Source: an uncultured Muribaculaceae bacterium (GTDB taxonomy: Bacteria; Bacteroidota; Bacteroidia; Bacteroidales; Muribaculaceae). Taken from it: DNA of 49,801 bases. The stretch is taken from assembly GCA_944321905.1 (NCBI GenBank), contig CALUNI010000004.1, forward strand, positions 1 to 49,801, read 5' to 3'. A program made the position numbers and the translations under genes. This document shows, in pieces, positions 1 through 49,801 of the stretch. Numbering within the stretch: the stretch's first letter is position 1; each line of letters starts with the position of its first letter. The notes beneath the pieces are model-generated. The model saw only the letters and a list, made by a program, of their open reading frames with translations, did no database searches and had not been told where the DNA came from.

Positions 1-976
1 TTGCAGTTATGCCTTTTTCGTGAGCCATCTCAGCATTGAGTTCCACGTAAGACACCCCGAGGACTGCCCTTTGTACGGTGCCATATTGCTGTATGTCTGT
101 AACTATTTTCTTCACAAGAGCCGACGGAATGGCAAACGAACAGCCCGCATAATCACCGGTTTGTGAATATATGGCTGTATTTATGCCGACAAGCTCGCCG
201 TTTGTATTGACCAACGCTCCGCCACTGTTACCCTTGTTTACGGCAGCATCGGTCTGTATATACGATTCTATACCCATTGGGCGGCCATGAGTTGCCGAAC
301 TTATGCTACGAGCCTTGGCGCTGACGATACCGGCAGTCACGGTAGATGTGAAGCCGAACGGGTTGCCTACGGCCAGAACCCATTCGCCCACCTTCAATGC
401 GTCGGAATCACCAAACGGTATGGTAGGCAGATTCTCTCCGTCTATTTTAAGCAAGGCAACGTCAGACGACGCATCCGACCCCACAATCGTGGCATTATAC
501 GTACTGTTATCATTAAGCATTACCTCAAGCTTTTCGGCACCCTCTATTACGTGATTGTTAGTCACCACATATCCATCCGATGTGATTATAACGCCCGACC
601 CCAAACCGAGAGGCTGAGGCGTAGCGTCTTCTTGCTGCCTTTGGCTGCGGCCTCCGTAACCCGGGCCGAAGAAAAATTCAAACGGGTCGATAAACTGTTG
701 GCGCGAACTACGCGGTGTTGCATAGCTTTTGATGCACACAACTGCATTGACCGACTTTTCGGCAGCTGCCGTGAAATCGGTGTCAAACGCATTGATCGTG
801 GCCGATGTACGCACAAACCTCCCATTACCATCAACCGTGCTGTTGCTGTTGGATATCTCATTTACGAATCTTGCATTTGCGTCATTCTCAAACGCCGAAG
901 TGGCGAGAATGGTCACTGCCGACCCAAGTACCGATGCTCCCAATAAAAGCAGAGCAAATTTAGTTGTTTGTTTCAT
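1..976 (-). CDS. DegP/DegQ (HtrA) family periplasmic serine protease, 3' end missing
   Basis: Read on the minus strand, the frame opens at 976 and stays open to the left edge, so about the first 325 residues are present and the C-terminus is cut off. A hydrophobic N-terminal segment (residues about 6-27) serves as signal peptide or anchor. A Gly/Gln-rich LA loop follows, then a trypsin-like protease domain with a complete triad: His142 (in TNNHV), Asp172 (in SSDVALL) and Ser251 (in GNSGG). A first PDZ domain begins at about residue 305 and is truncated. HtrA proteases degrade misfolded envelope proteins, and this family is stress-related. A TAAATTTG box lies about 110 nt upstream of the start. 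The call is firm at family level; DegP versus DegQ cannot be decided without the PDZ domains. Confidence 0.93.
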   Translation of the reverse strand, partial: MKQTTKFALLLLGASVLGSAVTILATSAFENDANARFVNEISNSNSTVDGNGRFVRTSATINAFDTDFTAAAEKSVNAVVCIKSYATPRSSRQQFIDPFEFFFGPGYGGRSQRQQEDATPQPLGLGSGVIITSDGYVVTNNHVIEGAEKLEVMLNDNSTYNATIVGSDASSDVALLKIDGENLPTIPFGDSDALKVGEWVLAVGNPFGFTSTVTAGIVSAKARSISSATHGRPMGIESYIQTDAAVNKGNSGGALVNTNGELVGINTAIYSQTGDYAGCSFAIPSALVKKIVTDIQQYGTVQRAVLGVSYVELNAEMAHEKGITA

Positions 977-1088
977 AATAATTTATTGTTAAATTATTTC
1001 TTGTTTTAAAATTTACTAACTTAAAAATTAACTTTTGATTCGACCGTAAAAGTATAACTTAATTCGTTTCGTTGTACACATTAACGTT

Positions 1089-1096
1089 CAAATTTA
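1089..1096 (-). promoter_or_regulatory. Putative -7 box of the HtrA protease gene
   Basis: The minus strand reads TAAATTTG, a perfect match to the Bacteroidota -7 consensus TAnnTTTG. It would give a leader of about 110 nt before the start at 976. No convincing -33 TTG is present at the usual 19-21 nt spacing, so the assignment is tentative. Confidence 0.4.
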
Positions 1097-1179
1097 GAAT
1101 AAATTAATATGATTGAAATACGTTTTATCACAAATTAATGCTTGTAGCCTAAAAAGCAATTAGACTTATAATTTTACCT

Positions 1180-1205
1180 GCAAATGATATGCCACATTTG
1201 CTTTT
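1180..1205 (+). other. Hairpin followed by TTTT in the 977-1332 intergenic gap
   Basis: The gap between the divergent protease and DUF1460 genes is AT-rich and holds no ORF I can support. Within it a perfect 7-bp stem (GCAAATG / CATTTGC) with an 8-nt loop is followed by TTTT. Flanking segments (GCAATTAG upstream, CTAATGC downstream) could extend the pairing. It looks like a weak terminator or part of a structured RNA, but no gene upstream on the plus strand needs terminating. Confidence 0.25.
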
Positions 1206-1306
1206 CTAATGCAATATGCAGCACGTAATGTCATAATTCGTCAGCCACAGCATACTCATTGCCATACCTAAAAGCTATGACAATTTACAATGTTGCAAAT
1301 AATTCG

Positions 1307-1314
1307 TATCTTCG
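1307..1314 (+). promoter_or_regulatory. Putative -7 box of the DUF1460 gene
   Basis: TATCTTCG differs from TAnnTTTG at one position and ends 18 nt before the ATG at 1333, giving a short leader of about 15 nt. A TTG occurs upstream at 1293 but the spacing is too short for a canonical -33 element. Confidence 0.4.
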
Positions 1315-1332
1315 TACAAAATTCGATAAAGC

Positions 1333-2199
1333 ATGAAAAAAATTAATTTCATAGTCCTCGCATTGCTGGCAGTGTCGATATATGCGCAAGCTGCTCCAAG
1401 CCAGCTAATGCGCTTCCATTGCGAAAATGACACTATTAAGATAAATCAATTGTTAAAAGAAGGATATGACAGCAAGATTGCTAATCCCAACAAATTAGTC
1501 TTGTTCTATGCCGAGAAACTAAAAGGCACTCCATACGTAGCGCATACTCTCGAAAGCGACAGTGAAATGCTTACCATAAACATAGACCAACTCGATTGCA
1601 CCACCTTCGTTGAAACCCTCTATGCGCTCTCTCGCACGACCCTTAACGGACGATACTCTTGGCGCGACTTTGCCAACAACATTGAATCGATAAGGTATCG
1701 AAACGGGCAAATGGACGGATATGCGAGCCGACTGCACTATGTGAGCGACTGGATTGTGGATAATTCCCATCGCGGAAATGTTTCAGAAATCACATCATCT
1801 ATTCCCGACGCAATGTATGAAATAAAGACCATCGATTACATGTCGGCACACCGCGACCTGTATCCGCAATTGGCCGACAGTGCCACTTACGCAGAATTAA
1901 AGTCTTTCGAGATAGCCTACCGAATGCACCGCTTCCCTTATATCAGAAAAAACTCGGTTGACTCGAAAAAGGTAAAAGAAAAATTGAAATCGGGAGACAT
2001 AATAGCATTGGTGACAAAAACCGACGGTCTCGACGTTTCTCACATGGCAATAATCGTAGAAGATGAAAAAGGTAAATTCCACATGCTGCACGCTTCGTCG
2101 GTTGACGGAGAAATAATAATCGAAAAGGACGACCTCAAAGAAACTTTGCGGCGCAATCGCAATTGCATTGGAATACGTGTAATCAGAATAAAAAACTAA
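1333..2199 (+). CDS. Secreted DUF1460 (N-acetylmuramoyl-L-alanine amidase-like, NlpC/P60-related) protein
   Basis: The 288-residue protein begins with a signal peptide (MKKINFIVLALLAVSIYAQA, probable cleavage near residue 20), so it acts in the periplasm or outside the cell. The rest matches the DUF1460 family, which adopts a papain-like NlpC/P60 fold and is regarded as amidase-like on peptidoglycan. Candidate catalytic residues are Cys89 in the LDCTTFVET motif and His237 in VSHMAI, with a further conserved His253 in MLHASS. Length is normal for the family. The start is the first ATG after a plausible promoter box. The HAD gene begins 5 nt after the stop, so the two are probably cotranscribed. 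The exact substrate is not known from sequence. Confidence 0.85.
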   Translation: MKKINFIVLALLAVSIYAQAAPSQLMRFHCENDTIKINQLLKEGYDSKIANPNKLVLFYAEKLKGTPYVAHTLESDSEMLTINIDQLDCTTFVETLYALSRTTLNGRYSWRDFANNIESIRYRNGQMDGYASRLHYVSDWIVDNSHRGNVSEITSSIPDAMYEIKTIDYMSAHRDLYPQLADSATYAELKSFEIAYRMHRFPYIRKNSVDSKKVKEKLKSGDIIALVTKTDGLDVSHMAIIVEDEKGKFHMLHASSVDGEIIIEKDDLKETLRRNRNCIGIRVIRIKN

Positions 2200-2204
2200 C
2201 CTCT

Positions 2205-2840
2205 ATGGAAGAAACAATTGGATGCCTGTTTGATATAGACGGGGTAATTATCGATAGCGAAACACAATATTCAATGTTTTGGGATGAGATTGAAAAAATC
2301 TACCCTACGGGAATCCCTAATTATTCCATGGTGATAAAAGGTTCAAACCTGCCATCGATATTACACAAATATTATCCCGACGAACAGGCAAGAAAAGAAA
2401 TTCTGCATCGGCTTGAGATTTTCGAAGGCAGCATGCCCTTGGACATTTTCCCAGGTGTGATCGATTTCTTAGAAGAACTGAAGGCTGCAAGCATACCTTG
2501 TGTCGTCGTAACAAGCAGCACTAAAGAAAAGATGGACAGACTTTACTCGCTGCACCCCGAATTAAAGCAATATTTCGTCGGAACCATAAACGGCGACATG
2601 GTAACCCATCCCAAACCAAATCCCGAATGCTACATAAAAGGAGCAGAAATGATTGACACCGACATATTGAAATGCATAGTATTTGAAGACTCCATCAACG
2701 GCTTAAAAGCCGGCAAAGCCTCGGGAGCAAGGGTAATAGCCCTTTCCACCACCCTGCCCGAAGAGCGATTAAAAACAATGGAACCCGAAATGATAATACC
2801 ATCATTTGTCGGATTCCATATATCCTCGCTATTGAAATAA
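2205..2840 (+). CDS. HAD-superfamily hydrolase (beta-phosphoglucomutase/phosphatase-like)
   Basis: This 211-residue haloacid dehalogenase-type protein starts at ATG 2205. The frame is open further upstream into the preceding gene, but homology begins at MEETIGCLFDIDGV. Motif I is DIDGV with nucleophile Asp10 and general acid Asp12. Motif II is the Ser/Thr run in VVTSSTKEKM, the motif III lysine lies in HPKPNPECY, and motif IV is FEDSINGLKAGKASG. A helical cap (subclass I) lies between motifs I and II. These proteins dephosphorylate small phospho-metabolites or isomerise sugar phosphates; the substrate cannot be assigned. It converges with nadC with only 5 nt between stop codons. Confidence 0.88.
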   Translation: MEETIGCLFDIDGVIIDSETQYSMFWDEIEKIYPTGIPNYSMVIKGSNLPSILHKYYPDEQARKEILHRLEIFEGSMPLDIFPGVIDFLEELKAASIPCVVVTSSTKEKMDRLYSLHPELKQYFVGTINGDMVTHPKPNPECYIKGAEMIDTDILKCIVFEDSINGLKAGKASGARVIALSTTLPEERLKTMEPEMIIPSFVGFHISSLLK

Positions 2841-2845
2841 AAATA

Positions 2846-3694
2846 TCAGCACGCCTTGAAGCTCATGTCAAGCCCTTTCACCGAATGAGTCAACGCTCCC
2901 ACCGAGATAAAATCGACTCCGCATTCGCCATACTCTCGCAGATTGGCAAAAGTTATGCCTCCCGACGATTCGGTCTCGTAGCGGCCTCCTACCATCTCTA
3001 CGGCTTCCTTTGTCATTGCAGGCGTGAAATTGTCAAACATTATACGGTCAACACCGCCTACGCTCAGCACCTGCCGCAATTCGTCAAAATTACGCACCTC
3101 TATTTCAATCTTTAAATCCTTATTGGTGCGTTTCAAGTATTCATGCGCCTTATTGATGGCGTTTTCAATACCACCTGCAAAATCCACATGATTGTCCTTT
3201 AGCAATATCATGTCAAATAATCCTATACGGTGGTTCATTCCGCCGCCAATCTTTACAGCTTCCTTTTCAAGCAGGCGCATTCCCGGTGTCGTTTTCCTCG
3301 TGTCAAGGACTTTGGTTTTCAAGCCCTTCAACTCTTCCATATATTTATGAGTAACAGTTGCAATTCCGCTCATGCGCTGCATTATGTTGAGCATCAACCT
3401 TTCTGTCTGCAACAGCGATTGAACCTTACCCTCGACTTCAAAAGCTATGTCGCCGGGCTTCACGTGTGCACCATCGTTAATAAAGACAGTCATCTTCAAG
3501 TCTTTGTCGAAACGGTTGAATACCATGCGAGCAATTTCCACGCCGGCCAATATGCCTTCTTCCTTGATAAGAAGGTGGGACTTTCCCATTTCTTCTGCCG
3601 GTATGCAACAGAGTGTAGTATGGTCGCCATCACCTATATCCTCGGCAAACGCCAAGTCAAGCAATTCATCAATTAATTCTTCTCTCGTCTTCAT
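2846..3694 (-). CDS. nadC: Nicotinate-nucleotide diphosphorylase (carboxylating), quinolinate phosphoribosyltransferase
   Basis: The 282-residue protein converts quinolinate and PRPP to nicotinate mononucleotide in de novo NAD synthesis. It has the N-terminal NadC domain (EDIGDGDHTT) and the barrel domain with LDTRKTTPGMR, the Lys/His substrate pocket KIGGGMNHRIGL, and LLKDNHV. The C-terminal SSGGI and DFISVGALTHS bind phosphate. Length is typical. nadA and nadB are not adjacent here. It is a single-gene unit with a clear TATCTTTG promoter box. Confidence 0.96.
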   Translation of the reverse strand: MKTREELIDELLDLAFAEDIGDGDHTTLCCIPAEEMGKSHLLIKEEGILAGVEIARMVFNRFDKDLKMTVFINDGAHVKPGDIAFEVEGKVQSLLQTERLMLNIMQRMSGIATVTHKYMEELKGLKTKVLDTRKTTPGMRLLEKEAVKIGGGMNHRIGLFDMILLKDNHVDFAGGIENAINKAHEYLKRTNKDLKIEIEVRNFDELRQVLSVGGVDRIMFDNFTPAMTKEAVEMVGGRYETESSGGITFANLREYGECGVDFISVGALTHSVKGLDMSFKAC

Positions 3695-3715
3695 TATAAT
3701 TGTGATTTATATCGA

Positions 3716-3723
3716 CAAAGATA
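3716..3723 (-). promoter_or_regulatory. -7 promoter box of nadC
   Basis: The minus strand reads TATCTTTG, a perfect TAnnTTTG match, 22 nt upstream of the nadC ATG. The predicted leader is about 17 nt. No good -33 element is visible. Confidence 0.55.
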
Positions 3724-3796
3724 GCGATAAAAGCCGATATTGGGAAACTTGGAGCATAATTAGTAAGGCTATTGGCACAAAACGGCAAAGCCCGGC

Positions 3797-4114
3797 CTAA
3801 AACTGTACATGACAAAAATCCCAACTGCACGTATTTATATCTACGCACCCGCTTTTTTTAAATGTAACGCCCTCACTTTTCAACAAATTAATTTGATCAT
3901 GCCAGCTCGGCGCAGTCCGGCCTTTGCAGTTTACGACACGGTGACATGGAAGCCGAAGTTCATCCGACGCACCTTGTAACACGCGCCCAACCAATCGGGA
4001 ATGCTTCGGATATCCTACCAACCAAGCTATTTGGCCATAAGTCAGCACTTTCCCTCTCGGGATAGAAGCGACTATGGCATAAACGTCGTCTCTGAATTTT
4101 TTGACATCCAACAT
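3797..4114 (-). CDS. MGMT-family methylated-DNA cysteine methyltransferase-like protein (C-terminal domain only)
   Basis: At 105 residues this consists only of the DNA-binding/active-site domain of O6-alkylguanine-DNA alkyltransferases. The winged-helix segment SIPRGKVLTYGQIAWLVGYP leads to the active-site loop LPCHRVVNCKGR. The acceptor Cys is retained (PCHRV), unlike the alkyltransferase-like (ATL) proteins where Trp or Ala replaces it. It therefore could be a true short alkyltransferase or a lesion-flagging relative. Several extra Cys residues occur in the last 20 residues. It is the last gene of an apparent metA - U32 - MGMT unit, 37 nt after the U32 stop. Confidence 0.85.
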   Translation of the reverse strand: MLDVKKFRDDVYAIVASIPRGKVLTYGQIAWLVGYPKHSRLVGRVLQGASDELRLPCHRVVNCKGRTAPSWHDQINLLKSEGVTFKKSGCVDINTCSWDFCHVQF

Positions 4115-4151
4115 CTCCCACGTGTATTTAAGATACCGAAGCGGCGAAAAT

Positions 4152-5990
4152 CTATTTCTTGATTTTCACATGCATCTCGCAACGATTGCAGTCAAATTCA
4201 AGCTTCAATTCTGTTTTTCCATGACGCAATAATAATTCGCGTGGCGACTTGCGTCCTACTTCAGATTTCAAGCAAATGCCAAGTTCCCGCCTCAAGCAGT
4301 AGCGTGTGTGCATTACCACACAATCGGGACCCGTTTTGCCCCCGGCCTCCAATGCCGATGCAGTTTCTTTCACTCCGTGATCCCGATATAGCTGCCGGGC
4401 AAGTGAGTTTGCCACATTGTCGGCATACGTCAGCACACTGCTGAAACACGGAGCATCCACCTTTTCGGGCAGCCGATACCCATATCGGTAATTAATCCGT
4501 TGAACCTTGTCAAGAATCTCCAATACCTGCCGCCTTAATTTGGCCAATATAGATTGAGGGACAAACATGTTGCCGACGGTCTTCACGTTGCGGCACATGT
4601 AAACCGTGTTTCCCGTCTTTGACAAGGTATCACGCTGCCGCGCATCTTGCGGAGTTTCAGATTGCTCTATTGCAGCTTCGACACAGCAAGTGGCACTATT
4701 GCCCCTTTCGTCTTGCGCATCAAGCACGACCAAATTTTTCCTTATACGCAGGTCAAAATCCACCCATAACTTACGTTCTGACTTAGACGTGGAAATTCCA
4801 TCCTCAAATTCCTTATCGAAAGTCCGATACAAAACAGTCCCTGCAGGTATATTTACTATTTGTGGCAAAAAAAGCACATTACCCTCTACCCTATTAACTC
4901 TAAATCCGGCATACTCGCCAGCCCGGTCAAAATAGCTAATCCCATCACCATTACTTATATGCAACGACGAAGATACCACTATTTTCTTCCCCTCGCATTT
5001 AACGACCTTGCCTAATCGCTCGCCAATCGACTTTGGAGTGCCAATCGATGCTATTTTCACGCCGTTGGCAAGATTTCTGGCATCAAAATAATAGTGAGTG
5101 AAACTTCGGTTGAAGCTCTTGCTTAAATTGGGAGTGAAACCACATTGCGAAATGCCATAAGATGCTCGTTCATACTTGTCGGGATTTGCCTGAATAATCT
5201 CGTCTATTGCCCGACGATAATATGCGACCACGTTTTTTACATAACCGGCATCTTTAAGCCGCCCTTCTATCTTGAACGAATCCACTCCGGCATCGACCAA
5301 CTCATCAAGCCGGCGGCTGAGATTCATGTCGCGAAGCGACAGAAAGTGCTTATTCCTTACGATTACGTTCCCGTCACCGTCAACCAGATCAAAAGGCAAG
5401 CGACAAATCTGCGCACACTCGCCACGGTTGGCACTACGCCCCTTCAACACCTGACTCACTTGGCAACGTCCGCTGTAGCTGACACATAACGCACCGTGCA
5501 CAAACGACTCAAGTCTCACATGCGTTTCACGCCTAACCTCTTGTATTTCTTCCTTGCTTAATTCACGAGCCAAGACAAGTTGGGAAAAGCCCAGCGATTC
5601 AAGAAACGCAGCCTTTTCGGGCGTGCGGATGTCGCATTGGGTACTGGCATGAAGTTCTATGGGTGGAATGTCCATGCGCAATATTCCCATGTCCTGAACA
5701 ATCAAAGCATCCACGCCAATGCCATACAGCCGCCGTATCATCGCTTCGGCCAGGCTTAATTCGTCATCATATATGAGCGTGTTGAAAGTCACATACACTT
5801 TCACTCCAAACCGATGGGCATGTTGCACTACCCGCGCGACATCATCCATGCTGTTACAAGCCGCGCTCCGTGCCCCGAAACCCTCAGCTCCCATATACAC
5901 GGCATCGGCACCACAGTTTACGGCTTCTATTGCAACATCATAATTACGTGCAGGAGCCAGCAGTTCAAGCCGTCGTTTCTTTGTCATCAT
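4152..5990 (-). CDS. Peptidase U32-family protein, probable tRNA 5-hydroxyuridine (ho5U) modification enzyme TrhP-like
   Basis: The 612-residue protein carries a U32 domain in its first 300 residues (LELLAPARNYDVAIEAVNCG, GADAVYMG). The family's four clustered Fe-S-ligand candidates are Cys169, Cys176, Cys192 and Cys196, in the ALCVSYSGRC and RGECAQICRLPF motifs. A C-terminal extension with further Cys pairs (RYCLRRELGIC and FDCNRCEMHV) follows. In Enterobacteria members are TrhP (prephenate-dependent ho5U34 in tRNA) and RlhA (23S rRNA hydroxylation). Bacteroidota carry this long form and it is usually annotated only as peptidase U32. MMTKK gives two possible starts, 5990 or 5987. It lies 7 nt after metA and is certainly cotranscribed with it. 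Proteolytic activity is not implied by these motifs. Confidence 0.85.
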   Translation of the reverse strand: MMTKKRRLELLAPARNYDVAIEAVNCGADAVYMGAEGFGARSAACNSMDDVARVVQHAHRFGVKVYVTFNTLIYDDELSLAEAMIRRLYGIGVDALIVQDMGILRMDIPPIELHASTQCDIRTPEKAAFLESLGFSQLVLARELSKEEIQEVRRETHVRLESFVHGALCVSYSGRCQVSQVLKGRSANRGECAQICRLPFDLVDGDGNVIVRNKHFLSLRDMNLSRRLDELVDAGVDSFKIEGRLKDAGYVKNVVAYYRRAIDEIIQANPDKYERASYGISQCGFTPNLSKSFNRSFTHYYFDARNLANGVKIASIGTPKSIGERLGKVVKCEGKKIVVSSSLHISNGDGISYFDRAGEYAGFRVNRVEGNVLFLPQIVNIPAGTVLYRTFDKEFEDGISTSKSERKLWVDFDLRIRKNLVVLDAQDERGNSATCCVEAAIEQSETPQDARQRDTLSKTGNTVYMCRNVKTVGNMFVPQSILAKLRRQVLEILDKVQRINYRYGYRLPEKVDAPCFSSVLTYADNVANSLARQLYRDHGVKETASALEAGGKTGPDCVVMHTRYCLRRELGICLKSEVGRKSPRELLLRHGKTELKLEFDCNRCEMHVKIKK

Positions 5991-5997
5991 ACCACCA

Positions 5998-6915
5998 CTA
6001 CTTGATTTTCCTTATGTCATAAGGAGTTTCCTGATATACAAAATAGTTAAGCCAATTGGTGAACAACAGGTTGGCATGAGAACGCCACCTTACTATAGGC
6101 TTCTTTGCCGGATCGTCATCAAGATAGTAGTTATCGGGAACATGAGGCTTCAGCCCCTTTTCAAGGTCGCGATGATATTCAAAGTCGAGTGTCATAGGCG
6201 AATATTCCGAATGCCCGGTAATATAAAACTCACGTCCCCCGCGCCCCATCACCATATATATGCCGCTTTCGTTGCTCTCCGATATTATCTTTAAGTCGGC
6301 AATCGGCAATATGTCTTCCTTGTGCACCTCGCTGTAACGGCTGTGCGGAACATAAAACTCGTCATCAAACCCTCGGAATATGGGATTTCGCGGGTCGTCG
6401 ATGTGATGCTTGAAAACTCCCGAAATTTTCCTGTCAAGCACATATTTCCTTACCCCGTAATGATAATACAGACCTGCAAGCGCAGCCCAACATATATAAA
6501 GAGTCGATGTGACATGAGTCCGGGCCCACGAAAATATCTCGGTCAGCTGCTGCCAATAATCGACTTCCTCAAAGTCAACCTTTTCGACAGGTGCACCGGT
6601 TATGATGAAACCGTCATAGTTATCACCTTTTATATCATCAAACTTCTTATAAAACGCCTCGATGTGTTCCCGTGGGGTGTTCTTGCTCACATGACCATCC
6701 GGCTCTATAAAATCAATCTCTATCTGTAACGGCGTGTTTGACAACAACCTAAGCAAGTCGGTCTCGGTCATTATTTTAAGAGGCATAAGGTTCAATATAG
6801 CTATTTTCAACGGCCTTATATCCTGCGACGAAGCCCGTTGCTCGTCGATGACAAAAATATTTTCATTCTTTAAAGTCTCCACAGCAGGCAGAGACGATGG
6901 TACACGAACCGGCAT
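5998..6915 (-). CDS. metA: Homoserine O-acyltransferase MetA, predicted acetyl-CoA specific
   Basis: The 305-residue MetA-family enzyme catalyses the first committed step of methionine synthesis. The catalytic Cys142 lies in [16 protein letters not shown]; His235 and Glu237 lie in TGHSEYSP. Although the family was named homoserine O-succinyltransferase, residue 111 (GAPVE, Glu111) is the position reported to favour acetyl-CoA in Bacillus cereus MetA, whereas succinyl-specific E. coli MetA has Gly there. I therefore infer O-acetylhomoserine as product. The start ATG is preceded by GAAGAAAGGAATTT, an unusually good purine-rich ribosome-binding stretch for this phylum. The promoter-to-start distance is too short for a SAM riboswitch. 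It leads the metA - U32 - MGMT unit. Confidence 0.95.
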
Positions 6916-6943
6916 AAATTCCTTTCTTCATTAAAAACAAGCA

Positions 6944-6951
6944 CAAAATTA
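6944..6951 (-). promoter_or_regulatory. -7 promoter box of metA
   Basis: The minus strand reads TAATTTTG, a perfect -7 match, 28 nt upstream of the metA ATG. The implied leader is about 25 nt, leaving no room for a riboswitch. No canonical -33 TTG is seen at 19-21 nt. Confidence 0.55.
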
Positions 6952-7049
6952 CTCAATTATACCCGTAATAAGTGTTGCACAATGCAAAAAAACTTTTGAA
7001 CGGCAGCTATGCCGACTTGAACGTTCCGAAGCTCAATAGAACCATACGC

Positions 7050-7086
7050 AAAAAGTCCTGCGGCAACGATTGCGGCAGGACTTTTT
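7050..7086. terminator. Bidirectional intrinsic terminator hairpin between radA and metA
   Basis: A perfect 12-bp stem (AAAAAGTCCTGC / GCAGGACTTTTT) encloses a loop that can itself pair GCAA/TTGC. Runs of T occur on both strands, so it can work either way. The likely use is termination of the minus-strand radA unit, although the radA stop is about 185 nt away. Confidence 0.75.
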
Positions 7087-7270
7087 ATGAATAACTTTAC
7101 AAATCAAAATTATGTACGTCGCTACTTCACAGTGGATACGTAATAGGTATAAATTCTTGAAAAAGTTAGTGTTGTTTGAAGCTTATTAGTCTCTGTTTAT
7201 TCCTTTGACTGCAATATTGCGGTTTGGTTTAATGCACATCCCGAGATTTTATATTTATTAACATAAAATA
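7087..7270. other. Intergenic stretch after radA, no gene seen
   Basis: This stretch between the radA stop and the terminator holds no convincing ORF; an 18-codon ATG frame at 7087 has no support. The minus strand carries a perfect TAATTTTG box (7105-7112) about 20 nt upstream of the hairpin, which would give a transcript of only about 50 nt. It may be a small RNA promoter or chance in AT-rich DNA. Confidence 0.3.
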
Positions 7271-8644
7271 TCAGCCAAACAAAAATCTGAATGCTTCTTC
7301 TACTCCGCCAACTTGCACGACATTAATATTATACCTACTTAGTTCAATCCCTTTATCGTTGTTCTTTGGGATGAGAATGGTCTTGAATCCAAGTTTTTCG
7401 GCCTCGCCTATGCGCTGTTCGATACGTGTTATCTGCCTAATCTCACCCGACAGTCCGACTTCGCCCGACACGCAAGTCTCTCGCGGAATGGCAATGTCTA
7501 TGTTAGACGACAATATGGAACAAATCACGGCAAGATCCATTGCAGGGTCATTAACTTTCAGACCACCGGCTATGTTCAAAAACACATCTTTCTGCGCAAG
7601 TTTGAATCCGACTTTCTTTTCAAGTACGGCAAGGAGCATGTTCATGCGCTTATAGTCAAACCCCGTTACCGACCGCTGAGCCGTGCCATATGCCGCCGTG
7701 CTTACAAGAGCCTGCACCTCTATCAGAAACGGTCTTGCGCCCTCAAGCGTCACTCCGATGCACACTCCCGCATAATTTTCAAGGTTCTGAGAAAGCAACA
7801 TTTCCGACGGGTTTTTCACTTCCCGTAATCCGGTTTGTTTCATTTCATATATGCCTATTTCAGAGGTGCTGCCAAATCGGTTCTTGATTGACCGCAATAT
7901 CCTGTAAAGATAATGCCTGTCGCCTTCAAATTGCAACACGGCATCCACTATATGTTCAAGTACTTTCGGCCCGGCTATGCTCCCTTCCTTGTTGATGTGT
8001 CCGATAAGGATTACGGGCGTACCAGTAGTCTTGGCAAATTTAAGCAATGCCGAAGCACACTCCCTCACTTGGGCCACACTTCCGGGAGCCGATTCCAATG
8101 TATCGGTGGCTATAGTCTGAATCGAGTCGATTATCACCAATCCAGGATTACTTGCCTCTATGCTGTCAAATATGGCTTCGAGTGAAGTTTCGCACACTAT
8201 ATAGCACTCGCACCCTTCGCCATAACCGCCTATGCGGTCGGCTCGCATCTTCAACTGCTGCACGCTTTCCTCGCCCGACACATACAGCACTTTGCGGCTG
8301 CGTATGCGCAATACATTTTGCAGCACCAACGTCGATTTACCTATACCCGGCTCACCGCCGACCAATATTATAGATCCGGGAACCAATCCTCCACCGAGTA
8401 CGCGGTTCAGCTCACCGCTCGGCAACGGAATGCGCACCTCGGCTTCAGACTTTATTTCGGTTATCTTGACCGGAGAAACACGCTCCCTCACGCTCGGCAC
8501 CGCCGCCGATTTCGACGGCTTTGCCGCTACCTTCTCCTCAACATATGTATTCCATTCTCCGCAATTAGGGCATCGCCCTATCCACTTTGGCGAATCGGCT
8601 CCGCAATTGCTGCATACATATACCGTTTTAACTTTCGTTGCCAT
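7271..8644 (-). CDS. radA: DNA repair protein RadA/Sms
   Basis: The 457-residue protein has all Sms/RadA hallmarks. There is an N-terminal C4 zinc finger (Cys11, Cys14, Cys25, Cys28), a RecA-like ATPase with Walker A GGEPGIGKST at 96-105, the RadA signature KNRFG at 254-258, and a C-terminal Lon-protease-like domain (GGLKVNDPAMDLA, GEVGLSGEIR). RadA is a branch-migration helicase that processes recombination intermediates. It is the third gene of a usp - SpoU methyltransferase - radA unit, starting 7 nt after the preceding stop. Confidence 0.97.
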   Translation of the reverse strand: MATKVKTVYVCSNCGADSPKWIGRCPNCGEWNTYVEEKVAAKPSKSAAVPSVRERVSPVKITEIKSEAEVRIPLPSGELNRVLGGGLVPGSIILVGGEPGIGKSTLVLQNVLRIRSRKVLYVSGEESVQQLKMRADRIGGYGEGCECYIVCETSLEAIFDSIEASNPGLVIIDSIQTIATDTLESAPGSVAQVRECASALLKFAKTTGTPVILIGHINKEGSIAGPKVLEHIVDAVLQFEGDRHYLYRILRSIKNRFGSTSEIGIYEMKQTGLREVKNPSEMLLSQNLENYAGVCIGVTLEGARPFLIEVQALVSTAAYGTAQRSVTGFDYKRMNMLLAVLEKKVGFKLAQKDVFLNIAGGLKVNDPAMDLAVICSILSSNIDIAIPRETCVSGEVGLSGEIRQITRIEQRIGEAEKLGFKTILIPKNNDKGIELSRYNINVVQVGGVEEAFRFLFG

Positions 8645-8651
8645 ATCTCTG

Positions 8652-9428
8652 TTATTTTCCGGCCAAAGCGGTTCTCCTGCGAAATTCGCCTATGGTTATT
8701 GCAGCCGCAATACCCACATTGAGCGATTCCGACGTTTGCACATTAGCCGGATATGACGGTATCCGCAACTTGACTTTCGACAATTCTGACACTGCTTGCG
8801 ACATACCCCGACCTTCGTTGCCAAAAACGACGAACCCCGTTGCCGACAAATCTGTCTTATAAATATTCTTGCCATCTAACGAGGTGCCGTATATAGGCAT
8901 GTCGCCATAGTTCGTAAGCAATTCGCCAAGATCGCAATATTTCACGGTAACCCGCGAAATTGCACCCATTGTGGCTTGAATCACCTTGTGATTATATACA
9001 TCCACGGTATTCGGGCTGCAAAATATATTATGCACGCCAAACCAATCACACAGCCTGATAATCGTGCCCAGGTTGCCCGGATCTTGTATATTGTCAAGCA
9101 CGACATTCAGTCCGGTTCTTATACTATTGTCACTTATTTCCCGCTTCGGAATGTCATATACGGCTATTACGTCTGTGGCATTCGACATTTGCGAAATGCG
9201 CTGCATCTGCTGGCTGTTGGCAAAAACTATTTTATCGAGATGGCCGCTATGCCCGTTCTCGTCATACCAAGCCTTAGTGGCGACAATCATGCGGCAATTA
9301 AAATAATCCCATGTGTCTCTCACGCACTTGGTGCCTTCGGCCACAAAACATCCTTCCTCTTCTCTTATCTTTCTACGCGATAGCGAGATGATATATTTCA
9401 TCTGGCTATTGGTCAAACTTTTATACAT
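8652..9428 (-). CDS. TrmH/SpoU-family RNA 2'-O-methyltransferase
   Basis: The 258-residue SPOUT methyltransferase has an N-terminal substrate-binding region (about 1-90). The three SpoU motifs follow: motif 1 NIQDPGNLGTIIRLCDWFG, motif 2 VVFGNEGRGMS, and motif 3 LRIPSYPANVQTSESLNVG. These form the trefoil-knot SAM site and supply the catalytic Arg/Asn. The family methylates ribose in rRNA or tRNA (RlmB, TrmH, TsnR types). The exact target cannot be read from the sequence, so no symbol is given. It is placed between a universal stress protein (20 nt away) and radA (7 nt away). Confidence 0.92.
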   Translation of the reverse strand: MYKSLTNSQMKYIISLSRRKIREEEGCFVAEGTKCVRDTWDYFNCRMIVATKAWYDENGHSGHLDKIVFANSQQMQRISQMSNATDVIAVYDIPKREISDNSIRTGLNVVLDNIQDPGNLGTIIRLCDWFGVHNIFCSPNTVDVYNHKVIQATMGAISRVTVKYCDLGELLTNYGDMPIYGTSLDGKNIYKTDLSATGFVVFGNEGRGMSQAVSELSKVKLRIPSYPANVQTSESLNVGIAAAITIGEFRRRTALAGK

Positions 9429-9448
9429 CTTATTAAATACCTGTTAAA

Positions 9449-10558
9449 TCATATCGGAACAACCAACATCGCCGTGTCGGAGTGAAACAGCATCTTGTGA
9501 GCCATGCTCGGGCGGAAAAGCCGGGTAAGAATATTCTTCTTCTTATTTGGAATCACTATCAAGTCGATGTTTTCATTCTTGATATACACGTCAAGATCAT
9601 CCAAGAAATCCACATCTTCAATCACCTTGACCTTGAAGTCATACAACTTATAATTGCGCCTACAATATTGCAACAACGCATCAAGCCCTTCGGCTATTTC
9701 CACTTCCTTCTTTTCCACTATCGGAATAATCGTAATGTTCAGCCCTTTGTCGTTGAATATTTTGGCAAAAATGTCAAACGACAGCAAATCTTGCCTGTTA
9801 AGGTTACTAAAGAACACCACGTTTCGCATATCATGGATATGCTCTGTCGCAAAATTCTCGGGAACGGTAAATACAGGATATTTCCCGGCATCGAGTACCT
9901 CGGCCGTCACACTCCCAAGCAGGTCGGCCTCTTTTTTATTTTTACCGCGAGTTCCCATCACTATTATCGAGGGCTTTATTTCTTTCGAGTAATCGATAAT
10001 TTCATTCTCCGGGACACCTTCGGTCACTATACTCGAATATTCCACATTCGGCATCTTCCCCTCTTGTATGTAACGTTTGATTGTCGCCTTGAAGTCGTTC
10101 ATCCTGTCATTGGCAATCCTTTCTATCTCGGCCCTGCTTTTCACATCCTTGGGATTCTCATCATATTCGTCACTGTCAAGAGGGAAAAGACCTGCATAAT
10201 GACTATCGACAAACGTGTGAAACAACAATACGTTTCCTCCCGACTTTCCGGCAAAGTCAAAACCGACCATGCAAGCCTTGAGCGAATATTCCGAAAAATC
10301 TACCGGCACCAGTACCGTGTTGCTCATTCCCGGCTCATCGCCCTGTTTTAGAATAGACGACGATTCTATGGTCTTCAACGCCAATGGCAAATCCTCTTCG
10401 TGAATGCGCACCCTTACGCCCGACGAGACCACCGGTTGTATGAGATTTACATTATGCAGTACGGTCGATATGCCTTCCTTTTCCAGCAAGGTCTTTAATA
10501 TCACAGCTTTTTCATACGTGTGAATGGCGACGGTGATTAATTTCCCTCGTTTATCCAT
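9449..10558 (-). CDS. Universal stress protein with N-terminal DUF2007-like domain and two Usp domains
   Basis: The 369-residue protein has three parts. Residues 1-75 resemble the DUF2007 fold (ITVAIHTYEKAVILKTLLEK). A first UspA domain (about 79-240, beginning TVLVPVDFSEYSLKA) ends with the ATP-binding pattern G-x2-G-x9-G-S in GTRGKNKKEADLLGS. A second, divergent Usp domain (about 245-369, beginning NVVFFSNLNRQDL) lacks that pattern. This suggests one nucleotide-binding and one structural Usp half in a cytoplasmic protein. The role is probably stress or energy-state signalling. It is first gene of the unit with the methyltransferase and radA. Confidence 0.88.
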   Translation of the reverse strand: MDKRGKLITVAIHTYEKAVILKTLLEKEGISTVLHNVNLIQPVVSSGVRVRIHEEDLPLALKTIESSSILKQGDEPGMSNTVLVPVDFSEYSLKACMVGFDFAGKSGGNVLLFHTFVDSHYAGLFPLDSDEYDENPKDVKSRAEIERIANDRMNDFKATIKRYIQEGKMPNVEYSSIVTEGVPENEIIDYSKEIKPSIIVMGTRGKNKKEADLLGSVTAEVLDAGKYPVFTVPENFATEHIHDMRNVVFFSNLNRQDLLSFDIFAKIFNDKGLNITIIPIVEKKEVEIAEGLDALLQYCRRNYKLYDFKVKVIEDVDFLDDLDVYIKNENIDLIVIPNKKKNILTRLFRPSMAHKMLFHSDTAMLVVPI

Positions 10559-10619
10559 GACTTATACAATATCAGTTACGTTCGTTTTTTTATCAAAGGC
10601 AATACATCAGCCTCTCGGA

Positions 10620-10664
10620 AACAATACAAGACGAGGGTTTATGGAAGCCTCGCCTTGTATTGTT
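10620..10664 (-). terminator. Hairpin downstream of the small HTH gene
   Basis: A 17-nt stem (AACAATACAAG-CGAGG with CCTCG-CTTGTATTGTT) pairs fully on the minus strand with one G-U, while the plus strand has an A/C mismatch. It therefore fits termination of the minus-strand HTH gene 27 nt upstream. No U-tract follows immediately, so efficiency is uncertain. Confidence 0.55.
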
Positions 10665-10690
10665 ATGGATAAAATAATAACACGCAATGT

Positions 10691-10951
10691 TTATGATTCC
10701 TTTTGTTGCTTTTCGAGGATATCTATTGCCATATCATAAATTTGCGTGTCGTCCAAAATTACTATACCTCCATCGGGCCCCGGTTCGATGTGTACACCAC
10801 AATTCTTACCAAAATCATAGTTGGAACCGCCGAAATAGTTTCTAACAGTCTGAACAGTAACATTCAACTTGTCGGCTATTTCACGCATCGAGCCATCGGG
10901 CAAACTGTCTTTGATTCGACGAAGTTCGTTAAAAGAAATTGTTTTTGTCAT
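10691..10951 (-). CDS. Small helix-turn-helix DNA-binding protein
   Basis: The 86-residue protein contains a recognisable helix-turn-helix in residues 8-40, where SMREIADKLNVTVQTVRNYF reads as helix-turn-recognition helix. A short acidic C-terminal half (HIEPGPDGGIVILDDTQIYD) and a terminal helix follow. It has no known effector domain. Similar short proteins occur across Bacteroidales as conserved hypothetical DNA-binding proteins. It stands alone, with a hairpin terminator downstream and an AT-rich upstream region without a clear -7 box. Regulatory function is inferred only. Confidence 0.75.
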   Translation of the reverse strand: MTKTISFNELRRIKDSLPDGSMREIADKLNVTVQTVRNYFGGSNYDFGKNCGVHIEPGPDGGIVILDDTQIYDMAIDILEKQQKES

Positions 10952-11052
10952 GATACTTACTATTTTAGTTGTTAATACAATTACTAATATTATTTATTTG
11001 GTATAAATTTAAGATTATTATTTTTATCTGCCAAATAAAATATCCTTTTTTT

Positions 11053-11724
11053 TCATTTCACTGCATAATTTATTACTGCGATTACCAAAAGCAGCAATAA
11101 ATTACCTATCGTAACATATGACAACAATCGCGCGTCGCCTTGATTGGGCTGCTTGACCGAAGCCAAAGCCTTAATCCGCCATACCCGTTTGTAAAGCATA
11201 TACACAATTGCTCCCAACAAGCATCCTAATAGTCCGCCACATATGATATCTCCGGGGAAATGAACCCCCAAATAAATTCGGCTGTAGGACAAGATTGCAG
11301 CCCACCCAATGATTATCCACGAAAATTTTCTCTCTCGAAATGCCAAAGCAAGAAACGTGGCGACACCAAAGGAGTTTGCCGCATGGCTGCTAACAAATCC
11401 ATATTGGCCGCTACGGTAATTATTGACCACGTGGACGAGTCCTGCAAGCTCCGAGTCATGAGTAGGCCTTAATCGGCACACGGCATCCTTTATTATCCCC
11501 GAAGATATTTGATCGCACAAGGTTATGACCAATGCAATAGCCACAATCATCATGGCACCCGTTCTCCAATTCCTTCTGAAAGTGCAAAACAGCAATGCGC
11601 ATATCATCGGAATCCACGCATACTTGCTTGATATAAGCCAAAACAACTCGTCAAAAAAAGCATTGTTCAAGCCATTAAGGAACAGCAATGCCGATGTATC
11701 GGCACTTTTTAGCAACTCAATCAT
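11053..11724 (-). CDS. PAP2-superfamily membrane phosphatase
   Basis: The 223-residue integral membrane protein has about six hydrophobic segments. The PAP2 acid-phosphatase signature is present: KDAVCRLRP (motif 1), SSHAANS (motif 2, in place of the usual PSGH) and SRIYLGVHFPGD (motif 3, catalytic His and Asp). Such enzymes hydrolyse lipid phosphates such as undecaprenyl pyrophosphate, phosphatidylglycerol phosphate or lipid A phosphates at the membrane. Which one cannot be told. It starts 2 nt after the MBL hydrolase stop and is last in the lipoprotein - rsmG - MBL - PAP2 unit. Confidence 0.9.
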   Translation of the reverse strand: MIELLKSADTSALLFLNGLNNAFFDELFWLISSKYAWIPMICALLFCTFRRNWRTGAMMIVAIALVITLCDQISSGIIKDAVCRLRPTHDSELAGLVHVVNNYRSGQYGFVSSHAANSFGVATFLALAFRERKFSWIIIGWAAILSYSRIYLGVHFPGDIICGGLLGCLLGAIVYMLYKRVWRIKALASVKQPNQGDARLLSYVTIGNLLLLLVIAVINYAVK

Positions 11725-11726
11725 AA

Positions 11727-12371
11727 CTAAAATCTTACATATGGATTATAACATTTCTCGTCGCCAATCGTAGTGCTGTCGCCATGTCCCGGCAAGACAA
11801 CAGTTTCATCGGGAAGCACATACAATTTATGCTTTATGCTGTCGATTATCTGCCTATGGTTGCCCCCCGGCAAGTCTGTCCTGCCTATGCTTTGACAAAA
11901 CAACGTGTCACCCACAAACACCACTCCACTGTCGGCAACGTAAAAAGCCACACTGCCTCCAGTGTGTCCCGGCGTACTTAATACTTTTATTTTTTCCCCG
12001 TTAAGCTCTATTATGCTGTTTTCGTCAATGCCGATGTCGATTTTAAGCGGTTCGATGCTTACGTTAATGCCAAACATCCCGGCCTGCAATGGCAATGACG
12101 ACGCAAGATGCTCGTCGGCCAAGTTGGCATATACATTGACATTATACTTGTCGGCAACGTATCGCGCCGATGCCGCATGGTCGAAATGAAGATGCGTCAT
12201 CAACACCATTTTTACCGTCAATTCATTTTTTACGATAAAATCGTCAACGGCTTTGCGCTCCTCGTCATACATCATTCCGGGGTCAACAATTGCCGCATCG
12301 GTTCCATTACCGTTCCATAATATATATGTGTTTTCCCCGATTGGGTTAACTATAAACTTCGACACTTTCAT
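11727..12371 (-). CDS. MBL-fold metallo-hydrolase (glyoxalase II-like)
   Basis: The 214-residue metallo-beta-lactamase-fold protein has the metal-binding motif HxHxDH at His60, His62, Asp64 and His65 (MTHLHFDHAAS). Further ligands lie in STPGHTGGSVAFYV, the bridging Asp in VFVGDTLF, and the C-terminal His in VLPGHGDST. Members of this compact group are usually annotated as hydroxyacylglutathione hydrolase-like thioesterases. The glutathione-binding C-terminal domain of true GloB is missing, so the substrate is open. The start overlaps the rsmG stop by 4 nt (ATGA), indicating translational coupling. Confidence 0.9.
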   Translation of the reverse strand: MKVSKFIVNPIGENTYILWNGNGTDAAIVDPGMMYDEERKAVDDFIVKNELTVKMVLMTHLHFDHAASARYVADKYNVNVYANLADEHLASSLPLQAGMFGINVSIEPLKIDIGIDENSIIELNGEKIKVLSTPGHTGGSVAFYVADSGVVFVGDTLFCQSIGRTDLPGGNHRQIIDSIKHKLYVLPDETVVLPGHGDSTTIGDEKCYNPYVRF

Positions 12372-12991
12372 ATCTGTACATATATTACTTTTTTCGTTGC
12401 AAAATATTCTTCCGAAAAATAGTCTTTTATATCATTCACCATCGAAACTTTTTTATACGCGTTTATTTCCCGGCTGACATCACCGCCCTTCAGGCATATT
12501 ATGCCATTGGGCAACGAATTTATACATTTGCGGGAAATAAGCTTTTTTACCAATGGCACCATGTCATTTAAATCCATCACAGCCCGGCTGACGACAAAAT
12601 CAAACAGGCCTTTAACTTCACCCACATCACCGTGCTGCAGAGTGACATTCGTCAAGCCTATCTTCTGTGATATGTCTTCGGCCACTTTTATCTTCTTTCC
12701 TATCCTATCCACCAAGTGGAACTTGACATTTGGATATAATATTGCCAATGGAATCCCAGGAAAACCGCCGCCGGTACCCAAGTCGAGTATGTTGCTTCCA
12801 TCCTTGAAGTCTATAAAATAAGCAATGGCCAACGAATGCAATACATGATTGACGTATAAGTTATCTATGTCCTTACGCGATATCACGTTTATTTTTTCGT
12901 TCCATTCGGGATATAATTGTCCCAGAGCCTCATACTGCGCCTTTTGCTCGGCAGTCAAGTTCTTAAAATATTTGGTAATAACCTCTATCAT
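12368..12991 (-). CDS. rsmG: 16S rRNA (guanine(527)-N(7))-methyltransferase RsmG
   Basis: The 207-residue class I methyltransferase has the RsmG signature ILDLGTGGGFPGIPLAI as SAM-binding motif I. It also has NVISRKDIDNLYVNHVLHS upstream and FDFVVSRAV downstream. RsmG methylates G527 of 16S rRNA, and loss gives low-level streptomycin resistance in other bacteria. Length is normal. It follows the lipoprotein gene by 15 nt and overlaps the MBL gene by 4 nt. Confidence 0.96.
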   Translation of the reverse strand: MIEVITKYFKNLTAEQKAQYEALGQLYPEWNEKINVISRKDIDNLYVNHVLHSLAIAYFIDFKDGSNILDLGTGGGFPGIPLAILYPNVKFHLVDRIGKKIKVAEDISQKIGLTNVTLQHGDVGEVKGLFDFVVSRAVMDLNDMVPLVKKLISRKCINSLPNGIICLKGGDVSREINAYKKVSMVNDIKDYFSEEYFATKKVIYVQI

Positions 12992-13006
12992 CTTATTAAT
13001 AAAAAA

Positions 13007-13846
13007 TTAACGATTATACAAAACCGACTTGGGCGTTATATACCCGGCAAGAGCATCATAGTCGAGCGTGATTTGCGTTTCGCCCACACTGTAACATGCG
13101 ATTTCATAAGTCACGTAATTCCACGTAACACCATTCTCGTCAAAATAAAAATTGTCATTAGCCGTGATGTTGTCAAGATTAAAATATCCCAGTCCCGTAA
13201 GAGCATCTTCATCATCAACGTTCAGCTGCTTGAGTAATTTTTCTTTCAACAATTGCGACACATCTTGCAAAGCCGCTTCTTCAAAAAGATCGAATATCTC
13301 GATTTTTCTCATTGCCGATAAATCAAAATTTATATAATGGTGCATGTCAACCGTCGCTTCACCATCCTTGTTGACAACCTCGTGCTTGCAAAACGTAAGC
13401 ACGCCGCCGCTATTACGAAATACCGACACATCTATGGTTGCTTTGTAATTTAAAATTTGCACGTTAGGAACGACTCCATACATGATTTCATCTTCACTCT
13501 CGCCGAATTGCCTTAAAAGCATATCACTTGCCTCAGTGAAAGCATCGTCCACAGAAATCGAATCTTGAAAAACACCAAGCACATCTTTGATATATACTCT
13601 TTGCAACTTGCGTGTCAACGAGTCGTTACCGTAATATACGGGATAATCTGCATTTATGATTGCCTCTACGCGGCAAGTTTTCCCGGTGCCGTGCCCGTAA
13701 GCCACCGAATCCGTTTTTGATATATGCTCAATTTTCGGTGTGGCAATTTCGTTTTGTTCATCACCACCATCGGCATTGCAACCCGACACTAAAAGTTGCA
13801 ACACAAGGCCTACTGTTACAATGCATATAAACCGATACATGTTCAC
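13007..13846 (-). CDS. Lipoprotein with DUF3298/RsiV-like domain
   Basis: The 279-residue protein starts with a lipoprotein signal peptide ending in the lipobox LVSGC (Cys23), so it should be lipid-anchored in the envelope. The C-terminal two thirds resemble the DUF4163/DUF3298 arrangement seen in RsiV-type proteins. Recognisable pieces are conserved aromatic and acidic segments such as MHHYINFDLSAMRKIEIFDL and FYFDENGVTWNYVTYEIACY. RsiV in Bacillus is an anti-sigma factor that binds lysozyme, but no sigma factor gene is adjacent here and the Bacteroidales copies are uncharacterised. It heads the operon with rsmG under a TAATTTTG promoter. Confidence 0.8.
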   Translation of the reverse strand: MNMYRFICIVTVGLVLQLLVSGCNADGGDEQNEIATPKIEHISKTDSVAYGHGTGKTCRVEAIINADYPVYYGNDSLTRKLQRVYIKDVLGVFQDSISVDDAFTEASDMLLRQFGESEDEIMYGVVPNVQILNYKATIDVSVFRNSGGVLTFCKHEVVNKDGEATVDMHHYINFDLSAMRKIEIFDLFEEAALQDVSQLLKEKLLKQLNVDDEDALTGLGYFNLDNITANDNFYFDENGVTWNYVTYEIACYSVGETQITLDYDALAGYITPKSVLYNR

Positions 13847-13871
13847 CTTATTTTTAAAGATAAAAGTAATA

Positions 13872-13879
13872 CAAAATTA
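13872..13879 (-). promoter_or_regulatory. -7 promoter box of the lipoprotein-rsmG operon
   Basis: The minus strand reads TAATTTTG, 25 nt upstream of the lipoprotein start. Together with the plus-strand box at 13930 it forms a compact divergent promoter pair only 50 nt apart. No -33 TTG is clear. Confidence 0.5.
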
Positions 13880-13929
13880 TTAAACTTGAAAATTTCATTT
13901 GATAAAATATTTTTCCGAAATTCGCACAA

Positions 13930-13937
13930 TAATTTTG
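13930..13937 (+). promoter_or_regulatory. -7 promoter box abutting the CvfB-like start codon
   Basis: A perfect TAATTTTG ends only 4 nt before the ATG at 13942. If the box is centred at -7 as known for Bacteroidota, transcription would begin at 13941-13942, giving a leaderless or 1-nt-leader mRNA. Confidence 0.5.
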
Positions 13938-13941
13938 TAAT

Positions 13942-14772
13942 ATGGCACAATTAGGCAAAGTAAACACTCTCAAGATTGCTCGGAAAACCGATTTCGGCTT
14001 GTACTTGGAAGATAATGATGGCAACGAAATACTATTACCTAAACGGTATGTCACAAACGACATGCAAATCGGCGACGACATCGAGGCATTCATATACAAA
14101 GACTCTGAAGACCGCATCGTAGCCACGACCGAAACACCAAAAGCGCAAGTCGGCGAATTTGCATTGCTCAAAGTTGTTGCAACAAATAAAATGGGGGCTT
14201 TCCTCGACTGGGGACTACAAAAGGATATTCTCGTGCCTTTCCGTGAACAAAAAATGAGAATGGAAATAGGCCGGTCATACGTTGTATATGTATATGTCGA
14301 TTATAATTCCGACAGAATCGTCGCATCGGCCAAGCTCGACAAGTTTCTCGACAACCGCCCCGCAGAATACAACCAAGGCGATGCCGTGAACATAATCGTG
14401 GCGCAACAAACCGACCTCGGGTACAAGGTCATAATCGACAACCTGCACTCAGGCATGATTTACCACAACGAAATTTTCAAAGATTTAAAAATAGGAGACC
14501 GACTCGACGCATTTATAAAGAATGTGAGAGAAGACGGAAAAATCGATGTCACCCTTGCCGACCGTGCCGACAGGCGCACACTCGAGCTCGCCGACAAGGT
14601 ACTCATGTATCTCATGAAGAACAACCGACGGATGCCCATAACCGACAAGTCTTCTCCCGAAGCAATCAAGGCCATATTTGAGTGCAGCAAAAAAGACTTC
14701 AAGAAAGCAATAGGCCACCTCTACAAGAAAAAACTAATCATGCTACTCGATACCGAGACGGTAATGGTCTAA
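13942..14772 (+). CDS. CvfB-like RNA-binding protein with S1 domains
   Basis: The 276-residue protein matches the CvfB/YitL architecture. An N-terminal S1-like domain (about 3-65, NTLKIARKTDFGLYLEDNDG) is followed by an S1 domain at 70-130 (KVVATNKMGAFLDWGLQKDI) and a third at 140-205 (AQQTDLGYKVIIDNLHSG). A winged-helix domain (about 215-276) closes the protein. In Staphylococcus aureus CvfB influences virulence gene expression through RNA binding; in Bacteroidota the role is unknown. It is divergent from the lipoprotein operon and probably monocistronic. The start is supported by the domain boundary despite sitting next to the promoter box. Confidence 0.88.
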   Translation: MAQLGKVNTLKIARKTDFGLYLEDNDGNEILLPKRYVTNDMQIGDDIEAFIYKDSEDRIVATTETPKAQVGEFALLKVVATNKMGAFLDWGLQKDILVPFREQKMRMEIGRSYVVYVYVDYNSDRIVASAKLDKFLDNRPAEYNQGDAVNIIVAQQTDLGYKVIIDNLHSGMIYHNEIFKDLKIGDRLDAFIKNVREDGKIDVTLADRADRRTLELADKVLMYLMKNNRRMPITDKSSPEAIKAIFECSKKDFKKAIGHLYKKKLIMLLDTETVMV

Positions 14773-14800
14773 ACTCCCTCCTATTGCAGCACAAGACACG

Positions 14801-14846
14801 AAAAAAAAGAGCCGACCTCGAATATAGAATTTTGAGGCCGGCTTTA
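14801..14846 (-). terminator. Intrinsic terminator of ribBA
   Basis: On the minus strand a stem AGCCGGCCTC / GAGGTCGGCT (one G-U pair) is followed by CT and eight T residues, a strong terminator 7 nt past the ribBA stop. The plus strand has an A/C mismatch and a weaker T-run, but may also stop readthrough from the CvfB-like gene. Confidence 0.8.
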
Positions 14847-14852
14847 TATTAT

Positions 14853-16070
14853 TCAATCCACATTGTGGAGGTCATGACCCATGCGGGCTTTCTTGGTATG
14901 CATATAGAACCTGTTATACTTGTTAGGTTCTATCTCGATAGGCACATTTTCCACCACTTCAAGCCCGTAGCTTTCAAGACCTACACGCTTTACCGGGTTG
15001 TTGGTGAGCAAACGCATCTTTCTGACACCGAGCAAACGCAATATATTTGCACCTACGCCATAGTCTCGCTCATCGGGTTTAAAACCGAGATGCACATTGG
15101 CATCAACCGTGTCATACCCGTTTTCTTGCAGTTTATACGCCCTAATCTTATTCATCAGTCCTATGCCACGACCCTCTTGGTTCATATACACCACAACTCC
15201 CTTTCCGGCAGCCTCAATCTCCTTCATCGCCAAATGCAGCTGCTCGCCACACTCGCATCGCATCGAACCGAAAATATCTCCGGTGATACATGACGAGTGA
15301 ACTCGCACGAGTATTGGCTCGTCGGGTTCCCACGACCCCTTAATCAAAGCTATATGCTCAAGCCCGTTAGACAATTGTTTAAACGGTATAAGGCGAAAAT
15401 GTCCATATTCGGTGGGCATATCCACTTCCTCGCCTACCTCGACCACAGTCTCGGTGCGCAAGCGATATGCAATTAGATCCTTTATCGAAATGATTGGGAT
15501 GCCAAATTTCTCAGAGACCTTTTTCAATTGTGGCAGCCGTGCCATTGTCCCGTCGGGATTGATAATCTCAATCAACGCGGCGGCAGGATAAAGTCCGGCA
15601 AGCTTAGTCATATCTATCGCCGCTTCGGTGTGACCTGCCCTCACAAGCACTCCTCTGTCTTGCGCCCTAAGCGGATTTATGTGTCCGGGACGGCCAAGGT
15701 CGCTCGGCTTCAGTGCCGGATTGGCAAGGGCCTTTATGGTCTCGGCGCGGTCGTGCATCGACACTCCGGTCGTGCAACCTTCAAGCAAATCCACCGTAAC
15801 GGTAAACGGCGTTCCAAGCATCGAAGTGTTTTCCTCGACCTGCATGTTCAACTCCAGTTCATGGCAACGCTGAGCCGTTATCGGCGCACACAACACGCCT
15901 CGGCCCTCCCGAAGCATGAAATTGACCTTCTCTTCGGTTATCTTTTCCGCTGCTATTATAAAATCGCCTTCGTTTTCCCGGTCTTCGTCATCTACTACAA
16001 TGATAAAACCTCCTGCCTTGATCTGGGCTATCGCCTCGTCAATGCTATTTAATTTTATTTCGTCGTTCAT
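14853..16070 (-). CDS. ribBA: Bifunctional 3,4-dihydroxy-2-butanone-4-phosphate synthase / GTP cyclohydrolase II
   Basis: The enzyme supplies both precursors of riboflavin. The N-terminal RibB domain (about 1-200) has [13 protein letters not shown] for metal and substrate binding, then [11 protein letters not shown]. The C-terminal RibA domain (about 205-405) has zinc-ligand cysteines in [19 protein letters not shown] and the active-site motif [14 protein letters not shown]. All key residues of both halves look intact. I chose ATG 16070 (405 residues), 10 nt after the permease stop. The frame is open up to 16133, but those 21 extra residues overlap the permease gene and lack family similarity. 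Confidence 0.95.
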
Positions 16071-16080
16071 ATGCGTTGCG

Positions 16081-18042
16081 CTATTTTCCATTTTCTCGAT
16101 TAATAATATCGGCATCCTTTTCACTTGATTCATTAAGCATCACGAGCAATTCATCACACACCTTCGCCACCATCCTTATGTCGCGCTTTAGATTTTTCTG
16201 ATGCATTGTTCCTATCAGATACCCTATTAGCCCAATGGGCAATACACATGCTACAATAATGCCAATCTTTTTATTCCCTACAGGATTATAAGTATATAAT
16301 TGCCGAAGGATGGGGAAATCCATCAGCTTGTTTATGACAAGTGCCTGAGTGGAATTTTCCAAATATTCCACCGCGTTCTCCTCTTCTTGCGACAATTTCC
16401 TTATTACCGACTTATCATAACCCTTGGTCCAATACGAAAAATAATCTTGTCGCTTGTCGTACCTAAGGAGAAATGATTCACAATCAGACTTTAATTGCGT
16501 CAATTTCCCAATGGCAACACCTGGTACCACATCGTCCATGACGATATCTTTCATTTGTATGTGGCGCACCTGCTGCTGTCCTGTTATACGCTTGAAGAAA
16601 TTAATATACGCATCCGGGTTAAACACGGCAGAGTCATTCACTGCCTTGTAAGTAAGGAATATGCCCAAAGGCAACAGAACCTCGCTACTCAACCATATGC
16701 CTTCCCACACGGACCAACGCCCGTCGCGAGCCAACTTGTAACCGGTGTTGTCGATAATATAATAAACTATGAACAAGAAAACCGATATTACTATTGGTAC
16801 GCCCAGTCCACCCTTCCTTATAATAGCGCCAAGCGGGGCACCGATGAAGAAGAAAATAAGGCACGCAAACGAGAGGGTGAATTTCTTTTGCAATTCTATT
16901 TCGTGCCGACGCATCGTGGCAAGATTGTCTTCGAGCGAATAGCCCTTGAACTGCATCTCTTGCTTCAACCTTACGGCCTTGTTCTTCGCCAAATCAATTA
17001 CGTTGCGCTTGTCATTCACCGACATTGAGTTTATTATGGAATCGACATCTATCGCCTTGCTCAAAGTCACTGGCGGAATGGGTTCCTCATATCTTTTATT
17101 GTCGTGGTATATTACCCTGCGCTGGGCCACGCCACACAAAGGTTCGTCGCGAAGCTTGTCGGCCAGACCGTCGCCTATCGAATCCGACCTGACCGTAAGC
17201 GAGTCTATGGTATGGCTCAACTCCTTAAAGTTTTTTCCAATGTATTGGTTGCTCATCGTCTCGTCACCCATCCTGTTGAACGTGGCATCAAACGGTATCA
17301 ATATCTCCTTATGCCCAAACGACTCCCTGCGGTAAAGCATACCTGCCTTTCTGCGCGATACTGCGCTACGGTTATCTTTCAAATCTTCAAATGACTCTCC
17401 GCTGTACAACTGCAAAACCAGATGCTTCTTGTCGGTAGTCATACTTAATTTGCCAGAATCTGCCACGATTATATTGGCATAGCCATAACCGTTTGAAACG
17501 TCGTATATCATCATGCCATGCAGCATTCCCGTTTCACGATCTTTGTGCTTTACATAAAGGTTGTAACCCTCTATCTGGTCGTAAAAAGCCCCTTCGGGAA
17601 TATCCAACTCGGGCGATTTCTGCCGCATGGAGAACAGCAGGCTCCACATTTTCACCTGCGCCTTGGGCAACACGTCATTTTGGAAGAAAAAAGCCCCTAC
17701 CGACACAAATGTAAGAAAAATTATCAACGGGCTCATGACCTTTATCAACGACACTCCGGCCGACTTCATCGCCGTCAACTCCAAATGTTCGCCAAGGTTG
17801 CCGAATGCCATCAAAGATGCAAGCAATATCGCCAACGGAAGTGCCAAAGGCACCATTGTCAACGCAGCATAAAAGAACAATTCCCCTATCACCGCCACAT
17901 CGAGCCCCTTTCCCACAAGATCGTCGATATACTTCCACAAAAACTGCATCAACACGATAAAAAGACATATAAAAAACGTCATTATAAACAATGGCAGAAA
18001 CGTTTGTAACACAAACAGATATAGTCTTTTTATCTTAAACAT
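16081..18042 (-). CDS. LptF/LptG-family lipopolysaccharide export permease
   Basis: From ATG 18042 the protein has 653 residues. The N-terminal half of the permease (three hydrophobic segments in about 1-110, beginning [20 protein letters not shown]) is followed by a long periplasmic region. Three more membrane segments follow at about 370-470 ([20 protein letters not shown]). This is the YjgP/YjgQ fold of the LPS transport ABC complex. Unusually, about 150 residues follow the last permease segment, including another hydrophobic stretch near 605-625 ([20 protein letters not shown]). E. coli LptF and LptG are about 360 residues; long forms are common in Bacteroidota. An upstream in-frame ATG at 18072 lies before the predicted transcription start and is rejected. 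Confidence 0.9.
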
Positions 18043-18069
18043 TGAATTCCGAGCTGTTATAATTACTCG

Positions 18070-18101
18070 CAAAATTAGTCATTTATTCCAACTGCCACAA
18101 A
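18070..18101 (-). promoter_or_regulatory. Promoter of the permease-ribBA unit
   Basis: The minus strand has TTTG at 18101-18098, a 20-nt spacer, then TAATTTTG at 18077-18070. This matches both Bacteroidota promoter elements at ideal spacing. Transcription would start near 18066, supporting the permease start at 18042. Confidence 0.75.
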
Positions 18102-18104
18102 TTT

Positions 18105-18494
18105 TCACGCCACTACGCACCCCAATTGGCGCTGCAAAGATTCTACTTGATTGTACCACACGTCGCGCGACTCCTCAAGTTCACCGGGATCTGAAAAGTC
18201 TGTCACCACAAGGTCGATGCTGTCGGTGAGTTCCGACACTTCTATCCTTAGTTCAAAATAACTTTTATCTTTCTCGTCGTTCCAATGAAAGCGTATGTAG
18301 CTATAAGCTCGCATAGCCATTAGCGTGGCTTCTTGCTCGCTGCCACTCCATCCGAAAGTAAAATGCTTGCCATCCTGCTTCACCGTGTCACAGAACCAAT
18401 GCTCAAGGCCGCTTGGCGTAGATAAGTAAGTCCATAGCAGCGCAATAGGAATGCCTCCCATGGGAAACTCGACGGTGAATTTAATTTTATCCAT
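18105..18494 (-). CDS. START-like (SRPBCC / AHSA1-type) domain protein
   Basis: The 129-residue protein is a single START-like helix-grip domain. FPMGGIPIALLWTYLSTPSGLEHWF gives the typical entry helix, and strands FTFGWSG, YIRFHWND and YFELRIEV follow, closing with the long C-terminal helix WYNQVESLQRQLG. Such proteins are common in Bacteroidales and related to activators of Hsp90 ATPase and polyketide-cyclase-like proteins. Ligand and function are unknown. It is followed by the permease promoter 3 nt after its stop, so the permease is separately promoted. Confidence 0.85.
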   Translation of the reverse strand: MDKIKFTVEFPMGGIPIALLWTYLSTPSGLEHWFCDTVKQDGKHFTFGWSGSEQEATLMAMRAYSYIRFHWNDEKDKSYFELRIEVSELTDSIDLVVTDFSDPGELEESRDVWYNQVESLQRQLGCVVA

Positions 18495-18585
18495 ATCGTA
18501 TTTTTCTCTTTATCGATTTCAGTGCGCTAAATAAACACTTTAAAACGACACTGACAATATATATCGGCAAAACTTTAACATAATT

Positions 18586-18735
18586 AGAACCTGTTTAATT
18601 TTTATTCCACCGACTTCGGGACATCGCCTGCAATTTACCGAAGAGCATGGCCGGCTCAGCGACGAGGCAAAATGGACCAATAGCCTTAGGCGCATCAACA
18701 ACATCTGCATGTTAATCGAAATTTTTAAACCGGCT
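18586..18735. repeat. Possible decayed palindromic (MITE-like) element in the 18495-18823 gap
   Basis: The segment begins AGAACCTGTTTAA and ends TTTAAACCGGCT, which are imperfect inverted repeats about 150 nt apart (the reverse complement of the right end is AGCCGGTTTAAA). The interior is more GC-rich than the flanks and reads through in one plus frame, with pieces such as EEHGRLSDEAKWTNSLRR, but without a start. It may be a small non-autonomous element or a gene fragment. Apart from the pta promoter nothing else is seen in this gap. Confidence 0.25.
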
Positions 18736-18792
18736 ACAGATTTTTTGTTTACTTTTTCACTCTTTTTTTCCACCTCATTTAAGATTAAATTA

Positions 18793-18800
18793 TAATTTTG
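18793..18800 (+). promoter_or_regulatory. -7 promoter box of pta-ackA
   Basis: A perfect TAATTTTG lies 23 nt before the pta ATG, implying a leader of about 20 nt. The expected -33 position is T-rich but has no TTG. Confidence 0.55.
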
Positions 18801-18823
18801 TAAAAACTTAATAACTTACCATC

Positions 18824-19834
18824 ATGGGACTATTTAACACACTCAAAGACAGGGCTGTAGCCAACAAGCAACGCATAATACTGCCGGAAGGTACGGAACC
18901 GCGCACCCTCCAAGCTGCAAATCAAGTGATTGCAGACGGCATTGCCGACATAACACTTATTGGCGACCCCAAGAAAATCATAGACGAAGCCAATGATTTG
19001 GGGCTTACTCACATTTCCGAAGCCCGAATCATCGACCCCTCAGACGAACAATTTGTCGAAAAATACGCACAGCTATTTTACGAGTTGCGTAAATCAAAAG
19101 GTATTACCATCGAAGCCGCACGAAAAACAGCACAAAATCCTCTATACCTCGGCTGCCTCATGATAAAAGCCGGAGAAGCCGACGGACAGGTGGCCGGAGC
19201 AAAGAACACGACCGGCAATGTCCTCCGTGCCGCATTCCAAGTAATAAAGACGCAACCGGGCATAAGCGTGGTATCAGGTGCATTCATCATGCTTTTGCCT
19301 GCCGGTTCGCCATACGGAACCGATGGAATACTCGTATTTGCCGATTGCGCCGTGGTTCCGGCTCCCACTGCTCCCGAATTGGCCCAAATTGCAATCGCAA
19401 CCGCCAAGACGGCTCGCAACATTGCAAATATCGAGCCGCGCGTGGCAATGCTCAGCTTCTCGACCAAAGGAAGCGCCTCGCACGAAAATGTTGACAAGGT
19501 TGTCGAAGCCACTAAACTTGCAAAAGAAATCGACCCGTCGCTTGCTATCGACGGCGAGCTACAAGCCGATGCCGCACTTGTCCCTTCGGTCGGCCTAAGC
19601 AAAGCTCCGGGAAGCAACATTGCCGGACATGCCAATGTGCTTGTATTCCCGTCTCTCGACGTAGGCAACATTGCATACAAGTTAGTACAGCGCATCGGCA
19701 ACGCCCAAGCCGTAGGCCCAATCCTGCAGGGACTTGCAAGGCCTGTCAACGACCTGTCGAGAGGGTGCAGCGCAGAAGACATCTACAAGACAATCATCAT
19801 TACATGCAACCAGGCAATCAGCATGAAGCAATAA
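18824..19834 (+). CDS. pta: Phosphate acetyltransferase
   Basis: The 336-residue short-form phosphotransacetylase interconverts acetyl-CoA and acetyl phosphate. It consists of the PTA_PTB catalytic domain only, without the N-terminal P-loop/DRTGG regulatory part of E. coli Pta. Recognisable blocks are [52 protein letters not shown] and [17 protein letters not shown]. It is immediately upstream of ackA (27 nt), forming the classic substrate-level phosphorylation pair of acetate fermentation. Confidence 0.97.
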
Positions 19835-19861
19835 CAATCAACCATAATTTTATTACACATC

Positions 19862-21073
19862 ATGAATATTTTAGTGCTTAATTGCGGAAGCAGTTCCGTT
19901 AAGTACAAACTGATAGAAATCAAGTCAAACGAGACTCTGGCCGAAGGCGGCGTGGAGAAAATCGGGCTACATGACGCATTCATCAAATTCAAGACCAAAG
20001 ACGGCTCAAAAAAAACCGTCAGCCTCAATATTACCGACCACAACGGTGCAATAAAGTCAATACTCGACATCCTTACAAGCAACGACTACGGATGCATCAA
20101 GTCGTTTGACGAAATAGACGCCGTGGGACACCGCGTGGTGCATGGTGGCGAAAAATTCAACAAAAGCGTTCTTATTACAAAAGAGGTAATCGACAAAATC
20201 AAAGAATGCTATTCCATTGCCCCGCTCCATAACCCCGTCAACATGGCCGGCATAGATGCGATAACAAGCATCCTTCCAAACGTGCCGCAAGTAGCTGTGT
20301 TCGACACGGCATTCCACCAGACCATGCCGCCCGAGTCTTACATGTATGCGCTTCCTTACGAATATTACGAGCGTGACGGCGTGCGCCGCTACGGCTTCCA
20401 CGGAACAAGCCATAGATATGTCTCAAAGCGCGTATGCGAATTCCTCGGAGTAGATTACAACACCCAGAAAATAATAACATGCCACATAGGCAATGGCGGC
20501 AGCATCACAGCCGTAATGAACGGCAAAAGCATTGACACGTCGATGGGGCTAACCCCGGTCGAAGGCTTGATGATGGGAACCCGCTGCGGTGATGTCGATC
20601 CCGGCGCGCTTACATTCCTCATGGAGAAACACAACTTGTCGGCAGCCGAGCTACAAAACATAATAAACAAGAAAAGCGGCGTGGCCGGATTCTCGGAAAT
20701 CTCTTCCGACATGCGGGAAATAGAAGCCGCCATAGCACAAGGCAACGAACGCGCAAAGCTCACGCTTAAAATGTATGAGCGGCGCATTACAAAATACATC
20801 GGGGCATATGCGGCCGAAATGGGCGGCGTTGACATAATCGTATTCACGGGCGGCGTTGGCGAAAACCAAAAAGCCACACGATACAACGTTTGCGCCACAC
20901 TGGGATTCATGGGCGTCGAAATAGAAGCAGCGGTCAACGATACCGTAAGAGGCACCGAAGCTGTCATATCCACACCCGAGTCGAGAGTGAAAGTTGTAGT
21001 CATCCCCACCGACGAAGAATACATGATAGCTCGCGACACAGAGGCAATAATCGAAGGTCGTGAAATATCTTAA
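19862..21073 (+). CDS. ackA: Acetate kinase
   Basis: The 403-residue protein converts acetyl phosphate and ADP to acetate and ATP. Both family signatures are present: ILVLNCGSSSVKYKLIEI at the N-terminus, and VRRYGFHGTSHRYVSKR around residue 180, with the catalytic-site His. The phosphate-binding region CHIGNGGSITAVMNGKSIDT and the FTGGVGENQ motif also match. Length is standard. It is the second gene of the pta operon, closed by a strong hairpin 37 nt after the stop. Confidence 0.98.
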   Translation: MNILVLNCGSSSVKYKLIEIKSNETLAEGGVEKIGLHDAFIKFKTKDGSKKTVSLNITDHNGAIKSILDILTSNDYGCIKSFDEIDAVGHRVVHGGEKFNKSVLITKEVIDKIKECYSIAPLHNPVNMAGIDAITSILPNVPQVAVFDTAFHQTMPPESYMYALPYEYYERDGVRRYGFHGTSHRYVSKRVCEFLGVDYNTQKIITCHIGNGGSITAVMNGKSIDTSMGLTPVEGLMMGTRCGDVDPGALTFLMEKHNLSAAELQNIINKKSGVAGFSEISSDMREIEAAIAQGNERAKLTLKMYERRITKYIGAYAAEMGGVDIIVFTGGVGENQKATRYNVCATLGFMGVEIEAAVNDTVRGTEAVISTPESRVKVVVIPTDEEYMIARDTEAIIEGREIS

Positions 21074-21109
21074 ATGCCTGCATTGAGAATCCTTATTCCA
21101 TAAAAACGA

Positions 21110-21152
21110 AAAGTGGCCGCATTTGAATTTTTTGATTCAAAGCGGCCACTTT
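21110..21152 (+). terminator. Intrinsic terminator of pta-ackA
   Basis: The stem AAAGTGGCCGC / GCGGCCACTTT is perfect (11 bp) and extends through TTTGAAT / ATTCAAA across a small bulge. The T-run after it is short, but the helix is strong. The rest of the 21074-21375 gap holds only the next promoter. Confidence 0.75.
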
Positions 21153-21320
21153 AGCATAACCGCCACGTCAATCCTTGCGCAAAATCCAACCAATCATCTC
21201 ATCCTGCAAGAAATTCCGACACACGACAACCCGCCAAGCCATTCATTAACACATTTTCTTAATATAAGTAAAACGCCCAAAATTGTCCGCCCCTTATTTT
21301 AATAATTAATCATTTATTGT

Positions 21321-21328
21321 TAACTTTG
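21321..21328 (+). promoter_or_regulatory. -7 promoter box of the acyltransferase-tex operon
   Basis: TAACTTTG matches TAnnTTTG exactly and ends 47 nt before the chosen start at 21376. A TTT at 21298-21300 sits at the -33 position with 20-nt spacing. Confidence 0.55.
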
Positions 21329-21375
21329 GAAAAGTATATGAACATGAACAATTGACCATAACGATTGATTATAAT

Positions 21376-22563
21376 ATGGATTGTGAAGATATTAAAGTCC
21401 CGGAAGAATTTTCAGATATATGTCCTTACGATGACAAAGATTTCCATAAAGAGATGTCTTTGCTCGTTGAAGAACCCGGATTTGAACATGCCGTGCGATT
21501 TGTAATGCCCGATGTTGATTACAAAGCCTTTTGCGGACAATTACTGCAAATCCAGAACAAACACGATTTCCAGATGCAAATCATGCTGCCATTTCTCAAA
21601 AAACTTGAGAAAGACACAACCAAGGGAATCACAGCCGGCGGGATGGAAAACATCATCGACAATACTCCAAATGTGTACATGTCAAATCACCGCGACATAG
21701 TTCTTGATGCATCGTTTTTGAACCTATGCCTGACCTTGCACGGGAAACCCACAACCGAAATCGCAATAGGAAACAACCTGCTGATATATCATTGGATATC
21801 ATCACTTGTGAGACTGAACAAAAGCTTTATCGTCAAACGCGACAACAGCAAGCGACAAGCCCTGGAAGCCGCACAGCACCTGTCGGGATACATACGTTTC
21901 GCAATCGCGCAGAAACGCCAATCGATATGGATAGCCCAACGCCAAGGGAGAACCAAAGATAGCGACGACCGCACGCAGGAAAGCCTCATAAAAATGCTTG
22001 CCCTTGCAGGCAACACTGGCGACTTTGTCGGCAGCATTGCCCAATTAAACATCATGCCTGTCTCGATAAGCTATGAATATGACCCAAACGACTATTTAAA
22101 AGCAAAAGAATTTTTGTTGCGCAAAAAAGACCCGGATTTTAAAAAATCTCAACAAGACGACTTGATTAGCATGGAAACCGGCCTGCTGCAGAACAAAGGG
22201 CATCTTCACTATCATTTTTGCCCTTGTATCAACGAACAGTTGAAGGGAATACCCGGCGACTGTGACAAAAATGAGGCTGCACGCCACATTTGCAACATCA
22301 TCGACAAGGCCATCCATTCTAATTATTTTATATACAAAAACAATTATATAGCATACGACATCATCAACGGCGGCACAAGGTTTGCCGACCGATATTCGAC
22401 CGAGGATAAACAACATTTTGTAGAATACATCAATTCCCAAATCGGCAAGCTAAACATATCTCCCGGCGATACCGACGACCTGGAATATGTAAAGCACATG
22501 ATGCTTGTCATGTATGGCAACCCGTTAACCAATCAACTTATTGCCAAGGGAATCGCTAATTGA
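21376..22563 (+). CDS. PlsB/PlsC-type glycerophosphate acyltransferase-like protein
   Basis: From ATG 21376 this is a 395-residue protein with the acyltransferase block SNHRDIVLDASF near residues 103-114 (His105, Asp107 and Asp111). A second block, IWIAQRQGRTKD, occupies the place of the usual EGxRS motif. Such proteins are widespread in Bacteroidales and annotated as 1-acyl-sn-glycerol-3-phosphate acyltransferase. A role in phospholipid or aminolipid acylation is an inference. No clear membrane segment is seen. A TTG at 21352 would add eight residues, but an intervening five-codon ORF argues for 21376. It heads a six-gene unit; the next gene starts 13 nt later. Confidence 0.8.
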   Translation: MDCEDIKVPEEFSDICPYDDKDFHKEMSLLVEEPGFEHAVRFVMPDVDYKAFCGQLLQIQNKHDFQMQIMLPFLKKLEKDTTKGITAGGMENIIDNTPNVYMSNHRDIVLDASFLNLCLTLHGKPTTEIAIGNNLLIYHWISSLVRLNKSFIVKRDNSKRQALEAAQHLSGYIRFAIAQKRQSIWIAQRQGRTKDSDDRTQESLIKMLALAGNTGDFVGSIAQLNIMPVSISYEYDPNDYLKAKEFLLRKKDPDFKKSQQDDLISMETGLLQNKGHLHYHFCPCINEQLKGIPGDCDKNEAARHICNIIDKAIHSNYFIYKNNYIAYDIINGGTRFADRYSTEDKQHFVEYINSQIGKLNISPGDTDDLEYVKHMMLVMYGNPLTNQLIAKGIAN

Positions 22564-22576
22564 AAAATAACGACAT

Positions 22577-23773
22577 ATGAGGATGCAATGGGTTCCGCTT
22601 ATTATTGCACTTGTCTTTAATATAGCGTGTGATTACTACATATACGTCAAATTGGCAAAGTCCTTCAATAACAGATGGATCAAATTGTCACATTGTATCT
22701 TGTCGGCCCTGCTGTTTTTATATATAATCATTGCGGTAGCTTTGCCCAGACGCACAATCGACAACAACGGGTTGGTCGCAATAATGTGGATGCTTTATAG
22801 CTATTTCACTTTTTACGTTCCAAAATACATCGGAATTCTATCATATTGGATTTTGCGCATTCCTGCCGCCATAAAAAAAGTCAAGTCGAAAATCCCGGCA
22901 ATAACCGCTTCTGTCATAGGACTCATAGTCTTTATCGTTATGTGGCAGGGGGCTCTTTTTACCCGATATGATTACGACATTAAAGAAGTCTCGCTTGAAT
23001 TTGACAACTTGCCGGAAGAATTCGACGGATACCGCATGACGCAATTTTCCGACCTGCACCTCGGAAGTTACGCAGGCGACACTGCCTATGTATCGGAGCT
23101 TGTAAATGTCATTAACGGAATAAATTCCGACATAATTTTCTTCACTGGAGACCTTGTAAACAGGCAGACCGACGAAGCCGAACCATATGTGTCCATATTA
23201 AGCAGGCTACATGCCCACGACGGGGTACTCTCCATTCTTGGCAACCATGATTATGGCGATTATAAAGAATGGGAATCGGCCGAGGCAAAGGAACAAAACA
23301 ATAAATACATGGCCGCGCTCCAAGCAAGAATGAATTGGAAGTTAATGAACAACTGCGACACTGCCATCTCCCGGGGGGATGAGTCTATCGCCATTATAGG
23401 CGTGGAAAACTGGGGCGAGCCGCCTTTTTCTCAATATGGCAAACTATCGGTCGCATATCCCGACTTAAATGACGACAAATTCAAAATACTCTTATCCCAC
23501 AACCCAAAGCACTGGAGAGGCGAAGTATTGGAGCATTCAAATATCGACTTGATGCTTTCGGGGCATACTCACGCCATGCAAATAGAATTAAACCTGTTTG
23601 GATACCACATTTCTCCATCGGCATGGATATACCCCGAATGGAGCGGAGTTTATAAAGAAAACGGACAAATCCTATATGTCAATATCGGCATAGGAGAAGT
23701 GGCCATGCCAACACGCATAGGAGCCACTCCCGAAATAACCGTAATCACTTTAAGGAAAACTCAGCACAAGTGA
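22577..23773 (+). CDS. Membrane-anchored calcineurin-like metallophosphoesterase
   Basis: The 398-residue protein has four N-terminal hydrophobic segments (about 3-22, 36-58, 63-95, 112-130). The remainder is a metallophosphoesterase domain, predicted to lie on the outer face of the membrane. All five metal-ligand motifs are seen: SDLHLGS, FTGDLVN, LGNHDYGD, LLSHNP and LSGHTHAMQ. The arrangement resembles YkuE/YaeI-type phosphoesterases, which can cleave UDP-diacylglucosamine or phosphodiesters in the envelope. The substrate is unassigned. The stop overlaps the GTG start of tex. Confidence 0.92.
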   Translation: MRMQWVPLIIALVFNIACDYYIYVKLAKSFNNRWIKLSHCILSALLFLYIIIAVALPRRTIDNNGLVAIMWMLYSYFTFYVPKYIGILSYWILRIPAAIKKVKSKIPAITASVIGLIVFIVMWQGALFTRYDYDIKEVSLEFDNLPEEFDGYRMTQFSDLHLGSYAGDTAYVSELVNVINGINSDIIFFTGDLVNRQTDEAEPYVSILSRLHAHDGVLSILGNHDYGDYKEWESAEAKEQNNKYMAALQARMNWKLMNNCDTAISRGDESIAIIGVENWGEPPFSQYGKLSVAYPDLNDDKFKILLSHNPKHWRGEVLEHSNIDLMLSGHTHAMQIELNLFGYHISPSAWIYPEWSGVYKENGQILYVNIGIGEVAMPTRIGATPEITVITLRKTQHK

Positions 23774-25896
23774 ACAGCACCAAAACAAATATCATAGCGT
23801 CGGCAACAGGCATTCCCGAAAAAGCTGTCTGCAACACCATATCGCTCCTTGAAGGCGGAGCTACCATTCCTTTCATAAGCAGATATCGCAAAGAAGCCAC
23901 AGGCGGACTTGACGAGGTGCAGATTCAATCAATAGCCGAAAAAAATGCGACATTGACGGAACTCATCAAACGAAAAGAGTTCATCAAGAAAAGCATTGAC
24001 GACTCGGCCGGATTGACCAAGGAACTGGCCGACAAAATAGACAACTGTTGGAGTCAGAGCGAACTTGAGGATCTGTACCTTCCCTACAAGCCAAAACGCC
24101 GCACAAGAGCCGAAGTGGCCCGAACACACGGCCTTGAACCTTTGGCTCGTATTATAATGGCCCAACATTCCGACAACATTTACGACAGGGCAAGAAAGTT
24201 CATCAATGCAGACGTAGAAAGCTCAGATGCGGCCATAAACGGAGCTTGCGACATAATAGCCGAATGGATATCTGAAAACCAACGCGCCAGAAACATGGTA
24301 AGGAATTCGTTCCAAACGTCGGCTCACATAACATCAAGCATAATCAAGGGGAAAGAAAGTGACGGAGAAAAATATAAGAACTATTTCGACTGCACCGACT
24401 TCCTACCTCGCATATCATCTTACCGGCTGCTTGCGATGTTACGCGGGCAAAAAGAAGGATTCCTTAAATTAACCATTACAAACGACGGCGAAAAAGCCGT
24501 AAACAACATAAAACGCATCTTCATCCACAATCACAATGAGGCATCTGCACTTGTGGAAGATGCCATTAACGACAGCTATAAGCGCCTCATCCGTCCATCG
24601 ATAGAAACCGAATTCCTAAATCTGGCAAAAGAAAAAGCCGACAGCGAAGCAGTGGCACAATTCGCTCAAAACGTAAAACAGCTGCTCTTTGCCCCGCCTT
24701 TGTACGGGAAACGGGTATTGGCCATAGACCCGGGGTTCAGAACGGGATGCAAAGTCGTATGCCTCGACCAACAAGGCAACTTGTTACATGATTGCGTTAT
24801 ATTTCCCACCCCGCCACATAATGATACAAAAAACGCCGAATTAACATTGACCAAATTGGCCGACCGATTCGACATCGATGTCATATCGCTTGGGAATGGC
24901 ACTGCAAGCCGGGATACCGAAATTTTTCTAAAAAACATAAAATTCAGTCGCGACATTAAGATCTGCGTGGTTAACGAAAACGGAGCATCGATATACTCTG
25001 CCTCGCAAGTCGCACGAGAAGAATTTCCCGACAAGGATGTGACAGTACGCGGTGCCGTTTCCATAGGCCGCCGGCTTCTTGACCCACTTGCCGAATTGGT
25101 AAAGATTGACCCGAAATCGATAGGCGTAGGCCAGTACCAACACGATGTTGACCAATCAAAATTAAAGAATGCCTTGACATTTGTCGTGGAAAGCTGCGTC
25201 AACAGCGTTGGAGTAAACGTCAACACTGCATCGCTGCAATTATTGTCACACGTATCGGGGTTAGGTCCGGCCTTGGCTCAAAACATTATAAAATACCGAG
25301 CCGAAAACGGAGACTTTTCTTCACGCAACGAGTTAATGAAAGTCCCGCGAATGGGAGAAAAAGCATTCAAGATGTCTGCCGGTTTTTTACGGATTCCTTC
25401 AAGCACGAATCCGCTCGACAATTCTGCCGTCCACCCCGAACGATACGCCTTGGTCAATAAAATGGCGCGAGACTGCAATTGCACCGTGTCACAACTGATA
25501 ACCGACAGCAAACAAAGAGAAAAAATCGACCTTAGCAAATACGTCTCTGACGACGTGGGAATGCCGACGCTTAACGATATCATGGCCGAACTCGAGAAAC
25601 CGGGACGCGACCCTCGGGCAGATTTTGCCTCGGTGGAATTTGACACAAGCATCCGCTCTATCGAAGACGTAAAAACAGGAATGGTTCTAAATGGAATAGT
25701 GACAAATATAACGCAGTTCGGCGTATTTGTCGATATAGGCATACACACCAATGGGTTAGTGCATATATCAGAGCTTAGCAACCGATACATTTCACACCCG
25801 TCAGAAGTAATCGGCATCAACGACCACGTCGTTGTAAAAGTCTTAGACATCGATATTTCAAGGAATAGAATTTCTTTAACAATGAAAGGTATATAA
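23770..25896 (+). CDS. tex: Tex-family RNA-binding transcription accessory protein
   Basis: The 708-residue protein has the full Tex layout. There is an N-terminal helical domain (GATIPFISRYRKEATGGLDE) and a YqgF/RNase H-like domain from about residue 315 (RVLAIDPGFRTGCKVV). Helix-hairpin-helix motifs follow at about 484-560 (NTASLQLLSHVSGLGPALAQ). A C-terminal S1 domain begins at about 631 (GMVLNGIVTNITQFGVFVDI). Tex is the bacterial relative of eukaryotic Spt6 and binds nucleic acid during transcription. The start codon is GTG at 23770, inside the stop of the preceding gene (GTGA overlap), which implies translational coupling. Confidence 0.96.
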   Translation: MNSTKTNIIASATGIPEKAVCNTISLLEGGATIPFISRYRKEATGGLDEVQIQSIAEKNATLTELIKRKEFIKKSIDDSAGLTKELADKIDNCWSQSELEDLYLPYKPKRRTRAEVARTHGLEPLARIIMAQHSDNIYDRARKFINADVESSDAAINGACDIIAEWISENQRARNMVRNSFQTSAHITSSIIKGKESDGEKYKNYFDCTDFLPRISSYRLLAMLRGQKEGFLKLTITNDGEKAVNNIKRIFIHNHNEASALVEDAINDSYKRLIRPSIETEFLNLAKEKADSEAVAQFAQNVKQLLFAPPLYGKRVLAIDPGFRTGCKVVCLDQQGNLLHDCVIFPTPPHNDTKNAELTLTKLADRFDIDVISLGNGTASRDTEIFLKNIKFSRDIKICVVNENGASIYSASQVAREEFPDKDVTVRGAVSIGRRLLDPLAELVKIDPKSIGVGQYQHDVDQSKLKNALTFVVESCVNSVGVNVNTASLQLLSHVSGLGPALAQNIIKYRAENGDFSSRNELMKVPRMGEKAFKMSAGFLRIPSSTNPLDNSAVHPERYALVNKMARDCNCTVSQLITDSKQREKIDLSKYVSDDVGMPTLNDIMAELEKPGRDPRADFASVEFDTSIRSIEDVKTGMVLNGIVTNITQFGVFVDIGIHTNGLVHISELSNRYISHPSEVIGINDHVVVKVLDIDISRNRISLTMKGI

Positions 25897-25898
25897 TC

Positions 25899-26273
25899 AT
25901 GAACTCTGTTGTTATAAGCATTGGCAGCAATAGCCGTGACAGGCAGTGGCAAGTGGAACACGCTATCGAGTGGCTGCAAAAGCATCTGAGCGCAACCACA
26001 ATTTCATCCATTTATGATTCAGAAGCCGACAACCATCGCGACCCCGATTATCTGAATGCGGTAATTATCGGAGAATGTAAATATGACTTCGACACAATTT
26101 CCGCAAAAGTGAAGGAATATGAAAGCATTTGCGGACGAACGCACGCGAGTAAATTAACAGGCAACATACCCATGGACCTGGATATAGTCATTTGGAATGG
26201 CGATATTATAAGACCCACAGATTTCAATAAAGCATACTTCCAGAAAGGATGGAATGAAATTAGCAACGACTGA
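25899..26273 (+). CDS. Short HPPK (FolK)-like protein
   Basis: The 124-residue protein resembles 6-hydroxymethyl-7,8-dihydropterin pyrophosphokinase. It has the N-terminal VVISIGSNSRDR and a metal-binding DLDIV in IPMDLDIVIWNGDIIRPTDF. It is about 35 residues shorter than normal HPPK, and the usual RWxPRTLDLDI loop is replaced by KLTGNIPMDLDI. The catalytic loop and C-terminal part are therefore reduced. It may be a divergent enzyme or a pterin-binding relative. It begins 2 nt after tex and cannot be assumed to supply folate synthesis. Confidence 0.72.
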   Translation: MNSVVISIGSNSRDRQWQVEHAIEWLQKHLSATTISSIYDSEADNHRDPDYLNAVIIGECKYDFDTISAKVKEYESICGRTHASKLTGNIPMDLDIVIWNGDIIRPTDFNKAYFQKGWNEISND

Positions 26274-26281
26274 CACTACCG

Positions 26282-26593
26282 ATGAATAAGAATCTGCACA
26301 AATCAAATAACGGCAATGGCAAGACGTGTCTGAAATGGCTGTCGGCTATTTTCATGATTCTATCCATTGCCTATATAATCATACCCCTCGACTACGACAA
26401 TTCGGCATTAGGATATATCGACGACTTCTTCATTTTCATGGCAGCATTTTGTTTTGCATTCGCCCAATATTCGCGCAAAGTAAGTCCGATAAACCGAAGA
26501 CAACTTTACACGTTTTCCATCACATTTACGGTTCTTGCCATACTATGGATATTAATAATGATTTTCACCCCAGTCCTGCAACTAATATCTTAA
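26282..26593 (+). CDS. Small membrane protein, DUF1232 (YkvA)-like
   Basis: The 103-residue protein has three hydrophobic segments (about 17-36, 46-62, 78-101). The central motif IIIPLDYDNSALGYIDDFFI resembles the DUF1232 signature, where a short loop ending in an Asp-Asp pair separates two membrane helices. No catalytic function is known for this domain. It lies 8 nt after the FolK-like gene and 13 nt before the AlkD-like gene, within the same transcription unit. Confidence 0.65.
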   Translation: MNKNLHKSNNGNGKTCLKWLSAIFMILSIAYIIIPLDYDNSALGYIDDFFIFMAAFCFAFAQYSRKVSPINRRQLYTFSITFTVLAILWILIMIFTPVLQLIS

Positions 26594-26606
26594 ACATGCT
26601 ATAATT

Positions 26607-27161
26607 ATGGACGCAGTAAGGATTCAAGACATCAAAAAGACATTGTATGCATACCGAAACGGGATAATAGCCGACCGGTTGCGCAATGCAGGCGACTGCC
26701 ATGCGGTAATATTCGGCCTCAACATTCCACAGTTGATGAACATTGCCAATGAATTAGGCCAAAACTTAAATATAGCAAGGGAGTTATGGAATAATTCGGC
26801 TTCGAGAGAAAGCCGTCTATTGGCTCCTATGCTGTTCCCTTGCGACAACATGGACTTCGCCGAAGCCTGCAAATGGATCGAAAGCGTCGAGAATGTTGAA
26901 ATAACCGATAACTTATGCCACAAACTACTTAAAAAGTTGCCTTTTGCCGAAAATCTATTCTTAAAGTATTCCTCTTCCGGCCATGATTTATTGCGATACG
27001 CCGCATTCAGGCTTGCCATGAACCTACTCAGCATTAATGCCGACTGCAACCGCGCATTGATTCTTAACTCGGCAAAACAAGAACTCGAAGCCAAGTGCCA
27101 ATTGACAAAAAGGCTATGCGATGAAATAATAGAGGAAATCGAGCTCGGCCAACAAGGCTGA
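26607..27161 (+). CDS. DNA alkylation repair (AlkD)-like HEAT-repeat protein
   Basis: The 184-residue, mainly helical protein contains an AlkD-type region: LGQNLNIARELWNNSASRES followed by RLLAPMLFPCDNM. In AlkD proteins this is the characteristic LW...SRE.R.LA pattern. It is shorter than standard AlkD (about 230 residues), so glycosylase activity is uncertain. It ends the operon; the dnaG promoter follows 66 nt later. No terminator hairpin was found between them, so readthrough into dnaG is possible. Confidence 0.7.
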   Translation: MDAVRIQDIKKTLYAYRNGIIADRLRNAGDCHAVIFGLNIPQLMNIANELGQNLNIARELWNNSASRESRLLAPMLFPCDNMDFAEACKWIESVENVEITDNLCHKLLKKLPFAENLFLKYSSSGHDLLRYAAFRLAMNLLSINADCNRALILNSAKQELEAKCQLTKRLCDEIIEEIELGQQG

Positions 27162-27227
27162 AATCGCACCGGGCATAAGGACACAGCTTTTTCATTCTTT
27201 TAAAGGATAGGTAACGAATTTTATTCG

Positions 27228-27235
27228 TAACTTCG
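27228..27235 (+). promoter_or_regulatory. Putative -7 box of dnaG
   Basis: TAACTTCG matches TAnnTTTG at all but one position and ends 22 nt before the dnaG ATG. A small inverted repeat (ACGAA-TTTTA-TTCGT) lies just upstream, overlapping the spacer. Confidence 0.4.
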
Positions 27236-27257
27236 CATTCGCTAATTTTAATGCCGA

Positions 27258-29450
27258 ATGATTGATAAAGCTACAGTTGCCCAAATCCTTGATGCCGCCG
27301 ACATCGTAGATGTGGTTTCCGATTTTGTCAGCCTTAAACGTCGTGGAGCCAACTACGTGGGTCTGTGCCCTTTCCATAATGAGAAAACTCCGTCATTCAG
27401 CGTTTCGCGAGCCAAAGGCATATGCCACTGCTTTAGTTGCGGCAAGGGAGGAAGCCCTGTCAACTTCATTATGGAGCATGAACAGCTTTCTTATTATGAA
27501 GCGCTTAAATACCTCGCAAATAAATATCACATTGAGATACACGAACGGGAACTGACCGATGCAGAAAAACTGGAACAGTCTGACCGGGAAAGCATGCTCA
27601 TAATTAATGAAGCTGCAAACAAGCATTTTGAAGACAACCTGTTCAACTCGGCAGATGGCCGTAACATAGGGCTTTCTTACTTCAACGAACGAGGCTTTTC
27701 CGAACAAATCATACGGCGGTTTCACCTTGGATACTCTCTCGACAAAAGAAACGACCTGTTTGAAACATTGACGTCAAAAGGCTACAACTCTAAATACCTT
27801 TTTGAAACAGGCCTTTGCATAGCCGACGACAAAGGTTCGGGATATGACCGATTCAGAGGACGCGTAATGTTTCCCGTTCTGAATCTCGCAGGAAAAATCA
27901 TTGCATTTGGCGGGCGGACTCTGAAACACGACAAAGCCAAATATGTAAATTCACCCGAGTCGCTCATATACAAAAAAAGTAATGAGCTATATGGATTGTA
28001 TCAGGCAAAGCACGCAATCACCAAGCTCGACAAGTGCTTCCTTGTCGAAGGGTATGCCGATGTCATCTCAATGCATCAGTCGGGCTTTGAAAACACAGTG
28101 GCATCTTCGGGTACATCACTGACCGAAGGACAAATACGGCTCATTCACCGCTTTACCGACAACATAACCGTATTATACGATGGTGATGCCGCAGGCATTA
28201 AAGCGTCGCTACGCAGCATCGACTTGCTGCTCGCCGAGGGACTGAACATAAAAGTGCTGCTGCTACCCGACGGTGACGACCCCGACAGCTTTTCGCGAAA
28301 ACATTCAACTTCCGAGATACAAAACTTTATCGACAGTCACGAAGAAGATTTCATACGTTTCAAGATCCGTATTTTGCTGCAAGGCTGCGAAAACGACCCG
28401 ATTAAACGTTCTGAAGTCATTACCGACGTGATAAAATCGATATCGGTCATCCCATTCCCTATTAACAGGTCGGTTTATACGCAAGAATGCAGCCGTCTGC
28501 TTGACATAGATGAACAGGTCCTAAAAACGGCTGTCGAGAAGAACATACTCGATGCACGCAAAAAGAATTATCAGAAAGCTACAGATGCAAACATAGCCGC
28601 AGCCACGTCCATGCCGCATCCTATAGAGAATGCCGCCGATGTGGCAACCGCCCCGACCGACTCCAACAAACGACAAAACACCGAGACCGCGGCATTTGCC
28701 ACATCTGAATACGATAAACTGATACATCCGCACGAAGAAAACATAATAAGGTATATCCTAAAATATGGAATGAGCGACTTCTGCGATGCCATCGACGAAA
28801 ACCAGCAATCCATACGTCTGACATTGCTCGAATACATAAGAGAGGAACTTGCCATCGACGACATGAAATTCTCAAATCACACTTTCGCTATGATTTATGA
28901 CATGTCGTGCAAATTAATAAGCGAATTCAAAACGTCATTGACGCAATTCTGTAGGGACATAGATACTGAATGTGACTCAATCCGTGAAAATGAAATAAGC
29001 AAGATAAGGCAGGAATGCCAAAGCCTTGATGAAATAGATCAGCGCGAAAACAAGTTAAACAACGAGATAGCGCAATACAAAGAGTCGAAGATTGTAGAAT
29101 TTCGCAATAACTATCTTGAAAAAATCCTGTGTTCCTGCGAGAATGACGACATACGCAAGACTGCGCTCGAATTGGTCAGCGAGAAGCACCACCTAAGCAA
29201 GATACACACCAAATTCTACAAAATAAAAACAGAGTTTGATAGACTCGTGACTCTTATACCCGAGGCAATATACAACTGGAAATCGGCTCTAATACTTTGC
29301 CAAATCAAAGAGATACAAAAAAAACTTGACTCTATAAAAGACGACAAGGCCGAAACCGAATCGTTGCTAAAACGAATACAAGAACTTTTCGCACTAAGGT
29401 CTCAACTCGCAAAGTACCTTGGCGACAGAGTAGTAAACCCAAAGATATAA
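27258..29450 (+). CDS. dnaG: DNA primase DnaG
   Basis: The 730-residue primase synthesises replication primers. The CHC2 zinc domain has ligands Cys37, His40, Cys58 and Cys61. The RNA-polymerase domain includes [20 protein letters not shown], and TOPRIM begins near residue 258 ([10 protein letters not shown], then [20 protein letters not shown]). A long, Ala/Thr/Asn-rich linker (about 430-490) leads to a helical C-terminal domain that should bind the DnaB helicase. The protein is longer than E. coli DnaG (581), mainly in linker and C-terminal part. bioA begins 7 nt after the stop, so replication and biotin genes share a transcript. Confidence 0.97.
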
Positions 29451-29457
29451 CGCATAT

Positions 29458-30738
29458 ATGAACAATAACATAGACAATTTTGACCGCGACCATTTATGGC
29501 ATCCATACACGTCAACCATAAATCCGTTGCCCACTTATAAAGTGGCATCTGCCAATGGCGTGAAAATAAAGCTCGAAGACGGCACCGAGCTAATCGATGG
29601 CATGTCTTCATGGTGGGCTGTCGTACACGGTTACAACCACCCTGTGCTGAATCGGGCAGCAAAGGCACAAATCGACTGCATGGCACACGTAATGTTTGGC
29701 GGACTGACGCATGAACCTGCCATAGAATTAGGGAAACTGCTTCTCTCGATTCTGCCTCCAAACATGAACAACATATTCTACGCCGATTCTGGTTCTGTTG
29801 CGGTAGAAGTGGCCATGAAGATGGCTATGCAGGCAAGCATAAGCAAGCACAAAACAACTCGTAAAACAAATTTTGTGACCATCCGCTCGGGCTACCATGG
29901 CGATACATGGAATGCCATGTCGGTATGCGACCCTGTAACCGGAATGCACAGCCTGTTTGGCCCGGCATTAAATGTAAGATATTTCGCCCCCGCCCCATCT
30001 TGCCGATTCGACGATGAATGGGACGACAACTGCACAACCGAACTCGAAGATATAATCACGACCCACCACGACGAGATAGCAGGGCTGATTCTTGAACCCA
30101 TAGTACAGGGTGCCGGTGGCATGAGGTTCTATCACCCAAATTATTTAGTTAAAGCCCGGCAACTGTGCGACAAATACGACATATATTTAATCTTTGACGA
30201 AATAGCCACTGGCTTCGGCCGCACAGGCCGGTTGTTTGCATGGCAGCATGCAGGCGTAATGCCCGATATAATGTGCATAGGTAAGGCACTCACCGGAGGA
30301 TACATGACAATGAGTGCCGTGGCCGCTACCCGCACCGTAGCCGACACCATATCGCTCGGCGAAGCAGGCGTAATGATGCACGGCCCCACATTCATGGGAA
30401 ATCCGCTAGCATGTGCAATAGCCATAGCTTCTATCAAATTGCTACTCTCCAACGACTGGCAGGCCAAAGTAGCACACATAGAGGCATTGATGAAAAGGCT
30501 AATGGCACCGGCAAGGAACTTCAGCAATGTCGCAGATGTCAGGATTCTCGGAGCCATAGGAGTAATCGAAATGAAATCTCCCATCGACTTGGCTTCGTTC
30601 CAGGCCGAATGCGTGAAACGAGGAATATGGGTTCGACCATTTGGCCGACTTGCCTACATAATGCCACCGTTCATTATCAATGATGAGGACTTGACAACGT
30701 TAATCACACAACTATTAGAAATCATCGCCCCGGAATGA
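29458..30738 (+). CDS. bioA: Adenosylmethionine-8-amino-7-oxononanoate aminotransferase
   Basis: The 426-residue PLP enzyme converts KAPA to DAPA using SAM as amino donor. It begins with the BioA-typical HLWHPYTS. Substrate-site elements include [15 protein letters not shown] and FADSG-like [16 protein letters not shown]. The cofactor Asp lies in [14 protein letters not shown] and the Schiff-base Lys276 in [14 protein letters not shown]. The stop overlaps bioF by 4 nt (ATGA). It is the first of four contiguous biotin genes. Confidence 0.97.
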
Positions 30739-31865
30739 ACCGTATAACCGATCATCTAAACACGCTGAAAGAACACGGCAACTATCGCAGCCTGCGTGAC
30801 GATATGACCCATTCCGGGTTGACAGATTTGGCTTCAAACGACTACTTGGGGCTTGCAGGAAATGAAAATCTGCGCAACAGGTTCTTTTCGTTTTTGGAAG
30901 GCACCGACGCATCGTTGGCATCCTCGGCATCGCGGCTGCTGTCTCTGCACCAACAACCATACTCCGATCTCGAGCAATACCTTGGCAAGCTATACAATGG
31001 CCGTCATGCCCTCTTGTTTAATAGCGGATATCATGCCAACAGCGGCATAATACCGGCTATCTGCAATAAAGACACTTTAATCGTTTGTGACAGGCTTGTT
31101 CACGCAAGTATCATAGACGGAATTATATTGTCGCGGGCTAAATTCATACGTTTCAAGCATAACAACCTCGAAGATTTGCAACGAATCATCGAGTCTAACC
31201 GCACACGGCACGAAGACATATTAGTCATAACCGAATCTGTTTTCAGCATGGATGGCGACATATGCGACTTACCGAGGCTCGTAGAATTAAAAAAAGCATA
31301 CCCCGAAGTGAGGCTCTATGTTGATGAAGCTCATGGCTTTGGCGTTTTCGGGAAGCAGGGACTTGGCATATGCGAGCAATACGGCCTAATCGACGACATC
31401 GATGTCATTATTGGCACACTCGGGAAAGCAGCAGCATCGATAGGCGCATTTGCCATCACCGATTACGACGTGAAAGAGTTGCTCGTCAACACGGCACGCA
31501 GTTTCATCTTCTCGACCATGCTGCCTCCTTTCAATTGCCAATGGAGCCAATTTGCAATTAAGCACATAATAGGCATGGAGGCAGAGCGAAAGCACTTGCT
31601 CGACATTTCCCATACTCTGAACGACTTTTTCCTATCGGCAGGCTTTGAGACCAACAGCCGGTCGCAAATCGTACCCCTCATAGTGCGCTCGGCCGAGAAA
31701 GCAACAGCATTGTCACAAGAGCTTTTAAACCTCGGGTACATCGCATTGCCCATACGCACCCCTACCGTCCCCGCAGGAACCGAACGGATACGGTTCAGTT
31801 TAAATTCAAGCTTATCAAACACAACTATCGACAAATTAATCGATACATTAAAAAGACTGCTATGA
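30735..31865 (+). CDS. bioF: 8-amino-7-oxononanoate synthase
   Basis: The 376-residue alpha-oxoamine synthase condenses pimeloyl-ACP with alanine. Visible motifs are [23 protein letters not shown], the PLP Asp/His in [11 protein letters not shown], and the Lys231-bearing [12 protein letters not shown]. Length is typical. It overlaps bioA upstream and the bioG-bioC fusion downstream by ATGA, indicating tight translational coupling. Confidence 0.96.
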
Positions 31866-33259
31866 AATGTAGTTTCATAAAACGTGACGGCAGTGCATCT
31901 TTGGTACTATTCTTCGCAGGTTGGGGAATGGACTTAAATCCGTTTAAAGACATCGACTCAAGTTGCGACATTGCCATTATCTGGGATTACGAAGACTTTG
32001 AACTGCCGGCATCTCAATTTTATGATTATCAAAATATTTACTTGTTTGCATGGTCTTTTGGTATATTTGCGGCATCCGAGTACATACAGAGCCACCCATG
32101 CCTGCCGATAGTATTAAAAACAGCCATCAATGGGACTCAATTCCCCATCGACAACCAACGAGGCATACCGACGAACATATTCAATGCCACATGCGACAAC
32201 TTGTCGGAACACTCGTTGCTAAAGTTCTACCGGCGCATATGCGCTAATTCCGAAGAATACTTGAGCTTCTTGGCACACAAGCCTGCCCGCAGCATTCAAT
32301 CTTTGCACGACGAATTGGCCAACATACGCGACACATCACTTTCTTCAACCCGCCAACCTATGGTATGGGATAATGTAATCGCATCAAGGCGCGATTTGAT
32401 TTTCCCGTTTGAAAACCAATTAAACGGGTGGGAAGGGCTATGTTCCAATATGGAAATTGAAGATAACGGCGCACACATGCCCCACGACTTTGAATCAATC
32501 ATAAATAAAAATATAATAAACAAGCAACTCGTAAAAAAACGCTTCAGCAGCAGCTTCGACTCGGGATATGACGACAATGCTTTCATACAGCGCAAAATCG
32601 CGCAATCGTTATACCGAAAATGGAAAGCCTCTATCGGAATAAATCCCGAAGCCTCTATTCTTGAAATAGGTTGTGGGACAGGATTCCTTACCCGATTATA
32701 CTCGGCCGAGGCTTATCCGTCACGACTTGTTCTTAACGACATATGCAACATACCCACAGTGACGCTGAATCTCAATATCACAAAATATGAGTTTATAGAA
32801 AATGATGCCGAGAAATTATCATTTCCCGAGAATTCATTTGATTATGTCGTATCTTCATCGGCAATACAATGGTTTGAGAATCTGCCACAGTTCTTCAACA
32901 AGCTGCATCAATGGCTAAGGCCCGGAGGGGCTATGGTCATCTCCACTTTCGGCACGGAAAACATGAAAGAAATTAAAGAACACGTCAAAATATCGCTCAA
33001 TTATAAGAGTCTGAATTGGCTTGATAATGAAATAAAGCGTAACTTTGACATCGTTTTAATAAATGAAGAGTCTGAAATCATGCTTTTCGACTCTCCGCTG
33101 CAAGTATTAAAACACATACAATCGACAGGAGTTAACTCGATTGGCTCTAAAAGTGCTTCAAGCGGAACACTAAGAAGGCTTATACGAAACTATCAACCTG
33201 TCAATGGAAAATTCCAACTCACTTATAATCCGATTTATATCATAGCGACCAATAAATGA
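31862..33259 (+). CDS. BioG-BioC fusion: pimeloyl-ACP methyl ester esterase and malonyl-ACP O-methyltransferase
   Basis: The 465-residue protein joins two enzymes that open and close pimelate synthesis. Residues 1 to about 210 are BioG-like, an alpha/beta hydrolase with FFAGWGMDLNPF and nucleophile Ser65 in LFAWSFG. A likely charge-relay His lies near residue 202 in NGAHMPHDF. Residues about 218-465 are BioC, starting VKKRFSSSFDSGYDD, with SAM motif I ILEIGCGTGFLTRLY near 266 and SSSAIQWFENLPQFF. BioC methylates malonyl-ACP; BioG later frees pimeloyl-ACP. BioG-BioC fusions are known from Bacteroidetes. It overlaps both neighbours by 4 nt. Confidence 0.9.
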   Translation: MKCSFIKRDGSASLVLFFAGWGMDLNPFKDIDSSCDIAIIWDYEDFELPASQFYDYQNIYLFAWSFGIFAASEYIQSHPCLPIVLKTAINGTQFPIDNQRGIPTNIFNATCDNLSEHSLLKFYRRICANSEEYLSFLAHKPARSIQSLHDELANIRDTSLSSTRQPMVWDNVIASRRDLIFPFENQLNGWEGLCSNMEIEDNGAHMPHDFESIINKNIINKQLVKKRFSSSFDSGYDDNAFIQRKIAQSLYRKWKASIGINPEASILEIGCGTGFLTRLYSAEAYPSRLVLNDICNIPTVTLNLNITKYEFIENDAEKLSFPENSFDYVVSSSAIQWFENLPQFFNKLHQWLRPGGAMVISTFGTENMKEIKEHVKISLNYKSLNWLDNEIKRNFDIVLINEESEIMLFDSPLQVLKHIQSTGVNSIGSKSASSGTLRRLIRNYQPVNGKFQLTYNPIYIIATNK

Positions 33260-33894
33260 CACCAAAAATTATTTTCATAAGCGGAATAGGAACAAATATA
33301 GGGAAAAGCTATGCTACCGGTTGGTTGGCAAACCAACTTATGGCGCAAGGGAAACGGGTCATAACCCAGAAATTAATCCAAACAGGAAATATCGGATTTT
33401 CTGAAGACATAGCCGTGCACCGCAAGATAATGGGCATGGAACTCGGCGAGTGTGACATGAATCACGCCTCTGCTCCGGTAATATTTTCATATCCGGCTTC
33501 TCCTCACCTTGCCGCGGCAATCGACGGCAAAACCATAGATTTTGATGCAATCAAGAATGCTACAAGCCAACTTGCATCGAGCTACGACACCGTTTTAATA
33601 GAAGGAGCCGGCGGATTGATGGTGCCGCTTACAGAAGATTACCTGACCATTGATTACATCAAAGACAACAAATATCCTGTGGCATTGGTCACAAACGGTG
33701 CGCTCGGCTCCATCAACCACACCATACTATCATTCGAAGCACTGAAATCGCGAGGAATTGATTTATTATATGTCATATATAATTCTTTTTTTGATGAAGA
33801 CCCTATAATCGCCTCCGATAATAAAAAGTTTTTGGAAAAATATTTCTCGCAAAAGTCTCCGAAAACTAAATTCCAAATCTTGCCTAATTTATAA
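33256..33894 (+). CDS. bioD: Dethiobiotin synthetase
   Basis: The 212-residue ATP-dependent carboxylase closes the ureido ring of dethiobiotin. The P-loop is FISGIGTNIGKSYAT (residues 8-20), a variant of GTDTxVGKT. The conserved IEGAGGLMVPL motif is also present. Length is slightly below E. coli BioD (225). It is the last biotin gene here; bioB is absent from the window and must lie elsewhere for a complete pathway. The exonuclease gene starts 3 nt later. Confidence 0.94.
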   Translation: MTPKIIFISGIGTNIGKSYATGWLANQLMAQGKRVITQKLIQTGNIGFSEDIAVHRKIMGMELGECDMNHASAPVIFSYPASPHLAAAIDGKTIDFDAIKNATSQLASSYDTVLIEGAGGLMVPLTEDYLTIDYIKDNKYPVALVTNGALGSINHTILSFEALKSRGIDLLYVIYNSFFDEDPIIASDNKKFLEKYFSQKSPKTKFQILPNL

Positions 33895-33897
33895 GGA

Positions 33898-34524
33898 ATG
33901 GACCCGATGAAAATATCAATCAACAAAGAACAACTTTCAGCCCTTGACCGAGTATTCTTCAACGGGAAAATACACGTCATCGACACATTACCGAAACTGG
34001 ACAAGGCTCTTGACGAGCTGAAGGCTGCCTCGACTCTCGGATTCGATACCGAGACGCGCCCATCCTTCAGAAAAGGGGTCTCGCACAATGTGGCACTTAT
34101 GCAAATATCCACGCTCAACGATTGTTACCTGTTTCGCATCAATAAAATAGGCATGCCCGATTCTTTGCGCTCGTTTCTCGAAGATGCCAAAATCACAAAA
34201 GTAGGACTTTCTTTAAAAGACGACTTCGGCGTTATTCATAAAGGCTATAATGCCAATATGTCGGGTTTCATCGACCTGCAAAAGGTAGTCCCACAATACA
34301 ACATAGCCGATGCAAGCCTGCAAAAGATATTTGCGATTCTTTTCGACAAACGAATATCCAAAGGGCAAAGACTTTCAAACTGGGAAGCCGACACCTTATC
34401 CGAAGCTCAACAAGAATATGCGGCAATAGATGCATGGGCTTGCTTGAAAATATACCATCATCTAATGTCCCATGCCTTCAAACCTGAAGAGTCTAAATAC
34501 ATAGTCAACGAAAATGAAAATTAA
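33898..34524 (+). CDS. 3'-5' exonuclease (RNase D-like, DEDDy)
   Basis: The 208-residue protein carries the DEDDy exonuclease motifs: Exo I GFDTETRPSF, Exo II in VGLSLKDDFGVI and Exo III YAAIDAWACLKIY with the Tyr four residues before the Asp. It lacks the HRDC domain of RNase D and matches short Bacteroidales ribonuclease D-like proteins. The substrate (tRNA, DNA or other) is unknown. Starts at 33898 or 33907 are both possible (MDPMKIS). It lies 3 nt after bioD and overlaps the next gene by 11 nt. Confidence 0.88.
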   Translation: MDPMKISINKEQLSALDRVFFNGKIHVIDTLPKLDKALDELKAASTLGFDTETRPSFRKGVSHNVALMQISTLNDCYLFRINKIGMPDSLRSFLEDAKITKVGLSLKDDFGVIHKGYNANMSGFIDLQKVVPQYNIADASLQKIFAILFDKRISKGQRLSNWEADTLSEAQQEYAAIDAWACLKIYHHLMSHAFKPEESKYIVNENEN

Positions 34525-34786
34525 AAAATCCACAGCAGTCCCAATCATACTCCTAATATATCTTGCCGCAATGGCATACGTGGGGCTACCGCACCTGTAT
34601 CGTGGCAGATACATGTATTATTTTGGCATCATTGCCACGACTCTTGTCATTATCATATTGTTACACTTCACATTAAAACGGCGAGAGAAAAACAAGGAGC
34701 AGAAAGAAGAAGACAAATACACAACTTATGCTGATGCCGATAAAACTAACGAAAAGAGCAAAAATAACGGCAAAATGCAAGAATAA
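34514..34786 (+). CDS. Small two-helix membrane protein of unknown function
   Basis: The 90-residue protein has two hydrophobic helices (about 8-27 and 34-53) followed by a strongly charged Lys/Glu-rich tail (residues 54-90) that should be cytoplasmic. I do not recognise the family beyond its resemblance to short conserved Bacteroidales proteins. It starts inside the exonuclease gene (11-nt overlap) and is the last gene of the dnaG-bio transcription unit. No terminator was found after it. Confidence 0.6.
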   Translation: MKIKKSTAVPIILLIYLAAMAYVGLPHLYRGRYMYYFGIIATTLVIIILLHFTLKRREKNKEQKEEDKYTTYADADKTNEKSKNNGKMQE

Positions 34787-34831
34787 AGTGCATATTTTAC
34801 GCAATATCTTAAAAAATCTCTCAAAAAACAC

Positions 34832-34861
34832 TTGTATTTTTAAACCTATTATATATCTTTG
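34832..34861 (+). promoter_or_regulatory. Promoter of the pheA aromatic operon
   Basis: TTG at 34832-34834, a 19-nt spacer and TATCTTTG at 34854-34861 match both Bacteroidota promoter elements. Transcription should begin near 34865, about 19 nt before the leader-peptide ORF and about 185 nt before pheA. Confidence 0.8.
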
Positions 34862-34883
34862 CATCATCAAAAAACGAATTTCT

Positions 34884-34961
34884 ATGAGCCGATTTTTTGC
34901 ATATAGCTTCTTCTTTTACTTTTATTTTATCAAAAATAAGGGCGAGGTTTTATGTGCATAA
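34884..34961 (+). CDS. Phe/Tyr-rich leader peptide of the pheA attenuator
   Basis: This 25-codon ORF begins MSRFFAYSFFFYFYF: seven Phe and three Tyr in codons 4-15 (34893-34928). It then continues with unremarkable residues to a TAA at 34959-34961. Such concentration of the pathway's end products, between promoter and terminator, is the hallmark of a ribosome-mediated attenuation leader. Codons 20-24 form the 5' arm of the predicted antiterminator, so ribosome position decides folding. It is not expected to make a functional protein. The ATG is preceded by a purine-rich AAAAAACGAA stretch. Confidence 0.85.
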   Translation: MSRFFAYSFFFYFYFIKNKGEVLCA

Positions 34962-35001
34962 TTTTCAAACATTAATGATTAACAAAATATGAAATCCCGC
35001 C
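34941..35001 (+). promoter_or_regulatory. Antiterminator helix of the pheA attenuator
   Basis: GGCGAGGTTTTATGT (34941-34955) can pair with ATATGAAATCCCGCC (34987-35001) over 15 positions: 11 Watson-Crick pairs, three G-U pairs and one A/C mismatch. The 3' arm includes ten bases of the 5' arm of the terminator stem, so the two structures are mutually exclusive. A ribosome stalled on the Phe/Tyr codons leaves the 5' arm free; one that reaches the stop codon covers it. Confidence 0.7.
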
Positions 35002-35029
35002 GTAACAAAAAGCTACGGCGGGATTTTTT
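34992..35029 (+). terminator. Attenuator terminator upstream of pheA
   Basis: A perfect 13-bp stem (AAATCCCGCCGTA / TACGGCGGGATTT) with a 9-nt loop is followed directly by T residues (run of six ending at 35029). It lies 31 nt after the leader stop codon and 19 nt before the pheA start. It therefore acts inside the leader rather than at an operon end. Confidence 0.85.
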
Positions 35030-35048
35030 AATGAGATCACAAAATACA

Positions 35049-35891
35049 ATGAAACGTGTAACTATTCAAGGAGAACCGGGATGCTTTCATGAAGCCGCCG
35101 CAAGGCAATATTTCAATGGGGAAGAAATAGAAATCATCCCATGCGAAACATTCGCTTCAATGTTTGACACACTTGGCAACGATGCTTCGCTAATTGGCAC
35201 TCTTGCCATAGAAAATACAATAGCCGGAAGCTTGTTACAAAATCACGAATTACTTCGCAAAAGCGACTTATTGATAGTTGGCGAATACAAAATGCACATT
35301 TCTCATGTCCTCGCGTCAATGCCCGGACAATCCATAAGCGACTTAACCGAGGTTCATTCACACCCCATGGCTCTCATGCAATGCGCCCAATTCCTGCACC
35401 GTCACCCAAACTTGAAAATAGTAGAAAAAAGCGACACGGCAGGAAGCGCACAAGAGATAGCCCAAAAAAATATCATGGGCATAGGTGCGATATGCGGAGA
35501 ATATGCGGCCAACCTATATGGATTGGAGATTTTGGCCAAGGACATACAAACCAACAAGCGCAATTCCACCCGTTTCTTGATTATCGCCAACCCTCTCGAA
35601 GCTCCGTATCTGGTCAAGAATGGAAAAATCAACAAAGCCTCGCTTGCTTTCACGCTGCCTCACACGCAAGGAAGCCTGTCGAAAATCCTAACAATCTTTT
35701 CATTCTACGACATCAATCTTTCCAAAATACAATCATTGCCTATTATAGGCAGGGAATGGGAATACAGGTTTTACATAAATCTCACATTTAACGACTATGC
35801 ACGATACAGGCAATCGCTCGATGCTGTGAAACCACTTATAAACGAATTTAAGATACTTGGTGAATATAACGAATTTACATATGAAGACTGA
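35049..35891 (+). CDS. pheA: Prephenate dehydratase
   Basis: The 280-residue protein converts prephenate to phenylpyruvate. It has the PDT catalytic domain (about 3-180: IQGEPGCFHEAAARQYF, PIENTIAGSLLQNHELL, then NSTRFLII). A C-terminal ACT domain (about 195-280: SLAFTLPHTQGSLSKILTIF) should mediate Phe feedback. The chorismate-mutase domain is not on this protein but on the DAHP synthase downstream. I place the start at ATG 35049. The frame is open back to 34989, but those codons run through the terminator hairpin. It is first structural gene of the attenuated operon. Confidence 0.95.
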   Translation: MKRVTIQGEPGCFHEAAARQYFNGEEIEIIPCETFASMFDTLGNDASLIGTLAIENTIAGSLLQNHELLRKSDLLIVGEYKMHISHVLASMPGQSISDLTEVHSHPMALMQCAQFLHRHPNLKIVEKSDTAGSAQEIAQKNIMGIGAICGEYAANLYGLEILAKDIQTNKRNSTRFLIIANPLEAPYLVKNGKINKASLAFTLPHTQGSLSKILTIFSFYDINLSKIQSLPIIGREWEYRFYINLTFNDYARYRQSLDAVKPLINEFKILGEYNEFTYED

Positions 35892-37050
35892 CACCATAAA
35901 ACCCGCCGACAGGATATCTCAAGTAAAAGAGTACTATTTCTCTATGAAACTTAGAGAAATTGCACAATTAAATGCTTCGGGAGCCGACATCATTTCTCTC
36001 GGCGTGGGCGGCCCGGACCGTCCGCCACATGCCGATGTCATAGAAACATTATGCCGCGAAGCTCGACAAAACGACACTCACGGATACCAGCCATACGTCG
36101 GCATTCCCGAACTGAGGTCTGCATTTGCCGACTGGTATGCCAATTATTATGGCGTGACGCTTGACCCTTCAACCGAAATACAACCGCTGATCGGATCAAA
36201 AGAAGGCATACTGCATACTACTCTCGCTTTTGTGAATCCCGGCGACGGGGTGCTTGTGCCCAATCCTGGATATCCCACATACACATCGGTCAGCCAAATT
36301 GCAGATGCAAAAATTTATAAATACGACTTGACCGAGCAAAATAACTGGGAACCCGATTTTGAAGCCATCGAACGACTGCCACTTGACGGCATAAAGCTAA
36401 TGTGGGTCAATTATCCTAACATGCCTACCGGGCATCGAGCTTCGGCAGAGCTGTTTAAGAAGCTCGTTGACTTCGGCCTCAAGCATGACATAGTTATCGT
36501 AAACGACAATCCTTACAGCTTTATCTTAAACGACAATCCCTTGAGCATTCTAAGTATCGATGGAGCCAAAGAGATTGCAATAGAGATGAATTCTTTAAGC
36601 AAGTCGCACAATATGGCGGGATGGAGAATAGCCATGATTGCCTCAAATCCACAATTCATACAATGGATATTGAGGGTTAAATCAAATATCGACTCCGGGC
36701 AGTTCAAGCCTATGATGCTTGCCGCTGCCAAGGCGTTGAAATGCGACAAGACGTGGTATGACGAGATAAATGCCGTTTATGGCCGTCGCCGTAGCATAGC
36801 CGAGCAGATTATGGCTGCATTAGGATGCACGTTCGACCCGAGCCAAGCAGGCCTGTTCTTATGGGGGAAAATTCCCGATGGCATCGATAATGCAGAATCA
36901 TTGTCAGAAAAGATATTACATGACGCACGTGTATTCATCACCCCTGGATTCATTTTTGGATCTAACGGCAAACGCTACTTACGCATTTCATTATGCGCCA
37001 CCGAAGAACGAATGCAAGAAGCACTCGAAAGAATAAAAAATATGAAATAA
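35881..37050 (+). CDS. Class I/II PLP aminotransferase, probable aromatic amino acid aminotransferase
   Basis: The 389-residue fold-type I aminotransferase resembles the LL-DAP/aspartate aminotransferase group: ISLGVGGPDRPPH near the N-terminus, PNPGYPTYTSV, and MWVNYPNMPTGHRA. The PLP Lys241 lies in MNSLSKSHNMAGWR and the C-terminal substrate Arg in RYLRISLC. Its place between pheA and the DAHP synthase/chorismate mutase argues for transamination of phenylpyruvate and 4-hydroxyphenylpyruvate to Phe and Tyr. Substrate is inferred from context. The start ATG 35881 overlaps the pheA stop by 11 nt; an in-frame ATG at 35857 is less likely. Confidence 0.9.
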   Translation: MKTDTIKPADRISQVKEYYFSMKLREIAQLNASGADIISLGVGGPDRPPHADVIETLCREARQNDTHGYQPYVGIPELRSAFADWYANYYGVTLDPSTEIQPLIGSKEGILHTTLAFVNPGDGVLVPNPGYPTYTSVSQIADAKIYKYDLTEQNNWEPDFEAIERLPLDGIKLMWVNYPNMPTGHRASAELFKKLVDFGLKHDIVIVNDNPYSFILNDNPLSILSIDGAKEIAIEMNSLSKSHNMAGWRIAMIASNPQFIQWILRVKSNIDSGQFKPMMLAAAKALKCDKTWYDEINAVYGRRRSIAEQIMAALGCTFDPSQAGLFLWGKIPDGIDNAESLSEKILHDARVFITPGFIFGSNGKRYLRISLCATEERMQEALERIKNMK

Positions 37051-37058
37051 ATAAGAAT

Positions 37059-38135
37059 ATGATTATGACAGACTTAAAACCTATTGTGACAATCGACCAA
37101 GTTGGTCGTCCCATTGTTATCGCAGGCCCTTGCAGTGCCGAAAGCGAAGAACAAATCCTAAACACAGCACATACCCTTGCCGAATATGGCATCAAAATAT
37201 TCCGTGCCGGAATATGGAAACCGCGCACAAAACCGGGCGGATTTGAAGGCGTAGGCGAAAAAGGCCTGAACTGGCTCGTGAAGGCAAAACAAGAAACCGG
37301 AATGCTCGTTTGCACCGAAGTCGCAAACAGGGCACATGTCGAAGCGGCGCTAACGGCGGGAATCGACATTCTATGGATTGGCGCACGCACATCGGCCAAC
37401 CCGTTTGCCGTACAAGAAATTGCCGACTGCATTGCAGGCCATGACATCCCTGTAATGATAAAGAACCCTGTCAACCCCGACCTTGAACTATGGATTGGAG
37501 CCATAGAACGCATTTACAATGCAGGCATACATCGCATCGCAGCCATCCACCGCGGCTTCACAGTATATGGCAAGCACCTTTACAGGAACATGCCGCAATG
37601 GCATATACCAATCGAATTGCGCAGGAGGCTGCCCGATTTGCAAATAATTTGCGATCCTTCCCACATGGGCGGCAAGCGCGAACTCATCGCCCCATTGTCT
37701 CAGCAAGCCCTCGACATGGGATTTGACGGCCTCATGATTGAATCTCATTGCGACCCCGATTGCGCTCTCAGCGACAAAAGCCAACAAATAACGCCCGAAG
37801 TGCTTAACTTCATACTTAACACCCTCGTTTTGAGAGAAACCACCCACACCACCGAGAGTCTGTCGCTCTTAAGGCAACAAATCGACCAGATTGACAACGA
37901 CTTGATTGAGATTCTTTCCAAGCGCATGAGGGTCTCCCGTGAAATCGGTCAATATAAAAAGGAACACCGTATGCAAATCGTTCATACCAATCGTTACGAC
38001 GATATCTTAAAATCTCGTATGAAATTTGCCGAAGAACTTGGCATGAGTGGCAGCTTCATGCGCTTGGTCGTAGAAGCCATACACGAAGAATCGGTGCGCC
38101 AGCAAATAGAAGTATTAAACAATCGAATGAAATAA
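37059..38135 (+). CDS. Bifunctional 3-deoxy-7-phosphoheptulonate synthase / chorismate mutase
   Basis: The 358-residue protein combines a type I-beta DAHP synthase (about 1-260; GRPIVIAGPCSAESEEQ, FRAGIWKPRTKPGGFEG, CDPSHMGGKRELI) with a C-terminal AroQ chorismate mutase. The mutase covers about 268-355 (LSLLRQQIDQIDNDLIEILS and EIGQYKKEHRMQIV). It thus carries both the first step of the shikimate pathway and the chorismate branch point towards Phe/Tyr. The mutase domain often also gives allosteric control by prephenate in such fusions. Start ATG 37059 (or 37065) lies 8 nt after the aminotransferase; the open frame upstream to 36993 overlaps that gene. Confidence 0.93.
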   Translation: MIMTDLKPIVTIDQVGRPIVIAGPCSAESEEQILNTAHTLAEYGIKIFRAGIWKPRTKPGGFEGVGEKGLNWLVKAKQETGMLVCTEVANRAHVEAALTAGIDILWIGARTSANPFAVQEIADCIAGHDIPVMIKNPVNPDLELWIGAIERIYNAGIHRIAAIHRGFTVYGKHLYRNMPQWHIPIELRRRLPDLQIICDPSHMGGKRELIAPLSQQALDMGFDGLMIESHCDPDCALSDKSQQITPEVLNFILNTLVLRETTHTTESLSLLRQQIDQIDNDLIEILSKRMRVSREIGQYKKEHRMQIVHTNRYDDILKSRMKFAEELGMSGSFMRLVVEAIHEESVRQQIEVLNNRMK

Positions 38136-38156
38136 ACAACTCGTAATAGTATAGAA

Positions 38157-38930
38157 ATGAAAATTCTTATCCTTGGAGCCGGGAAAATGGGGTCATTCTT
38201 CTGCGACGTGCTAAGCTTCAAGCATGAAGTGGCTGTATATGACAAAAATCTCGACCGATTAAGATTCACTTTTCACGCCTTGCGCCTCTCCTCGCTCGAC
38301 GAAATCAAAGAGTTCCGTCCCGACTTGCTCATTAACGCAGTCACTGTCAAATACACAATCGACGCTTTCAACGAAGTGCTGCCTTTGTTGCCCGACGGTT
38401 GCATCATATCCGACATTGCATCGGTGAAAAATGGCTTGCAGGAATTCTATGCGGCTTGCAAGCATCCATTCGTAAGCACACACCCGATGTTTGGCCCAAC
38501 ATTTGCGTCACTGAGCAATCTGTCGAGTGAGAATGCAATAATTATTGCCGAGGGAGACCACCTTGGAAAGATATTTTTCAAAGACTTATACAATGAGCTG
38601 CACTTAAACATTTTTGAATACACGTTTAAGCAGCACGACGAAACCATTGCTTTTTCTTTGTCGATTCCTTTTGCCAGCACTCTCGTCTTTGCAGGCGTAA
38701 TGAAACACCAAGAAGCTCCCGGCACCACATTCAAGCGGCACATGGCTATTGCACGAGGGCTTATGTCGGAAGATGATTACCTGCTGCAGGAAATATTATT
38801 TAATCCTCACACTACGGGTCAATTACAAAAAATCCAACAACAACTCGCAAAATTGCAGCAGATAGTAGAAACTAAAGACAGCCACGCTATGAAGATTTTT
38901 CTCGATGAAGTTAGGGAAAACATAAAGTAA
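38157..38930 (+). CDS. tyrA: Prephenate dehydrogenase
   Basis: The 257-residue protein has a Rossmann domain at the start (ILILGAGKMGSFFCDVLS) and NAVTVKYTIDAFNEVLP, followed by the catalytic STHPMFGPTFASLS region. A helical dimerisation domain follows. It converts prephenate to 4-hydroxyphenylpyruvate for tyrosine synthesis. There is no ACT domain. It is the last gene of the operon, 21 nt after the DAHP synthase/chorismate mutase and followed by a strong terminator. Confidence 0.93.
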   Translation: MKILILGAGKMGSFFCDVLSFKHEVAVYDKNLDRLRFTFHALRLSSLDEIKEFRPDLLINAVTVKYTIDAFNEVLPLLPDGCIISDIASVKNGLQEFYAACKHPFVSTHPMFGPTFASLSNLSSENAIIIAEGDHLGKIFFKDLYNELHLNIFEYTFKQHDETIAFSLSIPFASTLVFAGVMKHQEAPGTTFKRHMAIARGLMSEDDYLLQEILFNPHTTGQLQKIQQQLAKLQQIVETKDSHAMKIFLDEVRENIK

Positions 38931-38996
38931 GAACTTGTCTAGATTTTGCTCAAGCGTATTTTGAGAGTTATCCACGAGTAGGGTACTTTTTTCAAG

Positions 38997-39043
38997 AAGG
39001 CAAATTGTGCTTGCCAAACAGTTTCAGCACAATTTGCCTTTTT
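38997..39043 (+). terminator. Intrinsic terminator of the aromatic operon
   Basis: A perfect 15-bp stem (AAGGCAAATTGTGCT / AGCACAATTTGCCTT) with a 14-nt loop is followed by TTT, 66 nt after the tyrA stop. The remainder of the 38931-39277 gap contains the next promoter and no ORF. Confidence 0.85.
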
Positions 39044-39179
39044 CATCGCCTCATGTATTGAATCTGTCACATAATCGTTTACGAATCAAAACATTCGCAA
39101 ATATTATCGTACACCCTAAGCAAACTGCACAAACAAACCAATAAAAACATATAAAAACAGGTTAATTCAAGTGATTATA

Positions 39180-39210
39180 TTGCCGAGTGAAACATAATTC
39201 ATTAATTTTG
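39180..39210 (+). promoter_or_regulatory. Promoter of the PBP1A gene
   Basis: TTG at 39180-39182, a 20-nt spacer, then TAATTTTG at 39203-39210 match the Bacteroidota consensus. The implied leader is about 64 nt. Confidence 0.75.
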
Positions 39211-39277
39211 TATGATAAAAACATATTGAAAGGGAAATAAAACCATAATTAAGAACAAATCATCAATTCTCTATAGA

Positions 39278-41683
39278 ATGGAATCCCAAGAAAAAAAATC
39301 AAATACAAAAAAAAGAACCGGCAGACTGACAAAACGCATTATTAAAGGCATGTGGATTTCGTTTGCCACAATCATTATAGCCCTTTTCATAATATTTTGC
39401 CTGATATACAATGGCATTATCGGCTACATGCCTCCGATTGAAGAGCTTAAAAACCCAACCGACCGATATGCCACGGTGCTTTACACAGCCGACGGAGTAG
39501 AAATGGGGCGATACTATCAAAGTATGGCAAACCGTGTATTCGTTGATTTCGACGAGCTGTCGCCGCACCTCACAAACGCCCTTATAGCCACCGAAGACGA
39601 ACGATTCCTAAGCCACTCCGGCATTGACTTTAAGGCTCTGCTGAGAGCCGTCGTCAAACGCGGCCTTCTCGGTCAAAAAAATGCAGGCGGTGGCAGCACC
39701 ATCACACAGCAACTTGCCAAACAATTGTACTCGCCCGACTACGAGAACATGTTCCAACGCATGTTGCAAAAGCCTATAGAATGGGCCATCGCCGTAAAAC
39801 TGGAACGCTACTACACCAAGGATGAAATAATCCAGATGTATTTTAATCAATTCGACTTCTTGAATAATGCCGTAGGCATAGAAAGCGCATGTTACGTTTA
39901 CTTCGGCAAATCTCCGAGCGATGTGAGCATCGAAGAAGCTGCGACACTGGTAGGAATGGTGAAAAATCCATCCTTATACAACCCTGTCAGATACAATCAG
40001 CGCACACGAGAACGCAGGAATGTGGTACTTGACCAAATGTGCCGAGCCGGCATGATTACCGAAGCCGAAGCCGAAGAATTAAAAGCAAAACCACTTGTCC
40101 TCGATTATCACCGAGTGGACCACAAAGACGGCATCGCGCCTTATTTTCGAGAAGAACTACGGCGAATGCTGTCGGCAAAATATCCCGAACGCGACAACTA
40201 CCCAAGTTGGAACCAACAGGCATTTGTTGACGATTCCATCGCATGGGCAAGCAATCCTTTATTTGGTTGGGTCGAAAAGAACCGAAAGCCCGACGGCTCT
40301 AAATACAATATTTATACCGATGGTTTGAAGATATATACAACCATCGACTCGCGTATGCAAGGATATGCCGAGGCCGCAGTGCTGCAACACTTGGGCAAGA
40401 GCTTGCAGCCACGATTCATAAAGGAGAAGAAAGGCACAAGCAATCCCTACACCACCAATCGTGCCGAATTATCGTTAGAGCAACGCGACAACCTCATAAA
40501 AAGAGCCGTAAGACAAAGCGAACGATATCGCGTATTAAAAATTGCAGGCTTAAGCGATGATGAGATTTTCGACAATTTCAATCAACCTCGTGAAATGCGA
40601 GTATTCTCATACGACGGAGGAACCGACACAACCATGTCGCCAATGGATTCTCTCCTTTATGCCAAATCATTTTTACGCACCGGCATGATGTCGATGGATC
40701 CAACGACAGGATATGTCAAAGCATACATAGGTGGGCCAAATTTCAAATACTTCCAATACGACATGGTGAGCCAGGGTCGCCGGCAAATCGGCTCAACCAT
40801 AAAACCATTCCTCTACACCTACGCCATGGAAGAGGGATACACCCCGTGCGACGAGTTCCTAAATTCACAACCCGTATTGAAAGATGAATTAGGCCGCCCG
40901 TGGATGCCTCGCAATTCCGGACACTCTCGCATTGGAGAGATGGTAACGTTGCGTTGGGCTTTGACCAATTCCAATAACTGGATTTCGGCCCGGCTTATGG
41001 ACAACCTGTCGCCGGCACAACTTGTCCGCAACATGCACAACTTCGGCATCACCAACTACCTCGACCCGGTAAAATCAATATGCCTTGGTTCTTGCGATGT
41101 CTCGGTGAAAGAAATGGTTACGGCATATAGCGCATTTGCCAACAAGGGTATGAGGGTCGATCCTGTTTTCGTAACACGCATTACCGACAATCAAGGAAAT
41201 ATAATAAGTGAATTTGTCCCGCAACACACCGAGTGCATCAGCGAGGAAGGATACTATAAGATTCTCTCGATTCTGCTCAATGTGGTTGATTCCGGCACAG
41301 GCAATCGTGTACGCCGCAGCCCATACAACTTGACAGCCCAAATGGGGGGGAAAACAGGTACGACCAATTTCAATTCCGACGGCTGGTTTATGGGATTCAC
41401 TCCACAACTTGTCACCGGTGTATGGGTCGGTGGCGAAGAACGATACATACACTTTAACACGATGGCCAACGGACAAGGTGCAGAAATGGCATTACCCATA
41501 TATGGCTTGTACATGATGAAAGTATATGCCGACTCGTCCCTGCCATATTCTCAAGATGCCAAATTTGAGTTCCCCGAAGGATTTGACCCTTGTGCGAGAG
41601 ATGGCGTGGTGGGTGTTCCACTCGATCAAATAAGCGATGAGGACATCATACCAACCGAATCCATTGAAGGCGTTTTTGATTAG
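39278..41683 (+). CDS. Penicillin-binding protein 1A (bifunctional transglycosylase/transpeptidase)
   Basis: The 801-residue class A PBP polymerises and crosslinks peptidoglycan. A cytoplasmic basic tail and one membrane anchor (about 26-50) precede the GT51 domain. Catalytic Glu106 lies in ATEDERFLSHSG, followed by GGSTITQQLAKQL and IIQMYFNQ. The transpeptidase domain has SxxK at Ser506-Lys509 (GSTIKPF), SxN at Ser565-Asn567 and KTGT from Lys692. Length and order are standard for Bacteroidales. It is a monocistronic unit with its own promoter and terminator. Confidence 0.96.
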   Translation: MESQEKKSNTKKRTGRLTKRIIKGMWISFATIIIALFIIFCLIYNGIIGYMPPIEELKNPTDRYATVLYTADGVEMGRYYQSMANRVFVDFDELSPHLTNALIATEDERFLSHSGIDFKALLRAVVKRGLLGQKNAGGGSTITQQLAKQLYSPDYENMFQRMLQKPIEWAIAVKLERYYTKDEIIQMYFNQFDFLNNAVGIESACYVYFGKSPSDVSIEEAATLVGMVKNPSLYNPVRYNQRTRERRNVVLDQMCRAGMITEAEAEELKAKPLVLDYHRVDHKDGIAPYFREELRRMLSAKYPERDNYPSWNQQAFVDDSIAWASNPLFGWVEKNRKPDGSKYNIYTDGLKIYTTIDSRMQGYAEAAVLQHLGKSLQPRFIKEKKGTSNPYTTNRAELSLEQRDNLIKRAVRQSERYRVLKIAGLSDDEIFDNFNQPREMRVFSYDGGTDTTMSPMDSLLYAKSFLRTGMMSMDPTTGYVKAYIGGPNFKYFQYDMVSQGRRQIGSTIKPFLYTYAMEEGYTPCDEFLNSQPVLKDELGRPWMPRNSGHSRIGEMVTLRWALTNSNNWISARLMDNLSPAQLVRNMHNFGITNYLDPVKSICLGSCDVSVKEMVTAYSAFANKGMRVDPVFVTRITDNQGNIISEFVPQHTECISEEGYYKILSILLNVVDSGTGNRVRRSPYNLTAQMGGKTGTTNFNSDGWFMGFTPQLVTGVWVGGEERYIHFNTMANGQGAEMALPIYGLYMMKVYADSSLPYSQDAKFEFPEGFDPCARDGVVGVPLDQISDEDIIPTESIEGVFD

Positions 41684-41713
41684 CATCTGCAATAATTTTT
41701 ATACCGTTTTTCT

Positions 41714-41757
41714 ACCACCATCAAGGCTGTGGATTAGCCTTGATGGTGGTTATTTTT
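41714..41757 (+). terminator. Intrinsic terminator of the PBP1A gene
   Basis: A perfect 15-bp stem (ACCACCATCAAGGCT / AGCCTTGATGGTGGT) with a 7-nt loop is followed by TATTTTT, starting 30 nt after the stop. Confidence 0.88.
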
Positions 41758-41840
41758 CTTTCTTACTAAAAACTGTAATATTGGTAGCACCTGTTACATA
41801 TTGCTTGTGTAACTTTACGTAACACAAAATTATGTTCGAT

Positions 41841-42374
41841 ATGAAAAAAATATCTTTATTATTCGCAGCTACCATCCTGTCATGCATGGCAACTTTTGCT
41901 CAAGGAAAAACGCTTGTGGCATACTTCTCTGCAACAGGAACCACCGAACAGGTTGCCAAGCAAATTGCGGTCGCCGTAAGTGGCGACTTGCATGAAATAA
42001 CGCCAACTGTGCCATATACAAGCGACGACCTTGACTGGCACGACGACAATTCACGCAGCAGCCGGGAAATGGCCGATGCATCGAGCCGCCCTCCCATCGA
42101 GAACAATCTCCCTGGCAATGCAGGCGAATACGACACCATTTATCTTGGATATCCCATTTGGTGGAATCAAGCCCCACGGGTCATCAATTCGTTTCTTGAA
42201 ACGAATAATCTCAATGGGAAAACAGTAATTCCCTTTGCCACTTCCGGTGGCAGCCCTATCGACAACTCTGTCGAAGAATTAAAAAAGACCTACCCCAACA
42301 TAAAATGGAGCAAAGGCAAACTGCTTAATCATGTAACAAATAACGACATTAAAAACTGGATAAAAACATTATGA
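41841..42374 (+). CDS. Exported flavodoxin
   Basis: The protein of about 177 residues has an N-terminal signal peptide (MKKISLLFAATILSCMATFA), with a possible weak lipobox ILSC. The mature flavodoxin fold includes the FMN phosphate loop AYFSATGTTEQVAKQ and the aromatic FMN-stacking loop YLGYPIWWNQAP. Flavodoxins with signal peptides recur in Bacteroidales but are unusual elsewhere. An ATG at 41832 (MFDMKK) is an alternative start; 41841 gives the better signal peptide. A TAACTTTA box at 41810-41817 is a plausible promoter. The stop overlaps the flavin reductase by 4 nt. Confidence 0.9.
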   Translation: MKKISLLFAATILSCMATFAQGKTLVAYFSATGTTEQVAKQIAVAVSGDLHEITPTVPYTSDDLDWHDDNSRSSREMADASSRPPIENNLPGNAGEYDTIYLGYPIWWNQAPRVINSFLETNNLNGKTVIPFATSGGSPIDNSVEELKKTYPNIKWSKGKLLNHVTNNDIKNWIKTL

Positions 42375-42931
42375 GAAAGAATTTCGGAGCAAAACCGCTG
42401 TCCTATCCCCAACCCGTACTGATAATTGCAACATACGGCGAAGATGGCACTCCCGATGCCATGAACGCAGCATGGGGCGGCATAAGTGAAATGAACCAAA
42501 TCAGCATCTGCCTTAGTGCAGGACACAAAACGGTGAAAAACATCCTTAAGCGCAAAGCATTCACCGTGAGCATGGGCGAAGCAGCCCACGTCGTTGCCTG
42601 CGACTACGTTGGCATAGTATCAGGGAATAATACTCCCGACAAATTTGCCCGGGCGGGATTCCATGCCACCCCGTCACAGTTAGTCGATGCTCCGCTTATC
42701 GACGAATTATCAGTCGCCCTCGAATGCAAATTAATAGACTACAATCCCGACTCTTGCATTCTGCGTGGGGAAATAGTAAATGTAAGCGTTGACGAACGAG
42801 TACTGGATGCCGACGGACATGTTGACCCAATCAAGGTTGGCCCAATCACATTCGATCCGTTCAACAACACCTATCTTGCCATCGGCTCAAAAGTGGCCGA
42901 CGCATTCTCTGCAGGCAAGCAACTGAAGTAA
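42371..42931 (+). CDS. Flavin reductase-family protein (FMN-binding split barrel)
   Basis: The 186-residue protein matches the flavoredoxin/flavin-reductase-like split-barrel fold: PVLIIATYGEDGTPDAMNAA at the start, then ICLSAGHKTVKNILKRKAFT. YLAIGSKVADAFSAGK is at the end. It has no signal peptide, so it is cytoplasmic. It probably binds FMN and transfers electrons from NAD(P)H or a redox partner; the acceptor is unknown. The ATGA overlap with the exported flavodoxin gene indicates coordinated production. Confidence 0.9.
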   Translation: MRKNFGAKPLSYPQPVLIIATYGEDGTPDAMNAAWGGISEMNQISICLSAGHKTVKNILKRKAFTVSMGEAAHVVACDYVGIVSGNNTPDKFARAGFHATPSQLVDAPLIDELSVALECKLIDYNPDSCILRGEIVNVSVDERVLDADGHVDPIKVGPITFDPFNNTYLAIGSKVADAFSAGKQLK

Positions 42932-42947
42932 CACACGTCGGTGACGC

Positions 42948-42977
42948 ACCGTGCGTGCTTTGGGAACGATGCACGGT
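42948..42977. other. Hairpin ACCGTGC/GCACGGT after the flavin reductase gene
   Basis: A 7-bp perfect inverted repeat with a 16-nt loop lies 16 nt past the stop but lacks a T-run. A proper terminator follows at 43042. The rest of the 42932-43328 gap holds a small tandem repeat (AACATCTTAA twice near 43230) and no ORF. Confidence 0.3.
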
Positions 42978-43041
42978 ACACAGCAGCTGTTTCTATATGA
43001 TGTCTCTTGTCGCAGGGATACTCAATAAATATCATAAAATC

Positions 43042-43087
43042 AGCCAACTAATTCACACATAAAGTATTGCGAATTAGTTGGCTTTTT
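43042..43087 (+). terminator. Intrinsic terminator of the flavodoxin operon
   Basis: A perfect 13-bp stem (AGCCAACTAATTC / GAATTAGTTGGCT) is followed by TTTTT on the plus strand, about 110 nt after the flavin reductase stop. Confidence 0.8.
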
Positions 43088-43260
43088 GTATCTTTAGGTA
43101 TTCGTCCGCAAATAAGGTTTGACGGCAAAAACCGTGGCGGGAATTATTCACTACTACGTATGGTAAAAATAACATCAATTCATTGATTTACACATTGATT
43201 CATAGACATTTTTAAAGCTTTTCAGTCAACATCTTAAAACATCTTAACGCTATAACAACA

Positions 43261-43306
43261 AAAAAGCAGCATACCCATGCGCGTGGATTATGCACATGGG
43301 TATGCT
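43261..43306 (-). terminator. Intrinsic terminator of gpmI
   Basis: On the minus strand a 12-bp stem (AGCATACCCATG / CATGGGTATGCT) with a 15-nt loop is followed by GCTTTTTTG, 22 nt after the gpmI stop. Confidence 0.82.
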
Positions 43307-43328
43307 TGTCTTATTTAAACCCAAGAAT

Positions 43329-44846
43329 TTAATCTTCGATTAATTGCTTGCCTGTCATTTCAGCCGGTTGTGGCAATCCCATTATATGCAACAATGTAGG
43401 AGCCACGTCGGCAAGTATGCCGTTTTGTATCTTGGCATGGGCATTTTCGGTCACATACACACACGGCACCGGATTGAGCGAGTGTGCAGTGTTTGGAGTA
43501 CCGTCAGCATTGATAGCGTGGTCGGCATTGCCATGGTCGGCGATTATAATCACCTCATACCCGTGTTGCTTTGCGGCCTCAACGGTATCCTTTACGCAGG
43601 CATCGATTGTTATGACGGCTTTCTCGATAGCCTCATATACACCTGTATGCCCCACCATGTCACCATTGGCATAATTCACCACAATAAAGTCATACTTTTC
43701 AGTATCGATTGCCTCAACAAGCTTGTCTTTCACCTCATACGCACTCATCTCGGGCTTCAAGTCATAAGTGGCAACCTTTGGCGATGGAACCAATATGCGG
43801 TCTTCACCCTCGTATGGAGCTTCGCGGCCGCCGTTGAAGAAGAATGTAACGTGGGCATACTTTTCGGTCTCGGCTATGTGCAACTGCTTCTTGTGTAGCG
43901 AAGACAGATACTCGCCAAGCGTATTTTTCACGTTCTCCTTGTCAAAGAGTATATGCACGCCCTTGAACGAAGCATCATAAGGAGTCATGCAGTAATATTG
44001 CAAGTCCTTGATTGTGGTCATGCCTTGCTCGGGCATGTCTTGCTGTGTAAGGACGGTAGTTATCTCCTTGGCGCGGTCGTTACGGTAGTTGAAGAATATA
44101 ACCACGTCGCCTTCCTTGATGCGGCCATCGACGTTGGCATTCACGATAGGCTTGATAAACTCGTCGGTTACGTCGTTGTCATACGACTCCTGCATGGCAG
44201 CCACCATGTCGTCGGCTTTCTCGCCGATGCCGTTAACGAGTTGGTCATAAGCAATCTTTATGCGATCCCAACGCTTGTCGCGATCCATGGCATAATAACG
44301 GCCTATTATCGAAGCCACCACGCCTGCGCTCTTCTTGCAATGTTCTTGCAAGTCGCTTATGAACCCCTTTCCACTCTTGGGATCTGTGTCACGGCCATCC
44401 ATAAAACAGTGCAGATACACATTCTTCAACTCATATTTCTTGGCAATGTCACACAATGCAAGTATGTGTTCAAACGAGCTGTGTACGCCACCGGTCGATG
44501 TTAAGCCCATGAAGTGCATTCCTTTGCCGGTCTTTTGCGCATAAGAGAATGCCGACTTTACCTCGGGATTTTCAAGTATCGACCCGTCTTTTATGGATTT
44601 ATTGATTTTAACCAAGTCTTGGTACACTACCCGGCCGGCACCTATGTTCAAGTGCCCTACTTCCGAGTTTCCCATTTGGCCGTCGGGCAGACCCACATTC
44701 TCGCCACTTGCCTGAAGTTGCGAATGCGGATACTTTGCCAACAAGCTGTCCCAATAAGGAGTTGGAGTGCTGTAAATCACATCCGACTTGGAATGGTCGC
44801 CAATACCCCAACCATCCAAAATCATCAACAATGCTTTTTTTGCCAT
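43329..44846 (-). CDS. gpmI: 2,3-bisphosphoglycerate-independent phosphoglycerate mutase
   Basis: The 505-residue alkaline-phosphatase-superfamily enzyme interconverts 3- and 2-phosphoglycerate in glycolysis. It begins with metal ligand Asp11 in [10 protein letters not shown]. The phospho-accepting Ser61 lies in [50 protein letters not shown] and [11 protein letters not shown] supply substrate and Mn ligands. Length is standard. It is a single gene flanked by its own promoter box and terminator. Confidence 0.98.
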
Positions 44847-44880
44847 ATATATAATTATTTTAGTGTAATTTTCCCGATTA

Positions 44881-44888
44881 CAAAATTA
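44881..44888 (-). promoter_or_regulatory. -7 promoter box of gpmI
   Basis: The minus strand reads TAATTTTG, 35 nt upstream of the gpmI ATG. No clear -33 TTG at 19-21 nt. Confidence 0.5.
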
Positions 44889-44947
44889 ATACTAATTCGG
44901 CTATTTCGTCCCTACGGCACTTCAAAATTTCACGGCCTTGCGACGTT

Positions 44948-45529
44948 TCACTCGCCATATTCTTCCAAATACAATTTACATGCCATTTCAAGTTCGGCAT
45001 ACCATTCTGCGCCAAAACGGCGTATCAGCGGCTCGCGCAAGAACTGGTAAAGCCTCACTCCCTTTGCCCTGCCAAGCACCTCGGCAGCCTTGCATATTTT
45101 CCACCTGTGATAAGATACCGCAGTAAACGAGGGATAACTCTTTAAACGCAACGGATACAAGTGGCACGAAACAGGCTTATAAAAGTCTATGCGCCCCTCC
45201 TTGTAAGCTTTCTCGAAAGCACACAGGCACATCCCGTTCTTGCCGTAGCACGAAAACACGCAATTCTTGCCATCGATGATTTGGGTAACAAGGTCACCCT
45301 CTTCATCTACATACCCCACCCCGTTTTCCTTAATTTCGGCTTGCGCACGTGGCAGCAAATCATCCCACACCCGAGGCAACACCTCTTTTATTTTCTCATA
45401 CTCTTCACTTGTAATAGGCGCACCGGCATCGCCCTCGATGCAACACTCTCCAAGGCAGGCATCGAGGTCGCATAAGAAAAATTTCTCGACGATATCGAGA
45501 CTGACTATGGTATCTTTTATCTGTAACAT
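44948..45529 (-). CDS. DUF3109 cysteine-rich protein
   Basis: The protein of 193 residues belongs to DUF3109 and has eight or more conserved Cys: CDLDACLGECCIEGDAGAP at the start, then CVFSCYGKNGMCLCAFEKA. VSCHLYPLRLKSY and RWKICKAAE follow. The spacing suggests an Fe-S or zinc site, as in YkgJ-type cysteine clusters. Function is unknown. I chose ATG 45529 because family similarity begins at MLQIKDTIVSLD and a GAGGAAGAAG stretch precedes it. An upstream ATG at 45589 would add 20 residues and is not excluded. Confidence 0.85.
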   Translation of the reverse strand: MLQIKDTIVSLDIVEKFFLCDLDACLGECCIEGDAGAPITSEEYEKIKEVLPRVWDDLLPRAQAEIKENGVGYVDEEGDLVTQIIDGKNCVFSCYGKNGMCLCAFEKAYKEGRIDFYKPVSCHLYPLRLKSYPSFTAVSYHRWKICKAAEVLGRAKGVRLYQFLREPLIRRFGAEWYAELEMACKLYLEEYGE

Positions 45530-45635
45530 CACTTCTTCCTCGTCCACAAAGTCTATACTATTATTGTGTTTACAATTATTCAACGGCATATTATCTGCAT
45601 CACATACTCGCCAATTAACAATGCCGATGATTTTG

Positions 45636-45666
45636 CAAAATTACGAAAAAAGCGACACCACCACAA
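45636..45666 (-). promoter_or_regulatory. Promoter of the DUF3109 gene
   Basis: On the minus strand TTG (45666-45664), a 20-nt spacer and TAATTTTG (45643-45636) match both promoter elements. It diverges from the transporter promoter, with -33 regions overlapping. Confidence 0.7.
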
Positions 45667-45704
45667 TCAGATACTACCACTTCGTTCATTTCTAAAAAAT
45701 TGGT

Positions 45705-45712
45705 TAATTTTG
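45705..45712 (+). promoter_or_regulatory. -7 promoter box of the MFS transporter-rlmH unit
   Basis: A perfect TAATTTTG is preceded by TTCG with a 20-nt spacer (45681-45684). The ATG lies 28 nt after the box. Confidence 0.6.
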
Positions 45713-45740
45713 CACACGAAACGATTAGGCAACAAATCTC

Positions 45741-46955
45741 ATGGCAAAATCAGCAAAAATAAGCTTGGTAGCCAAGCAATACATCTTCCCATTTGTATTA
45801 ATAACTATGCTTTTCTTCCTGTGGGGCGGGGCGCGTGCGGTAATGGACGTGCTTAACAAGCATTTTCAACTCACAATGGACGTGTCAAAGACCCACTCAG
45901 CCTTGATGCAGGCAGTGGTGTACGGGGCATACTTCCTAATGGCTCTGCCTGCCGGAATGATGATACGCCGCCTCGGCACACGCATAGGGGTGATTATGGG
46001 GCTTCTGCTATTCGGTGGCGGCTCGTTACTGTTCCTACCCATTAGCGACAACGTGGTGTTTGAATATGTGCTGCTGCCTCTGTTCATCATAGGCTGCGGA
46101 TTAGTGATACTCGAAACCGCGGCCAATCCATACGTGACATTGCTCGGAGACCCGCAAACATCGGCAGGACGGCTAAACCTGGCACAGTCGTTTAACGGAC
46201 TCGGAAGCATAATGGGTGTGCTGCTCGGAGGCCAGTTTTTCTTTGCCGAGCGGGAAGGCGAAGTGGCCGACATCGCAGTGCCATATTCAATAATAGGAAT
46301 TATAGTGCTTGCCGTGGCACTATGCTTTACACGCATAAAGCTGCCAGAATTAGTTACAGCCGAAAACGACAACCTTCACGGGCAAGACACTCGTTCAAGG
46401 CTGGGTGGATACTTTTTCTTCGGCTTTGTCGCGCTCATCTGTTACGAGATATCTGAGATATCAATCAACACGTTTTTTATCAACTACATGACCGATGACG
46501 GTTTCCTGTCGCCCAATACGGCATCATTGCTGCTGTCGATTGGCGGACTTGGCCTTTTCATGATAGGACGATTTGCAGGCAGCGCATTAATGAGCCGCAT
46601 CCGTTCTGAAAAGATACTGTTGATTTGTGCCGTCGGCACTACTTTAATGATGCTGCTCGCCATGTCTCCTCTGGGCTTGGTGTCGAAATGCGCCGTAATC
46701 GTGTGCTACGTGTTTGAAAGCATAATGTTCCCCACCATATTTGCGCTGTCGATTGCCCGGCTCGGCAAGCTCACCGAACGGGCATCATCCATATTGATGA
46801 TGAGCGTGGTGGGAGGCGCAATAGGTCCGCTTGCAATGGGATGGGTAGGAGACAATTTCTCAATCACGGCCGCATTTGCCGTGCCGCTTGTGGGATTCGT
46901 GGTAGTTCTTGCTTTTGCATTGCATTCATTTTTAAAATCGACAAAGCGGGCATGA
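45741..46955 (+). CDS. FucP-family MFS transporter (sugar:H+ symporter-like)
   Basis: The 404-residue protein has about 12 hydrophobic segments and the FucP/GluP pattern. FFLWGGARAVMDVLNKHFQ leads into helix 1-2, followed by YGAYFLMALPAGMMIRRLG with the MFS-A loop. ETAANPYVTLLGDP and LNLAQSFNGLGS are the family's most conserved blocks. Members transport fucose, glucose/galactose or N-acetylglucosamine by proton symport. The specificity here cannot be inferred because no sugar catabolic genes are adjacent. The stop overlaps rlmH by 4 nt. Confidence 0.92.
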   Translation: MAKSAKISLVAKQYIFPFVLITMLFFLWGGARAVMDVLNKHFQLTMDVSKTHSALMQAVVYGAYFLMALPAGMMIRRLGTRIGVIMGLLLFGGGSLLFLPISDNVVFEYVLLPLFIIGCGLVILETAANPYVTLLGDPQTSAGRLNLAQSFNGLGSIMGVLLGGQFFFAEREGEVADIAVPYSIIGIIVLAVALCFTRIKLPELVTAENDNLHGQDTRSRLGGYFFFGFVALICYEISEISINTFFINYMTDDGFLSPNTASLLLSIGGLGLFMIGRFAGSALMSRIRSEKILLICAVGTTLMMLLAMSPLGLVSKCAVIVCYVFESIMFPTIFALSIARLGKLTERASSILMMSVVGGAIGPLAMGWVGDNFSITAAFAVPLVGFVVVLAFALHSFLKSTKRA

Positions 46956-47425
46956 AAATACTACTTCTCGCCGTGGGCAAGACTTCCACAAGATTCCTTT
47001 CTGATGGCATTAGCGAATACTGCAAACGGCTCGCACGATACATCCCTTTTGAAATCAAATGCGTCAATGACGCAAAAAGCACACGCAACCTCAGCGAATC
47101 ACAACAAAAGCAGAAAGAGGGAAGCTCGATACTTGCGGCACTGTCGCCACAAGACTATGTGGTGCTGCTCGATGAGCATGGACGAGAATTCACTTCAAAA
47201 GAATTTGCCGCCTACATAGGCCGTAAAATGCAGACGGTTCCAAAGCAACTGGTATTTGTTATCGGCGGGCCATACGGCTTTTCCGAAGATGTCGCTGCTC
47301 GTTCCAACGAAAAAATATCCCTGTCAAAAATGACATTCTCCCACGAAATGGTGCGGTTGTTCTTTACCGAACAGCTATATCGGGCAATGACAATCATCAA
47401 CAACGAACCCTACCACCACGAATAG
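46952..47425 (+). CDS. rlmH: 23S rRNA (pseudouridine(1915)-N(3))-methyltransferase RlmH
   Basis: The 157-residue SPOUT methyltransferase has KILLLAVGKT at the start and YVVLLDEHGREFTSKEFA in the middle. The knot region is VFVIGGPYGFSEDV, followed by KMTFSHEMVRLFFTEQLYRA. These are diagnostic for RlmH, which modifies helix 69 of 23S rRNA. The start is ATG 46952 overlapping the transporter stop (ATGA); the longer open frame to 46841 lies inside the transporter gene. Its downstream neighbour hemW is convergent, 13 nt away. Confidence 0.96.
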   Translation: MKILLLAVGKTSTRFLSDGISEYCKRLARYIPFEIKCVNDAKSTRNLSESQQKQKEGSSILAALSPQDYVVLLDEHGREFTSKEFAAYIGRKMQTVPKQLVFVIGGPYGFSEDVAARSNEKISLSKMTFSHEMVRLFFTEQLYRAMTIINNEPYHHE

Positions 47426-47438
47426 CAGGATACCCACG

Positions 47439-48569
47439 TCACACATACATCAATTCCCGCATTATCATGTCTGATAACATAACACCCTTACGGCTCAAGC
47501 GATAACGACTGCCATCGCACTCCATCAGCCCGGAATCGACAAAACGCTTGACTACGCTCATAAAATAGTCATAAAAAGGTATGCCATAAGCGCCACGCAA
47601 AGCGCCGGCATCGATACCCTTACTCGTGCGCAAGCGCAGCATGACCTCCTCGTCATACCGCTCACACAAACTCAGTTCCTCGCCTACGGCAACGGCCTTC
47701 CCGCAGGCAATTCCGTCGATATACGATTTGATGCTGTCGGGATTGTAATACCGCACCCCGCCGGCATAGCTGTGAGCCGATGCGCCAAGTCCCAAATAAG
47801 GAGTCTTGTCCCAATAGCTCGAATTATGCCTCGAATATTGTCCGGGCAACGCAAAGTTAGATATCTCGTAATGCTCGTATCCGTTATCTTCAAGTACGCG
47901 AGCCATCAACTCATACATTTTCACACACGTCTCATCGCCCACCTCCTGTATGAGATGACTGCGCAACATTCGATACAGCCTGGTGCCTTCCTCGTAACTC
48001 AAGCTATAACACGATATATGACTTGGCCTTAACCTCATGGCCATATCCAACGATTGTCTCCACGACTGCAGCGTTTGCCCCGGAATGCCGTAAATAAGGT
48101 CTATGCTCACGTTTGATATGCCGTTTGAAATTATCGATTCATAAGCGTCAACGGCTCGCATGGCATCGTGCCTGCGGTTGAGAAACCTCAATTCCGAATC
48201 AATGAAACTTTGCACCCCCATGCTCACCCTGTTAATGCCCAAATCGACATACGCCCTTACGACCTCGCCCGACACATCGTCGGGATTGACTTCGATAGTG
48301 AACTCTTCGACCGCCGACAAGTCAAATGCGGATCGCAACCCATCTACCATACGCGACAATTGCCCTACCGACAGCAACGATGGCGTGCCTCCGCCAATAT
48401 AAACTGTCCTAACCGCCTCGCCTTGCAATGCACCGCCACGAACAATTGCCTCGCGACACACGGCACCCACATACTCGTCAATGATTCCCGGCTTCGCTGC
48501 TATCGAATAAAAGTCGCAATATATGCACTTTTTCTTGCAAAACGGTATATGAACATAGATTCCTGCCAT
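47439..48569 (-). CDS. hemW: Radical SAM protein HemW (heme chaperone, formerly HemN-like)
   Basis: The 376-residue radical SAM protein begins MAGIYVHIPFCKKKCIYCDF. The cluster cysteines are Cys11, Cys15 and Cys18, and the following position is Phe20. In HemN coproporphyrinogen dehydrogenase that position is a fourth Cys, so the sequence fits HemW. VYIGGGTPSLL and FTIEVNPDDVS continue the radical SAM barrel, and a HemN_C-like domain ends the protein. HemW handles heme transfer rather than porphyrin oxidation. It follows dnaA on the minus strand by 115 nt, behind a terminator. Confidence 0.93.
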   Translation of the reverse strand: MAGIYVHIPFCKKKCIYCDFYSIAAKPGIIDEYVGAVCREAIVRGGALQGEAVRTVYIGGGTPSLLSVGQLSRMVDGLRSAFDLSAVEEFTIEVNPDDVSGEVVRAYVDLGINRVSMGVQSFIDSELRFLNRRHDAMRAVDAYESIISNGISNVSIDLIYGIPGQTLQSWRQSLDMAMRLRPSHISCYSLSYEEGTRLYRMLRSHLIQEVGDETCVKMYELMARVLEDNGYEHYEISNFALPGQYSRHNSSYWDKTPYLGLGASAHSYAGGVRYYNPDSIKSYIDGIACGKAVAVGEELSLCERYDEEVMLRLRTSKGIDAGALRGAYGIPFYDYFMSVVKRFVDSGLMECDGSRYRLSRKGVMLSDMIMRELMYV

Positions 48570-48652
48570 ACGTGATATGATATAAACCCAAAACGGCCAT
48601 TAGACCGCAAATATTTGTTTTGGAAATGCTTCTTATGGCAATTTTGGAACAA

Positions 48653-48681
48653 AAATGCCCGACTTTTGATGCCGGGCATTT
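48653..48681 (-). terminator. Intrinsic terminator of dnaA
   Basis: On the minus strand a 9-bp stem (AAATGCCCG / CGGGCATTT) with an 11-nt loop is followed by TT, directly after the dnaA stop codon. hemW would then need its own promoter; I found no convincing TAnnTTTG box for it. Confidence 0.7.
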
Positions 48682-48684
48682 AAC

Positions 48685-49801
48685 TCATTTCTTCAATTCC
48701 CCTTCGATTATCGCAATATCCTCGCGCAACTGCTTTTCTAATGCCATCCGCTGTTCTATGCTGCTGCACGCATATAGCACCGTGGCGTGGTTTCTCGACA
48801 ACCTTACGCCTATGTTGGTCGATGACATCGGAGTGAATTTCTTGGCAAGATACATCACGACTTGCCGGGCATCGGATATTTCGCGCTTCCTCGACTTGCT
48901 ATACAGCAAGTCGGTATCTATATTATAGTAACCACACACCGTCTCGGCAATCAAGTCAAACGTGACTTGCCGTTTCGACACCTTTACAGCATTAGACATC
49001 ACTGCACGAGCCAAGTCCATCGAGATTTCCTGATTGAGCATCGTTGCATGTGCAAGCAACGACACCACTATGCCTTCAAGCTCGCGAATGCTATCGGTTA
49101 CATTGGCCGCGATATAATCGAGGATCTCGGCAGGAATCGACAAGCCGTCTTGTCGCGCCCGCATGGCAAGCACCTCACGCCGCAGCTCATAATCGGGTGC
49201 GCCCAGTTCCACTGTCATGCCCCACTTGAATCGCGACATCAGCCGTGGCACCATGCCATCCATGTCAACCGGGCGGCAATCGCTCGACATGATAAGCTGC
49301 TTCTGATTCTGGTGCAGATGATTAAATATGTGGAAAAAAGTGTTCTGTGTGGCGGTTTTTCCCGCAAGGTCCTGAATGTCGTCAATTATTAGCACGTCTA
49401 TGCTCTGGTAAAAATTGATAAATTCATTGACCTTGTTATTCCTCACGGCCGTTGTGTATTGGCTCTCAAATACCCTTGCCGTAATATACAGCACACGGCT
49501 GCGCGGATTCACCTCTTTCGACTTTATGCCGATTGCTTCGATTAGGTGGGTCTTGCCCACACCCGTCGGGCCAAACACAAACAATGGGTTGAACGTCTTG
49601 CAACGCGGGTCGTTGGCAATAGCCTTGCCAATGCTCACTGCGAGCTTGTTGCTCACGCTGTCGCAATAATTCTCGAAAGTATATTTAGGGTTCAACTGCG
49701 GGTCGATGTCGCCATAGTCCACCTTGTGGAAAGGATTGACCACTTGCTGCTGCGACCGCTCTAACTTGTTCTCGATAATGGGACTCTTCTTTGGACTCTC
49801 G
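48685..49801 (-). CDS. dnaA: Chromosomal replication initiator protein DnaA, 5' end missing
   Basis: The minus-strand frame stays open through the right edge, so the N-terminal domain I and most of the linker lie outside; about 371 residues are present. Domain III starts near YTFENYCDSVSNKLAVSIGK and has Walker A FVFGPTGVGKTHLIEA and Walker B VLIIDDIQDLAGK. Sensor motifs follow. Domain IV ends with the DnaA-box-binding signature VRLSRNHATVLYACSSI. A GTG at 49743 is an in-frame codon, not the start. No cluster of DnaA boxes is seen nearby in this window. Confidence 0.97.
   Translation of the reverse strand, partial: ESPKKSPIIENKLERSQQQVVNPFHKVDYGDIDPQLNPKYTFENYCDSVSNKLAVSIGKAIANDPRCKTFNPLFVFGPTGVGKTHLIEAIGIKSKEVNPRSRVLYITARVFESQYTTAVRNNKVNEFINFYQSIDVLIIDDIQDLAGKTATQNTFFHIFNHLHQNQKQLIMSSDCRPVDMDGMVPRLMSRFKWGMTVELGAPDYELRREVLAMRARQDGLSIPAEILDYIAANVTDSIRELEGIVVSLLAHATMLNQEISMDLARAVMSNAVKVSKRQVTFDLIAETVCGYYNIDTDLLYSKSRKREISDARQVVMYLAKKFTPMSSTNIGVRLSRNHATVLYACSSIEQRMALEKQLREDIAIIEGELKK

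What the first reader, a model, noticed from the sequence alone, without database searches (positions are those of the whole stretch)
34832..35048. Aromatic-rich leader peptide between promoter and pheA
A complete -33/-7 promoter is followed by a 25-codon ORF in which 10 of 12 consecutive codons (4-15) are Phe or Tyr. An intrinsic terminator then follows, and next comes an operon making Phe and Tyr (pheA, aminotransferase, DAHP synthase/chorismate mutase, tyrA). Seen directly: the codons and the hairpin. Known: ribosome-mediated attenuation of phe/trp/his operons in other phyla. Inferred: the same mechanism here, sensing both Phe and Tyr charging. Leader-peptide attenuation is little studied experimentally in Bacteroidota, which initiate translation with weak Shine-Dalgarno sites.
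Basis: partly seen in the sequence, partly recalled or inferred. Interest (0 to 1): 0.75.

Follow-up and report, generated by a model that had tools for sequence, protein, structure and literature searches.

The report
Aromatic leader-peptide attenuator before pheA
In front of a bacterial operon predicted to make phenylalanine and tyrosine sits a tiny reading frame in which 10 of 12 consecutive codons are for those two amino acids, followed by two mutually exclusive RNA pairings that would likely let a ribosome stalled by amino-acid shortage switch the operon on, and such aromatic leaders recur in most of the related pheA regions examined in the class Bacteroidia.

Summary
The window (Muribaculaceae by its nearest named relatives) has a 25-codon ORF (34884-34961), 10 of codons 4-15 being Phe/Tyr, between a Bacteroidota-type promoter and a strong terminator (34991-35029) just before pheA (35049). 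Relatives support it: aromatic leader in 38 of 44 same-family, 30 of 36 same-order and 20 of 24 same-class pheA upstream regions, against 1 of 42 outside the class (shuffles: at most 0.21 per set). Antiterminator and terminator co-vary: own pairs -13.2 kcal/mol, permuted -9.2, 0 of 10,000 as good. In a ribosome-position folding model the antiterminator is available on aromatic codons and lost at the stop in 73 of 80 leaders. Rfam has no match. The mechanism is classic, and a 2021 transcriptome paper already noted a 5' element before pheA in Flavobacteriaceae. Apparently new: class-wide spread, the covarying switch, Trp-bearing versions, and paired attenuators in series in a few lineages. No expression data were available.

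The parts
34832..34861 (+). promoter: TTG (34832-34834), 19-nt spacer, TATCTTTG (34854-34861)
   Evidence: read; TAnnTTTG within 70 nt upstream of leader ATG in 35 of 38 family, 24 of 34 order, 11 of 21 class-set leaders vs 1.6, 1.5, 1.2 expected
34884..34961 (+). leader peptide ORF, 25 codons + TAA: MSRFFAYSFFFYFYFIKNKGEVLCA
   Evidence: similar leaders in relatives
34893..34928 (+). aromatic control codons 4-15 (10 of 12 Phe/Tyr)
   Evidence: F<->Y exchange dominates change at codons 9-14 in relatives
34898..34910 (+). segment 1 (protector 5' strand), pairs with 34944-34948 and 34951-34958
   Evidence: minimum-energy fold; own vs permuted partners across loci 0 of 10,000
34941..34951 (+). 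segment 2 (antiterminator): 34941-34944 and 34946-34951 pair with 34998-35001 and 34991-34996, one A-C mismatch between
   Evidence: duplex -12.8 kcal/mol for this locus, which includes one further pair; covariation across 80 leaders
34991..35004 (+). segment 3: terminator 5' arm
35014..35029 (+). segment 4: terminator 3' arm (35014-35027) and end of T-run (35029)
35049..35891 (+). pheA, prephenate dehydratase (PF00800); start by homology (an in-frame ATG at 34989 lies just upstream of the terminator)
35857..37050 (+). class I/II aminotransferase (PF00155)
36993..38135 (+). DAHP synthase + chorismate mutase type II (PF00793 + PF01817)
38157..38930 (+). tyrA-like prephenate dehydrogenase (PF02153)
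   Evidence: order pheA-AT-DAHPS/CM-tyrA found in 71 of 80 named relatives, the other 9 lacking one or more in the stretch held

Best explanation
This is a transcription attenuator, read by the ribosome, that likely senses shortage of charged Phe and Tyr tRNAs and is predicted to switch on the downstream Phe/Tyr operon. Shown: the leader ORF with its aromatic run, the terminator, and an antiterminator and protector whose pairings exclude each other and co-vary among relatives. Inferred: when Phe- and Tyr-tRNA are charged, the ribosome would run to the stop codon and cover segment 2, so 3:4 forms and transcription stops near 35029. When either is short, the ribosome would stall on codons 4-15, cover segment 1 but leave segment 2 free, 2:3 forms before segment 4 is made, and polymerase reads into pheA. 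Before a ribosome loads, 1:2 would hold polymerase or favour termination; this last step is the least supported.
For: Aromatic leader (ATG ORF, at least 7 of 12 F/Y, within 400 nt) in 38 of 44 family, 30 of 36 order, 20 of 24 class regions and 1 of 42 outside the class; shuffles 0.16, 0.21, 0.21, 0.04; reverse complements 0, 1, 0, 0. A named set (species partly the same): 66 of the 74 of 80 loci with at least 250 nt upstream. Segment 2 x segment 3 duplex: own -13.19, permuted -9.19, 0 of 10,000 as good, also within family, order and class sets; 71 of 80 in the best 5% of shuffles. Segment 1 x segment 2: own -12.28 vs -8.45, 0 of 10,000. Ribosome-position model: medians 0.76/0.79/0.71 paired on aromatic codons vs 0.15/0.17/0.13 at stop; 73 of 80 differ by more than 0.3; with shuffled linkers 42 of 237. 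The antiterminator is lost a median of 2 codons after the last aromatic codon, n = 79. At codons 9-14 of the 33 of 38 family leaders that could be anchored, 51 of 73 departures from the commonest residue are F<->Y, and the third base varies at each of these codons (tallied from the table). Same genome: hisG is preceded by a His-rich short ORF and hairpin, leuA by one with Leu and Ile codons.
Against: No transcript, term-seq or ribosome-profiling data were available. With no ribosome, the equilibrium fold up to segment 3 still favours the antiterminator (set medians 0.67-0.72; 0.68 for this locus), so termination without translation is predicted only if 1:2 forms first and persists. The protector pairing is in the best 5% of shuffles in only 43 of 80 leaders (19 of 31, 14 of 31, 10 of 18). 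Five of 43 family regions with enough upstream DNA lack a leader (L027, L035, L038, L040, L044), as do 6 of 36 order and 4 of 24 class regions at the same threshold and 8 of 74 in the named set. The strict terminator detector missed 13 of 93 leaders. The switch point lies within 3 codons of the run's end in 60 of 79 leaders, not all, and its rank correlation with the run's end (0.56) is only a little above that with peptide length (0.47). The model uses an assumed ribosome edge (13 nt past the A-site start) and is thermodynamic. Relatedness inflates permutation tests, though the order set has one genome per family.
Confidence: 0.9

Rival explanations
1. The hairpin is an ordinary terminator (for example of the upstream genes) and the aromatic ORF is a chance reading of a T-rich 5' UTR; there is no regulation.
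For: The region is T-rich; genome-wide there are other six-codon TWY runs, and the pattern read backwards hits 14 times against 19. L035 keeps a terminator-like hairpin before pheA with no leader.
Against: An ATG-started aromatic ORF in 88 of 104 family, order and class regions vs about 0.6 expected from shuffles; covarying antiterminator; first base T nearly invariant at codons 9-14 with F/Y exchange at the second; the promoter motif lies upstream of the ORF.
Confidence: 0.03
2. The element regulates translation or RNA stability of pheA (or acts through a nascent-peptide arrest or a ligand-binding RNA) rather than transcription termination by stalled decoding.
For: Residues outside the aromatic run are also conserved (Arg at codon 3 in 29 of 33 anchored leaders, codon CGA in 27).
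Against: The terminator carries a T-run and pheA starts downstream of it in the leaders where the detector found one (80 of 93); no Rfam family at gathering score in the window or in 20 loci searched; F and Y replace each other freely, unlike what an arrest peptide should allow; codon 6 ends in A in 32 of 33 anchored leaders, as the RNA pairing of segment 1 would ask.
Confidence: 0.05
3. The leader senses general translation slow-down or Phe alone, Tyr codons being neutral fillers.
For: Phe outnumbers Tyr in order and class-set leaders (193 F/123 Y; 103 F/77 Y); the E. coli pheA leader is Phe-only (recalled).
Against: Family leaders have 190 Y and 184 F, and the operon carries genes for both amino acids.
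Confidence: 0.1

Closest known systems
Enterobacterial pheA leader (pheL; Rfam RF01859 Phe_leader)
   Same: Short aromatic leader peptide, alternative hairpins and terminator before a pheA gene
   Different: Not a member by Rfam (17.6 bits against a gathering score of 55); Phe and Tyr codons here, before a joint operon with DAHP synthase, chorismate mutase and tyrA; E. coli splits these between pheA attenuation and TyrR (recalled)
Structured 5' element upstream of pheA in Flavobacterium psychrophilum and other Flavobacteriaceae (PMC9723704)
   Same: Same phylum, same gene, leader-peptide attenuation suspected for amino-acid operons there, no Rfam hit
   Different: Passages read give no anatomy of the pheA element; supplements could not be read; conservation is stated there for other genera of the family, while the spread here is class-wide
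Long 5' UTRs with small ORFs 'reminiscent of leader peptides' in Bacteroides thetaiotaomicron (PMC7366714)
   Same: Same order, same suspected mechanism
   Different: The passage read names BT_4401, not pheA, and leaves validation to the future
Attenuation surveys (PMC2965389; Lopatovskaya et al. 2010, not held)
   Same: Leader-peptide attenuators predicted by comparative genomics
   Different: PMC2965389 passages place leader-peptide systems in Proteobacteria, Actinobacteria and, newly, Firmicutes; Lopatovskaya 2010 could not be read and may already list Bacteroidota cases

Membership tests
Ribosome-mediated leader-peptide attenuators | Short ORF rich in codons of the amino acid made by the operon | tested here: met
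Ribosome-mediated leader-peptide attenuators | Intrinsic terminator between leader ORF and first structural gene | tested here: met
   (this locus; 80 of 93 leaders by a strict detector)
Ribosome-mediated leader-peptide attenuators | Antiterminator mutually exclusive with the terminator | tested here: met
   0 of 10,000 permutations
Ribosome-mediated leader-peptide attenuators | Control codons placed so that a stalled ribosome frees segment 2 while one at the stop covers it | tested here: met
   model only: this locus 0.67 vs 0.10; 73 of 80 leaders, control
Ribosome-mediated leader-peptide attenuators | Protector/pause hairpin 1:2 giving termination without translation | tested here: inconclusive
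   pairing co-varies but is in the best 5% of shuffles in only 43 of 80, and the no-ribosome equilibrium model mostly still forms the antiterminator
Ribosome-mediated leader-peptide attenuators | Expression rises when the cognate aminoacyl-tRNA is scarce | not testable with these tools
   no expression data
Rfam RF01859 Phe_leader | Score at or above the family's gathering score | tested here: not met
   17.6 vs 55 bits; no gathering hit in the 20 loci searched, relatives included
T-box riboswitch | T-box covariance model match upstream of the operon | tested here: not met
   no Rfam gathering match in the whole window; no T-box among the weak matches

The most novel reading that the evidence does not exclude
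Bacteroidia as a class, though poor in Shine-Dalgarno sites (recalled), run aromatic biosynthesis through an ancestral family of ribosome-read attenuators that score Phe, Tyr and in many lineages Trp codons together, and several lineages have doubled it into two complete attenuators in series, so that polymerase must pass two independent charging checks before reaching pheA.
Probability: 0.6. Interest if true: 0.6.

Novelty: new member of a known kind. Interest (0 to 1): 0.45.

Why it matters
It gives Bacteroidota, whose ribosomes initiate largely without Shine-Dalgarno pairing (recalled), a well-delimited case in which transcription should depend on coupled translation of a 25-codon ORF, with the switch parts marked to the base. 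That makes transcription-translation coupling and leader initiation in this class directly testable with a small reporter. It would also explain how these bacteria set their own Phe/Tyr synthesis, and no Rfam family matched any of the loci searched.

Tried and rejected
Rfam at low threshold gave 19 matches, all below gathering score and on both strands. First pass on family loci used the wrong orientation for minus-strand hits, corrected. Idea that Trp codons in leaders follow the presence of trpE: leaders containing W were 0 of 38 family, 11 of 34 order, 10 of 21 class set; the trpE N-domain was found in 59 of 80 genomes searched; 16 of the 21 without it are of the window's family, so the pattern is confounded with ancestry and I make no claim. 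W was counted anywhere in the peptide, and I did not test whether it is enriched over background. Anchored codon table: 33 of 38 family leaders; the anchor pattern itself required F, Y, H or N at codon 4, one of F, Y, S, N, D at 5, A/S/T at 6 and Tyr at 7, so those residues are not evidence. Rows dropped: of 40 order genomes with PF00800, G000 and G013 were repeats and G064 and G104 were left out because the match starts inside the domain; of 77 non-class genomes with a match, 42 were examined; 15 of 59 family genomes had no pheA match and were not examined. L066 was left out because the detector had paired leader 1 with terminator 2; it counts as a failure in the 73 of 80. Paper searches: listings seen. 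One search found no paper; one search listed four, not opened; one search asked for either of two terms and none of its three listed papers held 'tandem attenuator', so it says only that none holds both. PMC4833913 was read in passages and those give no Bacteroidota attenuator.

Full report
What is there. The window carries a 25-codon ORF at 34884-34961 (MSRFFAYSFFFYFYFIKNKGEVLCA) in which codons 4-15 hold 10 Phe/Tyr. Upstream lies TTG-19 nt-TATCTTTG (34832-34861), the Bacteroidota promoter form (consensus recalled). Downstream lies a hairpin with 14 outer pairs (34991-35027) and a T-run to 35029, then pheA at 35049 and a run of genes: prephenate dehydratase, aminotransferase, DAHP synthase/chorismate mutase, tyrA-like dehydrogenase. 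In the window a six-codon aromatic run is expected 0.01 times; in the whole genome such runs are not rare (19 matches, 14 for the reversed pattern), so the case rests on position and conservation.

Where it comes from. The gene order pheA-AT-DAHPS/CM-tyrA is found in 71 of 80 named relatives; the other 9 lack one or more genes in the stretch held.

The switch. These are the three mutually exclusive pairings of a classic attenuator.

Conservation. I took the upstream regions of pheA in the same family (44 of 59 genomes had a match), order (40 of 99; 36 new regions examined) and phylum (102 of 118; 24 class regions and 42 of 77 outside it examined). An ATG ORF with at least 7 of 12 F/Y within 400 nt is present in 38 of 44, 30 of 36, 20 of 24 and 1 of 42 respectively, against shuffle expectations of 0.16, 0.21, 0.21 and 0.04, and 0, 1, 0, 0 in reverse complements. 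One family region (L022) was cut at 133 nt by the contig end; the other five family misses (L027, L035, L038, L040, L044) show no such leader in 400 nt, and L035 keeps a terminator-like hairpin without it. The one positive outside the class (L159) is the only one of the 41 whose pheA start was printed (L161 was not) that begins like the Bacteroidia type with FHD. The other outside-class pheA genes are mostly of another type, so this control is one of lineage rather than of base composition. A named set, overlapping in species, gives 66 of the 74 loci with at least 250 nt upstream.

Codon evidence. In the 33 of 38 family leaders that could be anchored from the start codon, the first base of codons 9-14 is nearly always T (pairwise difference at most 0.12), while the second swaps mostly between T and A and the third varies (0.17-0.54); 51 of 73 departures from the commonest residue at codons 9-14 are F<->Y (tallied from the table). 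That is what a constraint on 'an aromatic codon here' looks like. Codon 6 ends in A in 32 of 33, in line with the segment-1 pairing; the residues at codons 6 and 7 were part of the anchor and are not evidence.

Covariation. For the 80 of 93 leaders with a terminator found by a strict detector, the duplex of each leader's own segment 2 region with its own terminator arm averages -13.19 kcal/mol; with partners permuted the mean is -9.19 (sd 0.26) and none of 10,000 permutations reach the observed value; the same holds within family (31), order (31) and class (18) sets. The order set contains terminator arms as different as AAAGCCTCGG, AAAGGTCCCA and GAAGCCTCACC, each matched by its own antiterminator. 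The protector pairing shows the same permutation result (own -12.28, permuted -8.45, 0 of 10,000), but against shuffles it is weaker: only 43 of 80 are in the best 5%.

Geometry. I folded the RNA free of the ribosome, up to the end of segment 3, for each A-site codon (assumed edge 13 nt past the start of the A-site codon). The terminator arm is held by upstream RNA with a median 0.76/0.79/0.71 on aromatic codons and 0.15/0.17/0.13 at the stop, and 73 of 80 leaders differ by more than 0.3; with shuffled linkers 42 of 237 do, against 73 of 79 real ones in that run. The antiterminator is lost a median of 2 codons (quartiles 1 and 3) after the last aromatic codon, within 3 codons in 60 of 79; relative to the stop codon the spread is wider (quartiles -9 and -2). 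The rank correlation of the switch point with the run's end is 0.56, with peptide length 0.47. For this locus the values are 0.67 on aromatic codons, 0.10 at the stop and 0.68 with no ribosome. The last number is against the simplest 'off without translation' picture; it is an equilibrium value and 1:2 forms earlier in time, but I cannot decide that here.

What is known. PMC9723704 (passages read) reports 'strong clues' for leader-peptide attenuation upstream of amino-acid operons in F. psychrophilum and a 5' element before pheA present in other genera of Flavobacteriaceae, without Rfam hits. PMC7366714 (passages) mentions small ORFs in long 5' UTRs of B. thetaiotaomicron. PMC2965389 (passages) knows leader-peptide systems from Proteobacteria, Actinobacteria and Firmicutes. 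Lopatovskaya et al. 2010 is not held and may contain Bacteroidota cases. Rfam has no gathering match in the window or 20 related loci. So the mechanism is known and this is a new member; the class-wide spread and the base-level anatomy I did not find in the listings and passages seen.

Two features found on the way go further. Outside the window's family, leaders often contain Trp, in or beside the aromatic run (11 of 34 order, 10 of 21 class-set leaders, 0 of 38 family). And in the order and class sets 12 of 55 leaders have a second F/Y-rich ORF upstream of pheA by a loose criterion (at least 6 of 12, up to 700-800 nt); family regions showed none, but only 500 nt were looked at. Nine of the twelve were modelled as tandem attenuators: in eight a terminator was found for both ORFs (L064 lacks a detected second one); in six (L048, L059, L061, L066, L099, L138) both modules switch by more than 0.3 in the model; in three (L048, L066, L099, from three different families) both modules also have an antiterminator duplex in the best 5% of 200 shuffles. 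L055 and L144 are weaker. Two complete leader-peptide attenuators in series would be unusual; I recall no described case, and searches showed none in their listings.

Noticed in passing
L249 (G000 contig 1, upstream of hisG at 3165): Same genome: hisG is preceded by a short ORF MKLNKLHIHLHHHHCTTTGGAATSVCRHFRWI and a GC-rich hairpin with T-run, a likely His attenuator.
   Followed up: partly
L251 (G000 contig 19, upstream of leuA at 26978-28450, minus strand): leuA is preceded by a short ORF MYNCHSISSIISLLLSFSGSGS and a hairpin with T-run, a likely Leu/Ile attenuator.
   Followed up: partly
L048, L066, L099 (less complete: L055, L059, L061, L064, L138, L144): Two aromatic leader-terminator modules in series before pheA.
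   Followed up: partly
leaders of order and class sets, e.g. L045, L057, L133, L141: Trp codons inside or beside the Phe/Tyr run, suggesting sensing of all three aromatic amino acids.
   Followed up: partly
family leaders, codon 3: Codon 3 is CGA (Arg) in 27 of 33 anchored leaders; the strict codon choice suggests an RNA or decoding-speed constraint not explained here.
   Followed up: no
G000, and 16 of 25 other genomes of its family searched: No match to the trpE N-terminal domain family PF04715, so many of this family may not make Trp.
   Followed up: partly
G000 contig 21, 12437-12454 (L079): Another 18-codon aromatic-rich ATG ORF (MFFYYFFLKYWFLSCFLP); its context was not examined.
   Followed up: no
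window 33256-33894: AAA_26-domain protein (PF13500) upstream of the exonuclease-domain gene 33898-34524.
   Followed up: no
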